Assembly: GCF_027943255.1 (NCBI RefSeq) | Contig: NW_026562179.1 | Coordinates: forward strand, 994,501 to 1,058,500 | Origin: Anastrepha obliqua | Taxonomy: Eukaryota > Arthropoda > Insecta > Diptera > Tephritidae | Reading direction: 5' to 3' | Length of the DNA stretch: 64,000 nucleotides | Part shown: piece after piece, positions 1 through 64,000 of the stretch | Position numbering within the stretch: the first letter of the stretch is position 1 | Layout of the letters: each line of letters begins with the position of its first letter | The notes under the pieces: generated by a model | Databases searched by the model: none | Told to the model about the DNA's origin: nothing | What the model saw: only the letters and a program-made list of their open reading frames with translations | Position numbers and translations under genes: made by a program

Positions 1-488
1 AAAACTAACACTCTACAAGACTCTCATCATGCCCGTCCTAACGTATGGCGCAGAAGCTTGGACGATGACAACATCCGATGAAGCGACGCTTGGAGTGTTC
101 GAGAGAAAGATTCTGTGTAAGATTTTTGGACCTTTGCACGTTGGCAACGGCGAATATCGTAGACGATGGAACGATGAGCTGTATGAGCTTTACGACGACA
201 TAGACATAGCGCAGCGAATAAAGATCCAGCGGCTACGTTGGCTGGGTCATGTCGTCCGAATGGATACAAACGCTCCGCCTTTGAAAGTATTCGATGCGGT
301 ACCAGCTGGTGGTAGCAGAGGAAGAGGGCGGCCTCCACTGCGTTGGAAAGATCAGGTGGAGAAGGACTTGGCTTCACTTGGTGTGTCCAACTGGCGCCGG
401 TTAGCACGAGAAAGAAACGACTGGCGCGCTTTGTTAAACTCGGCCAAAATCGCGTAAGCGGTTATCGCGCCAATTAAGAAGAAGAAGA
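1..488 (+). mobile_element. RTE-clade non-LTR retrotransposon, 3' end (copy A)
   Basis: The frame at 29-457 encodes the C-terminal part of an RTE-type reverse transcriptase polyprotein. It starts with LTYGAEAW and contains YRRRWNDELYELY and QRLRWLGHVVRM, motifs typical of the region after the RT domain in RTE elements. The frame is open to a TAA at 455-457, and the element enters from beyond the left window edge. After the stop comes a short 3' UTR with CGCGCCAATTA at 466-476, then an (AAG)n tail, the usual RTE ending. Copies B, CE and D elsewhere in the window are the same family on the opposite strand. Whether the missing 5' part is intact cannot be judged here. Confidence 0.85.
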
Positions 489-1589
489 TTACTCGTTTGG
501 AATCTTCTTTCTGAGCGTTGCAGGTTTCTCCATATTTTAAATCATTTTATGTTCATCCAATATGAGGCTTCGTAGTTCTTTCCTCTAACTTATTGAAGCG
601 TTCTGGGAGCATTCGATGTACTTTAAAAGAAAGCTATCACCGTCAGCGAAATGGACATCAGTACAGCTTTGTACTTAAAGATTTTTTACTCCCAAAAATG
701 CGCCAATATGGTCTGTAAGACTTTTTTTTCAGTAAAATGATACCTCATGCTATCGTTATTATTAACCTCGTTAACCAATCAACCAATCAGTAAATATTGC
801 AGCCTTTCAACCAACATTAAATACGGCCTAGTGAAAAATTAGCGCCCTAAGGCTGCCTAGCTAAGATGCTTCTAATCTTATACGAGTACCTGTTAAAAAT
901 ATCTTTATATACGCCCAAATATATATTAAATTAAATTAAACTCGCGATGCACCCATCTTACACCTTCCTAAAATGTTACTGTTAAGTCAGAATGCAACAA
1001 TAAATTTAAATAAAAATATGTACGTAGGTAATAAGGATACAGATGTACTCATACAAGTAGACAAATTATACTTCAGCTTAACATTACTCACTTCTCGCTT
1101 TCTTCCCTTTCGCTACTCGACTTTTTTGTTATTTTTTTTTACCTAAGTAAGTAGAAACTTACCTATACTTACTCTAACTTTCCACTTACTGTTCTTTCGT
1201 TTCCTCTATTGTTCTTACTTTTAGTTTAAGCAGTAGTATAAGAACATTAAATAATAAAGAAAAACACTTTAATTGTTACAACGGGCTAGTGCGGTTATCA
1301 TCTTTATATTCTTAACACAGACAATATTCAAAAATTTCGCGTTCCTCAAATTGAATAATTTAGTTTCACCACAAAACAGTGTAGAAACATACAAACAAAC
1401 TCGTAACCAAATATAATATTGTATATATATATATATTGTATATGTATAGTATATATAGGTATGTATGTAATGTAATGTAATGGTGGTACGGGTTAGGCTA
1501 AAGCCTTTATGCACTGCGACCAGATTGATTTATTATGCGCACCTAATTGCTTAATTATGATTATTTAGAATACCGAGGAATCGAACCAG
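489..1589. other. AT-rich unassigned stretch with a dispersed repeat
   Basis: I see no supportable gene. Part of it is repeated elsewhere: around 1038-1070 it resembles 11505-11535 (both contain a GGATACA..ATGTACTC..ACAAGT pattern), and around 1125-1170 it resembles 13671-13720 (both contain GTAGAAACTTACCTATA). The segment near 988-1010 shares CAATAAATTTAAA with 7068-7085. This may be an old LTR or other non-coding repeat; I could not define its ends. A TA microsatellite lies at about 1422-1456. Confidence 0.45.
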
Positions 1590-2681
1590 CTCCTTAAAAG
1601 CGAGCTATTATAGGTCTTCCTCCTCTAGTATATACGAGTATACAAGCCCAGGATTCTGTGTCTCCTGTGGCCTAATGCCTCACAGTTGGTGATTAAGTGT
1701 TTCATAGACTCCTCTTCATCACAGCAGAACTTTCATAATCTGGCACTAGATAACCCTATTGTGTTAAAGTGTTTATTACAGCCAAAGGGACATGTAAGTG
1801 CTCCACAGAGTAATATGAAGCCCTTTTTATCTAGGGTTAGAGCAGCTTTTGCTGTATTTTGGCATTGAAGCTCAAAAACTTTTTGGAGTGATTAGGGCCA
1901 CTTGCACCGTTGCAGTGTTTCCTGATTTTTGTTTGGATCCATTTTTTCGTTTCCCGTTTTACGTTATTTTTGTTAAAGCCGAAAAATGGGGTTGGTCTAA
2001 TAAATAGCCCTTCTGCTCGTTTTTTGGCATACAAGTCTTTGTTCTCCTACTCCTTGGAGCGTTTTGGAACCATCTGTGTAGCATTTCTGTGAGTTATCAG
2101 TTAGCCACGTTGGGATAGTATTCCCCTTTGCCCTAGACGGGAAGATAACCTTGTATTTCTTAATAAAATTGAGTACGGGTTTCGTGTGGCCATTCGCTTG
2201 GGTCCTGCATACTGAGGTGTCCCTATGAGAAGAGAGTGCTTGCATAGTAGCTTCTTTTTGTATTGCTAAATGTAGCGGTGGCAAATTTAAAAGCGCTTCT
2301 ATACCAGCAGTTGAGGTAGTTCTCATGGCCGCCGTTATGCTTAGGCACGCAACCCTTTATAGTTTACACAGTTTTGATATAGCAGTAGTTTGATTTGTTT
2401 TAACCCAACATACCAAAGCCCCATATAGTACAATTGGTGTTACCAATAGGGTGTAGATCCCGAAGGTCATTTTAGGGTTCAGATCCCAGGATTTCCCCAA
2501 GGTTTCTCGTTGCCTTTTTTATTACTGAGTTGAGATGCAGTTTTTTATCCAAGATAATTCCTAGATATTTAACCTCTTCCTTTAGAGGTACCTCTATTCT
2601 CTTTATTCCCAGGGAGGGTATATTTAGAAACCTTTTCCTGGAAAATGGGATTATAGTGGTTTTGGAAGGGTTGATTGACAA
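1590..2681 (-). pseudogene. RT thumb, RNase H and C-terminal zinc-like motif of the LOA-type relic
   Basis: Three overlapping minus-strand frames (2472-2681, 1997-2326 and 1837-2034) read as one decayed polyprotein tail. EVKYLGIILDKK is the conserved strand after the RT palm. IEALLNLPPLHL is the usual linker. CYTDGSKTLQGVG carries the first RNase H aspartate. Near 1740-1680 the reading FCCDEEES with a following H and C resembles the CCHC motif that closes RNase H-type elements. At least two frame changes separate the blocks. The family is distinct from the elements at 17-22 kb and 31.7-34.5 kb. Confidence 0.65.
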
Positions 2682-2781
2682 TCCCTATTTTCTACACCAC
2701 TCCCAGCTCATATTTAAGGCACCCTTCATTAACTCCTTTATGGTCCTTTCATGGTTGCCTTTAATTATTACAGAAATGTAT

Positions 2782-3069
2782 GCGGCCGCTGTAGTCGAAT
2801 GGGTTGGTGCGTGACTACCATTCGGAATTCACAGAGAGAACATAGGTTCGAATCTCGACCAAACACCAAAATAAAGAAAACACATTTTTCCTCCGAGTGT
2901 ATTTCTGCCATGAAAAAGCTCCTCATAAAAATATCTGCCGTTCGGAGTCGGCTTGAAACTGTAGGTCCCTCCATTTGCGGAACAACATCAAGAAGCACGC
3001 CACAAATAGGAGGAGGAGCTCGGCCAAACACCCAAAAAGAGTGTACGCGCCAATTATATATATATATAA
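2782..3069 (+). mobile_element. tRNA-derived SINE, copy a
   Basis: The head resembles a tRNA gene. An A-box-like GTAGTCGAATGGGTTGG lies at about 2790-2806 and a B-box-like GGTTCGAATCTCG at about 2846-2858. The body includes a conserved block from GAGTGTATTTCTGCCATG to AGGAGGAGCTCGG. The copy ends in CGCGCCAATTA (3046-3056) followed by a TA repeat. Five further copies are in the window. It is inserted in the LOA-type relic in the opposite orientation. Confidence 0.8.
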
Positions 3070-3216
3070 CATATATATGTTTTATACCCTTTATTGTTAA
3101 GGGTTTGTACCAAATCGTCAGCCTGGATAGACAAGAGCGATAGTATCCCCTTTTGTGGACATGGACTCTTACACTTAGGGTAACTTGCCTCAAAGAATCT
3201 GTGATTATCCTTTGCT

Positions 3217-3914
3217 TTAGTAATATATATTGTTTACCCATTTAACTAGAAGCTTATTGCCTCCCTTTGGTAGGAATAATACCTTAACCTCCCGCCAAAT
3301 CTTAGGGACATAACCCAAACTAAGACTTGATCTGAATATTTGTACCAGAATTTGTATCATTTCACAATGCCCTTGGAGAGCAGAGTTGGAAAAATATGTG
3401 ACCCGGGTGATTTGTAGGGTTTGAATAAGTTCATTTGATTGACTGAAATGGTAGTTTACCCTTTCTTTGTACTCCATCAAGCTGGCTGCTGATTTCTGGT
3501 TTACTGCTAGAACCAGTGTTACGTTTGAGCTTCTTTCAACTCTTCTTAATGTATGTCAGATGTACGCTCGTATCTTCCGGTCTTGCAAGGACTGGGAATT
3601 GAGAAAGTACCCCACTGCGATCCGTGGGAGAGGTATCTTTGATTCCGTGGTCCACAGTGAAGCACCCTTCCATGGTATCGCGTCAGTGATAGCTGCTTTT
3701 AACCAATCCGTGGAAGCGCCATCTTACAATGCAGGACCATGTACCCTGCTTTGTAGACTGCACCATTTGAGCGCTGTTCCTCCCTCCTTGATTGAGGTAC
3801 TGGGTCCTCTGTTGGTGAGCTATTATGGCTGCTCTCGCCATTTTTGTTTTTGTTATTATTAGTTTGTATTGTGTTCATTTTGGTCCCACGAGTAAAGAGG
3901 AAAGGTTGGTTCAC
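3217..3914 (-). pseudogene. ORF1-like protein fused by deletion to an RT fragment
   Basis: Reading the minus strand from 3914, a lysine/asparagine-rich N-terminus leads into a block at about 3720-3430 (DWLKAAI, RKIRAYI, TLVLAVNQKSAASL). It resembles the conserved C-terminal domain of insect LOA-type ORF1 proteins (DUF4780-like, recognised by eye). The frame at 3217-3480 then runs directly into RT sequence with GYVPKIWREVKVLFLPKGG. The endonuclease that should lie between is absent, so a large internal deletion joined the two ORFs. One in-frame stop interrupts the ORF1 part. Confidence 0.5.
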
Positions 3915-4408
3915 TGCACTAGTGCCCCAGTAGCGCAGTAAGACACTTATTGAAATGGAGTCTTGCCTGGGCGCTCCAAGTTCGTATTTTAGTGACTAAA
4001 TACTCTTTAGCCACTCATCTATCGGCATATGTTGCTCCACCTTGGATTGGGGATTTGTGTAGAGCTTACTTTCCTGGTCACATTTTTATAGCGAGCCGCT
4101 TACTACAAGATAGACGCCCGCTTTGTCTGTTTTGGTCCACGGGGGGTATTTTACTTCCTACCTAACCTGCATATCTGCCGAGCATTCCCCTATCCGCCAC
4201 CTGGCACCGCGTCCGATGGAAGACTGGCAACTCCACATCAACAAACCAAACGGTGAACTGACGTAAAATAATACAGAAACAGAGACCTTACAAAATGAAA
4301 TATATAAAAAATAAAATAATAATTTAATAAGATATAGAACAAAATATTTATATACATTTGTGCGTATAAAACACACAATATTAAAATCTAAATTAATCTG
4401 AATAAAAT

Positions 4409-4613
4409 TCCATCCGCAATTCAGAGAGAGAACGTCGGTTCGAAACTCGGTGAAATATCAAAATTAAGAAAAAGTTGTTTTTAATGGTGGTCTCCCCTTG
4501 GCAGGCAATGGCAAACCTCCGAGTGTATTTCTGCCATGAAAAGGCTCCTCATAAGAAATATCTGAGGAGGAGCTCGGCCAAAGACCCAAAGAGGGTTTAC
4601 GCGCCAATTAGGT
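4409..4613 (+). mobile_element. tRNA-derived SINE, copy b (truncated and internally deleted)
   Basis: This copy starts inside the tRNA-like head (TCAGAGAGAGAACG, then B-box-like GGTTCGAAACTCG) and lacks the A box. It keeps the GAGTGTATTTCTGCCATG block, but part of the centre between the body and the AGGAGGAGCTCGG block is deleted. It ends with GCGCCAATTA (4601-4610) and TA-rich sequence. Confidence 0.75.
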
Positions 4614-5007
4614 ATATATGCATATACAATATATAAGTATGTAATTGAAGCATAAGCGAATTTGACTTTGTGATTGACTTCCATAGTTATTAAAGTTGCT
4701 AATAATCGTCTCACAAATTACACAAGCTTCAATAATTGGCATCTCGACTTCTTGTTACATGCAGACAAACCACGTATATACATACATACATATATACATA
4801 TTGCTTTGAGGCGAAGAATACAGTGGGACACGAGATACACGATCGCATTTCTTGTCAAATAGTTTTGCAAGCATTATGTTTGATTTTTTCGTGATTTTTA
4901 TAAAGAATCGACCAAGAATTGCTGTTTCATAAGTTCAGCCGTAACATTTTCTATATTTTTCATAAAATTTTTAACAATGTGCTAGGGTAAAAACCCTGTT
5001 TCCCTAA
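4614..5007. other. no recognisable feature
   Basis: AT-rich sequence with short (CATA)n-like stretches near 4780-4800. The short frames here show no motif I recognise and no sign of selection. Confidence 0.4.
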
Positions 5008-5009
5008 TA

Positions 5010-5550
5010 TCAGGTGTTTTTGTAAGAGCTTGAGAACTTGATAATACAAAAATGAGAAAATGGTAACACAAAACAGAAATATCTTGGGGATGATTTTTTT
5101 TATTACAATCTGTCAGATAATTTGATGCCATTAATTTTTGAATGTGATACTCGGCATATGTCCGCCGCGGCTACCAGTTATATGGTCCATTCGATCAGTC
5201 CAATATTGATTGTTAAGCGCGCTGTATGGCAATTTGCGCCCTCTTGTTGGGATCAAATGTAGTCGATTTTTATCTGATTAATTTTTGGAAACAAAAATTG
5301 AGTCAGTACGGCTCGATAGAGCTCGCTATTTGCCTTAACGGCAGCTCCTTCTAAAGAAATAAGGACCGACTATGCCGCCAGTGAACCTCTGTGAACTTCG
5401 CGAACATATTTTTTTTTTCCAAAGTAAACTTCCACAATTTGGAAGCGTTGTTCTGGCGTTAAGCGGAAATGTCAACACAGTTTGTCATTCTCAGTTGTCA
5501 AAACAAAGTTGTCGACATCAACAGTTCTCATTTGGCTAAAAAACACCCAG
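5010..5550 (-). mobile_element. short non-autonomous mariner derivative
   Basis: The ends are inverted (left TCAGGTGTTTTT, right end reading CTGGGTGTTTTT on the minus strand) and both are flanked by TA (5008-5009 and 5551-5552). On the minus strand the interior reads as remnants of a mariner transposase: LTPEQRFQIVEVYF near the start and SQQEGANCHTA, the degraded second catalytic-aspartate region, further on. Most of the transposase is deleted. The HTH start resembles the DD41D-type mariners found near 60-62 kb. Confidence 0.6.
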
Positions 5551-5749
5551 TATTTCCAGATTCGTTTTTAATATAACAACAACCATAGGCTAAAGCAGCG
5601 AACTCGAATTAAAACTATAATTTCAAAGAATGAGTAAGCCATAGTCGACTAGATTACCTGACAGTAGAAACAAAGTCCAATAGAAAGCCTAAGGCACTAA
5701 GCGAGAAACAAATCGTCAATAGCCGAAACATCATTTATTACACCTCCCA

Positions 5750-6690
5750 ACTCGCGACAACCAAAAATATTCCCAATTTAAAAATTAAGGCTGGTTGAGA
5801 GCTTAATGCACAACGATCCTACAATTCCAGATATACATAGATACTTTAATCACTTAGTATTATGTTTATTCGGTGAAGCCTTAGGCGTAGAGAAGTCCTT
5901 CCATATGTGTGAAGAGAATTATCCAAAGGCATTGGCAAGTTTGAAAAGAATATATGAAAATATATGCTAAATATTTTTAATCCCGTGTCAAAATCTTTTG
6001 AGCTATATGTCTGCAGTTTATCACTCTCTTTTATCGCTGGGTGACAATAAACTCATGTCAAATGCAATGTTGACTCAAATTGCCATATGAAAGGTTGATC
6101 GCACTAGGTGAAAGTGGAAGGAGCAAAGCTTCCGCTTTGGGCTGCATTATTGTATCGATTTTTGCTTGGATCTTCGACTCTCTAGTTACCAAAGGATAAT
6201 TCTTGTTTAACTCAAAAGCTATTAGAGATAATTATGAGTCGATTCTATTGCGGCTACACGGCAAAATTGTAAAGCTAATTTGCTAAAGCTTTCATCATTT
6301 AGCAATCCTCGATATGCAAATACAGAATCGAATACCAGCTGCCAAATTCATGGTCTCGTTAAAAATAGACTGTCTGACATCTAATCTTTCGAATTAATTC
6401 GAATAGGCCGTTTATTAAACGAGCCAATCCTCTATGATGCCAATTTTTTTTTATTAATCAAATATTTGCACTTTGTGAGGGCACCAATTAATCATGCCGG
6501 TCTAATGGCTTTGGGAGCCCTTCTGCTAGAAAGAATACAGCTTTTAAACGCTCGGGAAGCCTGTAGTCGAATTGTTAGGGAATGTATTCAATGTTTCCAT
6601 TATAAGCCAAAACTGTAAGTCGGATAATGGGTTAGCTACCCCCGATCGATTACGCCCAACTCAGCAACAAAACTAAGGCAAGGCGCTAAC
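5750..6690 (+). pseudogene. BEL/Pao LTR retrotransposon relic (gag and integrase pieces)
   Basis: The plus strand reads EENYPKALASLKRIYEN at about 5909-5960, then SLGDNKLMSNAMLTQIA around 6036-6085; both resemble the gag domain (DUF1759-type) of BEL/Pao elements. At about 6488-6618 LNAREACSRIVRECIQC reads as the zinc-binding end of a BEL integrase, preceded by an HAG motif. RT and RNase H, normally between these blocks, are missing, so this is an internally deleted relic with many stops. No LTR was identified. Confidence 0.55.
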
Positions 6691-7165
6691 GTCGGCACAC
6701 CTGTTAATCGGTGGCTCTTCGCGAGCTTAGCCACCAAAAATAGTTAACAGCCCCGGATGCTGCTTAGGGAGCTGGCAGCTTGTTTGGCGCGCGAGGTCGA
6801 AGAGTTATCTGCAGCAGAGCAGCAAATGGGCGCATACGCAGCCGTAAGTCTAACCAGGCCAACTCGTCGGCGTACGAGAAGACAACGTGCCACCTCAGCA
6901 GTAGATCTTGGATAAAATAACCACAACACTTCCGGAGTGGGCGGCAAAATTCGCCACTAGGTCTGAAAACGTGAGACAACCTACCTCCAAGTTCGCTGTG
7001 CTACCGATGGAAAACAAAAATTTATGGATTTTGCAACTTTCAAGACGGCCGGTTTCATGTCAAAACGCAACAATAAATTTAAACAATATATAAAAAATTA
7101 AAAACAAAAATTTAAATATATTAAACGTAATGAAGTAAATCAAATAATCGAAGTAATTTTTTACT
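6691..7165. other. unassigned, possibly the decayed end of the BEL/Pao relic
   Basis: The plus-strand frame at about 6750-6860 has a run rich in alanine, glutamate and arginine that follows the BEL-like integrase fragment, but I cannot assign it. 7075-7165 is AT-rich and leads into the 3' tail of RTE copy B. Confidence 0.3.
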
Positions 7166-7675
7166 GCTTCTAATTGGCGCGATAACCGCTTACGCGATTT
7201 TGGCCGAGTTTAACAAAGCGTGCCAGTCGTTTCTTTCTCGTGCTAACCGGCGCCCGTTGGACACACCAAGTGAAACCAAGTCCTTCTCCGCCTGTTCTTT
7301 TCAACGCAGAGGAAGCCTTCCTCCACCTCTGCTTCCACCAGCTTGTACCTCACCGAATATTTTCAGAGCCGGAGTGTTTGTATCCATTCGGACGACATGA
7401 CCCAGCCATCGTAGTCGCTGGATCTTTATTCGCTGCGCTATGTCTATGTCGTCGTCAAGCTCATACAGCTCATCGTTCCATCGCCTACGATATTCGCCGT
7501 TGCCAACGTGCAAAGGTCCAAAAATCTTACACAGAATCTTTCTCTCAAACACTCCAATCGTCGCTTCATCGGATGTTGTCATCATCCACGCTTCTGCGCC
7601 ATACGTTAGGATGGGCATGATGAGAGTCTTGTAGAGTGTCAGTTTTGTTCGTCGAGAGAGGACTTTACTGCTCAG

Positions 7676-8659
7676 TTATCTACTTAGTCCAAAGTAGCAC
7701 TTGTTGGCAAGAGAGATTCTACGTTGGATTTCCAGGCTGACATTGTTATCGGTGTTAATGATGGTTCCTAAATAAACGAAGTCTGGTACAACCTCGAAAC
7801 TATAACTGTCTACAGTGACGTGGGTGCAGATAAGCGAGTGCGCCGACTGTTTGTTTGATGACAGGAGGTACTGCGTTTTGTCCTCGTTCACCACCAGACC
7901 CATTCGCTTTGTCTCTTTACTCAGTTTGGAGAAGGCAGAACTAACAGCGCGAATCTTAAGACCGATGATATCGATATCATCGGCATACGCCAACAATTCG
8001 ACGCTCTTATAAAATATTGCGCTTGAGCGATTCAGTTCTGCGGCTTGTACAATCCTCTCCAACATCTGGTTAAAGAAGTCACACGACAGCGAGTCACCCT
8101 GTCTGAAACCTCGTGTGGTGTCAAATGGCTCGGAGAGATCCTCCCCAATTCTGACGGTGCTGCTGGTGTTGCGCAACGTGATCTTGCAAATACGTATTAG
8201 TTTTGTGGGGATACCAAATTTAGATATCCCGGCATACAGATAACTCCTTTTCGTACTGTCGAATGCAGCTTTGAAGTCGACGAAAATATGGTGTGTGTCG
8301 ATTCTCCTTTCGTGCGTCTTTTCCAAGATTTGGCGTATTGTAAATATTTGGTCGGTGGTAGACTTTCCAGGTCTAAAGCCACACTCATAAGGTCCAATCA
8401 GTTGGCTGAAGGTGGGCTTCAGCCTTTCACACAATACGCTCGCTAGAACCTTATAGGCGATATTTAGAAGACTAATCCCGCGGTAATTCGCACAGATTGT
8501 AGGATCATCCTTCTTATGGATTGTGCAGAGCACTCTTAAATTCCAATCGGTAGGGATGCTTTCATCCGACCATATTTTGCATAGAAGCTGATGCATGCAT
8601 CTTACCAGCTCCTCGCCGCCGTGTTTGAATAGCTCAGCCGGCAGACCGTCGGCGCCCAC
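7676..8659 (-). CDS. RTE reverse transcriptase domain (partial polyprotein)
   Basis: This 327-codon open stretch is the best-preserved RTE RT in the window. It starts in the fingers (DGLPAELFKHGGEELV), continues through NYRGISLLNIAYKV, the FVDFKAAFDS motif with the first catalytic aspartate, RQGDSLSC, and the catalytic LLAYADDIDIIG. It ends after YLGTIINTDN. A stop separates it from the C-terminal frame at 7301-7618, so the polyprotein is broken. The annotated start is simply the first in-frame start codon; the real ORF begins far upstream in the endonuclease. The product would copy RNA into DNA at a nicked target site. Confidence 0.85.
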   Translation of the reverse strand: MGADGLPAELFKHGGEELVRCMHQLLCKIWSDESIPTDWNLRVLCTIHKKDDPTICANYRGISLLNIAYKVLASVLCERLKPTFSQLIGPYECGFRPGKSTTDQIFTIRQILEKTHERRIDTHHIFVDFKAAFDSTKRSYLYAGISKFGIPTKLIRICKITLRNTSSTVRIGEDLSEPFDTTRGFRQGDSLSCDFFNQMLERIVQAAELNRSSAIFYKSVELLAYADDIDIIGLKIRAVSSAFSKLSKETKRMGLVVNEDKTQYLLSSNKQSAHSLICTHVTVDSYSFEVVPDFVYLGTIINTDNNVSLEIQRRISLANKCYFGLSR

Positions 8660-9370
8660 GGCTTTATTGTTCTTAAGCCGCTTTATCGCTATTCTCTCCT
8701 CGTTATGATGGGGTAGCGGAACGACAATTCCGTCGTCGTCGATTGGGGTATCGGGATCTTCATATTCTCTGTGACATGCGCAGCTGTCACTGTTTAACAG
8801 ATTCGAGAAGTGTTCCCTTCATAGTTTAAGAATGCTCTGGATGTCACTCACCAGACCGCTGTCTTTGTTCTTACTGGAAAACGCCCCGGTCTTAAATTCT
8901 TCTTTAAGCCGCCGAACTTCCTGGTAAAATTTTCGGGCGTTGTTCCTATTGGCCAGCATCTCAAGTTCCTCGCTCTCACGTATTTCGGCCCCTTATTTCT
9001 TCTTTCGGATAATACGTCTGTCTTCCTTTCTTAGCTCTCGGTAGCCCTCCCAAATGGCTCGCGTTGCGCCCGATCGTCGCGTGGCTGTTTAGGCGGCATC
9101 CTTTCTTTCTGCGGCAGCATGACATTCCTCGTCATACCAACTGTTTTTTCGGGCTCTCCGGAATCCGATTTCTTCTTCGGCCGCGGTACGTAAGGAACAA
9201 GAAATGTTGCTCCATTGCTCGTGCATGCCGGTTTGTTGGGCAGTGCTCTCTGAAAGCAGGAGTGAGAGTCGAGGGGCGAATCTTCTGGCTGTCTGTTGTG
9301 ATTGCAGCTTTCCGATGTTGAACATTCTTTGCGTAGGTAAATGTAGAGTAGAATGGGGTAAGATAGGTAT

Positions 9371-9753
9371 GGGGGCACAATAGGTAGGTGGCGTTTTCGT
9401 CGCACTGTTTTTGCAGAGGTCACTCGTCTTATGTGAATTGAATACGTGGTGGGGAACAATGTTCGCGACTGTCATTTCGGCCGTCACCATTGATTAGTTA
9501 TCCTAGTTCTGGCGTCGTTTAGTTTTTTGTGAGCTTTTCTCCGACATAACATTTTTTTTTATTCTACGGTGCAGTGCATTTAATGTATGTAAATATTTGT
9601 CAAGTGAGTTTTATTTTACGTAGAAAATAATGCTGAACACGAATAATGTGTTAGTTTTTTGATAGTTTTGTTTTTAAAAAAAATATCGACACTAACATAA
9701 AACATGTGCTTGGGGACACTATAGGTCAGCCGTCTGGGGGCATTATAGGTCAC
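9371..9753 (+). repeat. subterminal repeat motifs of the pogo-like element, left side
   Basis: GGGGGCACAATAGGT at about 9371, GGGGACACTATAGGTCA at 9712-9728 and GGGGGCATTATAGGTCAC at 9736-9753 repeat a common core. An inverted copy is at 10781-10801 near the right end. Multiple subterminal copies may be transposase-binding sites; this is inferred from position only. Confidence 0.6.
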
Positions 9754-9798
9754 TACTTTTAATTGAGTAAAATAAATTTTAATTGTTTTTGCAGCAAA

Positions 9799-10688
9799 AT
9801 GGTGCGTAATTAAGTGCGAAAAACGCCGAAACGAAGTGAAGAGGACGTAAAAAGCGCAATCGTGGCAGTCCGAGATGGCGCTAGTGTTCGATCAGCCTCT
9901 AAACAATTTAAAATTCCGTTCGAAACATTACGTGCTCGCGTGATAGGAAAGTGCTCGTCATCAATAGAATTGCTGGATTAGACTTTTGTAAGAATAATAA
10001 TATTGAAGTATTAGCTCTACCTCCGCACACCAGCCATCGTTTGCAGCCTCTCGATAGAGCAGTATTTGGGCCGCTCAAAACTTATTTTGACCATTCCTGC
10101 AAGGCGTGGATGTTAAATCATTCCGGCATTCCTATTACCATCGACCGAATAGCTAAACTGGTAGCTGAACCCTTGTTGAAAGGTGCTTCCAGCATGAATA
10201 TCATCGCTGGATTCAGATCAACTGGCATTTGGCCATTTAATCGTGACATTTTTTCGGAAGATGATTTCACGCCAGCATTCGTAACTGATCGTCCGTACGA
10301 GGACGAACCAGATCAAGAGGCTGGTCCATCGAATGGCCATGAAGAGCCTGTTTTATCGAATGCCGATCAAGAGCCAGATCGATCGAAACTCGACCTATTA
10401 ATTCCAATTGAGGACATTCGACCGTTTCCTTAAGCTCCACTGCACAAACCATTAAATCGAGGCCGGAAGCGACGTAAAGCTGCACTTCTCACAGTAGAGG
10501 TGATGCTAGAGTCATTACGCGCTGAGCAAGCAGCTGCAGCTCAGAAGAAATCGGACGCGGAAGCAAAAAAACAATTTGCCACCGAAAGAAAAAAAGAAAG
10601 AGAGGCTGCAGAGAGGCAGAAGCTCATACAAAAACACCAAAAATTGACCAAAGAAGAGAAGAAAAATGAATTAAAGAAAAAATCCTAA
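9799..10688 (+). pseudogene. pogo/Tigger-like transposase, deleted
   Basis: From the ATG at 9799 the frame reads a helix-turn-helix of the pipsqueak type (EEDVKSAIVAV, SVRSASKQFKIPFETLR), with a stop at codon 5. At about 9945 the frame jumps to the C-terminal half of a DDE domain: DFCKNNNIEVLALPPHTSH, LQPLDRAVFGPLK and GFRSTGIWPFNRDIF. An in-frame TAA at 10431-10433 interrupts a lysine- and alanine-rich tail that ends at 10688. The first catalytic aspartates and their surroundings are lost with the deletion. No function remains. Confidence 0.85.
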
Positions 10689-11535
10689 CTTTTATAACAT
10701 GTGGCAGTGTTCATACTCTATAAATAAAAGTTAAAACGTTAATTTTCAAGCCATGTACATTGTTCTTTTCCCCTTACATATAGTGACCTATCGTGCCCCC
10801 CGATTTTGCAAATATCGAAAAAAGTACCTTTGTCTTATTGAATGCAGCTCCCAAAATATTTAGCCAAACATAAGTCAGTATAACCAAAATGTTAGCAGAT
10901 AAATAACCTTTCAAAATCTTGCTTATTTTTCAAAATCAATGCAAAAACACCGTAGCAAGAGATCTCCAAAAAAAAGTGACCTATCTTACCCCATTCTACT
11001 CTACGTTTTTTGTTGCACAGAGAAGTGTGCGCAGTTTGGCTGCAACAAGGTAGTGATCCGAGTCGATGTTGGGTCTTCGGATCGTACCTACATCTAAAAC
11101 ACTAGAAGCGTCTTCCATCTATCACAACATGATCAATCTAGTTTCGCGTTTTTCGATCAAGAGGCAGCCAGGTAGCTTGCTGTACCTTCTTATGCTGGAA
11201 TCTGGTGCTGCAGGCTACTATTTTTCGAGCCCCGGCGAAGTCGATCAGCCTCTGTCCGTTTCCGCTCATTGGAACGCTCCAGCCGCTCTTGAATGAATTT
11301 TTGGTCGGATCGCCCTTCTCTTCCTTCAGGGCGTGGGCGCAAATTAGCGAGATGTTAAAAAATCGCGCTTTAACGCGAATTATTGCGAGGCGCTCGTCCA
11401 CCGGAGTGGACGACAGTACGTGGCGGCCAAGTCTCTCTCCAACAACAAATTCGACACCGAATTTGCGCTCCTTTACATGGCAGCTGTAGTAGACGTCGGA
11501 AGGATACACATGTACTCGTACAAGTGGACACGCTT

Positions 11536-11987
11536 CCACTAAAATCGCAATATCTCGAGAACTATTATAGACACCATAAAATTTTTTTTTTCAAAATAAA
11601 GGTTAAATCATAAGGAATCGTTACGTGTATAACAGAAAATCTAAAAAACTGGCCAAATCAACTAAAAATTGATTCAAAAAATTTTTTTCACTTTTTTTTG
11701 GTCAAAATTTCGATATTTTTTTTTTAACATAATACTAATTTAAACTACTTATTTGTTCCTATATTGTCTGTAAATTGCATTGAAATCCATCCAACGGTTC
11801 AAGAAATATTGATTTTTGAAAAAAACACGGTCCCGATTTTCAACATGGCGTAGATGACTCAATTTTGAAAATTTTTCAAAATCCTTTTAGGCTCGAATGT
11901 ATCTTACCTAGAACTAATATTTCCCAAAGTTTCAAAGAAATCGAAAGACCACTTGCAAATCTCATATTTTCTGACGGAGTCTTACCC
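11536..11987 (+). repeat. half of foldback family A
   Basis: This arm is nearly identical to 55390-55840 and to the inverse of 54802-55250. It starts with ACTAAAATCGCAATATCTCG and ends with GGAGTCTTACCC, the terminal sequence of the family. The opposite arm is absent here, so it is a truncated copy lying just beyond the truncated 5' end of RTE copy B. Confidence 0.75.
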
Positions 11988-12086
11988 ATTTAAGAAAAAT
12001 CAACACACTGTCAAAAACGCAAGTTTTTGTTCTTTCGAACTAAAAAAAACAAATTCGAAATCGGATGGAAATTGGCGAAGTTAGGA

Positions 12087-12866
12087 GGTGCTTTCCATTT
12101 CAATTCAACCGTGCTATTCGGGTCAGATTCTTCGATTTCAATGTAACTCAAATATGTTGCTCTCTGGTCAAAATAATGAGACACGTATTTTTTTGTTCGC
12201 CCGAAAAATTTTTTTTTCAAGATTTATCGGCAATTTTGTTTTTCGGCTCAAAATCGATTTTTTTTAATTATATAAGAAATTTTTTTTTAAATGCTCATAA
12301 CTTAGTCAAAAATGAACCGATTTTAATGATTCTGGGTTCAAAATGATCGTCATTACTTGCACGAGCGATTTCATGTAGAAACAATTGCAAAAAAGTAGTT
12401 GAACATTTTTTAGTTTGCAAAAAAAAGAAAAAAATCGAAATTTTTTCGAAACTCAATATATCAAAAAGTGTATTTTTTTTTTAACTTTTTCCAAATCAAG
12501 AGAAAACCTCAAACTTCAATTGAGCTGAATGCCCAGTACCAAAAATGAGTTGCTTTTGAGTAAAAAGCCTGTTTCGCACTTTTTGTTTTTTGGAAAATAA
12601 AAAATGTTCAACTACTTTTTTGCAATTGTTTCTACATGAAGTCGCTCGTGCAAGTAGTAACGATCATTTTGAACCCGGAATCATTTAAATCGGTTTATTT
12701 TTGACTAAGTTATGAGTTATTTCTTATATAATTAAAAAAATCGATTTTGAGCCGAAAAATAAAATTGCCGATAAATCTTGAAAAAAATTTTTTTCGGGCG
12801 AACAAAAAAGTACGTGTCTCATTATTTTGACCCGAATAACCCGGTTTAATTGAAATGGAAAGCATC
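12087..12866. repeat. foldback family B, single copy
   Basis: This 780-bp AT-rich unit is almost entirely an inverted repeat. The left arm begins GGTGCTTTCCATTTCAATT, and the right end reads the inverse and finishes GGAAAGCATC. Both arms contain CAAAATAATGAGACACGTA, TTCGGCTCAAAATCGATTTTT and a block around GTAGAAACAATTGC. The short centre (about 12420-12590) is unpaired. No coding capacity is visible; apparent ORFs here are by-products of composition. A related, larger copy lies at 24278-25376. Confidence 0.75.
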
Positions 12867-13720
12867 AGGAGTGATTGTTCACATCAACCTACTGAAAAAC
12901 GGTTTTTTGGCCATAAAATGAGATTTTGGGGGTGTATTGGAAATTTCTCCTATATCATTTTTTTTAGTTTTTCTATACCCACAAGTTGTGCTAGATCTCC
13001 ATAACAGTATATTTAATTTTTTTTTGTCACACAGTGTAATCAGCTGTCATTTCTGTTGTGAAAGGTTTTTCTTCATAGAAATTGATTTGGTGCAATATTT
13101 CGGTGTTTTTTAGTTTATGTAATAACTATTAACGATATGAAGAAAAGACAAGAGAAGGAATAGATAATTTAATTGCGCAATTGGCTGCTAAAAATAAACA
13201 TTTGGAGGAAATCCGTAAACGACGTCTACTGTGGTTGCAAAAATGATATAATATAATATAATGATTATAATAAGCAATAACAGGCGTCTAAGTGCACACG
13301 CTTTTTACTGTGATATGAATGCATAATTAATAATATCTCACAAAAATTATGTTAGAGTTGGATCTACAAACCTCTTTTCTTTGCCGGCATTCATTTCATT
13401 TAGGTTTTATTTTGATGTTTCTTCTTACATTCGTAATAATAATTACCGATAACACAGGGTTGTACTCGTATGTCACAAAGTATGCTTATTATCTAGGATT
13501 ATTTTATAATCTAAGATTTTGGGAGAGAAATTTTGTATGGGCAATCTCGCTTTTTAATTACGGATTTGGAGTTAGGCGCGGGAAAGTAGGTCATCTACTT
13601 ATATGTGAACCTATTATTACTTACCTTTCGCTAATTTACTTTATTTCTACAGTTATATATGCATGTACTTACATTTTTTGTTATTTCTATTTATCTAAGT
13701 ACGTAGAAACTTACCTATAT
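12867..13720. other. unassigned AT-rich stretch
   Basis: A short plus-strand reading at 13136-13245 (LIAQLAAKNKHLEEIRKRR after an early stop) looks like a fragment of a real protein, perhaps a transposase N-terminus, but I cannot name it. The 135-codon frame at 13349-13756 is hydrophobic because of base composition and runs into the RTE relic, so I do not call it a gene. 13671-13720 repeats a segment from about 1125-1170. Confidence 0.35.
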
Positions 13721-13723
13721 GGT

Positions 13724-14795
13724 CGGATGAAGGCAGGTCTGCCAATTGGAATTTAAGTGTGTTCTGCCCAACTCATAAAAAGGGTGATTCTGCAATCTGT
13801 GCCAGTTACCGCGGGATTAGTCTTCTAAGTATCCTGTATAAGTTTCAAACGAGCATATTGTAGCAAAGGGTGAAGGCTGACTTGACCTTATCAGTATGTC
13901 TTTAGACCTGGAAAAGCGACTATCAGCCAGATATTCACAGTATCGAATCGACCTTTATTTCGTTTTTAAACCTCAATTTGTACAACGAAAAGGAGTTGCG
14001 TATATGTATGCCGCGATCTCTGAATTTGGTACCCCCGGAAAACTAATACGGGTATGGAAAATTACGTTGCTCAATACCAGCAGTGCCGTAAGAATTGGGA
14101 AGAACCTGTCCGAGCCGTTTGATACCAAACAAGGCTTCATACAGGGTAACTCGCTATCGTGTGACTTATTTAACCTGATGTTGAAAAAGATCGTGCGAGC
14201 CGCAGGATTTAATCGCTTAGTCAAAATTTTCTTTAAAAGCGTTCGTTTGCTGGCGCATCCCGGTGATATTGTTAGTTGTGCCTTTTCAAACTAGATAAAG
14301 AAGCGAAACGTATTGGTATCGTGGTGAACGGGGACAAAACGAAGTACCTCTTGCCCTCAAACAGGCGATGCACTCGAGTATTGCCGAGTTCGGCGCAGAA
14401 GCTTGAACGACTACAATATCCGATGAAGCGTTCCCTGGAGTGTTTGAGAGAAAGATTTAGGAAAGGACTATTGGACGTTTGCACGTTGGCGACGGGGAGT
14501 ATCATAGCCGATGTAACAATGAGCTGTATAAGCCATGCGATGATATAGACATAATGCAGCTAATAAAAATCCAACTTCTCCCTTTGCAGGGCCACGTCAT
14601 CCAAACTCTCCGGCTCTGAAATCTGGTGGTACCAGAGGACGATGAAGGCCTCCTCTACGATGGGAAGATCAGGTAGAGAAGAACTTGGCTTTACTTGGTG
14701 TGTCCAACTGGGGCCGGTTAGCGCGAGAAAGAAACTCGGTCAAAATCGGTTAAGCGGTTATTGTACCATTCAAGAAGAAGAAGAATAAGAATATT
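13724..14795 (+). mobile_element. old RTE-clade relic (copy F)
   Basis: The plus strand shows degraded RTE sequence in the right order: NWNLSVFCPTHKKGD at 13745, SYRGISLLSI, the RT segment at 13990-14294 (SEFGTPGKLIRVWKITLLNTSS, RIGKNLSEPFD, QGNSLSCDLFN), then C-terminal fragments (14395-14755). It ends with GCGGTTATTG and an (AAG)n tail at about 14773-14787. The catalytic YADD region is decayed to a HPGD reading. It is clearly older than copies A, B, CE and D. Confidence 0.75.
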
Positions 14796-14869
14796 AAATA
14801 AATGTATTTATTTATTTATTTATTAAGTAGTAAAACGTTCTATATAAAATGTTAAATTTAATTTGCAGA

Positions 14870-15732
14870 ATGTGGTCTACGCTACCCTAATTCTAAAATA
14901 TACCTTATAGATAGGATAATGTTGAACAATGTACACAAATTAAATTAAGGGCGTGAAAATTATTATAAAAACCCTTATGAAAAAAAGGAAGTTATCTACA
15001 TGCATGTACAATGCAGATATTTGCTGACTTAAGCATGCTGAATATATAACATACAATATGAAAAGTTTATTTTCAGTACTCAGCTCCGATTTCCTGTTGA
15101 TTAAAGGTTATAACATTTTTATTGCGATATTATATAATATTTATTATTTATATAAATATTGAGGCTTATGCTGGGCAAATTGCATGGACTTATTTTTTTG
15201 GCAAAAGCGATGGCTTGCGTTTTACCAACATTAAGTTTTATGTTCCATCTATAAAAATAGATTGCGGCATGATTCAACGAACTTTGCATTTTACTCACTA
15301 TATCATGAGCAGACTTTGCGAATAAAAAATACCGATATCATCAGCATACATAACGTAGTGACAGTTGTCGAATTTAGGGACGTCAGACACATAAATATTA
15401 AATAAGATAGCTAAGGAACTTCCGTTAGGTCTGAAAATTCATTATTTTTACAGAAATAATGATCTTTTAGAAAGCTTTGAACAATCTTGATAAGTTGGAT
15501 AGGAAGTGTTAAATCTATGAGTTTAATTATCAACCCATTGTGCCAAACGGAGTCAAAGGCATTTTCAACGTCGAAGAGGACTAAAGCGGTGAGATTTTTT
15601 GTGGTTACAAATTCTCTAGATTTGGTGTGTTGTACCCTGAAATTTTCTAAATCCAAACTCTTCAGCAAGCAGTACATTATTTTCATTAATAAATTCTGTT
15701 AATTTAACTTTTAGCACTTGCTCGAATATTTT
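14870..15732 (-). pseudogene. jockey RT, palm and thumb part
   Basis: The frame 15686-15411 reads an RT palm with LVLFDVENAFDSVWHNGL (first catalytic aspartate) and IKIVQSFLKDHYF. The next block at about 15365-15335 reads VMYADDIGIF, the catalytic pair, followed by WNIKLNVGKTQAIAFAKK near 15250-15190. A short deletion and frame changes lie between. Upstream sequence continues at 23939-24099, interrupted at a CTCGAATATTTT target duplication by RTE copy CE. Confidence 0.7.
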
Positions 15733-15875
15733 GTTCTTCTCTTCTTAATTGGCGCGATAACCGCTTACGCGATTTTGGCCGAGTTTAACAAAGCGCGCCA
15801 GTCGTTTCTTTCTCGTGCTAACCGGCGCCAATTGGACGCATCAAGTGAAACCAAGTCCTTCTCCACCTGATATTT

Positions 15876-16813
15876 CTAACGCAGAGGAAGCCTTCCTCTT
15901 CCTCTACTACCACCAGCTGGTATCGCATCGAATACTTTCAAAGTCGGAGCGTTTTTATTCATTCGGACGACATGACCCTGCCAACGTAGCCGCTGGATCT
16001 TTATTCGCTGCGCTATGTCTACGTCGTCGTAAAGCTCATACAGCTCATCGTTCCATCGCCTACGATATTCGCCGTTGCCAACGTGCAAAGGTCCAAAAAT
16101 CTTACACAGAATCTTTCTCTCAAACACTCCAATCGTCGCTTCATCGGATGTTGTCATCGTCCACGCTTCTGCGCCATACGTTAGGATGGGCATGATGAGA
16201 GTCTTGTAGAGTGTCAGTTTTGTTCGTCGAGAGAGGACTTTACTGCTCAGTTATCTACTTAGTCCAAAGTAGCACTTGTTGGCAAGAGAGATTCTACGTT
16301 GGATTTCCAGGCTGACATTGTTATCGGTGTTAATGATGGTTCCTAAATAAACGAAGTCTGGTACAACCTCGAAACTATAACTGTCTACAGTGACGTGGGT
16401 GCCAGTACGCGAGTGTGCCGACTATTTGTTTGAAGACAGGAGGTACTCCATTTTACCCTCGTTCCCCCCAAAACCATTCGATTTGCTTCTTTATCCAGTT
16501 TGGAGAAGGCAGAACTAACAGCGCGAATCTTAAGACCGATGATATCGATATCATCGGCATACGCCAACAATTCGACGCTCTTATAAAATATTGCGCTTGA
16601 GCGATTCAGTTCTGCGGCTTGTACAATCCTCTCCAACATCTGGTTAAAGAAGTCACACGACAGCGAGTCACCCTGTCTGAAACCTCGTTTGGTATCAAAC
16701 GGCTCGGAGAGGTCCTTCCCAATTCTGACGGCGCTGCTGGTGTTGAGCAACGTCATCTTGCATATCCGTATTAGGTTTGTGGGGATACCAAATTCAGACA
16801 TCGCGGCATACAA
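15876..16813 (-). pseudogene. RTE copy CE: RT palm to C-terminus
   Basis: The frame 16813-16385 covers SEFGIPTNLIRICKMTLLN, RIGKDLSEPFDTKRGFRQGD and LLAYADDIDIIG. Frame 16193-15876 covers LTYGAEAWTMTTSDEATIG, YRRRWNDELYELY and the following domain. A gap of about 190 bases with stops lies between them. A change in the segment after VLGGTRV breaks the reading frame. The LOA insertion begins just upstream at 16936. Confidence 0.8.
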
Positions 16814-17009
16814 GTAACTCCTTTCCGTATTGTCGAATACAGCTTTGAAATCGACGAAAATATGGTGTGTGTCGATTCTCCTTTCGTGCGTCTTTTCTAA
16901 GATTTGGCGTATTGTAAATATTTGGTCGATGATAGGGTTTTATCCAGAATCGAACGAGCTCTTCCGAACCATTTTGTTGCCACATCCTGGTTACCAAATT
17001 GTTTAACAG

Positions 17010-17834
17010 TTATTTGCAGCAGGACTGTATCCAGTCTGTGCGGTTTAGGAACCTTATTAGGTTGTTGAAGTCTAAACCAGACAGTTGTTCGAGACTCTCG
17101 AACAGCGGTTTGCCCAGGGTTAACATTCTGTCCTTCCATAGGGTAGGGCATTCACAGAGGAAATGGAAGATTGTTTCTTTTTTCTCCGGTTGTTTACAAC
17201 TATGACAGTATGTGTTGTGAGGGATGCCCATTTTGGTGGCTTGTTCTCCGATAGACCAGAAGCCAGTTATGACTGCCGTAAGTCTACAGGTGTCCCGTCG
17301 TTTCATGTTTATTAATGTCGACGATTGCTTAAGGTTGTAGGTGGGCCACAACGTCCTGCTGATTTTGCATTTCGTTTGGTCTCTCCATCTACAATCTGCA
17401 ATTCGAAGGTATTTTAGGGAAATTGCATTCTTGACCGCACCTAGTGGAGTGAATACTGGTACTGCAAGAGCGCTATTCATGGCAGATCCCCCTCTTCCCA
17501 GTTCATCAGCTTTTTCGTTACATTCTATGTTCCGGTGTCCCGGGACCCAAATTAAGGTTACTCTATGGTTTTCACTCAAGGTGGTGAGGCTGTTCCTACT
17601 TTGCTCCACCACTTTAGAAGTTGTTATAGGCGCGTCCAGCGCCTGGATTGCGGCTTGGCTATCCGAAAGAATAGCTATATTGCCCTTAAACGAGAAATCT
17701 GCGATTAGTAACCTACAGGCTTCCCCAATTGCTAGTACTTCCGCTTGGAAGACGCTGCTGGTGTTAGGGAGACGCACAAATTTTTCAATTTCAAGTCTAT
17801 GAGAATATATACCAGCTCCAACACCACAATCCAT
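17010..17834 (-). pseudogene. LOA-type copy 1, RNase H and C-terminal CCHC
   Basis: The 274-codon open stretch is ribonuclease H followed by a zinc-like motif. The real domain begins just upstream with YTDGRK. Inside the frame E32 (VFQAE), D58 (ILSDSQ), H100 (WVPGH) and D110 (NEKAD) fit the RNase H active-site pattern. The C-terminal part has CHSC (about 210-213), then HFLCECP (about 224-230). The frame runs to 17010 with LNRTDWIQS near its end. It is well conserved with 35204-35780 in copy 2. Confidence 0.8.
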
Positions 17835-18153
17835 TTTACGGCCATCTGTATAGACTGTGGTATCGAAGTTGTTTAGAGATAATCCCTTATTCCATTCTTC
17901 CTTAGATGGAATAGTGTGGCAAAATTCCTATTGAACGTTATCATCAGGACGATGTAGTCAGTCCTCACCGAGGTTAACTGAGTTTGTCGGAATAATAGAC
18001 TAGCGTGACCATAAGTTTTTCCTTTCCAGCGACCCGCTTCATTTAACCTAAATGCACTCATGGTTGCCGTCTTCTTTATACGTAGGTCTATTGGAATAAC
18101 GTGTGTCAGTGCATTGAGAGCCTCTCTAGGACATGATCTGATTGCACCGACCG

Positions 18154-19490
18154 TTATTGCACAGGCTGATCTTTGTATTCTGCCGAGTAATTTGGTATTG
18201 TAGTCTCTCCATAGAGTTTTCCACCAAAAACTACCGAACCATTCGATAAAATGGGTCGTGTAACCGCCTTATGCAGCCATAATGTATGCTTAGGTTGAAG
18301 ACCCCATCTTCTTCTAAGCATACGTTTGCAGGCATATAAAGCAATTCCTGCTTTCCTTACCCGTTCTTCGACGTTTAACTTCCAGCTATGTTTGGAGTCC
18401 AAAATTACCCCTAAGTACTTTGCACTGGTTGATAGTGACAGAGTTTGTCCGTTGATATTTGGTAAGGTAAAAGTTGGTACCTTGTATCTGGTGGTAAAAA
18501 GCATAAGTTCTGTTTTACGCGGGTTTAAACTTAGCCCACATCCTTTGGCTCAAGAGTTAAGCTCGCCTAACGCCCTTTGGATGATCCCACTGATCGTATT
18601 TGGACACAGTCCTGACACCATTAACACCACATCATCAGCGTACGCCACCACTTTTACCCCACCTCCGTCAAGTTTTGTTAAGATTTTGCTGATCACACAT
18701 AGCCAAAGAAGTGGAGATAATACTCCCCCTTGTGGAGTGCCCCGTGGACCTTCTTGGTTATGTTGATATTACCCAAATTAGCTTTGATGATCCTGGTTTC
18801 TAGCACGGAGATGACCCAGTTACTAACGCAACTGTCCACCTCCAGGTCTATCAACGCCCGTTGGATGGCATCTGTGCTAACATTGTTAAAGGCGCCTTCG
18901 ATATCCAAGAATGCCGCCATGGTATAATGTTTGCTCTCTAGAGAGCCCTCTATAGTTCGGATTACCTCGTGAAGCGCTGTCTCCGTAGATTTGCCTTTAA
19001 GGTATGCGTGTTGTGCAGTTGATATACCAGAGCTCTCCATAGAGCTTCTGAGGTGCGTATCCAAAAGTCTTTCAAAAGTTTTTAACAGGAAAGACGAAAG
19101 ACTGATTGGCCTAAAGTCCTTCGCTGATTCATGTCCTCTTCTACCTACTTTTGGTATGAAGACGACCTTGACTAGTTTCCAGCTATCTGGAATATGGCCT
19201 AAATCTAAACACGCTTTAAAAATTTCCTCTAGCCATGGTAGGATACAGTCCAAGGTTTCCTTTAACATCTTTGGAATGATCCCATCTGGCCCCAGAGATT
19301 TAAAGGGCGAGAAAGGTTTGATTGCCCATACAACTGTTTCTTTGGTAATAATTTCATTTGCAAGATGCTGTGGATTGTATTGACTCCGCCTAATGTTTCC
19401 CCTCTCACTTTCGTAAGCGCTGCATCCCGGAAAATGCGTGTTTAGCAGAAGTTTTAGCGATTCTTCTGCCGTAGCAATCCAAGTTCCCAA
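18154..19490 (-). pseudogene. LOA-type copy 1, RT domain
   Basis: Frame 19490-18693 has the fingers and palm: SLGPDGIIPKML, WKLVKVVFIPKVGRRGHE, FRPISLSSFLLKTFERLLD, GKSTETALHEVI and AAFLDIEGAFNNVS with the first catalytic aspartate. After a frame change near 18730, RGTPQGGVLSPLLW and VVAYADDVVLM (about 18645-18615) complete the active site. The frame at 18504-18154 carries TSAKYLGVILDSKHSWK. All RT motifs are present, in different frames. Confidence 0.8.
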
Positions 19491-20371
19491 GAAGCCATTG
19501 AATGGTCTTTGGAAAGAACACGGCTGAGCCTAGCAGAATCTCTGGTGGATTCGATTGAGGAACAAAATTCCCTCCAAGGTTTTCCGTGAGAGTGATTTGA
19601 GGGACAGGAGTCTCTCCTATTCTCTTATTTACTGCATTTTTGAACCTCTTCCAGTTGGTTCTTAAAGGATTTATATACGGTAGGGGTGGATCTACCTTAA
19701 GATCCAAGTCGTAAAGGATCCAACTATGATCCGGAAAGGAGCTTTTATTGGATACCCTCCAATTATCTACCCTTACTGAGCTATTTTCAGACAGTAAAGT
19801 AACATCAATCACTTCCTCCCATCCTCTGAAGTACTCCGTACAAGGAAAGGTGAAAGTGGGAGTGTTAACCTTGTTACATACCGATAAGTTAGTATTAATA
19901 ATAAAATGTATATACTCACCTCGGTCGTTTGTCTCAGAGCTTCACCACAACGCATGCCTCGCGTTGGCATCACATCCGAGCAGCAGGTTCTTATTTCTGG
20001 GTTCACGCACAAGCCAACGAGCCTCCTCGGGTGGTGCTGGCCGATCATGTGCATTGTAGATGGAAGCCAATATGATGCCGACACCGTCAGCGGCTTCTAC
20101 CTCCACAGCCGTCACATCCTGTGAACAATATGATGGGATTAAAAATATGTTCAAATGTTTCTTAGCTACAATACAAGGTCTGGGGTTACCTTCAGTCCGT
20201 TTGTAGAAAAGGTTGTTGTTGTTCCCAGTAAACCCCTTCACCTCGGTGCTCCGCACCAAGGGCTCCTGGATTAAAGCGATGTGAACGTCCTCCTCCGCCA
20301 GGAGAAGGGTTAGGTTGTCCGTGGCAGTCCGCGAGTGCTGCAGGTTTATTTGTACAACCTAGAGACCCATG
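19405..20371 (-). pseudogene. LOA-type copy 1, ORF2 endonuclease region
   Basis: The ORF2 start is the ATG at about 20371. After two codons there is a TAG where copy 2 has a lysine. It reads VVQINLQHSRTATDNLTLLL and ALIQEP, the N-terminal signature of an apurinic-like endonuclease. NLLLGCDANARHALWG follows at about 19960-19920. The frame then shifts; frame 19405-19812 carries VIDVTLLSENS and SFPDHSWI, the last catalytic Asp-His region. The enzyme would nick the target DNA, but this copy cannot make it intact. Confidence 0.75.
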
Positions 20372-20383
20372 CTGCTGGTCGCT

Positions 20384-21232
20384 TTACAATTTGACGGCGT
20401 CGCCAAGCTGCACTCCCGGGTGCTGCTCATTAGCGCCATCGTTTTTGGTAGATGCGGCGTCGTCAAATTGCATGCCTGTGAGCAACTCGTTGGCGCCGTC
20501 AACCTCGTCCTGTTCATCCTCCGGATTTGCAGATCGGAATATCTTCAGTTGCATTTTCCTGACGCCGAACCGAAGTTTATTGTCCACTTTTCCCAGTGGC
20601 TCAATGCTCTTCTCCGATATTTGGAGAAGGAAGGACACACTGTTCTTATGCGGAGCCTCCACTTTGATGATGCTCCAGTCATCCATCGGAACAGTACAAT
20701 TGTGTGCCTGCAGGTATGGAATAAGTTGCTTAGCTTCGAATTCCATGTTCAGAATCCAGATACGAGCCCTCGGCTGTCGGGGGATTTCGATGGCCGGGAT
20801 TAGTTTGAGCCTTAAACCTTTCCAGTCGCTCTGGATCTTGCCCACAACTGTTTGCAGGAAGTTAAGGGAGAGTTGTTCATCGCACTTGATCACCCTGTAT
20901 CCGCGGACCACCTCCATTGAATCAAATCCTGGCACACGACCCTCCGGGTTTGCTATGACGTGATCGACGACAATGCGGGACAGTCGTGCCTCGATTTCGG
21001 ACCACTTATCCGATGCAGGTTTACCGCGGTTCGTTATTTCATCAACCAAAGCTATTTGGAGGTGATCCCGTGCCACCTCATTAAATGAGCGTTTGGTTGG
21101 TTTTGGTATTGAGGCGGTGTGAACCGACAATTTGTGCTTCTTCGTTGGTTTGTCGCTTTCGTCCTGCGAACGATTGCGTTTCACGGCTTCTGCCTTCTGG
21201 GTGGCCTGGAACGCCAGGTACTCATCGACCAC
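20384..21232 (-). CDS. LOA-type copy 1, ORF1 protein
   Basis: The 282-codon open frame has a basic, lysine-rich N-terminus (NRSQDESDKPTKKHKLS at about residues 20-36). The rest resembles the DUF4780-like domain of insect LOA-type ORF1 proteins: MEVVRGYRVIKCDEQLSLN near 105-125, PRQPRARIWILNMEF near 150-165 and FLLQISEKSIEPLGK near 195-210. A D/E-rich tail contains a degenerate repeat. In the family this protein probably binds element RNA; that is inference from position. The start is a choice, since the frame lies downstream of a long 5' UTR. The stop lies about 12 bases before the ORF2 ATG. Confidence 0.65.
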   Translation of the reverse strand: MVDEYLAFQATQKAEAVKRNRSQDESDKPTKKHKLSVHTASIPKPTKRSFNEVARDHLQIALVDEITNRGKPASDKWSEIEARLSRIVVDHVIANPEGRVPGFDSMEVVRGYRVIKCDEQLSLNFLQTVVGKIQSDWKGLRLKLIPAIEIPRQPRARIWILNMEFEAKQLIPYLQAHNCTVPMDDWSIIKVEAPHKNSVSFLLQISEKSIEPLGKVDNKLRFGVRKMQLKIFRSANPEDEQDEVDGANELLTGMQFDDAASTKNDGANEQHPGVQLGDAVKL

Positions 21233-22034
21233 CTTTTGGCACCTTGCCTAATCGGCCGCGTCCTTTGGATGAGTTTTCCCTTCAGCCTCATTTTTTTTTA
21301 TTCTTCCGATAATAGTCAGAGAGTTCTGGTAAAGCTTTTACCTGGACGGGCCTTTTTTAACGTTTTGGCGCTTTTGCCCCTTGGCATCAGCGGATGTGGA
21401 TGGTTGATTTAAGGTTGATGGCGTGCTGTGGCCCACAGCTTTACCATCAACCGTCTCTTAGCTGCAGGCCAACAGTTCGTCCTCTGAGGAAGTTCCCAAC
21501 TTCCTCGGTTCGTTAGTGTCGGTCCGTGTTGTCCATTTGTCCATCTGTTGCATCAATGGGTGCGTTCGTTCGTTTTGGGTTTGTGTCCGTCCGTTTGTCC
21601 GTCTTCTTTGTAGCGTTATCCGAAGTTTTTGTTTGTTTTTGTTGTTTGTTCATACTGTTTCGTACGGTCACCTGCCCTTCCAGAAGGCTGCACATGTCGC
21701 CATGTGCGGTGACCAATGAGGATTTAGGGGAAATAAACGGTCCGCCATGGCAGCGCCCCATACCATGGTAAGGCCACCGTTACAACCTGAGGCGGCCTGG
21801 TGTCAGGAGAGCTCCGTTAAAAGACATCCTAGTTTTATCCCCCGGCTGCCAAACCCACCCAATATGCACAGGTTGCGTTACACCTTGGGTTGAGGGAGTT
21901 TTTTAATGAAATTTACGTCTTCGACCTGTGTGGTTCGCGGGAGACCTACTCTCCTACCTTCCATATCTGGGAGGCGTTTCCCTATCCACCACCTGGAAAC
22001 GCGCCCTATAGGGATAACAGGTTCCCCCAAGGGG
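21233..22034 (-). other. LOA-type copy 1, 5' untranslated region
   Basis: No long frame belongs to this strand here. The segment 21760-22020 matches 42684-42918 closely (same GACCTACTCTCCTACCTTCC stretch), and 21410-21780 matches 39415-39725, so it is the conserved 5' region of the family. Apparent plus-strand frames are antisense shadows. The 5' end lies near 22034, next to the target duplication. Confidence 0.65.
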
Positions 22035-22043
22035 CGATGGTAG

Positions 22044-23925
22044 ACTTTCCAGGTCCAATCAGTTGGCTGACGGTTTGCTTCAGCCTTTCACACAATACGC
22101 TCACTAGAACCTTATAGGCGATATTTAGAAGACTATTCCCGCGGTAATTAGCACAGATTGTAGAATCGCTCTTCTTATGGATTGGGCAGAACACACTTAA
22201 ATTCCAATAGGTGGGCATGCTGTCGTCCGACCATATTTTGTATAGAAGCTGATGCATGCATCTTACCAGCTCCTCGCCGCCGTGTTTGAATAGCTCAGCC
22301 GGCAATCCGTCGGTGCCCACGGCTTTATAGTTCCTTAGCCGCGTTATCGCTATTCTCACCTCGTCATGGTCGGGTAGCGGAACGTGAATTCCGTCGTCAA
22401 CGGTTGGGGTGTCGGGATTTTCACATTCTCTGTGACATGCGCAGCTATCACAATTTAACAGATTCGAGAAGTGTTCCCTCCATAATTTAAGATTGCTCTG
22501 GATGTCACTCACCAGTTCGCCGTCTTTGTTCTTACAGGAAAACGCCCCGGTCTTAAAACGTTCTGTAGGCCGCCGAACTTTCTGGTAAAATTTTCGGGCG
22601 TTGTTCCAGTTGCCAGATTCTCAAGCACTCACGTGTTTCAGCCTCTCCTTTCTTCTTTCGGATAATACATCTTTCTCTCTTTTTTAGCTCTTTGTAGCGA
22701 TCCCACATGGCTCGCGTTGCGCCCGATCCCAGCGTGACTCTATAGGCGGCATCCTATCTTTCTGCGGCAGCATGACATTCCTCGTCATACCAATTGCTTT
22801 TTCGGGCTCTCCGGAATCCGCTTTCTCCTTCGGCGGCGGTACGTAGGGAACAAGAAATGTTGCTCCATTGCTCGTGCATGCCGGTTTGCTGGGCAGTGCT
22901 CTCTGAGAGAATGAGGGAGAGTCGAGTGGTGAATCTTCTGACTGTCTGTAATGATCCGAGTCGATGTTGGGTCCTCGGATCGTAGGCATGTCCAATACAC
23001 TAGAAGCGTGTCTTCCATCTATCACAACATGATCGATCTGATTTCGCGTTTTTCGATCAGGAGACAACCAAGTAGCTTGGTGTATCTTTTTATGCTGGAA
23101 TCTGGTGCTGCAGACTACCATGTTTCGGGCCCCGGCGAAGTCGATCAGCCTCTGTCCCTTACCGGATGTTTTGTCGTGCAGGCTGAATTTTCCGACTGTG
23201 GGACCAAAAATTCCCTCCTTACCCACCCTGGCGTTGAAGTCGCCAAGCACGATTTTTATGTCGTGGTAGGGGCAGTGCTCATTGGAACGTTCCAAGCGCT
23301 CATAGAAGGAATCTTTGGTTGCCTCGTCCTTCTCTTCCATTGGGGCGTGGGCGCAAATTAGCGAGATGTGAACGACACTACTTTCCGACGAAGTCTCCCT
23401 CCCACAACAAATCCGACACGGGATTTGCGCTCCTTTACATGGCAGCAGTAGTAGACGTTGCAGGGTCCTATGGTTTTCTAGGCTTGCCCCGTCCATCGTA
23501 TCTCTTGGATGGCAGTGATGTCAGCCTTTACTCTCACGAGGACATCAACCATCCGGGCAGAGGCACCTTTACCATTAAGGGACCGGTCGTTCTAGGTGAA
23601 TGCCCTCATATCATATTCCTTATTTCGTTTGCAGGGGTCGTCATCAGTTAAGGTAGTTTTGGCTTTGTAATTCTTTTCATTGGGGGGGATTTTTAAGTGG
23701 CGGGTACCAAACCCAGCGCACAACCAGCTATCTTGGAGTGCTTCGCCTTCTCACGTTAGGTCACTCCCGAACGGGTGTTTAGAAGCTACCCAGAGGATAC
23801 GTGGGCTAATCCCGGACGTTGTGAGCTGCTTGAAACATATGCAGAAGAATCGTCCTGGCCACTCCTAAGTGAATGGCGATCAGAAACTTTCCCCACATGC
23901 GTGGACTTCTACACATGGAACCATC
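22044..23925 (-). pseudogene. RTE copy CE: endonuclease and RT N-terminal half
   Basis: Frame 23496-22684 (270 codons) carries the endonuclease: LICAHAPMEEKDEATKDSFY, VLGDFNARVGKEG with the GDFNA motif, CSTRFQHKKIHQATWLS and NQIDHVVIDGRHASSV, ending with a DSDHY motif. About 110 bases of the linker present in copy B are deleted here. Frame 22512-22006 continues with the RT start: NYKAVGTDGLPAELFKHG, NYRGNSLLNIAYKVLVSVL. The element 5' end lies near 23925 with GGTTCCATGTG, shared with copy D. Confidence 0.8.
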
Positions 23926-23938
23926 CTCGAAATATTTT

Positions 23939-24099
23939 ACCGAGGCTAATTAAAAGGCTTATTGGTCGATAGCTTCTCATATCATTTGGGGGTTTTCCGG
24001 CTTTGATATTGCAGTTACTTTTGCCGTTTTCCATGCCTCCGGAAGGTACTGACGTTTAAGTCATTAATTGATAATAATGTAAAAAAAATAACTGCTATT
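23939..24099 (-). pseudogene. jockey RT fingers fragment
   Basis: A minus-strand reading gives LKRQYLPEAWKTAKVTAISK, then SYRPISLLISLGKIF, the first RT motifs of a jockey element. It connects on the left to the KIFEQVLKVKL sequence at 15735 and on the right to MLKNLPK at about 34600-34579. The breakpoints coincide with target duplications of the two inserted elements. Confidence 0.75.
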
Positions 24100-24277
24100 T
24101 TAGGTAAATTCTAAATAAAAGCTCATATGGTGGTAGACGAAGAAAACACACGGGTTAGGATATTAACCCAAACGTCGGTTGGAGAAGAGGCTGCTACCAC
24201 CGGCGGGCACAGTGAGGACGGAAGCTGTGTCGCCAGCGGCCACACCTCTACTATAATGGGAGCAGGTTATAGTAGCT

Positions 24278-25376
24278 GATGCTTTCCATTTCAATTTAAC
24301 CGGGCTATGTTCTTCGATTTCGATGTAACTCAAATATGTTGCTCTCTGGTCAAAATAATGAGATACGTACTTTTTTGTTCGCCCAAAAAAAAATTTTTTC
24401 AAGAGTTATCGGCAATTTTGTTTTTCGGCTCAAAATCGATTTTTTTTAATTATATAAGAATTTTTTTTTTAAATGCCCATAACTTAGTCAAAAATGAACC
24501 GATTTTAATAACTCTGGGCTCAAAATGATCGTCATTACTTACGAGAACAAAGAGTGCGAAAAAATCGTTTTTCAGTAGGTTGATGTGAACAATCACTCCT
24601 GATGCTTTCCATTTCAATTAAACCGGGTTATTCGGGTCAAAATAATGAGACACGTATTTTTTTGTTCGCCCGAAAAAATTTTTTTTCAAGATTTATCGGC
24701 AATTTTATTTTTCGGCTCAAAATCGATTTTTTTAATTATATAAGAAATAACTCATAACTTAGTCAAAAATAAACCGATTTGAATGATTCCGGGTTCAAAA
24801 TGATCGTTACTACTTGCACGAGCGACTTCATGTAGAAACAATTGCAAAAAAGTAGTTGAACATTTTTTATTTTTCAAAAAACAAAAAGTGCGAAACAGGC
24901 TTTTTACTCTAAAATTTATTACTCAAAAACAACTCATTTTTGGTACTGGGCATTCAGCTCAATTGAAGTTTGAGGTGTTCTCTTGATTTGGAAAAAGTTA
25001 AAAAAAAATACACTTTTTGATATATTGAGTTTCGAAAAAATTTTTGCAAAATAAAAAATGTTCAACTACTTTTTTGCAATTGTTTCTACATTAAATCGCT
25101 CGTGCAAGTAATGACGATCATTTTGAACCCAGAATCATTAAAATCGGTTCATTTTTGACTAAGTTATGAGCATTTAAAAAAAAATTTCTTATATAATTAA
25201 AAAAATCGATTTTGAGCCGAAAAACAAAATTGCCGATAAATCTTGAAAAAAAATTTTTTAGGGCGAACAAAAAAATACGTGTCTCATTATTTTGACCAGA
25301 GAGCAACATATTTGAGTTACATCGAAATCGAAGAACATGTCCCGAATAGCCCGGTTGAATTGAAATGGAAAGCATC
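24278..25376. repeat. foldback family B, compound copy
   Basis: Both ends read GATGCTTTCCATTTCAATT inverted to each other, and AGCT occurs on both sides (24274-24277 and 25377-25380). The right part, 24609-25376, is equivalent to the single copy at 12087-12866. The left part repeats one arm. Between them, 24541-24608 is the inverse of the sequence that follows the copy at 12867-12910. It lies in the 5' region of the second LOA-type element. The long frames over it on either strand are composition artefacts. Confidence 0.7.
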
Positions 25377-25422
25377 AGCTGTATTACTACTGCCAACACA
25401 AACACAAAAAACAAAATCGCTA

Positions 25423-26230
25423 TGCAACGTGCGGGTGCCATAGTGCAAGTAGACTCGGACCTGGAAAGCACAGCTAGCGTAAATACCGTAGAAGAAGATG
25501 CTTTACTTAACCCGCTAAAACTAGATGGTGCCATTTCAGACAGTACGAAAAGACCTAGAGTAAAGCCAAGTAAGGAGGCGATGAAAGCTAAGTTGCGATA
25601 CAAAGCAGCGGTAAAGATCTGCGAGCGACTTGGTGGCATGGCCAATCTGACGCAAGCAGAAGCGGAAAGACTGGCACGGGCTAGGGAGGAAGTAGGATAT
25701 GCATATTTTGCAACACGTGCTGGATGTCCCGCATCGAACACAAAGTTCGCCAACAAGATAGAGGAGCAAATGGCCTTAAAGAGGCAGCGATCTACAGAAA
25801 GCGAAGGGAAGATGCCCAACACAAAAAGAAGGTACAAAGGCGACGCTGTAAAGCTAATCGCAAAGCACGCAACCAGAGACGGTGAAAGACCATCCACATC
25901 TAAAGCAGCGGCGGCAGTCAGTGAGGTAGCCAAGAAGCACTTGACCGTGGCGCTTACTGATCGCATCAACCCGTTGGAACGAATGACGCAGGAGCAATAG
26001 AAGGTAGGTGAGATGAGGCTCTGGAGGCTCTGTTCGCAAAAATTGACGCTGATCCGAGCGCAACAATGCCTACATTTGATGGAACAGGTTGGTTCCGCGG
26101 CGTCAAGATAATAAAATGTAAAGACGATCCCACTCTCATATGGGTTAAGGAAGCGGTGAAAAACTTCAAGGCCTATGGGAAGGGGCAACGATACTGAAAG
26201 CTAAGGTGCTGATACCGCGCACGGTCAATC
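25423..26230 (+). pseudogene. second LOA-type family, ORF1
   Basis: From the ATG at 25423 the frame is open to 26000. It reads an acidic start, then RYKAAVKICERLGGMANLTQ and AERLARAREEVGYAYFATRAG, a charged helical region seen in LOA-type ORF1 proteins. A KHLTVALTDR block follows. After a stop at about 25998 a shifted frame reads FDGTGWFRGVKIIKCKDDPT and LIWVKEAVKNFKAYG, the start of the DUF4780-like domain. The rest is decayed. RNA binding is the expected role by family. Confidence 0.6.
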
Positions 26231-26339
26231 CAGAGTATACCTAAAACTCCTGCAACGACTAGCCATGCAGGAACCATGGATTGGTTCGGGAAACCTGTTG
26301 TCTGGACTAGAATTACTTAACTACAATACATACTTCTCG

Positions 26340-26827
26340 ATCACTACAAACAGGGTAAGAGCAGTGATACTCGTTAAGAAAAGTGTATGTTCCTACTTTA
26401 ATACTTATCTATCACAGATGACCTGACAGTGGTGGCAATCCAGGACTGCAATAATAAAGCTTTACTCCTTGGGTTCTGCTAGATGCCACACGAAAAGGAG
26501 GCACCGCCGGACGAGCTTCACAATTTGGTCAAGGAAGCCGAGCGAAGGAAGCTAGCGCTTGTCGTAGGGTCCGATGGAAACTCACATCGTACCATCTGGG
26601 GAAGCTGCGACATAAACGATAGAGGGGAGGCCCTTTTCAATTTTTTTTACAAAGTAGCCTAGAAGTAGCAAACCGTGGGGAGGAACCAACATATGTTGGG
26701 CCCATCTCGAAAAATGTTCTAGACTTAACCTTTTCAAATAACCTTACGATTGTGGAAGATTGGAGAGTGTTATAAACGCCTTCTTTCTCCGACCACAGAT
26801 ACATATATTATAACATTCACGTCCAAG
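26340..26827 (+). pseudogene. second LOA-type family, endonuclease fragment
   Basis: The plus strand reads EAPPDELHNLVKEAERRKLA and LVVGSDGNSHRTIWGSC at about 26497-26610. LTFSNNLTIVEDWRV follows near 26720-26775 and a PTTDT(Y) remnant of the SDHRY motif near 26790. These are the middle and end of an apurinic-type endonuclease. Several frame changes occur. The gypsy element interrupts the sequence at CAAG (26824-26827); it continues at 31636. Confidence 0.65.
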
Positions 26828-26977
26828 TGTAAGAAAACTCAGTAGGCCATTCTTTTCAGGACGGAGAGGGTTGAATATTTGAAATTGTCACTAAATATAT
26901 ATTATAGTTTTTAAAATGCCGAAGAGCGAAATAAAACGTTGATGAAATAAAGAAAACTCGGAAGGCCATTCCTTTCA
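26828..26977 (+). repeat. gypsy 5' LTR
   Basis: The 150 bp LTR begins TGTAAGAAAACTCAGTAGGCC and ends GGCCATTCCTTTCA. A motif of about 27 bases (AAGAAAACTC, GGCCATTC, TTTCAGG) occurs near both its ends as an imperfect direct repeat. AATAAA-like signals lie at about 26929 and 26946. It is unusually short for a gypsy LTR. Confidence 0.9.
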
Positions 26978-26994
26978 GGTCAGAAGTGGGATAC
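26978..26994 (+). promoter_or_regulatory. probable primer binding site (tRNA-Leu-like)
   Basis: Directly after the LTR the sequence reads GGTCAGAAGTGGGATAC. The core GTCAGAAGTGGGAT is complementary to the acceptor end of an insect tRNA-Leu as I remember it, the primer used by mdg3/micropia/blastopia-type elements. The bases that should pair with the CCA end do not fit well, so the assignment is tentative. Confidence 0.45.
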
Positions 26995-27137
26995 TGACTC
27001 TTATTTTTTTTGTATGAATGCGCATAAATTCGTGCTTTGTTATGCGCGTTGGCAAGATGCATATATGGCGTAGTGTATAAAATGCATGCGACGGTCGTGG
27101 GGAAAAAAACTATGAGCAGATTAATACGTGCGTGTTA

Positions 27138-28361
27138 ATGTGTGGAAAGCGAGAGTTGAAAAAGAGCAAGAAACAAGCCGATATACAAAAAAAAACGAGT
27201 GGTGCAAGCGTGTACGAATGTACATATTGTGCGGGAAAAATGCCGAAAATAGTGAATTTAAGAGTGGAACAACTTAAAACGCTGCTGCGTGAACGAGAAA
27301 AACCTACGACTGGTACTAAGGCAGAACTAGTCCAGCGGCTATGTGATATTGAAAACAGTGACGAAATAAATATTGACGAAAGGTGTACAATGCAAGAGCA
27401 GATTAATGAGTTGCGAGAAATGATGCAAGGCATCACTACTTTGCTGCAACAACAAAACCGTGAACAACAACCAAGTAGTGTAAATAACGCACACATAATA
27501 GAACAAATGGCCGCGAGTGTAGAAAATACAACTACCCCGGTATCAATGGTAGATTTTTCAAGTGCAAGGTGCTCGGTGAAATAGATTGCTGAAACTTTAC
27601 CCACCTTTGATCCAACGAATGAACTTTCTTTGCCGGTCGAAAAATTTGTAGAACGTGTTAATCAAGCACATAGTGCCTATCAGTGGAACGAAAGAAGTTT
27701 AATGCTAGCAGTTTTTAGCAAGTTGAAAGGTGTTGCTAAACTATGGTTAGATGCTCCACCAGAGTGTTACTCGAATTGGGCAATTTTCGCGGAAAGGTTA
27801 ATAGAAGAATTCGGTACTAAGCCAAACGAGGCAGAGATACATTACAAAATGAACAGTTCGGTGCGTAAATTTGATGAAAAAGTCGTGGAATATTGTTTTC
27901 GTATGAGTGCCATTGGGCAGCGATATAATTTGAGTGAATCAGCGATTATAAAATATACGCGGAACGGATTACGAAATCGGGAACTGCAAACGGCAATTGC
28001 TCCAATGCGATTTGATTCGATGAGACACTTGCGCGAAACGCTTGACGAGTATGATAAAAATCGTAATAGTACTCCAGGTTTGAAGTTTGAACAAAACAAA
28101 AATAGAAACACGAATAATGACGGGAATAAAGGTAGCGCTGAGAATAAAAGTAAGATAAAGTGTTATAATTGTTTCGAAGAAGGTCATATAGCGACCAGAT
28201 GTTCTAAGCCACTACGAAAAGCGCAGTATGGTGATGGTCAGAAAGTTGACCCGAAGGTTGAGGCTGTGGAGCGTAATAAGAGAAATGCTACAATGACAAA
28301 CCGTAAAGTCGAGTGCGATGAGGAATTTTGTATTAAACTGGTGTTAAAAATCAAGCATTAA
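27138..28361 (+). pseudogene. gypsy gag
   Basis: The frame begins with ATG at 27138 (another at 27240) and runs to 28361 with a single TAG at 27582-27584. The N-terminal part has a SAP-like DNA-binding motif (LRVEQLKTLLREREKPTTG at about 27255-27311). The capsid-like region follows the stop (LMLAVFSKLKGVAKLWLD and the FRMSAIGQRYNL block). A zinc knuckle CYNCFEEGHIATRC of the CX2CX4HX4C type lies at about 28161-28202. The protein would form the particle and package RNA. The stop makes it formally broken unless read through. Confidence 0.85.
28337..28361 (+). promoter_or_regulatory. gag-pol overlap, candidate -1 frameshift site
   Basis: The pol frame opens at 28337 and lies in the -1 frame relative to gag, which ends at 28361. 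Within the 25-base overlap, G TTA AAA at 28343-28349 is positioned in the gag frame and is close to known -1 slippery heptamers of the GTTAAAC type. A structural stimulator was not identified. Confidence 0.5.
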
Positions 28362-28369
28362 AAGCATTC

Positions 28370-31300
28370 GTGGACACAGGAAGTGAATGCAGCATGATAC
28401 GGAAATCATGTGCTGATAAATTCGAAATTGAAAAGGAGCCTTGCGTGTTAAAAATAAAGGGCATATGTGGAGGTGCGCGGTATGCAAGTGAGTTGATGAG
28501 AACTGAAATAAAAATTGACAGTGTAAAAGTAAATGTAATACTATATATAGTAGATGACGAGTTGTTAACGTCAGATGTATTGCTTGGAAAAGAGATTTTC
28601 AATCGGAATATTGTCGCGCACATAAACAGTGGACAATTGAAATTCGAATATCTACCGATCGCGGAAAATCGAGAAACGACGGTATCTGAACGCAAAGTTA
28701 TAAATGAAAATCAAATAATATGTGGAGAACTTGAAAGTGCGCAGACGGGAAAGCTAATCAGACTGTTGAACGAGTACAATGATATATTTGCAAATAATAT
28801 CAGTGAGATAGGACAGACAAATGCATTATCCATGAAAATTAAGTTAGATACTAATGTACCTATTGCACAAAACCCATACCGTATACCAGAGCCGAAGAAA
28901 GTGTTGGTTCAACAGATGATTAGAGAGTTATTAGTTAACGATATAATAGAAACGTCAGAATCTGAATATGCGAGTCCAATTGTACTCGTGAAAAAGAAAA
29001 ATGGAGAATCGAGATTGTGCGTAGATTATCGTAAGGTGAATCAACATACCCGAAAAGAAATTTATCCAATGCCGCATATTGAAGAACAGCTTCATGAAGC
29101 AAAACGTTATAAATATTTCACAGTATTAGATATGAATAGTGGGTATTATCAGATGCCAATACATCCAGATAGTCGTAGATATACTGCGTTCGTAACCACA
29201 GAGGGGTTGTATCAGTTTAAACGAATGCCGTTTGGGCTAAAGAATGCCCCAGTAGTCTTCCAACGCTTGATGGCAAAGGTAAAAGAACGAACACAGAATG
29301 GAGATATGGTAAACTACATGGATGACATTATGATAGGGGGTTCAACTGTCGATGAAATGTTGGCCAAATTGAGGCGTGTACTTGATGCATTACGAGAGTT
29401 TAATTTGACTTTGAATTTGAAGAAATGCGAGTTTGCAAAAGAAACAATTGAATTTTTGGGCCATACATTAACTCCAAACGGAATTAGTCCAGGTACAGCA
29501 AAAACAATAGCTATTACAAATTTTTCAATTCCTAAGAACGTAACTGAAATACGACAATTTCTGGGGTTAGGTGGATACTTTAGAAAGTTTGTGGCAGGGT
29601 ATGCCATTAAATCAGAGCCACTGCGACGTTTACTTTGTAAGGAACAAAATTTTCGATGGGGCGAAGAACAGCAAAGGGCTTTCGATGAGCTGAGGTTGGC
29701 ACTGGTGTCCAAGCCGGTGATGACGTCATATAGAATTGAAGCCAAGCATGAGATCCATACCGATGCAAGTTCCATTGGATTAGCTGGCGTGTTATTGCAA
29801 CTTGAAGAAGACGATTGGAAGCCGGTAGTATGTTTTAGTCGATCCACGAGCGAAAATGAGAAAAAGTATCATAGTTACGAGTTGGAGACTCTTGCAGTAG
29901 TGGAAACACTAGAGCGTTTTAAATATTATGTCTACGGGAAAGAGGTTACTGTAATAACCGACTTCAATGCAATCAAAACAGCAATGGCCAAGAAAGAGCT
30001 CATCCCGCGCATAGCGCGCTGGTGGCTCAAAGTGCAAGAGTACGACATAAAAATAGAGCATCGTTCCGATAAGCGGATGGAATATGTCGACGCGTTGAGT
30101 AGGTCCCCAGTAGAAGCATCGCGTGAAGTGGACGAAGCGTCCTTGTGTGTCTTGAAAGCAGGTATAGACGAGCAGGACTGGTTATTTAGTATGCAGATAC
30201 AGGATGTTGATGTCAAGCAAATAGTCGATAAAGTGAAGTCAAAAGATATTAAAACGTTAGATGAATATATACTTGAGAATGGTCGATTGTACAAGAAATA
30301 TGAAGGTGCGAAGTTGTGGGTTGTACCAAAGGCACTTCGATCAAAAGTTCTGTATGATTGTCATAATAATGCAGGTCACTTAGGTGTTGACAAAACTATC
30401 CAGCGACTACTGAGTTATTTATGGTTTCCAAGGATGAGAAATTATGTCAAATCGTACATCAAGTCGTGTGTAGAATGCGCCTATAACAAAGATCGAGGAG
30501 GGCGAAGAGAAGGAGAATACCATTTCAATGATAAAGAACCAATTCTGTTCAAGACAGTGCACTTAGATCATTTAGGTCCATTCCCTAAAAGTAAACAGAG
30601 AAACGAGCATCTGCTGGTCTTAGTTGATGCCTTTACAAAATTCACAGTCATACGAGCGGACAAGAGTACCAAGACCAAACCTGTACTAGAAATAATAAAC
30701 GAAGTTAGTAGTTACGTCGGTATGCCAGCACGAATTGTGACAGACAGAGGTACCGCTTTCACTTCGAAAGAATTCACGAAATATTGCAACGACAACTGTA
30801 TAAAACACATCAAGAATGCTGTGCGTACTCCCAGAGCAAACGGACACGCAGAACGAGCAAACAGAACAATTTTGTCAATGCTGTTGCCAATTACCACCGA
30901 AGATAGATGTTGGGACGAAAGGTTACGAGAAATACAGTGGGCAATAAATTCAATGAAAAACAAAACTACTACGAAGACACCTCAAGAGCTACTGTTTTGT
31001 TACGCCCCCCGAGATGTCCTGCAAAACAAAATATTATTAGCAATACAAGACGAACACTGTGCAGTTAACGATACTGATTTGGAAGAGGTCCGACGTACGG
31101 CAGCAGTCAAAATCAACGAGGCAAGACAAACAGCCAAACTCAAATATGACAATCAGCACAATAAACCAACAATATACAATGTAGACGATTTGGTGCTCGT
31201 CGACAATGAACCAATGAGTACCGGGCATTCACGAAAATTAGAGCAACATTACAAAGGACCATTCATAATCACGGCATCTCTTGGTAATGATCGGTATGTG

Positions 31301-31501
31301 GTTGAGGACTTGCCAGGTTCTCGCAGGAAGCAGAGACATTATTCATCGGTGTACGCATCTGATAAGCTGAAATTGTGGTGTAACCTACCACCATGCGACG
31401 ATATCGAAACAGACGAAGATGAGACTACAGGAGAATCTACGGAACCTGAGCGGGGTCGCACCAGTATGTCAGGAGAGGCCGAGTGTAAGAAAACTCAGTA
31501 G
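28370..31501 (+). CDS. gypsy pol polyprotein (protease, RT, RNase H, integrase)
   Basis: The stretch of 1043 codons is uninterrupted. The protease site DTGSECS is at residues 2-8. RT has VDYRKVN and YMDDIMIGG (about 315). RNase H begins near IHTDASS (about 461) and includes TDFNAIK. The integrase has HNNAGH with CVECA (about 664-703), then catalytic aspartates near LDHLG (about 731) and TDRGTAF (about 790) and a glutamate in HAERANR (about 826), which fits DD35E. A GPF-type motif (YKGPFIITA) lies near 962. The first codon listed is GTG; synthesis is expected by frameshift from gag. The stop TAG and the last codons are encoded by the 3' LTR. No defect is visible. Confidence 0.92.
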   Translation: MDTGSECSMIRKSCADKFEIEKEPCVLKIKGICGGARYASELMRTEIKIDSVKVNVILYIVDDELLTSDVLLGKEIFNRNIVAHINSGQLKFEYLPIAENRETTVSERKVINENQIICGELESAQTGKLIRLLNEYNDIFANNISEIGQTNALSMKIKLDTNVPIAQNPYRIPEPKKVLVQQMIRELLVNDIIETSESEYASPIVLVKKKNGESRLCVDYRKVNQHTRKEIYPMPHIEEQLHEAKRYKYFTVLDMNSGYYQMPIHPDSRRYTAFVTTEGLYQFKRMPFGLKNAPVVFQRLMAKVKERTQNGDMVNYMDDIMIGGSTVDEMLAKLRRVLDALREFNLTLNLKKCEFAKETIEFLGHTLTPNGISPGTAKTIAITNFSIPKNVTEIRQFLGLGGYFRKFVAGYAIKSEPLRRLLCKEQNFRWGEEQQRAFDELRLALVSKPVMTSYRIEAKHEIHTDASSIGLAGVLLQLEEDDWKPVVCFSRSTSENEKKYHSYELETLAVVETLERFKYYVYGKEVTVITDFNAIKTAMAKKELIPRIARWWLKVQEYDIKIEHRSDKRMEYVDALSRSPVEASREVDEASLCVLKAGIDEQDWLFSMQIQDVDVKQIVDKVKSKDIKTLDEYILENGRLYKKYEGAKLWVVPKALRSKVLYDCHNNAGHLGVDKTIQRLLSYLWFPRMRNYVKSYIKSCVECAYNKDRGGRREGEYHFNDKEPILFKTVHLDHLGPFPKSKQRNEHLLVLVDAFTKFTVIRADKSTKTKPVLEIINEVSSYVGMPARIVTDRGTAFTSKEFTKYCNDNCIKHIKNAVRTPRANGHAERANRTILSMLLPITTEDRCWDERLREIQWAINSMKNKTTTKTPQELLFCYAPRDVLQNKILLAIQDEHCAVNDTDLEEVRRTAAVKINEARQTAKLKYDNQHNKPTIYNVDDLVLVDNEPMSTGHSRKLEQHYKGPFIITASLGNDRYVVEDLPGSRRKQRHYSSVYASDKLKLWCNLPPCDDIETDEDETTGESTEPERGRTSMSGEAECKKTQ

Positions 31502-31631
31502 GCCATTCTTTTCAGGACGGAGAGGGTTGAATATTTGAAATTGTCACTGAATATATTCTAGTTTTTAAAATGCCGAAGAGCGAAATAAAACGTTGATGAA
31601 ATAAAGAAAACTCGGAAGGCCATTCCTTTCA
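31484..31631 (+). repeat. gypsy 3' LTR
   Basis: The 148 bp LTR closely matches the 5' LTR; the visible differences are around the ACTGAATATATTCTAG segment. It encodes the last codons of pol and its stop at 31499-31501. A purine-rich AGGAGAGGCCGAG at about 31471-31483 just before it is the likely polypurine tract. Confidence 0.9.
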
Positions 31632-31699
31632 CAAGCTATAGAGCAATACCTTCAAAAATCCAACTGGGATCTGCTATACAAACTGGGATCTGTTCAGGA

Positions 31700-33675
31700 A
31701 ATTGCTAATGCAAAAACCATTGAGACCTCGCAGGTTCAGCTCTTGTGTTGAACTGGAAGAGAGTGTTAGAACGGTGACAAGGGCACTTAATAAATCATAT
31801 CACGCAGCATGCACTCCCCTACGCTTAAAACGCAGATCAAAGCCACCTTGGTGGAACAAGAAGCTGGGATCAAAAAGGCGAAGCGTATTCGAATTCTACA
31901 AGCTGGCACGGGCAGCCGACAATGATTCCTGCTGGGAGGAATACAACGATCTACGACGTACATATAAGAAAGAGATACGTAGGGCCAAAAGAGAACCATG
32001 GAAAGACTTCTGTGGCAGTATAGAAAGTACAAACGAAGCGGCTAGGCTCAGGAAACTGTTATCGAAATATTCCACTATGCCCAATTTAATTCGCAAAACT
32101 AACGGAGACTGGACTGATGGTTGTGAAGAATTACTTCAAGATCTAGTCACTACGCATTTTCCAGGATGCATAGACTACTCAGATCACGATCCCTTGAGAG
32201 ATAACGTGGCACACATCACGGAAGAGTTTATTACAATCCAAACAATAGAATGGGCATTAAACGCTTTTGACCCATTTTAATCGCCAGGCATAGACGGAAT
32301 TTTTCCAGCCATGCTCCAAAAGATGAGTGCTCTTTCGTTACCATGGCTAAAAGCGATATATACAGAATGTCTGAGGCTTAACTATATACCTGTTATATGG
32401 AGAGAAGCAAGGGTTGTATTTATACCGAAAGCGGGTAAGAACAACCCGATGCTCTCAAAGGACTATAGGCCCATTAATTTGACCTCATTTCTTCTGAAAA
32501 CGCTTGAGAAAATCCTTGACGCACACATCAGAGAAAATACGATGTCAGGCTTCATGTCTAAGGCACAACACACATATACTAAAGGCAGATCCACAGAGAC
32601 TGCGTTATACTCACTAGTGTTAGTTGTAAAGAAAGCGCTAGAGTACAAGGAATATGCTTTATGAGTATTTTTAGACATTAGTGGTGCATTCAACAATGTA
32701 TCGAGAGAAGCCATTTTAAGGGGCTTAAATATGTACAACGATACAGAACCCACTGTTTATTCATGGATAAAGAACCTGTTAGGTTGTAGAATAATAAGGG
32801 CGGAATGGAACGAAGCTTAACTCACTACAGTAGCATGCGAGGGTTCGCCACAGGCTGGTGTTCTATCGCCACTTCTCTGGCTACTCGCTGTTAATGAGTT
32901 ACTAAAGAAATTTGAAGGTACGGCATCGAAACTAGTAGCATATGCAGGTGACATAGCCATAGTAGTGACAGGCAAATACCTAAACACCGTGAGTGACATA
33001 ATGAATAATACACTCGCAGCAGTGCACCAATGGACAACGCAGGCAGGCCTAGAGATAAATGCTGATAAAACGGATATGATACTTTTTACTAGAAGGTACA
33101 AGATCCCTTATTGGCAACCCCCGAAGCTAAACGACGTGGAACTAACTCTTAAAAACCACACAAAGTACCTTGGAGTAATTTTAGATAGTGAACTATCATG
33201 GAAGTACAATATATTAGAGAGGAAGAAAAAGGCCACCAATGCACCATACGCATGTAAAAAGATGCTGGGAGTTACATGGGGTATATCTCCTGCTATAATG
33301 TATTGGTGCTACTCAACTATAGTAAAGCCAATATTACTATACGGCGTTCTGGTGTGGTGGACTGCGCTAAGAAAACCGACATATAAAAAGCCTATGGAAA
33401 GTATTCAACGTCTTGGTGCACTCTGCACAACAGATGGATTGAGAATTACTCCAACGGCAGCGCTTGAAAGAATACTCAACTTGTCACCGATTGATATTGC
33501 GGCGGAATGCCTAGCAGCTATATCCGACTTAAGACTTAGCGCGATAGGCGAATTTGCCTGTAAAACATTCGGGCATAGCTCAATAGGCATTAGTTATAGG
33601 GTCCAAACGGACTATATGACTCCGAAATGCAATTGGGTGAAGAAATTCCGAACAACAATAGAAGAAGAGGGGTAA
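31700..33675 (+). pseudogene. second LOA-type family, linker and RT domain
   Basis: Frame 31702-32280 covers the linker (PPWWNKKLGSKRRSVFEFYK, DFCGSIESTNEAARL, HFPGCIDYS). Frame 32311-32664 has the RT fingers (WREARVVFIPKAGKNNPML, YRPINLTSFLLKTLEKILD, GRSTETALYSLVL). A stop at 32662 precedes VFLDISGAFNNVS with the first catalytic aspartate. At about 32940 the site reads AYAGDIAIV, so the second catalytic aspartate of YADD is replaced by glycine in this copy. Frame 32965-33675 covers the thumb (KYLGVILDSELSWKYN) and connection. Confidence 0.8.
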
Positions 33676-33689
33676 AAAAAAAGGAATGA

Positions 33690-34503
33690 AACCTATCCCA
33701 AATACTCTTAATATATTTACTGATGGCTCGAAAATGTTAGACGGAGTAGGGGCAGGAATCTATTGCGCAGAGCTAGGCATCAGGCAGTCATCAAGCAACT
33801 CCAAAATAAATATATACATATGGTGACATTAAAGCTCCGATAAAGGCAATAAACTCATATTAAGTTTCATCTAAAAATGTTCTAAAAAGCAAGGAAGCAA
33901 TAGAGAGATTAGCCGCAGACAGACGGTTGCATATCATTGGGTACCCGGACATAAGGGCATTGCTTGAAGCGAAATTGTAGATGAGATTGACAAAAGCGCT
34001 TTTTACAGACAATTCGAACAAGAAAACGACATACTAAAACCTTTAAATACGGGAAACAAAGATATAGCTGCGGACATGAAAATGACGGATAGATAGGAGA
34101 TGGAATAATCTAGCCACTTGCAAAACCGCGAAATCATGTGTACACAGAGTGCAAATAAATACGTCCGGTTCGTACTAGCTCTGTCTAGAAAAGAAAGCAG
34201 AACTATCGTAGGTATGCTGACAGGCCACAATTTGCAAGCGGCGCACGCATACAAGATATGAATTGCGAACAACGATAGCTGCAGATTTTGCAATGAACTA
34301 GAAGAGGGGAAATGCTAGAACACCTTCTACGTTCCTGTCCTGCATTAGCTAGAACCAGATTAAAATGCTTATAAGCTTTACAATATGAGAAGTTAGAAAA
34401 CCCCTCGGGGATAGAGCTCCAAAGTTTACTTAGACTCGCAAAAGACGTAGACGTATTACAAGATGTTTACTACAAAGAAGCGAAAGGGTCTAGCTCCATC
34501 TGG
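33690..34503 (+). pseudogene. second LOA-type family, RNase H and tail
   Basis: NIFTDGSKMLDGVGAGIYC at about 33708-33765 starts the RNase H domain. YHWVPGHKGIA near 33932-33965 carries the catalytic histidine region. The tail has CRFCNELEEG near 34281-34310 and a LRSCPAL block near 34326, the CCHC-like end. Multiple stops separate these blocks. The element ends at 34567 next to the TTAGGTAAATT duplication. Confidence 0.7.
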
Positions 34504-34578
34504 TAACACTAAGGATCAATAGGTCTATGTGATGGCTTTCAGCCAGCCAGGTCAACCTAACGTAACCTTAGGTAAATT

Positions 34579-35100
34579 TTTAAGCATTATATTCCTTATA
34601 TCACTTAAACCTGGGGATTTTCGTTAAGCTGTTGTTAAATTAATAAATCGATGTGTTCGCATTTAACATAGTCGGTTGGTGAGGTATTAACATATAGAGA
34701 ATTCAGTTTTACATTTTTCTCATTTAGCGCATTTTCATGTATTTTAGAGCTTAAGTGCTCCGAAACTTTGTGATTATTTTGGACAGTGTAAGCAAATGCC
34801 TTTGCTTTTTCGTGGCTTAGCACAATAGTTCTGTTTTGATCAAAGAGAGCTGGACATTGTACATCCCTATTTAAAACTTTGCTTATATTCCAGAAAGGCT
34901 TACTTCTTGTATCTAGTTCACCTATCCTTTTATTCCATTCTTTGTTCCTATGTTGAAAGCTTTCTTTTCGTATACGCCGAGACAATCTAAATATCTTTAA
35001 GTGTTCTTCTTGTTGCCGATAGTGGCTCCATTGCCTTCGAAAGTAATTTCTTATTTTAATTAAATTTAATATATGAACTGGCTTTGGTTAGTTGGCTGGT
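34579..35100 (-). pseudogene. jockey linker fragment between endonuclease and RT
   Basis: Frame 34985-34635 reads KEWNKRIGELDTRSKPFWNI and SKVLNRD, then NRTIVLSHEKAKAFAY, a typical jockey segment ahead of the RT. Further 5', about 35060-34990 reads IKIRNYFRRQW. On the 3' side KSPGLSDIRNIMLKNLPK ends at 34579, continuing at 24099. Stops are few and the sequence is decayed. Confidence 0.75.
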
Positions 35101-35203
35101 ATGAGTGGTGATTCTTCCAGAATCCAACTAGCGCTTCCGAACCATTTTGTTGCCACATTCTCGTTACCAACTTGTTTACCAGATATTTACGGCATGACTA
35201 TAT

Positions 35204-36000
35204 TCAGTCTGTGCGGTTTAAGAACTTTATTAGGTTGATGACATCTAAGCGAGACAGTTGTTTGAGTCTCTCGAACAGCAGTTTGCCCAGAGTTAACATT
35301 CTGTCCTTCCATAGGGCAGGGCACTCACAGAGGAAGTGGAAGATTGTTTCCTTTTTCTCCGGTTGTTTACAACTATGACAGTATGTGTTGTGAGGGATGC
35401 TCATTTTGGCTGCTTGTTCTCCTACAGACCAAAAGCCAGTTATGACTGCCGTTAGTCTACAGGCGTTCCGTCGTTTTAACAATATTGACGATCGTTTGGG
35501 GTTTTCGGTGGGTCATAACGTTCTGCTGATTTTGCATTTCGTTTGGTCTCTCCATCTACAATCCGCGATTCGAAGGTATTTAGGGGAAATTGTACTCTTG
35601 ACTGCACCTAATGGTGTGAATACCGATTCTGCAAGATTGTTATGCATGGCAGATCCCCTTCTTGCTGGTTCATCTGCTTTTTCGTTACCTTCAATATTCC
35701 GATGTCCCGGGACCCAGATTAAGGTAACATTATAGTTTTCACTGAACGTGAAAAGGCTATTCCTACTTTGTTCCACCACCTTACAGGTTGTTGTAGCTGA
35801 ATCCAGTGCCTGCTTGGCTATCCGAAAGATTAGCGATATTGCCCTTAAAAGAGAAATTAGTAGCCTTCAAGCTTCCCCAATTGCCAGTACTTCCGCCTGG
35901 AAGATATTGCTGGGATTGGGGAGACGCATAATTTTTTTTAAATTTTAAGTGTATGAGAATATATACCAGCTCCAAAACTACAATCCATTTTAGAACCATC
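35204..36000 (-). pseudogene. LOA-type copy 2, RNase H and CCHC tail
   Basis: Frames 35779-35513 and 35482-35204 read LIWVPGHRNIEGNEKADEPA, ISPKYLRIADCRWRDQTKCK, then CHSCKQPEKKETIFHFLCEC. These match the copy 1 RNase H region. The upstream part (35999-35781) retains fragments of the first RNase H strand. A frameshift near 35500 and stops inactivate it. Confidence 0.75.
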
Positions 36001-36039
36001 TGTATAGACTATAGTGTCGAAGTTGTTATAGGCATATAA

Positions 36040-37080
36040 AGCAATTTGCCTTCCTTACCCGTTCTTCCACGTTTAATTTCCAGCTAAGTTTGGAGCCCAA
36101 AAGTACCCCTAAGTACTTTGCACTGGGTGAAAATGAGAGGGTTTGCCCGTTAATATTTGGTATGTACCTTATATCTGGTGGTAAAAAGCATAAGTCCTGT
36201 TTTACGCAGGTTTAAAATTAAGCCAGAGCCTTTGCCGAAGAATTAAGCTCTCCCTGCCCTTTGAATGATCCCACTGATCATATTAGGACACAGTTCTGAC
36301 GCCATTAGCACCACATCATCAGCGTACGCCGCCGGTTTTACTCCACATCTACTAAGTTTTATTAAGATTTTGCTAATCACACATAACCAAAGAAATGGAG
36401 ATAATACTCCCCCCTGTGGAGTACTCTATGGACTCTCTTTGTTATGTTGATATTACCCATTCTAGCTTTGATGATCCTGGTTTCTAGCATAGAGATGATC
36501 CAATTGCTGATAGAATCTTCGACCCCTAAGTCTATTAACGCCCTTTGGATAGCATTAGTGCTAACGTTATTAAATTCGCCTTCGCTGCCATGGTATACTG
36601 TTTGTTTACTAGAGACCCCTCTATTGTTCGGATTACCTTTTGAAGCGCTGTCTCTGTCGATTTGACTTTGAGGTAAGCATGTTGTGCAGTTGTATACTAG
36701 AACTCTCCAGCGAACTTCTAATGTGCATATCTAAAAGCCGTTCAAATGTTTTTACAAGGAAGGACGACAGACTGATTGGCCTAAAGTGCTTCGCTGATTC
36801 ATGTCCTCTTTTACCGTCTATTGGTATGGTTTAGACCAGCTTTGAAAATTTCCATTAGCCATGGTTGAATACTATCAAGAGTTTCCTGTAACATCTTAGA
36901 AAAGATTGCATCAGGGCCTGGATTTTTGAAAGGTGAGAATGATTTGATTGCCCATGCAACCTTCTTTTTCGTAACTATTACGTCGACAAGATGCTGTGGG
37001 TCATATCGGCTCCGCCGGATTCTCCCAACATCACTGTCATGGGCGCTACATCCCGGAAAATGAGTATATAAAATCAGTTC
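36040..37080 (-). pseudogene. LOA-type copy 2, RT domain
   Basis: Minus-strand homology to copy 1 is continuous here. It includes the region of the palm aspartate, the segment for AYADDVV-type motif near 36340-36310 (read as a GGCGTACGCTGATGATG stretch on the minus strand) and the YLGVLL strand near 36110. No long frame survives because of frequent small indels. Confidence 0.65.
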
Positions 37081-37272
37081 TAGAGACTCTTCTGCAGTAG
37101 AAGTCCAAGTACCATCTGGCCTCTTGACCCAAGAAGCGATTGAATGATATTATGACAATATACGGCAAAGTCTCGCAGAATCTCTGATAGATTCGATAGA
37201 AGAACAGAAATCTCTCCAGCTCTCTTTCTTCGCGGCCCTGATTGCCTTTTTGTATTGTCTCCGAGTTTCTCT

Positions 37273-37586
37273 ATATATATAATTGGCGCGTACACCCTTT
37301 TTGGGTGTTTGGCTGAGCTCCTCCTCCTATTTGTGGGGTGTGTCTTGATGTTGTTCCACAAATGGAGGGACCTACAGTTTCAAGCCGACTCCGAACGGCT
37401 GATATTTTTTGAGGAGCTTTTTCATGGCAAAATACACTCGAAGGTTTGCCATTGCCTGCTGAGGGGCGACCGCTATTAGAAAAATGTTTTTCTTAATTTT
37501 GGTGTTTCACCGAGATTCGAACCTACGTTCTCTCTGTGAATTCCGAATGGTAGTCACGCACCAACCCATTCAGCTACGGCGGTCGC
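37273..37586 (-). mobile_element. tRNA-derived SINE, copy c (complete)
   Basis: This 314 bp copy is flanked by a perfect 8 bp duplication GTTTCTCT (37265-37272 and 37587-37594). Read on the minus strand it starts GCGACCGCCGTAGCTGAAT (A-box region), has GGTTCGAATCTCG as B box, then the conserved body, and ends GTACGCGCCAATTATATATA. It is the reference copy for this family. Confidence 0.9.
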
Positions 37587-37929
37587 GTTTCTCTTACCTG
37601 TTGAGAAGCTGAGATTGAAATTCGATCTGGCTTCTTCCCTTAATTTTGAGAGCTCATTGCTCCACCAAGGAGGATAAGATTTTTACTATATTTAATTGTC
37701 CCCTCTAGTGTTGTGATCCTATTCTCAATGTCTTCTGTGAGAGTGATTTTATAGATCGGAATCTTTTCTATTCTATTCCCTCCTGCATTTTTGAACCATT
37801 TTCAATTTGTTCTAAGTGGGTTTCGATATGGTAAGGGTGGATGTACCTCAAGATCCAGGTGATAGAGGATCCAGCTATGGTCCGAAAAAAGACTTTTTGC
37901 TTGAGACTCTCCAATTTGCTACCCTTACT

Positions 37930-38522
37930 GAAGTATTTTAAGACAGTAATGTTATATCTATTACTTCCGCCCATCCTCTAACGCTTTCCGTGCTTAGAAA
38001 GGTGAAAGTCCTGGTATTTCCCCTGTTACAAACTGTTAGGTTAGTAGTACGGATAATGATATAGGGACTCACCTCGATCATTCGTTTCGGTACTCCCCTA
38101 TAGGGTATGCCTCGCATTGGCGTCACATTCTAGTAGCAGGATACTGTTTTTGCTGTCAAGCACAAGCCTACGAGCCTCGTCAGGCGGTTCTGGTTGATCA
38201 TGTGCCATATACATGGAGGCAATTTTGATCCTGACGTCAGCAGCCTCCATTTCGATGACCGCCACATCCGATGACATGTTGGATGGGATTAAAAATATGT
38301 TTAAATGTTTTTTTTTGCTACAATACATGCCTTGGGGCTATCATGGGTCCGCTTATAGTAAAAGCTGACGTTTTTGAGGGAGAATCCGCTTACCTCAGTG
38401 CTCCGCCCTCTGGGTTCCTGTATCAGTGCGATGTCTACGTCCTCCTCCGATAGAAGAACGGTTATGTTGTCCGTTGCAGTCCTGGAGTGCTGCAGATTGA
38501 TCTGGACAACCTTGAGACCCAT
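37930..38522 (-). pseudogene. LOA-type copy 2, ORF2 endonuclease
   Basis: Frame 38522-38301 starts ATG with GLKVVQINLQHSRTATDNI and ALIQEPRGRSTEV; here the lysine codon that became a stop in copy 1 is intact. Frame 38328-38098 reads IASMYMAHDQPEPPDEARRL and LLLECDANARHTL. Near 38000-37930 AEVIDITLLS and the following block complete the endonuclease. A frameshift around 38310 and further changes break the ORF. Confidence 0.75.
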
Positions 38523-38579
38523 ACTTATAGGTCGTTTTTAGGGGTGTCAAGCTGCATGCCCGTATGCTGCTCATTAGCG

Positions 38580-39110
38580 CTGTCGTTTTTGATACACCCA
38601 GTTGCATGCACATGAACAACTGAATTAGCGTCATCAACCTCGTCCTGCTCATCCTCCGGATAACTTAAGATGCGCTTTCCTCACGCCAAACCGAAGTTTG
38701 TTGTCCACTTTTTCCAGTGGCTCAATACTCTCCTCCGAGATTTGGAAAAGGAAGCACATACTGTTCTTTTGCAGAGCTTCCACTTTGATGATGCTCCAGT
38801 CATCCATTGGAATAGTGCGGTTGGGTGCTTGTAAATATGTTTAGCTTCGAACTCCATGTTCCGTATCCAAATACAAGCCCTTGGTCGACGTGGGATCAGA
38901 CTGGCTGGGATTAGTTTGAGCCTCAAACCTTCCCAGGAGGAAATCAACAGAGAACTGATCGTCGCATTTGATCACCCTGTAATCACGAACAACCTCCATT
39001 GAATCATATCCTGGCACTTGACCCTCCGGGCTTGACTTGACGTGATCAACGAAAATACGAGGCAGCCGTCCCTCGATATCGAACCACGCAAGTTTACCGC
39101 GGTTTCGGCG
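38580..39110 (-). pseudogene. LOA-type copy 2, ORF1 remnant
   Basis: Frame 38947-38681 reads WEGLRLKLIPASLIPRRPRA and IWIRNMEFEAK, matching copy 1 ORF1 residues about 140-170. Sequence on both sides aligns with copy 1, but short deletions and frame changes have destroyed the ORF. Confidence 0.7.
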
Positions 39111-39730
39111 TCAAAGCAGTGTGTGGCGTCTTATGCTTTTCCGCAGTTCTATCGTCCTCGTCCTGCGCACGATTGCGTTTTACGGCTTCTGCCTTCTAGG
39201 TGCCCTGGAACGCCAGGTACTTATCGACCACCTTTTGGCACCTTGCCTTATCGGCCGCATGTTTGGGATGAGTTTTACCTTCGGTTTCATTTTTACTTAT
39301 TCTGCCGAGAATGGCGGGAGACCTCTGGTAAAGCTTGTACCTAGACGGGCCTTTTTTAGGGTATTGACGCTTTTGCCCTTTGGCATCAGCAGATGTAGTA
39401 GTTGATTTATAGTTGATGGCGTTCTGTGGCCTACAGCTTTGACAACAATTGTTTCTAGACTAGAAGAGTTCCGTTTTGTCCTCGGGTCCGTCCGCTTGGC
39501 TGTCCATTCGTTTTGTCTTTGTGTCAATTCGTTTGTCCGTCTGCTTGTTTGTCCGTTTGGGAGCATTATACGAATTTCTTGTTTTTTGTTGTTTGTTCAT
39601 TTATCTGTTTCTTACGGTCACCTGACCATCCAGAGGGCTGCCCATGTCGTCATGTGCGGTGACCAATGAGGGAAATAAACGGTCCGCCAAGGCAGCGCCC
39701 CGTACCATGGTAAGGTCATCGTTACAACCT

Positions 39731-42678
39731 TCTTCTCTTCTTAATTGCCGCGATAACTGCTTGCGCAACTTTGGGCGAGTTTGAAAAAGCGCGCCAGTCG
39801 TTTCTTTCTCGTGCTATCCGCGACAATTGGACACACCAAGTGAAGCCAAGTCCTTCTCCACCTGATCTTTCCAACGCAGAGGAGGCCTTCCTCCACCTCT
39901 GCTTCCACCAGTTTGTACCGCATCGAATACTTTCAAAGCCGGAGCGTTTGTATCCATTCGGACGACATGACCCAGCCAACGTAGTCGCTGGATCTTTATT
40001 CGCTGCGCTATGTCTATGTCGTCGTAAAGTTCATACAGCTCATCGTTCCATCGTCTTCGATATTTGCCGTTGCCAACGTGCAAAGGTCCAAAAATGTTCG
40101 CTTTATCGGATGTTGTCATCGTCCTAGACGGGCATGATGAAAGCCCTGTAGAGTGTTAGTATTGTTCGTCGAGAGAGGACTTTACTGCTCAGTTGCCTAC
40201 TTAGTCCAAAGTAGCACTTGTTGGCAAGAGATATTCTACGTTGGATTTCAAGGCTGACATTGTTATCGGTGTTAATGATGGTTCCTAAATAAACGAAGTC
40301 CTGTACAACCTCGAAACTATAACTGTCAACAGTGACGTGGGTGCCGATACGTGAGTGCGCCGACTGTTTGTTTGAAGACAGGAGGTACTTCGTTTTGTCC
40401 TCGTTCACCACCAGACCCATTCGCTTTGCCTCTTTATCCAGTTTGGAGAAGGCAGAACTAACAGCGCGGTTGTTAAGGCCGATGATGTCAATATCATCGG
40501 CATACGCCAGCAATTGTACGCTCTTATAAAAAATTGTGCCCGAGCGATTAAGTTCTGCGGCTCGTACGATGCTCTACAACATCAGGTTAAAGAAGTCACA
40601 CGATATCGAGTCACCCTGTCTGAAACTTCGTTTGGAATCAAACGGATCCGAGAGGTCCTTCCCGATTCTGACGGCGCTGTTGGTGTTGAACAACGTCATC
40701 TTGCATAGCCGTATAAGTTTTGTGGGGATACCAAATTCAGACATCGCGGCATACAAGTAACTCCTTTCCGTACTGTCGAATACAGCTTTGAATTCGACGA
40801 AAATATGGTGTGTGTCGATTCTCCTTTCGTGGGTGTCTCCAAGATTTGGCGCATTGTAAATATTTGGTCGATGGTAGACTTTCCAGGTCTAAAGCCATAC
40901 TGATAAGGCCCAATCAGTTGGTTGACGGTGGGTTTCAGCCTTTCACACAATACGCTCGCTAGAACCTTATAGGCGATATTTAGAAGACTATTTCCGTGGT
41001 AATTGGCACATATTGCAGGGTCACGCTTCTTATGGATTGTGCAGAGCACACTTAAATTCCAATCAGTAGGCATGCTTTCAAACGACCATGTTTGAATAGT
41101 TCATCCGGCAGTCCGTCGGCGTCCACGGCTTTATTGTTCTTAAGCCGCGTTATCGATATTATCACCTCGTCATGCGACATGCGCAACTATCACTGTTTAA
41201 CAGATTCGAGAAGTGTTCCCTCCATAATTTAAGATTGCTCTGGATTTCAGTCACCAGTTCGCCGTCTTTATTCTCACAGGAAAACGCCCCGGTCTTAAAA
41301 CGTTCTGAATGCCGCCGAACTTTCTGGTAGAATTTTCGGGCGTTGTTCCTGTTGGTCAGCATCTCAAGCTCTTCGCACTCACGTATTTCGGCCTCTCGTT
41401 CCTTTTTTAGCTCTTTGTAGCGATTCCACATGGCTCGCGTTGCACCCGATCGCAGCGTGGCTCCATAGGCGGCATCCTTTCTTTCTGCGGCAGCATGACA
41501 TTCCTCATCATACCAACTGTTTTTCGGACTCGCCGGAATCCGCTTTCTTCTTCGGCGGCGGTACGTAGGGAACAAGAAATGTTGCTCCATTGCTCGTGCA
41601 TGCGGGTTTGTTGGGCAGTGCTCTCTGACAGCTGGAGTGAGTGTCGAGTGGCGAAACTTCTGACTGTCTGTTGTGATTGCAGCTTTCCGATGTTGAACAT
41701 TCTTTGCGTAGGTAAATGTACGTTTTCGATTTGGTTTCGCTTTTTCGATCAGGAGACAATCAGGTAGCTTGGTGTATCTTTTTATGCTGGAATCTGGTGC
41801 TGCAGACTACCATGGTTCGGGCCCCGGCGAAGTCGATCAGCCTCTATCCGTTACCGGATGTTTCGATGTGCAGGCTGAATTTTCCGACTGTGGGACCAAA
41901 AATTCTCTCCTTGTCCACCTTGGCGTTGAAGTCGCCAAGCACGATTTTTATGTCATGGCGGGGGCAGCGCTCACAGGAACGTTCCAGGCGCTCATAGAAG
42001 TAATCTTTGGTCGCCCCTTCCTTCTCTTCCGTCGGAGCGTGGGCGCAAATTAGCGAGATGTTAAAAAATCGCACTTTGATGCGGATTATTGCGAGACGCT
42101 CGTCCACCGAAGTGAACGACAGTACTTGGCGACGAAGTCTCTCTCCCACAACAAATCCAAAACCGAATTTGCGCTCCTGTACATGGCAGCGGAAGTAGCC
42201 GTCGCAAGGTCCTATGGTTTTCTAGGCTTGCCCCGTCCATCGTATCTCTTGGATGGCAGTGATGTCAGCCTTTACTCTCACGAGGACATCAACCATCCGG
42301 GCAGAGGCACCTTTACCATTAAGGGACCGGTCGTTCTAGGTGAATGCCCTCATATCATATTCCTTATTTCGTTTGCAGGGGTCGTCATCAGTTAAGGTAG
42401 TTTTGGCTTTGTAATTATTTTCATTGGGGGGGATTTTTAAGTGGCGGGTCCCAACCCCAGCGCACAACCAGCTGTCCTGGAATGTTTCGCCTTCTCACTT
42501 TAGCTCACACCCGAACGGGTGTTCGGAAGCTACCCAGAGGATATGTAGACTAATCTCGGACGTTGTGAGCTTCTTGAACCATATGCAGAAGAATCGTCCT
42601 GGCCACTCTCAAGTGAATGGCGATCAGTAACTTTCCCCACTTGCATGGACTTCCACACATGGAACCATCCACAGCTAA
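39731..42678 (-). mobile_element. RTE-clade element, near full length (copy D)
   Basis: The 2.95 kb element is flanked by AACCT (39726-39730 and 42679-42683), a duplication of LOA 5' UTR sequence; the undisturbed site is at about 21804 in LOA copy 1. Its 3' motif TAATTGCCGCG (39742-39752) has one mismatch to the other copies. Frames: endonuclease 42149-41844 with VLGDFNAKVD, linker 41590-41162 (SWYDEECHAAAERKDAAYGA), RT 41073-40124 with LAYADDIDIIG, and post-RT 40119-39814. Deletions near 41080 and 40120 and frameshifts inactivate it. The 5' end reads GGTTCCATGTGTGG as in copy CE. Confidence 0.85.
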
Positions 42679-42918
42679 AACCTTTGGCGGACTTATGTTA
42701 GGAGGGCTCCGTTAAGAGACACCCGAATTTTATCCGCCGGCTGCCAAACCTACCCAATAGGCACGGGTCGCGTTACACTTTGGGTTGAGGGAGCTTTTTA
42801 ACGATGCTTACGTCTTCGACCTGTGTGGTTCGCGGGAGACCTACTCTCCTACCTTCCATATCTGGGAGGCGTTCCCCTAACCACCACCTGCGGACGCGCC
42901 CTATACTGATAACAGGTG

Positions 42919-43102
42919 GATATGGGGTGGCAATTTAACAAAATTAATCTTCGGTATTTTTTTAGGGACTGAAATTCTCACTGCATTTATTATTTGACAA
43001 CTAAACAATTTTATATTTTCGTCAACATCTTAGCGGGAGTCAATCTCCTCTAAATTTGTTATACCTGTAGTGTTTTGAAGGGCTTTTTTTAAAAACTTCT
43101 TA
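42919..43102 (-). pseudogene. jockey linker fragment between LOA copy 2 and the rosa-type mariner
   Basis: The minus strand reads decayed jockey linker sequence ending in a LPPH motif near 42935, as expected between endonuclease and RT of jockey elements. It joins 44407 on its 5' side and 35100 on its 3' side. Confidence 0.55.
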
Positions 43103-43104
43103 TA

Positions 43105-44404
43105 CAGGGTGTCTGATGAATTTTGCTACATTAAGAAACTCAAATAACTTTTTTTTAGTGTATGGAATTCATTTATTTTTTTTTCAAGTTGAAGGTCATT
43201 AAATTTTATTAAATGCAGCTTAACTAGTTTTAAAAATAATTGAATTTAAATGCCCCCCATGCTCGTTGACACAAGTGAGTAAAAAGTTGTTCATTGCTGC
43301 TTTGAGAGTTGCGACAGGAATAGCCGCAATTGTTGCCCGAATGGATTGTTTTAGTTCATCCAAATTTGTTGGCTTTGTTTTATAAACTTCTTGTTTACAT
43401 AAACCCCACAAGAAAAAGTCAGGTGCAGTAAGGTCAGGCGACCTGGGGGGCCAACGAAATTCGGAGTTTCTTGAAATCAGTTTATTGGGAAATTTTCGTC
43501 GCAACTCTGTCATAACAGTCTGGGCTATGTGAGACGTTGCCCCATCTTGTTGAAACCACACAGAGTTGAAAGGAATTCTCTTTCGGCGTAGTTCTGGATA
43601 GAAAAATTCTTTCAGCATTTTCAAATAACGGTCTCCAGTAACCGTAACGGTGTGACCATTTTCTTCAAAAAAATAAGGCCCGACAATACAGCGTGAAGAA
43701 ACCGCACACCACACTGTCACGCAGAGGATGCAATTCCGTCTCGTGGAGTATCTGTGGGTTAGAAGTACTCCATATTCGACAATTTTGTTTGTTCACATTG
43801 CCGTTTAAATCGAAATGGGCCTCATCAGACATGAAAAGGCAGTTTAACATGTTTTGGTCTTCTTCCACCATTTGCAGGATCTTCTGGCAAAATTCCAAGC
43901 GAATCGGCAAGTCTGCTGCATTCAGTTTGTTAACCATTTAATTTTGTAGGGAAATAAGTCTAAATTTTTGTGCATTATTGTTTGCAAAGACTGTCGGCTG
44001 ACACCAAGTTGAGCAGATAAGCTTCTTGTTGAAACCCTTGGATTGCTTTGTGTAGCTGCAGCTACAGCAGCGATCGTTTCCTCCGTCCGAACTGGTGGGT
44101 TTCGATGATAAGGCCTTCTTGCGACTGTTCCTTGCTCAGCAAAATTATTCAACAGTCTCATTATGGTCCATCTGCTCGGGGGATCGCCGCCAAACATCCG
44201 CCTGTACTCTCTCTGTACCAAAACTACGGACTCCAGTGCGTGATAGCGGCGGACTATCCAAATTCTTGTTTGCGTGTCCCAGTTATCCATTTTAATAAAT
44301 TTTAAAGATCAATCTGCAAATTAAAACAAAAATGGAACAGATAACTTAAAAAGAAAAAAAGTTATTCAATTTTTTTTTGGTAGCGGCTTTCATCAGCCAC
44401 CCTG
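43105..44404 (-). mobile_element. rosa-type mariner (DD41D), full length
   Basis: The element is 1300 bp with inverted ends CAGGGTGTCTGATGAA and CAGGGTGGCTGATGAA and TA on both sides (43103-43104 and 44405-44406). The transposase gene is on the minus strand (44290-43220) with two frameshifts. Forty-one residues separate the second and third catalytic aspartates, the DD41D spacing of the rosa group, first described from tephritids. It is inserted in the jockey element. Confidence 0.9.
43220..44290 (-). pseudogene. rosa-type mariner transposase, two frameshifts
   Basis: Starting at the ATG at 44290, the frame gives a helix-turn-helix (IVRRYHALESVVLVQREYRR and PPSRWTIMRLL) and a second one (VSTRSLSAQLGVSRQSL). 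Near 43930 the frame changes into RLEFCQKILQMVEEDQ and FMSDEAHFDLNG, the first catalytic aspartate. Near 43715 it changes again into MTVWCAVSSRC, VWFQQDGATSH (second aspartate) and WPPRSPDLTAPDFFLWG (third). It ends at 43220. All catalytic residues are present; only the two indels break it. Confidence 0.88.
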
Positions 44405-44406
44405 TA

Positions 44407-45841
44407 TGAGCACCAGTTACCATTTGATAAGTCCCAGTTTAAATTAGATATATATGGATCTTCTATCTTCAAATTAAATTTTACGGGAAATGATCAGAAT
44501 TCAATGCATTAATAGCTATTAGCTTAGATATGTAACTTGGAATGAATTTGACGGTGAAGATCTTGTCGCAGATGGAATATAGGTAGGATTATCTAAGAAA
44601 TGGTAATTGGAAAAAATGTTATGCATTTTTTGAGTATATTTCCCCAAGCATTTGCTCTTACACAACCCCATTCACGATGTTTACTATTGAAATCACCACA
44701 GTATACTACACTTTCTTTAACATTCAAAGGACGTCTTAAATCTTTTTTATAAAATTTACGCAGATCATTTGTTGGTGAACCTCCCTGATAGTATACACTA
44801 AAAATCTTGGTTTTGCTATTATTTTTATCAACAATTTCAATTCCTACGTCTTCAATCACTTTAGTTTTGATATTTTCTATTTCATAATAATTACTTGTTT
44901 TCCTGACTAAGATGGCAGCCCCACTTCCAGCTGAAATAAGTCGATCCCTACGTATGACCGAATAGTGTGGATGATATAATTTGTTCTCGCTCTTGAACCA
45001 TGTTTCGCTTGGCAAACAAATGTCGATGCGGTTTTGATATAGAAAATCAAAAAACTCGTAATACTTATTACGGATACATCTACAGTTCCAAAAAATTATA
45101 GACAGTTCAGACATCACCTATTACTTGAGTACAAATATTTCATAGCTAGTTGAGTTATAACATTAAATTGTTGGTCGTTACTGGTACATGTTTTAAGCTT
45201 CGAAATAATATCGCGCGTCAGTCGAGTGATTTCCTCGTACGTGAACAAACAATCATTTGACACGATATCAGCAGCCGCATTATTTCCAGAGCGCCAGCCC
45301 TGCGTACTTGTTGTGGGAGTCGGCAGCCTTTGGTTGAGCTGCAATCTTTGCGCGTTTAGCTTCGGAAACTGTTAATCGTTCAACTGCACTTTAAATTGTG
45401 CTGGAGTATAGTATGTACTTGTGAAATCTTGCTGAATTTTTGTTTGATTTGCATATATGCAGCCCGATTTGGCAAGTCGCATCAGTAGACTTGTGGCAAC
45501 GATTGCAGTTAGCGCAGCGCACTTTAACCACAATTGTGCAGTCTGTAGTTTTATGTTGTTTTAATGAAGCATTTGCGCTCTCCATGGCCGAACGTTTGAC
45601 AATTTCGACATTGTGTTGGTGGGCTCCTTTTTTTCGCTAGTAGTCCCATCGTATAATGGTTTGAAATAGAGACTTTACATTTTGACGAAGATCATGATGT
45701 CTCACTGTCCCATTTTCAAAATATATAACGTATATAGTATCAGTATAGTTATCATTGTAATTCTTTATGATTGCTTTTACTTCTTTGCATTTGAATCCGA
45801 GAGAAGTTAACTCGGTTTTGACGTTGTTTTCGTATATTACC
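44407..45841 (-). pseudogene. jockey ORF1 (zinc-knuckle protein) and endonuclease
   Basis: Frame 45945-45637 covers an ORF1 domain (SLGFKCKEVKAIIK, YVIYFENG, VKSLFQTIIRWDY) of the PRE_C2HC type, followed by a CX2CX4HX4C knuckle read across a stop near 45620-45580. Frame 45344-45114 is the ORF1 end, overlapping the ORF2 start. Frame 45117-44593 is the endonuclease: SIIFWNCRCIRNKYYEFFDF, ICLPSETW, VVYCGDFNSKHREWGC. About 44590-44460 continues with a decayed SDHFP motif (NALNSDHFP). A SINE fragment (45842-45936) borders it. Confidence 0.75.
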
Positions 45842-45936
45842 GCTTTGACAACATGAAGACGCACGCCACGAATGGGAGGAGGAGCTCGACCAAGCTCCCA
45901 AAAAGGGTGTAAGTGCCCATTATATATATACACAGT
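45842..45936 (+). mobile_element. tRNA-derived SINE, copy d (3' fragment)
   Basis: Only the last 95 bases are present: the ACGCCAC block, AGGAGGAGCTCG, CCCAAAAAGGGTGT, a decayed form of the 3' motif (GTGCCCATTA) and TA repeats. Confidence 0.75.
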
Positions 45937-46199
45937 ATATACCATATAGGCCTGCTTGAAGCCATGGTTAGTTTTAAATTTTTTTTAACGGTAACCAAGC
46001 CACCAAACCTTAAATGGCCATGCCAAACCTGGCTAATATGGCGGTCAAAGTGCAGATTCACGAATACAAAAATTGTTTATTCGGTTTGCCCTAACACTTC
46101 GTTGAATCGATTTCCCCTTATGGTGTCAGCTAATGAACCTTAAACTATAGAAGGCTATTATTTATGTCTATGACATTGTATGAAGGGCGATTAGTTGCC
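45937..46199. other. no recognisable feature
   Basis: No motif was recognised. Jockey homology is not detectable beyond the SINE fragment, so the 5' end of the jockey element was either truncated here or has decayed. Confidence 0.35.
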
Positions 46200-47110
46200 C
46201 GTTTTTACTATAACGCATTTACTCTCTCTCGTTGGAATCAGAATGTTTTATCGCGAGAACGAGTTAGAACATTATGTGCCACTAATTCTCGTATTTTAAT
46301 AACTTTGAAGGAGTATAATAGAATCCTGAATTCCTCTGAACATGATTTGTATGTACCAAATAAGAATTCGCGTCTGGTGAATTTGGGAGCCATTGTGTGG
46401 CCGTTATGAAGTTCGGAACGTTGTTTTTTAGCCATTCTTGGTTCAGTCGAGCCTTGTGAGACGGTGCCGAGTCCTGTTGAAACGCCCATGGTCTGCCATT
46501 TACCTTGACGCCAGGCTGGATGAAAACGATTGGAGAGCGCCCATCTGCGGTTAAAGGGGCCCAAACCATTATCAGTGGCGGGTGCTGTCTCCTGGTGTTA
46601 AATCGATGACTCAAATTCTCGTATGAACGATCGGTAAAATAAACCCTATCGTTTTGGGAGATTACGAATTGCACAATGTGAAAAATTTTGTCGTCAGAAA
46701 ACACAATTTTCGGAAATTGAGCTCTTTCAGCTAAGCGAGTTGCTTTCCTTCGCTCTCTCAAGTCTGACTTGTTTTTGCTTTGGTGTGAGATCATACGCCT
46801 TTTGGATCTTGTAATGTTTGACTTTAAGATCATTTTTCAGTGTGAGATTCGCACTTCGTCGGGGATTTCACTCAAGTCGCTTCTTCAACCATTTCACTTG
46901 ATGTTGCAGTCTTTTGATGACCACCTCCATGACGTTTCGCGACGTTACCAGTATCATTTTAACGAGTAATGGTGCGATAAACAAAATCTTTATTTACTTT
47001 AAGGTGCTCGAACTCACGATTACTCGCTGGCTGTGATTTTCCAACCAAATATAATGCAATTGCACTTTTACGTTTGAAATCCATTACTGATTTTCTTTTT
47101 TCGCGTTTAG
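46200..47110 (-). pseudogene. mariner relic of DD37D (maT-like) type
   Basis: The minus strand begins MDFKRKSAIALYLVGKSQPA near 47085 and continues in the frames up to 46833-46282: FPKIVFSDDKIF (first aspartate), NTRRQHPPLIMVWAPLTADG and WAFQQDSAPSHKARLNQEWL (second aspartate). The third site (SPDANS) has lost its terminal aspartate; the expected position gives 37 residues between the second and third catalytic sites. Internal deletion and frameshifts are present. Terminal repeats were not identified. Confidence 0.75.
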
Positions 47111-48018
47111 TCTTGGCAAAATGCTTTAGCTGCGCGAGCGGTCTGAAGTTGGTTACAAGAAGCCGCAAGAAAGCTATACAAAGAATTGTGACCAAAATTT
47201 GATTATGTTTTAATGAACGATGAACCTTATGTTAAAACAGATTTTGAAAAACTTCCGGGTAAACATTTTACGTCACAGTTGGAAGAGATAGAGTAAAGGG
47301 AATTATAAGGAAGTGGGATCGAAGAAATGTGTGGCTTGAGAAGCGATTTGTTGCAGAGAGGTTTGTAGAAAGAATTTCTTCGGTTTATCAGAAAACATAA
47401 TGCTTCAGTGTTATTTTGGCCAGATTTGAACCGGTTGTATAGGGGTAACTTAAGTTGTGGAGGTGGGAAAGAAAAGTGAGATGGTAGGTTCGAGGGTGGG
47501 TTTAGTGATTATTTGTGTGTGGCGAACACTGCCATTAAAGGGTGGTAAACAGTCGCTGCAGTAGCAATGTGTAAGAAACAAACAACAAAATCTCCACTCA
47601 CCGCAAATGTATTGGTGGCGCTATGAAACCTTTCATTGTATTTCAGTTTCCCGTTACTTATTTACAAACGTAATGTGCTGGCTGGATATTCTACAGATGC
47701 CACCGCCTCTGTGCATCGCGTGTGTCCACATAACATTCAACATTTCCTTTATTATCCAGATTTTTCGTTTTATAAGCTTTTTTACACTGTTTACCATATC
47801 ACTTATTTAGAGATATTCTTGCATATGCAACATAATTAAATATGTGCTTATGTATGCATTAAGTTAATTTTTGCCACAGTCACTGTGCTATTTCACTCAC
47901 TTTAAAGAACTCCTACACTAACACTGCACAACGCCTTACAGAAATGGCCTCAAAATCAATATTATAATATTATATAAAGACCAAAACTCTACTAGTCCAG
48001 TCATTATAGTAAGTTCAC
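47111..48018. other. no recognisable feature
   Basis: No protein motif, terminal repeat or RNA gene was recognised. 47230-47560 is richer in G on the plus strand than its surroundings. The short frames near 47607-47839 have no recognisable content. Confidence 0.35.
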
Positions 48019-48026
48019 CAGCTGTA

Positions 48027-48400
48027 AGTCTGTAAATACTTGTATTGTATATGGTAGGGTAGGGTACTGAGATATGGTAGGGAGTGCGCAACTATTAAAT
48101 TTCAAGGTAAAAGGTCACAAAAATCGTTTTTTTTTTGCGCTTATTTTGTAAATATCTCATTTCCCATGGGTTTTTTGCTATTTGTATTTATTATCAATAT
48201 TGTAGAGTAATTTTTTATACGGTGAACCGTGTTCGAGATAGAGGGCGGAGAGCGCGCGGTCACTGGATGACTTCAGGTCAATCGGTGCCTCCGGTCGAAA
48301 ACGCGCCATATATAGTTGATGAACTATCGATAAATCAATGATTATACGAATTTGTCAATTTTTATTAACTATTCTTATATTTTATGATGTTTTCCTTATC
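48027..48400 (+). repeat. left inverted repeat of the 48-50 kb element
   Basis: It matches the inverse of 49770-50144 with scattered differences. The best-conserved blocks are at 48089-48110, 48155-48230 and 48235-48360. A divergent patch with GGTAGGGT direct repeats is at 48050-48085. Confidence 0.85.
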
Positions 48401-48637
48401 TATCCACTTTTCATCAGTATTAATTTACTTAACAACACTTACCTGCCCATGTAATGCAGAATAGTTAATGAAAATCTAGGAATTATATTTGAATTTTATC
48501 CTAATTAATATTAACAACTTCTTACTTGATGAAAAAATAAATAAATTATGAATTCATCTTTTTATTAAAAAATATTATTCAATACATTTATTTATATAAA
48601 AAAATGGAATAAAGGGTACAAAAACTACACTTTATAA

Positions 48638-49485
48638 TCATATAATCATCTGCTTCCTCTTCATCTTCGTCTTTCGGCTGTTGGTAAATTTCAAACTGGT
48701 CTTCATTATCGTCTTCAACGACATTTGTCTCAAGTCTTGCATGATTTCGGGGTCAAAGGTTCCATCTTCGTTAAGGTCGCTCTGATATGGTAGAGCATTG
48801 AGACAAGCTTGTCCATTACATTGGCCACAAGCTAAAGAGCATTGCAAGCCCGCTTTCCTGCATCCTCCACTTAATGCGTGCAGAAATAAAATATTTGTTC
48901 TGCAAAGAGGATAATTATCAAAACTTTTAGTCGAGCATATCTCCGTTTTTATATTTCCTTTTCCAACTTTTTTAAAGAAAACTTCTTGTTCGTAAGACAG
49001 TGTACGCCCAATTAAAATGACAAGTAAATCAATATCTTGTTCTATTATAACTGAAGTTTTTTCAGACTTTGATTCTTCAATTGCAGTTTCAACAATAAGA
49101 ACATCCGCATCATCTGTGGCTTGTTTAGAAGTAATATTTGCAGCTTATAATTTTTCAATTAACACATTAATGAGCTTAATTTTGTTATATCGATTTGATA
49201 AGATTTTTTCTTGAGTAACTGGAACAACCATTGTTTCATCGAAACAGACTTCATACGTTCTTCTCTGCTGCTCCATAGCTTTTACGTTCTTACGGTAGTC
49301 TGAATATCCGTCAAATACAACAATTATTTTGGAACTGTAATGCCTTTGTAAATAATGAGAGGTATTTATCAAAAATAATAGACTTTTTACATAGAAAACA
49401 CAAATTAGCCATAGTTCTTGAAATTGTACGTACGTAGTTACTAAGATACGATTCAAACTGAAGTAAAGAGAAGACGGTCGTAACT
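48638..49485 (-). pseudogene. XPG/FEN-like nuclease plus CXC-type cysteine cluster, degenerate
   Basis: On the minus strand one frame runs from about 49485 to 48638 with a single stop near 49145. It reads IIVVFDGYSDYRKNVKAMEQ followed by QRR, then VTQEKILSNRYNKIKLINVL, ATDDADVLIVETAIE, SVIIEQDIDLLVILIG, FFKKVGKGNIKTEI and TNILFLHAL. Then comes a cysteine cluster, GLQCSLACGQCNGQACLN, near 48855-48800. VFDG, a basic/RR helix, an acidic DDAD and an E/Q-DxDLLV motif in this order resemble the N and I regions of XPG/FEN-type nucleases. The cysteine spacing resembles tesmin/TSO1 CXC repeats. I recall uncharacterised animal proteins combining these blocks but no established name. The segment between LFLHAL and the cysteines is shortened. 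Confidence 0.65.
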
Positions 49486-49769
49486 ATACAATACATGTAA
49501 ACATGTGCCTCTACTGGCTACAAATAGAAAGGTCCGTGGTGTATAATAGGGGCCCGTTTAATTCCCAAGCATACTTTTTGACGTAGTGGAAGGATTTTAA
49601 AATTTACAGATTTTAAAGAAGATGCACTTAATACTTTTCTATTTAAAATGTCATTAGTGTATAAAAGTGTAGTTATATGTATTATGATTTAAGTTTTTCC
49701 CTAAATAATTTTTTAATTTTAGGAAACGGTTATCAGTATTATCGAATAGATATAAATAGATTTAATGCA

Positions 49770-50144
49770 TAAAGAAAATGATAAAATATAATATGATAGT
49801 TAGTAAAAATTGACAAATATTTATAGTTATTGATTTATCGATAGTTCATCAATTATATATGGCACGTTTTCGACCGGAGGCACCTGTTGACCTGAAGTGG
49901 TCCTGTGACCGCGCGCTCTCCGCCCTCTATCTCGAAAACGGTTCACCGTATAAAAAATTACTCTACAATAGTGATAATAAATGCAAATAGCAAAAAACCC
50001 ATAGGAAATGAGATGTTTACAAAATAAGCGCAGAAAACCGATTTTTGTGACCTTTAACCTTGAAATTTAATAGTTGCGTACAACCTACCATATGTAGGTT
50101 TTGAGACAACTTTTAAAGTGTCAATATACAAGTACTTACAGACT
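49770..50144 (-). repeat. right inverted repeat of the 48-50 kb element
   Basis: Inverse of 48027-48400. It contains GTGACCGCGCGCTCTCCGCC at about 49906-49925 and ends AAGTACTTACAGACT at 50144. Confidence 0.85.
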
Positions 50145-50149
50145 CAGCT

Positions 50150-51744
50150 ATTGTCTCACTCTATGTTCTAGGCGAGGATCGAAGTAGCGAGGGAAGCTTT
50201 CTTGAATTAGAGGAAAGTTCTTTCCAATAAAAGCTTGTACTTAAAATTACGTCTTCGCTATCTTAAATGTTACATTTTGTCTATTTTGTTGCATGGTGTG
50301 TAGGCATTGGCACTAAAGGTTACGAGTATGAACAATATAGGTGTGTTCAAAAAATAAGGTGAATTTTCAAATTCGATTAGCAGAAAATCGCCAAACATGC
50401 ATAACACTTGTCTTATTTATGCCTCTCACAAACAAACTAAACAATTCACCTGATTTTTCGAAAAAAAAAAATAATAATAATAAAAACTCAGTGACTTTAG
50501 AAAAGAAAATGTCGATTGAAAATATAAATTCATATATAAAGGGTGAGCTTTTCTTGAGTCATGGAGAGGTATGTATGTAAAGAGAAGTCTCCGAAATCAC
50601 GTACATATATACAATACATTCAAATTACAATAATGATTTGAAAGAAAAATATGTAACTAAAAATTATTTACACTTTGTACACAGATGACGCTAATCATCC
50701 TTGTCAGTCTTGAAAAAAAACTTCCTAAGACGCTTAACCTAAACGAGGTTCCAGAAAGGTGTGAAGAGTTTTTTTAAGTTACGTAGGAGAAGATAGCTCC
50801 TGGTTTGAAGACAGTTCTGTAGAACAATTCGTAAATCACGTGATATTAAAAAAATAAAAAATTTCAAACCGGATTCGTAAAGTGTTCATTATTCACAGCC
50901 ACACTGGTAACACCGGCAGACAAATACTAAAAAAATGTGTTTTATGTATTACCTTTCTTTCATTTTTTGTAGAATATATTCAAGAATTAAAAATAATGAA
51001 TTGGAACAAAATATATTACTGTAGTACATATTTGTAACATCTTCGTATTCATTTAACGTGTCAAAAGTTCTATATAAAGCTATCAAACTACTATGTGAGT
51101 GTGATTGTACAAAAGATTGACCTACTCACCAAATCACTATTCGATACATAACCGTGCACGCGATACTCACTTAAAACGCTTTAAAGATGTAAGTAATGTA
51201 AAAGTTTACTCTTCTGTGAGTTTAACCTCATTCACATCCACTAATGTCGCGTTGCACATTGCTCCATGCTATGCTATATCAACGACCTCGATTCGCCACC
51301 TCACTGTAGTCCTTGTTTACCAAAGTGAAATTAAGTAAGCGCTAAACAGCCATTTGCGTTTCTTTCAACACACAACCAGAAAGACAGTTGAGTGGCTCAT
51401 CAGCTGTGAATTCGCAAGGGTCTGCTTTTCATCATTTAATTGTCCAAAAATATAAGCCATTTCGTTTTTCCTAAACTTGGAGCTGCTGCTAGATAAAAGA
51501 AAGCATCTCCCTTGTCCCTTCATCTCAAGAAGTCTAACCAATGCTGTTAATACTCCTGTAAATACATATGTAAAGCAGTTATCTACTGCCTTCGGAACCA
51601 TTCGGTCGTTTCCACAGCATAGTAGTGTTTTCTCTTCTGTGTAATTATTATTTTCTTTACTTTACTTGTTCACATTTACCGACTGTTTCGTGTGACTTTG
51701 CTCCTGGTATTTTTTTGGAGTGTAAGCCGAAATATCCGTAGAGT
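50150..51744. other. no recognisable gene
   Basis: AT-rich, with scattered short frames (for example 50341-50580 plus and 51365-51601 minus) that carry no recognised motif. There are no clear inverted or direct terminal repeats. It could be unique host DNA or very old repeats. Confidence 0.35.
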
Positions 51745-51799
51745 GACTTCCACTAGGGAATAACAGGTTTTCACCGTTATCTCTTACTCCTTAAGCAAG

Positions 51800-52400
51800 A
51801 AAGCTCAAAATCTATGAAAATCAGGGACTTAAAAGATAGAAATCTTTTATTATTGGTAAAATACTCCAATATTGCTGAAAAAATTTGGCAACCAAACATT
51901 TGAATGGAAGTTTTAAGTTTATATTGACCTTCAATACTCTTAATTATTCCCAGGGCACCATTTACGCTCCGCGCTTAAATAAAATACCAGAGAGCGAAAT
52001 AGTGGTGAATCTTAAAGATCATTGAGTACTAAGCAAGTGTAAGTAGTAAATTCCAGAAGTTCATTTAGGGCAAAACATTTTCCTTCGGAGTTGTTCTCCT
52101 TACATTTGACTCTTACCATCTGCCAGAGAAAATCGAAGTCTCTTGATATCCAGCTCTTGATAGAGCTTATTATTCAAACCAAATTAGATGCAAAAGTTGT
52201 CAACTGCTTGGACAAACAACTACACGCTGTCACAAAACGCCTACATGCGATGCGTGTGCTTTTCCTCCCCATCATCCAATATCATGCACTCGAATCTTCT
52301 GCGTAAACTGCGCTGATAACCACTCCGCTTCCAGCAAGCTATGCCCGAAGTTTAAGAACATTAAAGAGATTATTGTCATAAAACCGAAATCAAAGGCTCA
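51800..52400 (+). pseudogene. I-clade gag-like ORF1 with zinc knuckles
   Basis: The plus-strand reading LKDRNLLLLVKYSNIAEK (about 51820-51880) and GTIYAP near 51955 lead into IRCKSCQLLGQTTTRCHKTP (about 52175-52235). Further cysteine-histidine motifs follow (CDACAFPPHHPISC, then CVNCADNHSASSKLCPKFK near 52300-52355). Frame changes and at least two stops occur. In I elements this protein packages element RNA. Confidence 0.65.
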
Positions 52401-52883
52401 ATGAGAGAAGCAATAAATTGCAAATTCCACCTCACGTTGAGTTGAGTACTCCGCTTCTTTTACAACTGTAACTAAAGGCATTCTAATTGCCCAATTACAA
52501 AATTACTCTCTTATTTCTTCTCCTTTCCCTAATGAAGATACAAACAAGATCTTAAATATTCTACATCAAAATAACACGAAAACTGCACCACTTCTTGCAC
52601 TTCAGCCTCTAACAATATTCCAAATAACCAACATCAAAGTGATAGAAAAACCTCTCACCACCTCTCTCTAAAGCCGAAAATTACATTTCAAGTAACCTAC
52701 AATATAGTAATACAAACCTGTTTTCAACATCTAAACAACAAAACAAAAATAAAAAAAACTATCAACAAAATTTCAACGCAAACAACATTTCAAGCCTTAA
52801 TGCAGAAAGCAATAGTCACACTAATAAAAGCCTTAACCTCTCAAATCAAACTAAATCACCAATAAATTCAGTTGATGACTTAA

Positions 52884-53620
52884 ATGATGATGAATTCGAG
52901 TTCTTCTTCATTCCATTTTTCTACATTAAGTAAAATATCCCAATCCGATAATATCTCAGATTATACTATGAAAATTTTGCAATGGAATCTAAATGGACTT
53001 ATAAACAACTATCCACACCTTAACATTCTCATAAATGAATGCTCTGCAGGATACATACCTCCCGATATTATTGCTCTGCAGGATACACACCTCCCACACA
53101 ACAAAACAACTTTTTCTCCAAACTAGTACAATAACTATTTCCACAACCTAACCCAAAATTCGCACACAAAACTATCCCCATTTCATCCAACATCTGCGCT
53201 TTAGCAGTTGAAAAAGACATTAGCTTTGAATTGTCCATTATTACTCTCTATATTCCGCCCCATCAGACTTTGGAGAACTTCATAGGCATAGTAGAGAACT
53301 TCAAAATATCCTAATCTTATTTCCCTCCTCCCTACTCTTTCTCGGTTATTCCAATGCATGGATTCAACTTTCGGGCTCTCCATCATCAAATCGTAGAGAC
53401 GAAATAATTGAAGATATCATCCTACCCACCAACCTCATCGTCCATAACGATAGTTCACCCACTCACTTTTACACTCATGGCTCCTTCACCCATCCTGACA
53501 TTATCCCCGCTTCCGCTTCCCTAGGACCCAAACTGTCATCCGACGCACTTGACGAACTCCATAACAGTGATCACTTCCCTCTAGTTACTTACTTCCCTCA
53601 ACCCACCGATCCAATACCAG
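52884..53620 (+). pseudogene. I-clade endonuclease
   Basis: Frame 52884-53126 reads MKILQWNLNGLINNYPHLN and DIIALQDTHLPHNKTTF, the N-terminal part of the endonuclease. Around 53235-53300 a frame change gives a decayed SIYIPP region. At 53340-53470 SWIQLSGSPSSNRRDEIIED leads to THFYTHGSFTHPD. SDHFPL near 53570 holds the final catalytic Asp-His. It is inactive because of several frameshifts. Confidence 0.7.
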
Positions 53621-53639
53621 CTTAAGCTTAGAACAAAAT

Positions 53640-54797
53640 TTTAACAGAGCGGACTGGCCTAAGTTCCTCTCCCTTTTGGCAGAAATATGTAGCAGTAAGC
53701 CATCTCTGCATAATATAAACGACGAGATTTCATTAATAAGACCGCGATCAATAAAAACAACAATCACATTCGCTGCTCACATTGTCATCCCACAATCTGC
53801 ATCAAAGGTGCCTGATCTACTGTTCTCTCATCCCTAAGAAACCGCAAAGAGTCTTTGTGGGCCCGTTATAAACAATTAGACAACCTTGTAAGATTTAAAA
53901 ACGCGAACGCGGTATTTAGAAGAGAGCTAAAATTAGCAAAAAGGAAAGCATTAGCACTTATGGCCAAAATCATCCCGACATCTAGCCCCACACATATTTG
54001 AATCCTATCCGAACCCTACCACAACTCATCACCTTACCCCAAAGCCATCCTTTCTGATTTACCGAATATGCTAGAAGAATTTGAGATTACAATATGCTCA
54101 ATGACTGACAAAGCCCCAGGAGCGGATTAAATTGCTTATCTCATCCTCGAAAATCTCCCATTAAATACTAGATATAGACTCGTTAATCTCTATAACAACA
54201 TTTTCAACCAGGGTATTTACCCGCAGTCCTGGAAAACTACAAAAATTATTCCATTCCTTAAACCCAATAAATCCAGTACCATTATTTCCAACTACAGACC
54301 TTGTCTGCATGTCTAAGGTTTTCGGAAAAATAATTTCAACTCGGTTACTGTGGTACGCAATATAAAAGGATTTCATATCTGACAATAAATTTGCTTTTCA
54401 AAGGGGTCTTGGAGTGATTGACCCACTTCTATATCTTCAACACTTTGCCTCTACCGCTCTATCCTCTCGAAAACATGTTTCAGTTCTAAACCTGGGCTTC
54501 AAAAAAGCTTTCGATAGTATAGGTCCTCACAATGTTCTGCGGCAATTAAAACGCTGGAAAGTCGACAACAAAATGTACCATACCATTAAGTCTTTTATAC
54601 TGAACCGCAAATTCTTTGTTAGTATCAATAACCACAATTCCGATATTTTAAACTTAGACAAAAGGCTCCCCACATACCACAAGGCTCCCCACTTTCAGTA
54701 ATTTTGTTCATCATAGCTTTCAATGAAATTTCTTTCTTAATTTCCCCACTCCGATCTATTAGTCATTTTTTTATGCTGATGATTTGGTAATTTTCTC
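53640..54797 (+). pseudogene. I-clade RT, N-terminal to palm
   Basis: The linker near 53820-53980 (SLRNRKESLWARYK and FRRELKLAKRKA) precedes RT motifs: KAPGAD near 54112, YNNIFNQGIYPQSWKT (about 54190-54240), IIPFLKPNKSS, and in frame 54414-54701 ALSSRKHVSVLNLGFKKAFD with the first catalytic aspartate replaced in this reading by glycine. YADDLVIFS lies at 54772-54798. The foldback insertion follows at once. Confidence 0.7.
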
Positions 54798-54801
54798 TTA
54801 A

Positions 54802-55840
54802 GGGTAAGACTCCGTCAGAAAATATGAGATTTGCAAGTGGTCTTTCGATTTCTTTGAAACTTTGGGAAATATTAGTTCTAGGTAAGATACATTCGAACCT
54901 AAAAGGATTTTGAAAAATTTTCAAAATTGAGTCATCTACGCCATGTTGAAAATCGGGACCGTGTTTTTTTCAAAAATCAATATTTCTTGAACCGTTGGAT
55001 GGATTTCAATGCAATTTACAGACAATATAGAAACAAATAAGTAGTTTAAATTAGTATTATGTTAAAAAAAAAATTTCGAAATTTTGACCAAAAAAAGTCA
55101 AAAAAATTTTTTGAATCAATTTTTAGTTGATTTGGCCAGTTTTTTAGATTTTCTGTTATACACGTAACGATTCCTTATGATTTAACCTTTATTTTGAAAA
55201 AAAAAATTTTATGGTGTCTATAATAATTAGTTCTCGAGATATTGCGATTTTAGTAGAAGCGCGCACCGTGAAGTTCGCGGTTACGCAGCGCGGGAGTAGA
55301 AAAACGAGCACAGACCTGCAGCAGTCTGCTCCAGTCACTTCATGCAGGAACACAAAACGCAGCGCGAACCGTGCGTGCGCGCGTCCACTAAAATCGCAAT
55401 ATCTCGAGAACTAATTATTATAGACACCATAAAATTTTTTTTTTCAAAATAAAGGTTAAATCATAAGGAATCGTTACGTGTATAACAGAAAATCTAAAAA
55501 ACTGGCCAGATCAACTAAAAATTGATTCAAAAAATTTTTTTGACTTTTTTTTGGTCAAAATTTCGAAATTTTTTTCTTGACATAATACTAATTTAAACTA
55601 CTTATTTGTTTCTATATTGTCTGTAAATTGCATTGAAATCCATCCAACGGTTCAAGAAATATTGATTTTTGAAAAAAACACGGTCCCGATTTTCAACATG
55701 GCGTAGATGACTCAATTTTGAAAATTTTTCAAAATCCTTTTAGGCTCGAATGTATCTTACCTAGAACTAATATTTCCCAAAGTTTCAAAGAAATCGAAAG
55801 ACCACTTGCAAATCTCATATTTTCTGACGGAGTCTTACCC
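54802..55840. repeat. foldback family A, complete copy with TTAA flanks
   Basis: The 1039 bp element has two arms of about 450 bp (54802-55255 and 55385-55840) that are near-perfect inverses. Each outer end reads GGGTAAGACTCCGTCAGAAA inward. TTAA lies on both sides (54798-54801 and 55841-55844), consistent with a target duplication in the I element RT. The centre (about 55256-55384) is GC-rich, unlike the AT-rich arms, and holds its own inverted pair (CGCACCGTGAAGTTCGCG and a CGCGAACCGTGCG match). No coding frame is evident. Confidence 0.85.
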
Positions 55841-56000
55841 TTAAACAACATTTCCCAGATAAAAATCTATTTTTCAAATATTTGAAGTCAGATCTCTGAG
55901 TGGTCTAAAACATTGTGCAAGTGGGAAACATTTCACATCTGCCGAAAGCACAAGGATATCTTCCCTTGTCTTTCCATTTGTTTTGATAAAAAGCATTGTA
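55841..56000 (+). pseudogene. I-clade RT continuation after the foldback
   Basis: After TTAA the plus strand reads LNNISQIKIYFSNI, a stop, then SQISEWSKT, the usual segment following the YADD motif in I-type RTs. The reading is offset by one base from the YADD frame. It fades at about 56000 where a mariner fragment starts. Confidence 0.5.
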
Positions 56001-56004
56001 AATA

Positions 56005-56395
56005 TATTAAAAAAAGTGCTCCGAGGCAGCCAATTGATATCGGAATTTCGGCTGATTATTCGGTTTTCAAAAACGGTAGCAAAAAGTTCGAGTGTAACTT
56101 TGGCAGTGTGACAAGTTGCACCAAATGTCGTCCATGTCATCCTCTTCAATTCTTGGAAACAACTCGTTGAGCATGTCACGGTAATGCTCCCCATTTACTG
56201 TAACCGCGGCTCCTCGCTCATTTTCGAAAAAATGGCCCGATGATGCCGCCAGACCAAAAACCGCACCAAACAGTGACTAGTTGTGGATGCATTTGCTTCT
56301 CTACAGTAACTTGTGGATTTTCTGAGCCCCAAATCCGACAAGTTTGCTTACTGACGTAGCCACCGATGTGAAAATCAGAAAAGAAGAAGAAGACT
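56005..56395 (-). pseudogene. mariner transposase fragment (DD41D-like)
   Basis: The minus strand reads GSITVT near 56194, TWTTFGATCHTAKVTLELFA with the degraded second aspartate region, and ENRIISRNSDINWLPRS. Further right the inverse of 56210-56350 carries the usual GPYFF and IRIWG-type segments in decayed form. Both ends are missing. Confidence 0.65.
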
Positions 56396-56569
56396 CACCA
56401 CTTCAGAAAGAGGTTTTCAATATTTCCCAATTTTGTTCAACCGTTAGCGTCCCATTTCGTAAATGTCAAACCTTCAAATAAATTATGAACACATTTGACA
56501 TGCCATTTGTGTTACCATTCTCAAAAAAATAGGTGGTTCAAAAGCACACGCTATATGGCCCACCCTGAT

Positions 56570-56886
56570 ATATATATTATTAGCGCTTACACCCTTTTTG
56601 GGTGTTTGGCCGAGCTCCTCCTCCTATTTGTGGCGTGCCTCTAGATGTTGTTTCACAAATGGAAGAACCTACAGTTCTAAGCCGACTCCGAACGGCAAAT
56701 GGTTTTTTATGAGGAGCTTTTTCATGACAGAAATACACTCGGAGGTTTTTGTCTGCCGAGGGGCGACCGCTATAAGAAAGAACGTTTTCTTCTTCTTCTT
56801 TTGGTGTTTCACATAGATTGGAACCTATGTTCGCTCCGAATTCCGAATGGTATTCACAGACGAACCTATTCGGCTACGGCGGCCGG
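56570..56886 (-). mobile_element. tRNA-derived SINE, copy e
   Basis: A nearly full-length, diverged copy. On the minus strand it has a GTAGCCGAATAGG A-box region, a decayed B box (GGTTCCAATC), the conserved body with GAGTGTATTTCTGTCATG, and a 3' end decayed to GTAAGCGCTAATAATATATA. Confidence 0.8.
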
Positions 56887-57022
56887 ATGGTTTTTTATTA
56901 GCCTTTTAAAATAAAACAAATTTTACCTTCACTTACCATCGATAAACGGGCCTCACTCGTTCATATCGTTTTCGGAACGCAGTAAATAATACATTCGCAT
57001 TGTTACAGTTACATTTTTTTTA

Positions 57023-57208
57023 TTGTTGAAAAATGTTGTTGAAATCGCTTTCTTCGAAAGCTCCTACTCCTCAAAAGAAGCTATAAAAAGGGATATCGAA
57101 GCGTATTTTGGCTCCAAGGACAAACAATTTTTTGAGCAGGGAATTAAAAATTTGCCTAAACGTTGGGAATACATTATAAATAATGAAGGAAAATATATTA
57201 TTGATTAA
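57023..57208 (+). pseudogene. mariner transposase C-terminal fragment
   Basis: The 61-codon frame contains FFEQGIKNLPKRWEYIINNE and ends GKYIID, a C-terminus typical of mariner transposases. The rest of the gene is absent. It differs from the DD41D copies nearby. Confidence 0.7.
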
Positions 57209-57260
57209 TAAATACTTTAAACATCTTTTTTATTAATTATAAAACCACTTTTAAAAACGC

Positions 57261-58098
57261 ATGAACTTATGGACTGACCTGATACATATTTTGACCCCAA
57301 TAAATATGACGAGAGCGTTAATATTATCAAAAATTGATTTCACCCTACCATACGGTCACTGCGCCAAAAATCATATAGCGCTACTGCATGCACCATATCA
57401 CAATGCCGCTAGAAGATATATCCGGGTTTCGTCCATATCCCCAACCAAAACTTTTGGAAGCTGGACTACCTAATATCGCATCTGTAGAACTCTGAACAAT
57501 ACACCGATGTTATACTAAAAATTATACACTCCAAGAGCAATCTTATGTTCCACGTAATCGAAAGACCGTCACAGCTTATGTTATAATGCAAAGCAACAAT
57601 CCTTCGGTCCTGTCGCGGTGCATTACACTCGCTAAATAATTTAACATCATATCTACTGCGAGTCTTATGAGAACACCAACACACCCTCGGTGGGTTTCGT
57701 TTAAGTCCTGTTTCTATAATAAATTATTCTGCCTTAACAAAATTTAAACTGTAACGATCGAGCACATACAGCACTACAGCGAAGCTATTAAACCTTTCCT
57801 AGCAGACTTTGATTTTATAGTCATCGAAGAATCCAAACCGGACACCAGCACATTTGCTGTGACAAATAGCGTCGGTGCCACAATTTTTGTCGGTGCCCTG
57901 CCTATATACTGCTCAGCTTTCACAGCAGAAGCAGCTGCACTACATGAAATAGTAATGTTTGGCTTCCAAAAAAGCAAAAAACATGTCATATGCAGCGACG
58001 GCAAATTCGCGTTGCAGAACCAAAAACAACGATCTGCTACTCATCAATATGATATATGTATATACATTCTGTCAAAAAACTATCGGCAAATGTTAATT
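57261..58098 (+). pseudogene. I-clade RT end and RNase H
   Basis: Frame 57261-57473 reads ARALILSKIDF-like sequence (RALILSKIDFTLPYGHCAK) and HAPYHNAARRYIR, the connection after the RT. Frame 57859-58101 reads VGATIFVGALPIYCSAFTAE and AAALHEIVMFG, then HVICSDGKFALQNQ, with the glutamate and second aspartate of RNase H. Between them the sequence is decayed with several stops. Confidence 0.7.
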
Positions 58099-59130
58099 TA
58101 AAAAGCGCGCGTTACACATACATGTGTCTAATTTTTTTCTGGAATGTTGGTACAACTGTCTTCTATAGTGTCGCATAGTTTGAGCGTGATCTGTAAATTA
58201 GCTTGTTTTTAGCATTTAATTATATCAGTCAACCACAGGTATGCTCTGCGATTTCCACTATGGATAAAAATATCGAACAAAGAATTTTTCGTAAGCAGAA
58301 AGCGTATGGCGAGTGTGCTTTATTAAAAACACGGGTCTACGAGAGGTATAAGGCTTTTGCAGAGAGCCCAAAAGTCGTGTAAGATTTGCCCCGATCTGGT
58401 CGTCCATCAACGTCTTCAACGGCTGAAAACGGCTGAAAACGTCAACAATGTCAATTAAATGGTGTTGGAAAACCATCATTTAAGCTTGAGGGAGGTAACT
58501 CGTCACCTTAGCGTGTCTCACGAATCAATTCGCAACATTTTACACCATTAATTGGGCATGAGACGTTGGCTGCTCGACTCGTTCCAAAGGGGTTGAATTT
58601 CTTTCAAAAACTTCATCGCATCGCAATTTTTATCCAGTGCATCATAACAGATGACCACGTCAAAGTCGTTTTCGTTCTCTTTCGTACTCGTTTTCTTTGA
58701 CTATCATGGTGTTGTGCACCCGGAATTCATTCCTAATGGTTCTACGGTAAATATTGGTTCTACGGTACATATAAAGAATACCTACTATTTGGAAGTGGTG
58801 CGACGTTTGAGAGAGAATGTGGCTAGGATACGGGCCAATTTGTGGAAAGAAAATTCATGGCTCTTGAACCATGATATCGCACCGTCTCACGAGGCTCATA
58901 TTGGGAACATTTTTTGACCAAAAACTCAGCAAATATCATCGAACAGCCGTATTCACCGGATTTAGCCCCCTGTGGATTTTTCCTTTTCCCAAAACTTAAA
59001 TTGCCACTTCGTGAACGTCGCTTTGAATCGATAGAGGCCATTAAGGAGAATGCGCTGAAAGAGCTGAAGAAGATCTCTTCAAACGCGTTTAAAAGGCGCT
59101 TTGATGACTGGACCAATCGTTGGCATATGC

Positions 59131-60072
59131 AAAGCGTTTTTCAGTAAGAGCGCTTCAACTTTTTTTTTGAATAAAACACAAACGGTTTGACTTTTTTAAC
59201 CAATTTTTTTTTTTATCGAGTTTGAACATATACATTTAAGTATCAAATTCGATTTCTTTTGCATGACCACCGCGTGCACGTTTTACCAAGTCCAATCGTT
59301 GAACCCAATTTTCGACCACTCTTTTGCATAAATCGGCCGAAATTCCAGCAATTTCGCGTTCAATGTTGGCTCTGAGCTCACAAATCGGTGCCGGCTTGTT
59401 ACTGAAGACCAATGACTTCACATAACGCCAAAGAAAATAGTCTAGAGGCGTCAAATCACACGAGCGCGGCGGCCATTCGACCGGTCCATTTCTGGAAATA
59501 ATGCGCTCATCGAACTTACTCTTCAACAAATCAATTGTAGCGTGTGCTGTGTGGCTTGTGGCCCCGTCTTGTTGAAACCACATGTCGTCTAAGTCCATAC
59601 CATTCAATTGCGGCCAAAAATAATCGTTTATCATGTCGCGGTATCGATTTCCATTCACAGTAACGTGGCGATCGTTCTCGTCAACGAAAAAATATGGGCC
59701 AATTACGCCGCCGGCATGTAAACCGCACCAAACAGTGATTTTTTCGGGATGCAACGGTGCCTCATGAATCACGTGTGGATTGCTTTCTGCCCAGTAACGC
59801 ATATTTTACTTGTTGACAAAGCCATTGAGCCAAAAGTGAGCTTCATCACTGAAGATGATTTTTTGGAAAATCTGCTCGTAAAGTAGCAGCAACAGAACGA
59901 TTATTTTCATAAAAAATTTGCACGATTTGCAATCTTTGCTCAAGTGTGTAGCGTTCCATGATGAAATGTATACTAATGAAGTTTACAAATGGCAAGCGAA
60001 AAATAAAAAATATTGCGTCGTTCGCCCTCCCTATCGGAAAAAAGTTGAAGCGCACCTATTGAAAAACGCTAT
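59131..60072 (-). mobile_element. DD41D mariner, internally deleted, inside the DD34D mariner
   Basis: The inverted ends match over about 34 bases (AGCGTTTTTCA, then GCGCTTCAACTTTTTT) at 59132-59168 and 60039-60070. The right flank is TA; the left target TA appears as CA. On the minus strand the gene starts MERYTLEQRLQIVQIFYENN (59959), is deleted after SVAATLR, and continues with FSDEAHFWLNGFVNK (first aspartate). Frame 59802-59236 has ITVWCGLHAGGVIGPYFF, MWFQQDGATSH (second) and PPRSCDLTPLDYFLW (third), again with 41 residues between the last two. Confidence 0.85.
59236..59802 (-). pseudogene. DD41D mariner transposase, catalytic half
   Basis: The 188-codon frame covers the second and third catalytic aspartates and the C-terminus (ELRANIEREIAGISADLCKR). 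It is well preserved, with no internal stop. The N-terminal half upstream is deleted or frameshifted, so the gene is broken overall. A TAA near 59800 separates it from the first-aspartate region. Confidence 0.85.
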
Positions 60073-60234
60073 ATATTGCTTCGAATGGAGCGTATTTTGA
60101 AGGCAACAAAATAAATTTTGATGATTAAACAATTATTTTGCGTTTTATTGAAAAATTTCAGGTACTTTTTTCACAAATTCGTCAAATTACTTAGCCGGCA
60201 AAATCTCTCAAATTTGGGCCACCTAATAATATTA

Positions 60235-60650
60235 GTACAAATTAAATAATTCGCGTTGAGCTAAGCCGATTTTCCCATCCTACTCTCCTTGCATAGACAT
60301 AAGAACCTTTGTGCGTACAGGAATTGGCCATTCAATTCCCACTCAAAGTCATTTACTAAATGGAGCCTTGAAGCCGCCATGCTCATACTGCAATAGACCA
60401 AATTTATCAGTGAAACATCTCCTGGACGAATGCTCTGGCCTAACCCAAATCCGAACAACAGTTTTGGCAACCCTGTGACCATCTGATATTACCAAACTCA
60501 GATAATATTAACTCTTTCCTAAAATTTCAAAAAATAAAGCGATTGTTACTTTCATCCGACATATTACCAACTTTTCATACTTAATGTATTGTAAATTATT
60601 CCTAAAATATCCTTATAAGTATTAATTTCGAGCCGAGCCAGCATTTTTGT
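60235..60650 (+). pseudogene. I-clade C-terminal CCHC region
   Basis: The plus strand reads TGIGHSIPTQSHLLNGALKP at about 60320-60380, then CSYCNRPNLSVKHLLDECSG at about 60384-60445, a CX2C...H...C motif at the end of I-type ORF2, followed by LTQIRTTVL. A stop follows near 60476 and the reading fades out by 60650. Confidence 0.65.
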
Positions 60651-60689
60651 TAAATTTTACAACTATTCCAATAAGAGGTGTTATTCCTA

Positions 60690-61563
60690 TAAAAGATCAA
60701 TGGTTTCGTTGCTTGTGTGGCACGTAGCACCGTCTTGTTGAAAATAAACCTTGTCCAGATCAATGCCATCGGCCATAAAAAATCGTTAATCATCTCTCGA
60801 TGGCGCATACATTAACCGTAACTGTTGCTCCAGCTTCATTTTCGAAAAAGTAAGGTCCAATGACTCCGCCGGACCATTAACCGCACCATACAGTACCACG
60901 TTGAGGACAGAGAGGCTTTTCAACAATAACTCTTGGATTTTCTGAGCCCCAGATCCGACAATTTTGCTTGTTGACTAAGCTACCGAGGTGGAAATAGGCC
61001 TCATCACTCAAGATGATTTGTGGATGGAATTCCGGATCATTTTCATGCATTTCAATTGTTGATGATAGGCCGGATTGAGTTCTTGTGTTAACTGGACTTT
61101 ATAAGTCTTAAGACCCAAATTTTTATGCAAAATACGGTGAAATGACGTTTGTGGAATGCCGAATTCCAACGAACGACGAGGAATGGACAAACCTGGGTTT
61201 TCTTCAACACTTTCGGCTACAACAGCAATATTTTCGGCTGTTCTTGAGCGATGTGCACGGGTTTTATTCTTCACATCACTAACTTGTCCTAACAGCTCGA
61301 ATTATTTCACCAATTTCTGTATTGCGGTCCGACAAGATGCTTCACGATGACCCAAAAATGTTCGAGTTTTACATACTGTCCCTGCCAAATTTTCACCATT
61401 TTTATAGTGAATTTTAATAAAATCAATGCGTTGTTTAAGTGTGTATCGTTCCATTTTTATTAATGGCGTAATTTCTACTTGTCAAATATAAAAAAATTGC
61501 AGCTTCAAAAGTGACATCTACCGAAATAGCGGGCTATTCAAACTAACACCTGTTATTGGAAAA
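60690..61563 (-). pseudogene. DD41D-like mariner relic, C-terminally truncated
   Basis: The minus strand begins ERYTLKQRIDFIKIHYKNGE near 61450 and, after a stop, frame 61274-61008 reads NKTRAHRSRTAENIAVVAES and GIPQTSFHRILHKNLGLKTY. Further on DLDKVYFQQDGATCHTSN lies near 60765-60705 (second aspartate region). The third site is missing. The inverse of the right end reads AAGGGTTTTCCAATAACAGG, next to TA, a plausible terminal repeat. Confidence 0.7.
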
Positions 61564-61886
61564 CCCTTTATATATACATAAAATTGGCACGTACATCCTT
61601 TTTGGGTGTTTGGCTCTTTCTCCTATTTGTGGCGTGCGTCTTGATGTTGTTCCACAATTGGATGGACCTACAGTTTCAAGCCGACTCCGAACGAGAGATA
61701 TTTTTTATGAGGATTTTTTTCATGGCAGAAATACAGTCGGTGGTTTGCCATTGCCTGCCGAGGGGCGACCGCTATTAGAAAAATGTTTTTCTTCATTTTG
61801 GTGTTTCACCTAGATTCGAACCTACGTTCTCTCTATGAATTCCGAATGGTATTCAAGCACTAACCCACTCGGCTACTTCGGGTGCC
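61564..61886 (-). mobile_element. tRNA-derived SINE, copy f
   Basis: On the minus strand it has GTAGCCGAGTGGGTTAG (A-box region), GGTTCGAATCTAG (B box) and the conserved body. A small deletion removes the AGGAGGAGCTCGG block, and the 3' end is decayed (GTACGTGCCAATTTTATG). It is next to the right end of the mariner relic at 60690-61563. Confidence 0.8.
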
Positions 61887-61933
61887 AACTCTCTACTATT
61901 ACTCTTACAAATAAATAAATAAATGTAGCTAAA

Positions 61934-62812
61934 GGGTGATCAATTTAGAGGTATCGAAATTTAAATTGAAACAAAACACCAAAAATTCAAACTGATTTGG
62001 CAATCTTTATTATTTTGGTGTAGAACCACTCATGACACTTATTTTTTTAAGATATTCTCTTTCAAAATTTGGCCGCAAGTGCACCGCGATTCGGCCATCC
62101 GTAAACAGCAATTTTAAATGGCTCGCTTGGGGATTTCGGTTGGTATCTCGTGCCAAACTGTAGTAATGTTGACTCCCAATGCCTCAATCGAAGTTGGTTT
62201 ATCCAGGAAGCATTTGGACTTCACATACTTCCACAAATAAAACTCGAAAGGTGTGATATCATACGATCTTGGTAGCCAATTCACTGGTCGCGAAACGACG
62301 ACGCAGTAAATTCATTGTTTCACGGGCTGCATGACAAGTAGCTCCGGCTTTAATATGTATATGGCATCAAAAGGTCGTTTATCATGGCGCGATAGCGTTC
62401 CACATTCACTGTTACGTTGCCACCAGAATCGTCTTTGAAGAAATATGGATCGATGATTCCTCCAGTCCATAGGCCGCACAAAATGGTTTTCTTTCAATGG
62501 ATGTAATGGCTGTGTTGCTATTCAGAACAAATATGGCAATTTTGCTTACTGACGTAGCCACGTAGTCATTAAGCCAAAAACGTAGGACGGTTATGTACAC
62601 CATAAGGGTGCTTGCATGCGATGAACACTTTTCACAGTGCGTCGGTTTTCATAATATTATACAATTGTACGATTTGTAACCGTTGAGGAGGTGTAAATCT
62701 TTCCATGATGAAATGTCAAAGAATATTAAAAAAAATATGTATTTAGTTTGACACGCGTGATCCGTCTAAAACCACCTATTGGAAAAAGTAACTCCTTTAT
62801 GTACATATAAAG
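61934..62812 (-). pseudogene. DD41D-like mariner relic, second copy
   Basis: The minus strand begins MERFTPPQRLQIVQLYNIMK near 62706. LRGYVSKQN near 62560, CGLWTGGIIDPYFFKDD (about 62477-62425) and NVTVNVERYRAMINDLLMP follow. The second aspartate region is deleted or scrambled, and the rest is decayed down to about 61950. TAAAGG occurs at both outer ends in inverted orientation (61933 and 62797). Confidence 0.6.
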
Positions 62813-62815
62813 TAA

Positions 62816-64000
62816 GTAAATATTGTACAACCCGGGAAGGCCACCAGTCTCGTGAGGTTCTGTGAGCACCGCAGTCTGGGCCTCATCCTATGTTGCGATG
62901 CTAATGCCCAGCATACAATCTGGGGCAGCAGCAAGTGCAAAGGACGGGGCTCTCGACTATTCGAATTTATCGCGCCCTCCTGCCTAGACATACACAACAA
63001 GGGCTCACAGCCAACGTTTGTAACGGCTAAAAGGCAGGAGGTGATTGATCTAACCCTATCAAACTCAAAACTTGGGTGGTCAATCAAGAACTGGAGAGTC
63101 CTTGCCGAAGATTCGTGCTCGGACCACAGGTACATTGAGTTTCAGTGTGGCGAGGAGGCACAAATGCCATTGCGCTCTAAAAACCTAAGAAAAACAGACT
63201 GGCAGAAGTTTAGGGAGGCGTTGCGGGACCTTGACGTTGCGCCACCAAGACTTCGAAAAGAACAGGCCATTGAGGCGGCTGTTGAGAAACTCAACGCTGC
63301 CCTAACCGAATGTTTTGAGTCAGCCTGTCCAATTCGACCTCTCCCTAGCCGGACTCCCGTTCCTTGGTGGAATCGAGAGCTCCAGATGCTGAGGCGTAAG
63401 TCGAGAAAACTTCTAAACCGGGCCCTCAAGACTAACCTTGCAGAGGACTGGGAGCAATACCGTGATGTTCAGAAGAAGTACAAGAGGCTTATTCGGGAAT
63501 CGAAAAGAGCCTCATTTAGGGAATTCTGCAGCGGTATTGAATCTCTGAGTGACACGGCGAAATTGGTTAGGATTCTGAAAAGGGACCCAACTGCAAAGCT
63601 GGGGTCACTTAGGAAATCTGATGGCTCCTTCACGGAGCGGAAAAGTGAGACACTCAGCTTTCTGATGGAATCTCACTTTCCTGGTAATCAGATCAGCATC
63701 AGCCGGCAACAGCCCTTATTGATAGAGGCAGTTGTCAGAGCTGTTACACCTTCTCGGCATCAATGGTTCGTTGCTAGATCTGTGGTGAATGAGGCCGCCA
63801 TTCGATTTGCCATCAAATCTTTTGGCGGCTACAAGTCGCCCGGACCAGATGGCATATTTTCTGCCATGCTGAAGGAGGGTGCAGAGTTCGTGACAGCAGC
63901 CCTGAAGAAAATCTTCTCGGCATGCCTGGCACTGGCTTACATACCACGCTCTTGGAGGATGGTGAGGGTTGCTTTCATCCCAAAGGTTGGAAAAGACGAC
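62816..64000 (+). CDS. non-LTR retrotransposon ORF2, open endonuclease-RT frame, partial at both ends
   Basis: About 395 codons without a stop, running off the right edge. The element sequence starts at about 62830 and is 5' truncated. LGLILCCDANAQHTIWGSSK (about 62876-62935) is the endonuclease DANAxH motif, DLTLSNSKLGW follows, and CSDHRYIEF (about 63118-63145) holds the final Asp-His. The linker has PVPWWNRELQMLRRKSRKLL and SFREFCSGIESLS, and the RT fingers begin with GGYKSPGPDGIFSAML (about 63822-63870) and WRMVRVAFIPKVGKDD at the edge. It belongs to the jockey/LOA/R1 superfamily but not to the other families here. Minus-strand frames over it are shadows. Confidence 0.85.

What the first reader, a model, noticed from the sequence alone, without database searches (positions are those of the whole stretch)
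48027..50144. Candidate new type of DNA transposon with XPG-like nuclease and CXC motifs
A 2.1 kb unit has about 375 bp inverted repeats at both ends and a single degenerate minus-strand gene in the middle. The gene shows VFDG, a basic helix with RR, DDAD and QDIDLLV in the order expected of XPG/FEN-type nucleases, followed by a cysteine cluster (C-x5-C-x3-C-x2-C-x5-C from the GC at 48870) resembling tesmin/TSO1 CXC. None of the classical DDE or tyrosine/serine recombinase motifs is visible. Uncharacterised animal proteins with these blocks exist to my recollection; their linkage to terminal inverted repeats here suggests that family is itself a transposon, perhaps using a structure-specific nuclease.
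Basis: partly seen in the sequence, partly recalled or inferred. Interest (0 to 1): 0.9.

Follow-up and report, generated by a model that had tools for sequence, protein, structure and literature searches.

The report
Broken Academ-type DNA transposon copy
This is a shortened, dead copy of a jumping gene whose complete relatives appear to carry both a cut-and-paste transposase core and a DNA-repair-type flap nuclease, most likely the already named Academ superfamily, so it is probably not a new kind of mobile element.

The parts
48020..48399 (+). left terminal inverted repeat arm (including the AGCT that may be target duplication)
   Evidence: about 380 bp, 332 identities, 37 mismatches, 23 gap positions to the other arm
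49769..50149 (-). right terminal inverted repeat arm
48020..48023 (.). AGCT, candidate left copy of a 4-bp target site duplication
   Evidence: one copy only, and AGCT is its own reverse complement, so it cannot be told from the inverted repeat
50146..50149 (.). AGCT, candidate right copy of a 4-bp target site duplication
   Evidence: same caveat
49380..49412 (-). first 11 codons (MANLCFLCKKS) of the transposon protein
   Evidence: 9 of 11 identical to P0057 aa 1-11 (E 1.3 on its own; the junction as a whole is what carries weight)
49362..49379 (-). codons 1077-1082 (IIFDKY), fused directly to codon 11: junction of the large internal deletion (about 1065 codons)
   Evidence: 15 of 17 identities across the junction; best place in each of five shuffled windows 6-7
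48866..49357 (-). remnant of the FEN/XPG-type nuclease domain (relative's aa 1084-1253), with a 6-codon gap, an in-frame stop at 49145-49147 and a frame change just upstream of 49357
   Evidence: 84% identity to P0057
48731..48865 (-). second part of the CXC-like cysteine cluster and acidic tail (relative's aa 1410 to about 1454), fused to aa 1253 by a second deletion of about 156 codons
48675..48734 (-). end of the acidic C-terminal tail in another frame (relative's aa 1454-1473)

Best explanation
A dead, non-autonomous copy, about 2.1 kb long, of a cut-and-paste DNA transposon that was about 5.8 kb when complete. Complete relatives encode one protein of about 1480 aa: N-terminal cysteine/histidine clusters, an RNase H-like DDE transposase core with a helical insertion, a FEN1/EXO1/XPG-type nuclease and a CXC-like cysteine cluster. 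Most likely it belongs to the nuclease-bearing AcademX lineage of the Academ superfamily. Proposed mechanism: the DDE core cuts at the inverted repeats and joins the ends to a target with a short stagger (3-4 bp), while the flap nuclease trims or opens branched intermediates; copies such as this one could be moved only by protein from a complete copy. Shown: repeats, gene remnant, the two deletions relative to P0057, invariant nuclease residues in aligned relatives, predicted nuclease fold. Inferred: DDE chemistry, role of the nuclease, trans-mobilisation, Academ name, complete length.
Against: No Academ reference sequence could be compared. The rows shown by the structure searches were nearly all FEN-type, so the DDE fold itself was not confirmed. 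Pfam finds no known transposase domain; only DUF6589 in some members. Only one DNA copy is at hand, so the target duplication is not established. A search for helicase-bearing relatives found none. P0177, a relative outside the 69, seems by eye to have lost some nuclease residues while keeping D84, D250, E415 and E492, so the nuclease may be dispensable in some.
Confidence: 0.8

Rival explanations
1. A DNA transposon lineage with DDE core, FEN-type nuclease and CXC cluster that is distinct from Academ and unnamed.
For: No paper text that I saw gives the domain map of Academ in full; Pfam leaves the proteins unannotated apart from DUF6589 in some; no helicase-bearing relative was found.
Against: Transposase plus nuclease, length and a possible 4-bp duplication all fit AcademX as described in passages.
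Confidence: 0.13
2. One reading: a transposon that moves by the XPG-like nuclease alone, without DDE transposase.
For: In this copy only nuclease and cysteine-cluster motifs are left; all seven nuclease acidic residues are invariant in 69 of 69 aligned relatives; no DDE fold match was shown.
Against: Relatives with a complete N-terminal half have conserved D, D, E residues in an RNase H-like predicted order; the window copy shows the junction where that part was lost.
Confidence: 0.04
3. A host gene fragment that happens to lie between unrelated inverted repeats.
For: Some relatives are annotated as genes in insect genomes.
Against: The first codons and the end of the gene both lie inside the repeats, with two internal deletions, as in non-autonomous transposons; 32 of 46 relatives of 1450-1520 aa sit on contigs of 4.5-6 kb, mostly of unnamed source, as expected of a repeated unit.
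Confidence: 0.03

Closest known systems
AcademX lineage of the Academ superfamily (DNA transposons)
   Same: Terminal inverted repeats; in relatives one large protein with a probable DDE core plus a nuclease; estimated size near the 5.6 kb mean; a possible 4-bp target duplication.
   Different: This copy has lost all of the DDE part and part of the nuclease and cysteine cluster; sequence match to a named Academ consensus not tested.
AcademH (Academ with helicase)
   Same: Same superfamily if the Academ assignment holds.
   Different: Carries a helicase and makes 9-10 bp duplications according to PMC10045372 (passage); PMC3627910 speaks of a RecQ helicase in Academ (passage). No helicase domain is listed for the relatives shown.
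FEN1/EXO1/XPG (Rad2) nucleases
   Same: Predicted fold and all seven acidic positions in aligned relatives.
   Different: Fused to a transposase-like half and a CXC-like cluster; only 13-16% identity to EXO1 in the structural alignments.
Tesmin/TSO1 CXC proteins
   Same: Cysteine order C-x-C ... C-x-N resembles CXC (recalled pattern); UniRef names several relatives so.
   Different: Single cluster, no Pfam CXC match.

Membership tests
Academ superfamily, AcademX lineage | DDD/E transposase domain (PMC9587614) | tested here: inconclusive
   Relatives: conserved D84, D250, E415 (or E492) and RNase H-like order of predicted strands and helices; fold not confirmed by search because FEN-type matches filled the rows shown. 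The window copy has lost this region.
Academ superfamily, AcademX lineage | encodes a nuclease (PMC10045372) | tested here: met
   FEN1/EXO1/XPG fold in models of two relatives; seven acidic residues in 69 of 69. Rows were found with a nuclease query, so presence of the domain is by choice; its invariance is not. The passage does not say which kind of nuclease; that it is XPG-like is recalled.
Academ superfamily, AcademX lineage | target site duplication of 3 or 4 bp (PMC10045372) | tested here: inconclusive
   AGCT at both ends, but one copy only and the word is palindromic.
Academ superfamily, AcademX lineage | terminal inverted repeats around the gene | tested here: met
   for this copy only
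Academ superfamily, AcademX lineage | sequence similarity to named Academ consensus proteins | not testable with these tools
   No repeat library is on hand; the AcademH paper is not held.
Academ superfamily, AcademX lineage | DDE core shared with helicase-bearing AcademH | tested here: inconclusive
   looked among candidates longer than about 1627 aa (2994 scored) and found 2 relatives, neither with a Pfam domain listed.
FEN1/EXO1/XPG nuclease family | seven metal-binding acidic residues (positions recalled from FEN1) | tested here: met
   Aligned relatives 69 of 69. The window copy itself lacks two of the seven (the IDGG and GCD positions). P0177, outside the 69, also seems to have lost some (read by eye).
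FEN1/EXO1/XPG nuclease family | fold | tested here: met
Tesmin/TSO1 CXC domain | match to a curated CXC profile | tested here: inconclusive
   No CXC profile reported for 7 (two of them window pieces), 6 and 28 proteins scanned; spacing is CXC-like by eye.

The most novel reading that the evidence does not exclude
The complete relatives are two-engine transposons: a DDE core and a fully intact FEN/EXO1-type flap nuclease in one protein, both required for moving, in a lineage that may be separate from named Academ. If so, a repair-type nuclease is a working part of the transposition reaction rather than a passenger.
Probability: 0.15. Interest if true: 0.55.

Novelty: new member of a known kind. 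Interest (0 to 1): 0.22.

Why it matters
Mainly as annotation: it suggests that deposited 'uncharacterized' or 'Tesmin/TSO1-like CXC' proteins of insects and spiders that belong to this family are transposon proteins and should be masked. The open question it touches, why some DNA transposons carry a complete flap nuclease, is testable with complete copies, not with this one.

Tried and rejected
Rejected: DDE-less new transposon (longer relatives have the missing half); host gene between chance repeats (first codons and the end of the gene lie inside the repeats). Led nowhere: the window's own genome (genome search, 13 tries of the same request, never answered), so copy number and target duplications are untested; relatives in viral contigs (36 pattern stretches, none confirmed) and genome contigs (31 and 72 stretches, none confirmed), phages and plasmids: no match; exact repeat pattern in viral contigs: none; helicase-bearing relatives: none. 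Pfam on the two window ORF pieces gave no match above its cut-off. PDB sequence search with the 168-aa ORF gave nothing. In one search the best row was 4m0m, an uncharacterized protein (E 0.00027, profile positions 145-292, outside both the DDE-like and nuclease parts); I did not follow it up. Among the 50 rows shown of 357 and the 50 there is no RNase H-fold transposase; the tool says this is no evidence of absence.

Rows left out: alignment A1 holds 69 of the 120 listed relatives (57 of 1300 aa or more, the shortest 852 aa; one of 1300 aa or more, P0160, was left out by oversight). In one search only the 7996 candidates sharing most words were scored and 120 of 154 hits were listed.

Literature: I saw passages only (find results) of PMC10294476, PMC10045372, PMC9004415, PMC10799480, PMC4455052, PMC6327564, PMC8290104, PMC12210899, PMC9587614 and PMC3627910; other papers only as search listings. 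The Kojima 2020 AcademH paper, Yuan and Wessler 2011 and Muszewska 2017 are not held; what I know of them is recalled or second-hand. That the nuclease of AcademX is XPG-like is recalled, not read.

Full report
What is there. The stretch 48020-50149 has inverted arms of about 380 bp (332 identities, 37 mismatches, 23 gap positions; score 498 against at most 34 in 200 single-base shuffles). Near the outer ends lie CTGTAAATACTTGTA and its partner with one difference (0.13 matches expected by chance, 2 found), and outermost AGCT on both sides, which could be a 4-bp target duplication or the last part of the repeats, since AGCT is its own reverse complement. Between the arms lies a broken minus-strand gene.

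What the gene was. A protein search with the 168-aa open frame gave 55 relatives, the named ones from wasps, ants, spiders, moths, butterflies and beetles. Of the 120, 46 are 1450-1520 aa long, and 32 of these 46 lie on contigs of 4.5-6 kb. One relative, P0057 (1483 aa, unnamed source), aligns to the window at 84% identity over aa 1084-1253, 77% over aa 1395-1454, and to the tail up to aa 1473. It also aligns at the start: window 49412-49362 reads MANLCFLCKKSIIFDKY, which is aa 1-11 of P0057 joined to aa 1077-1082, 15 of 17 identical, against 6-7 for the best place in each of five shuffled windows. A second junction joins aa 1253 to aa 1410. So about 1065 and 156 codons are missing, and adding them gives a complete length near 5.8 kb. 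The remaining frame has a stop at 49145-49147, a 6-codon gap and two frame changes. I conclude that this copy makes no working protein.

The part this copy lost. Upstream of the nuclease, D84 is D in 65 of 65 rows with a residue there, D250 in 68 of 68, E415 is E in 65 of 69 (two D, one Y, one G) and E492 in 69 of 69 (numbering of P0065). The model places D84 in a strand (78-88), D250 directly after a later strand (245-249), and both E candidates in or at the end of helices after strand 273-277. This is the order of an RNase H-like DDE transposase core (recalled). Pfam reports only DUF6589 here, in P0119 (E 4.2e-8) and, just below its cut-off, P0149, and in 4 of 28 rows of another sample.

What it is. 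Academ is one of the 20 DDD/E superfamilies in Repbase (PMC9587614, passage). [quoted passage not shown] Academ was reported in all arthropods surveyed by PMC6327564 (passage). Transposase-like core, nuclease, size (mean 5565 bp for Academ in a bivalve library, PMC10294476, passage) and a possible 4-bp duplication all point to AcademX. Missing is a direct comparison with an Academ sequence. A search for helicase-bearing relatives among candidates longer than about 1627 aa found only two relatives, neither with a Pfam domain listed.

How it probably works. By analogy with other DDE elements, the core cuts at the inverted repeats and inserts with a short stagger. The nuclease may remove flaps or open branched ends during excision or repair; its complete active site in 69 of 69 aligned relatives argues for use, not decay. 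These steps are inference. The present copy could at most have been moved by protein from a complete copy.

Verdict. A degenerate, internally deleted member of a probably known superfamily, in a stretch with several other transposon remains. Low interest as a finding; the dual-enzyme design of complete relatives is the part worth a specialist's attention.

Noticed in passing
27081-31501 (+): Retrotransposon of Gypsy type by domain order, with a 1054-aa pol frame without stops: protease, RT, RNase H, integrase. Flanking LTRs not checked.
   Followed up: partly
9912-10433 (+): Remnant of a pogo/Tigger-like transposase (Pfam DDE_1, E 1.2e-7).
   Followed up: partly
43220-43792, 46282-46836 and 59236-59805 (-): Three fragments that look mariner-like by eye; Pfam gave no match at 0.001.
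   Followed up: partly
7676-8818 (-) and 17010-19529 (-): Probably non-LTR retrotransposon fragments with reverse transcriptase and RNase H domains; further such frames elsewhere by eye.
   Followed up: partly
P0177 (Cydia fagiglandana): A 1784-aa annotated moth gene related to this family that keeps D84, D250, E415 and E492 but by eye seems to have lost some nuclease acidic residues; a decaying copy or a candidate for a host-adopted gene.
   Followed up: partly
P0176 (Phaedon cochleariae): A 1942-aa predicted protein joining the transposase-like core to an extra N-terminal part and, by eye, lacking most of the nuclease; perhaps a gene-prediction fusion.
   Followed up: no
P0119, P0149 and 4 of 28 rows of A4: Weak matches to Pfam DUF6589 over the transposase-like core; if real, that unknown family would be a transposase relative.
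   Followed up: no
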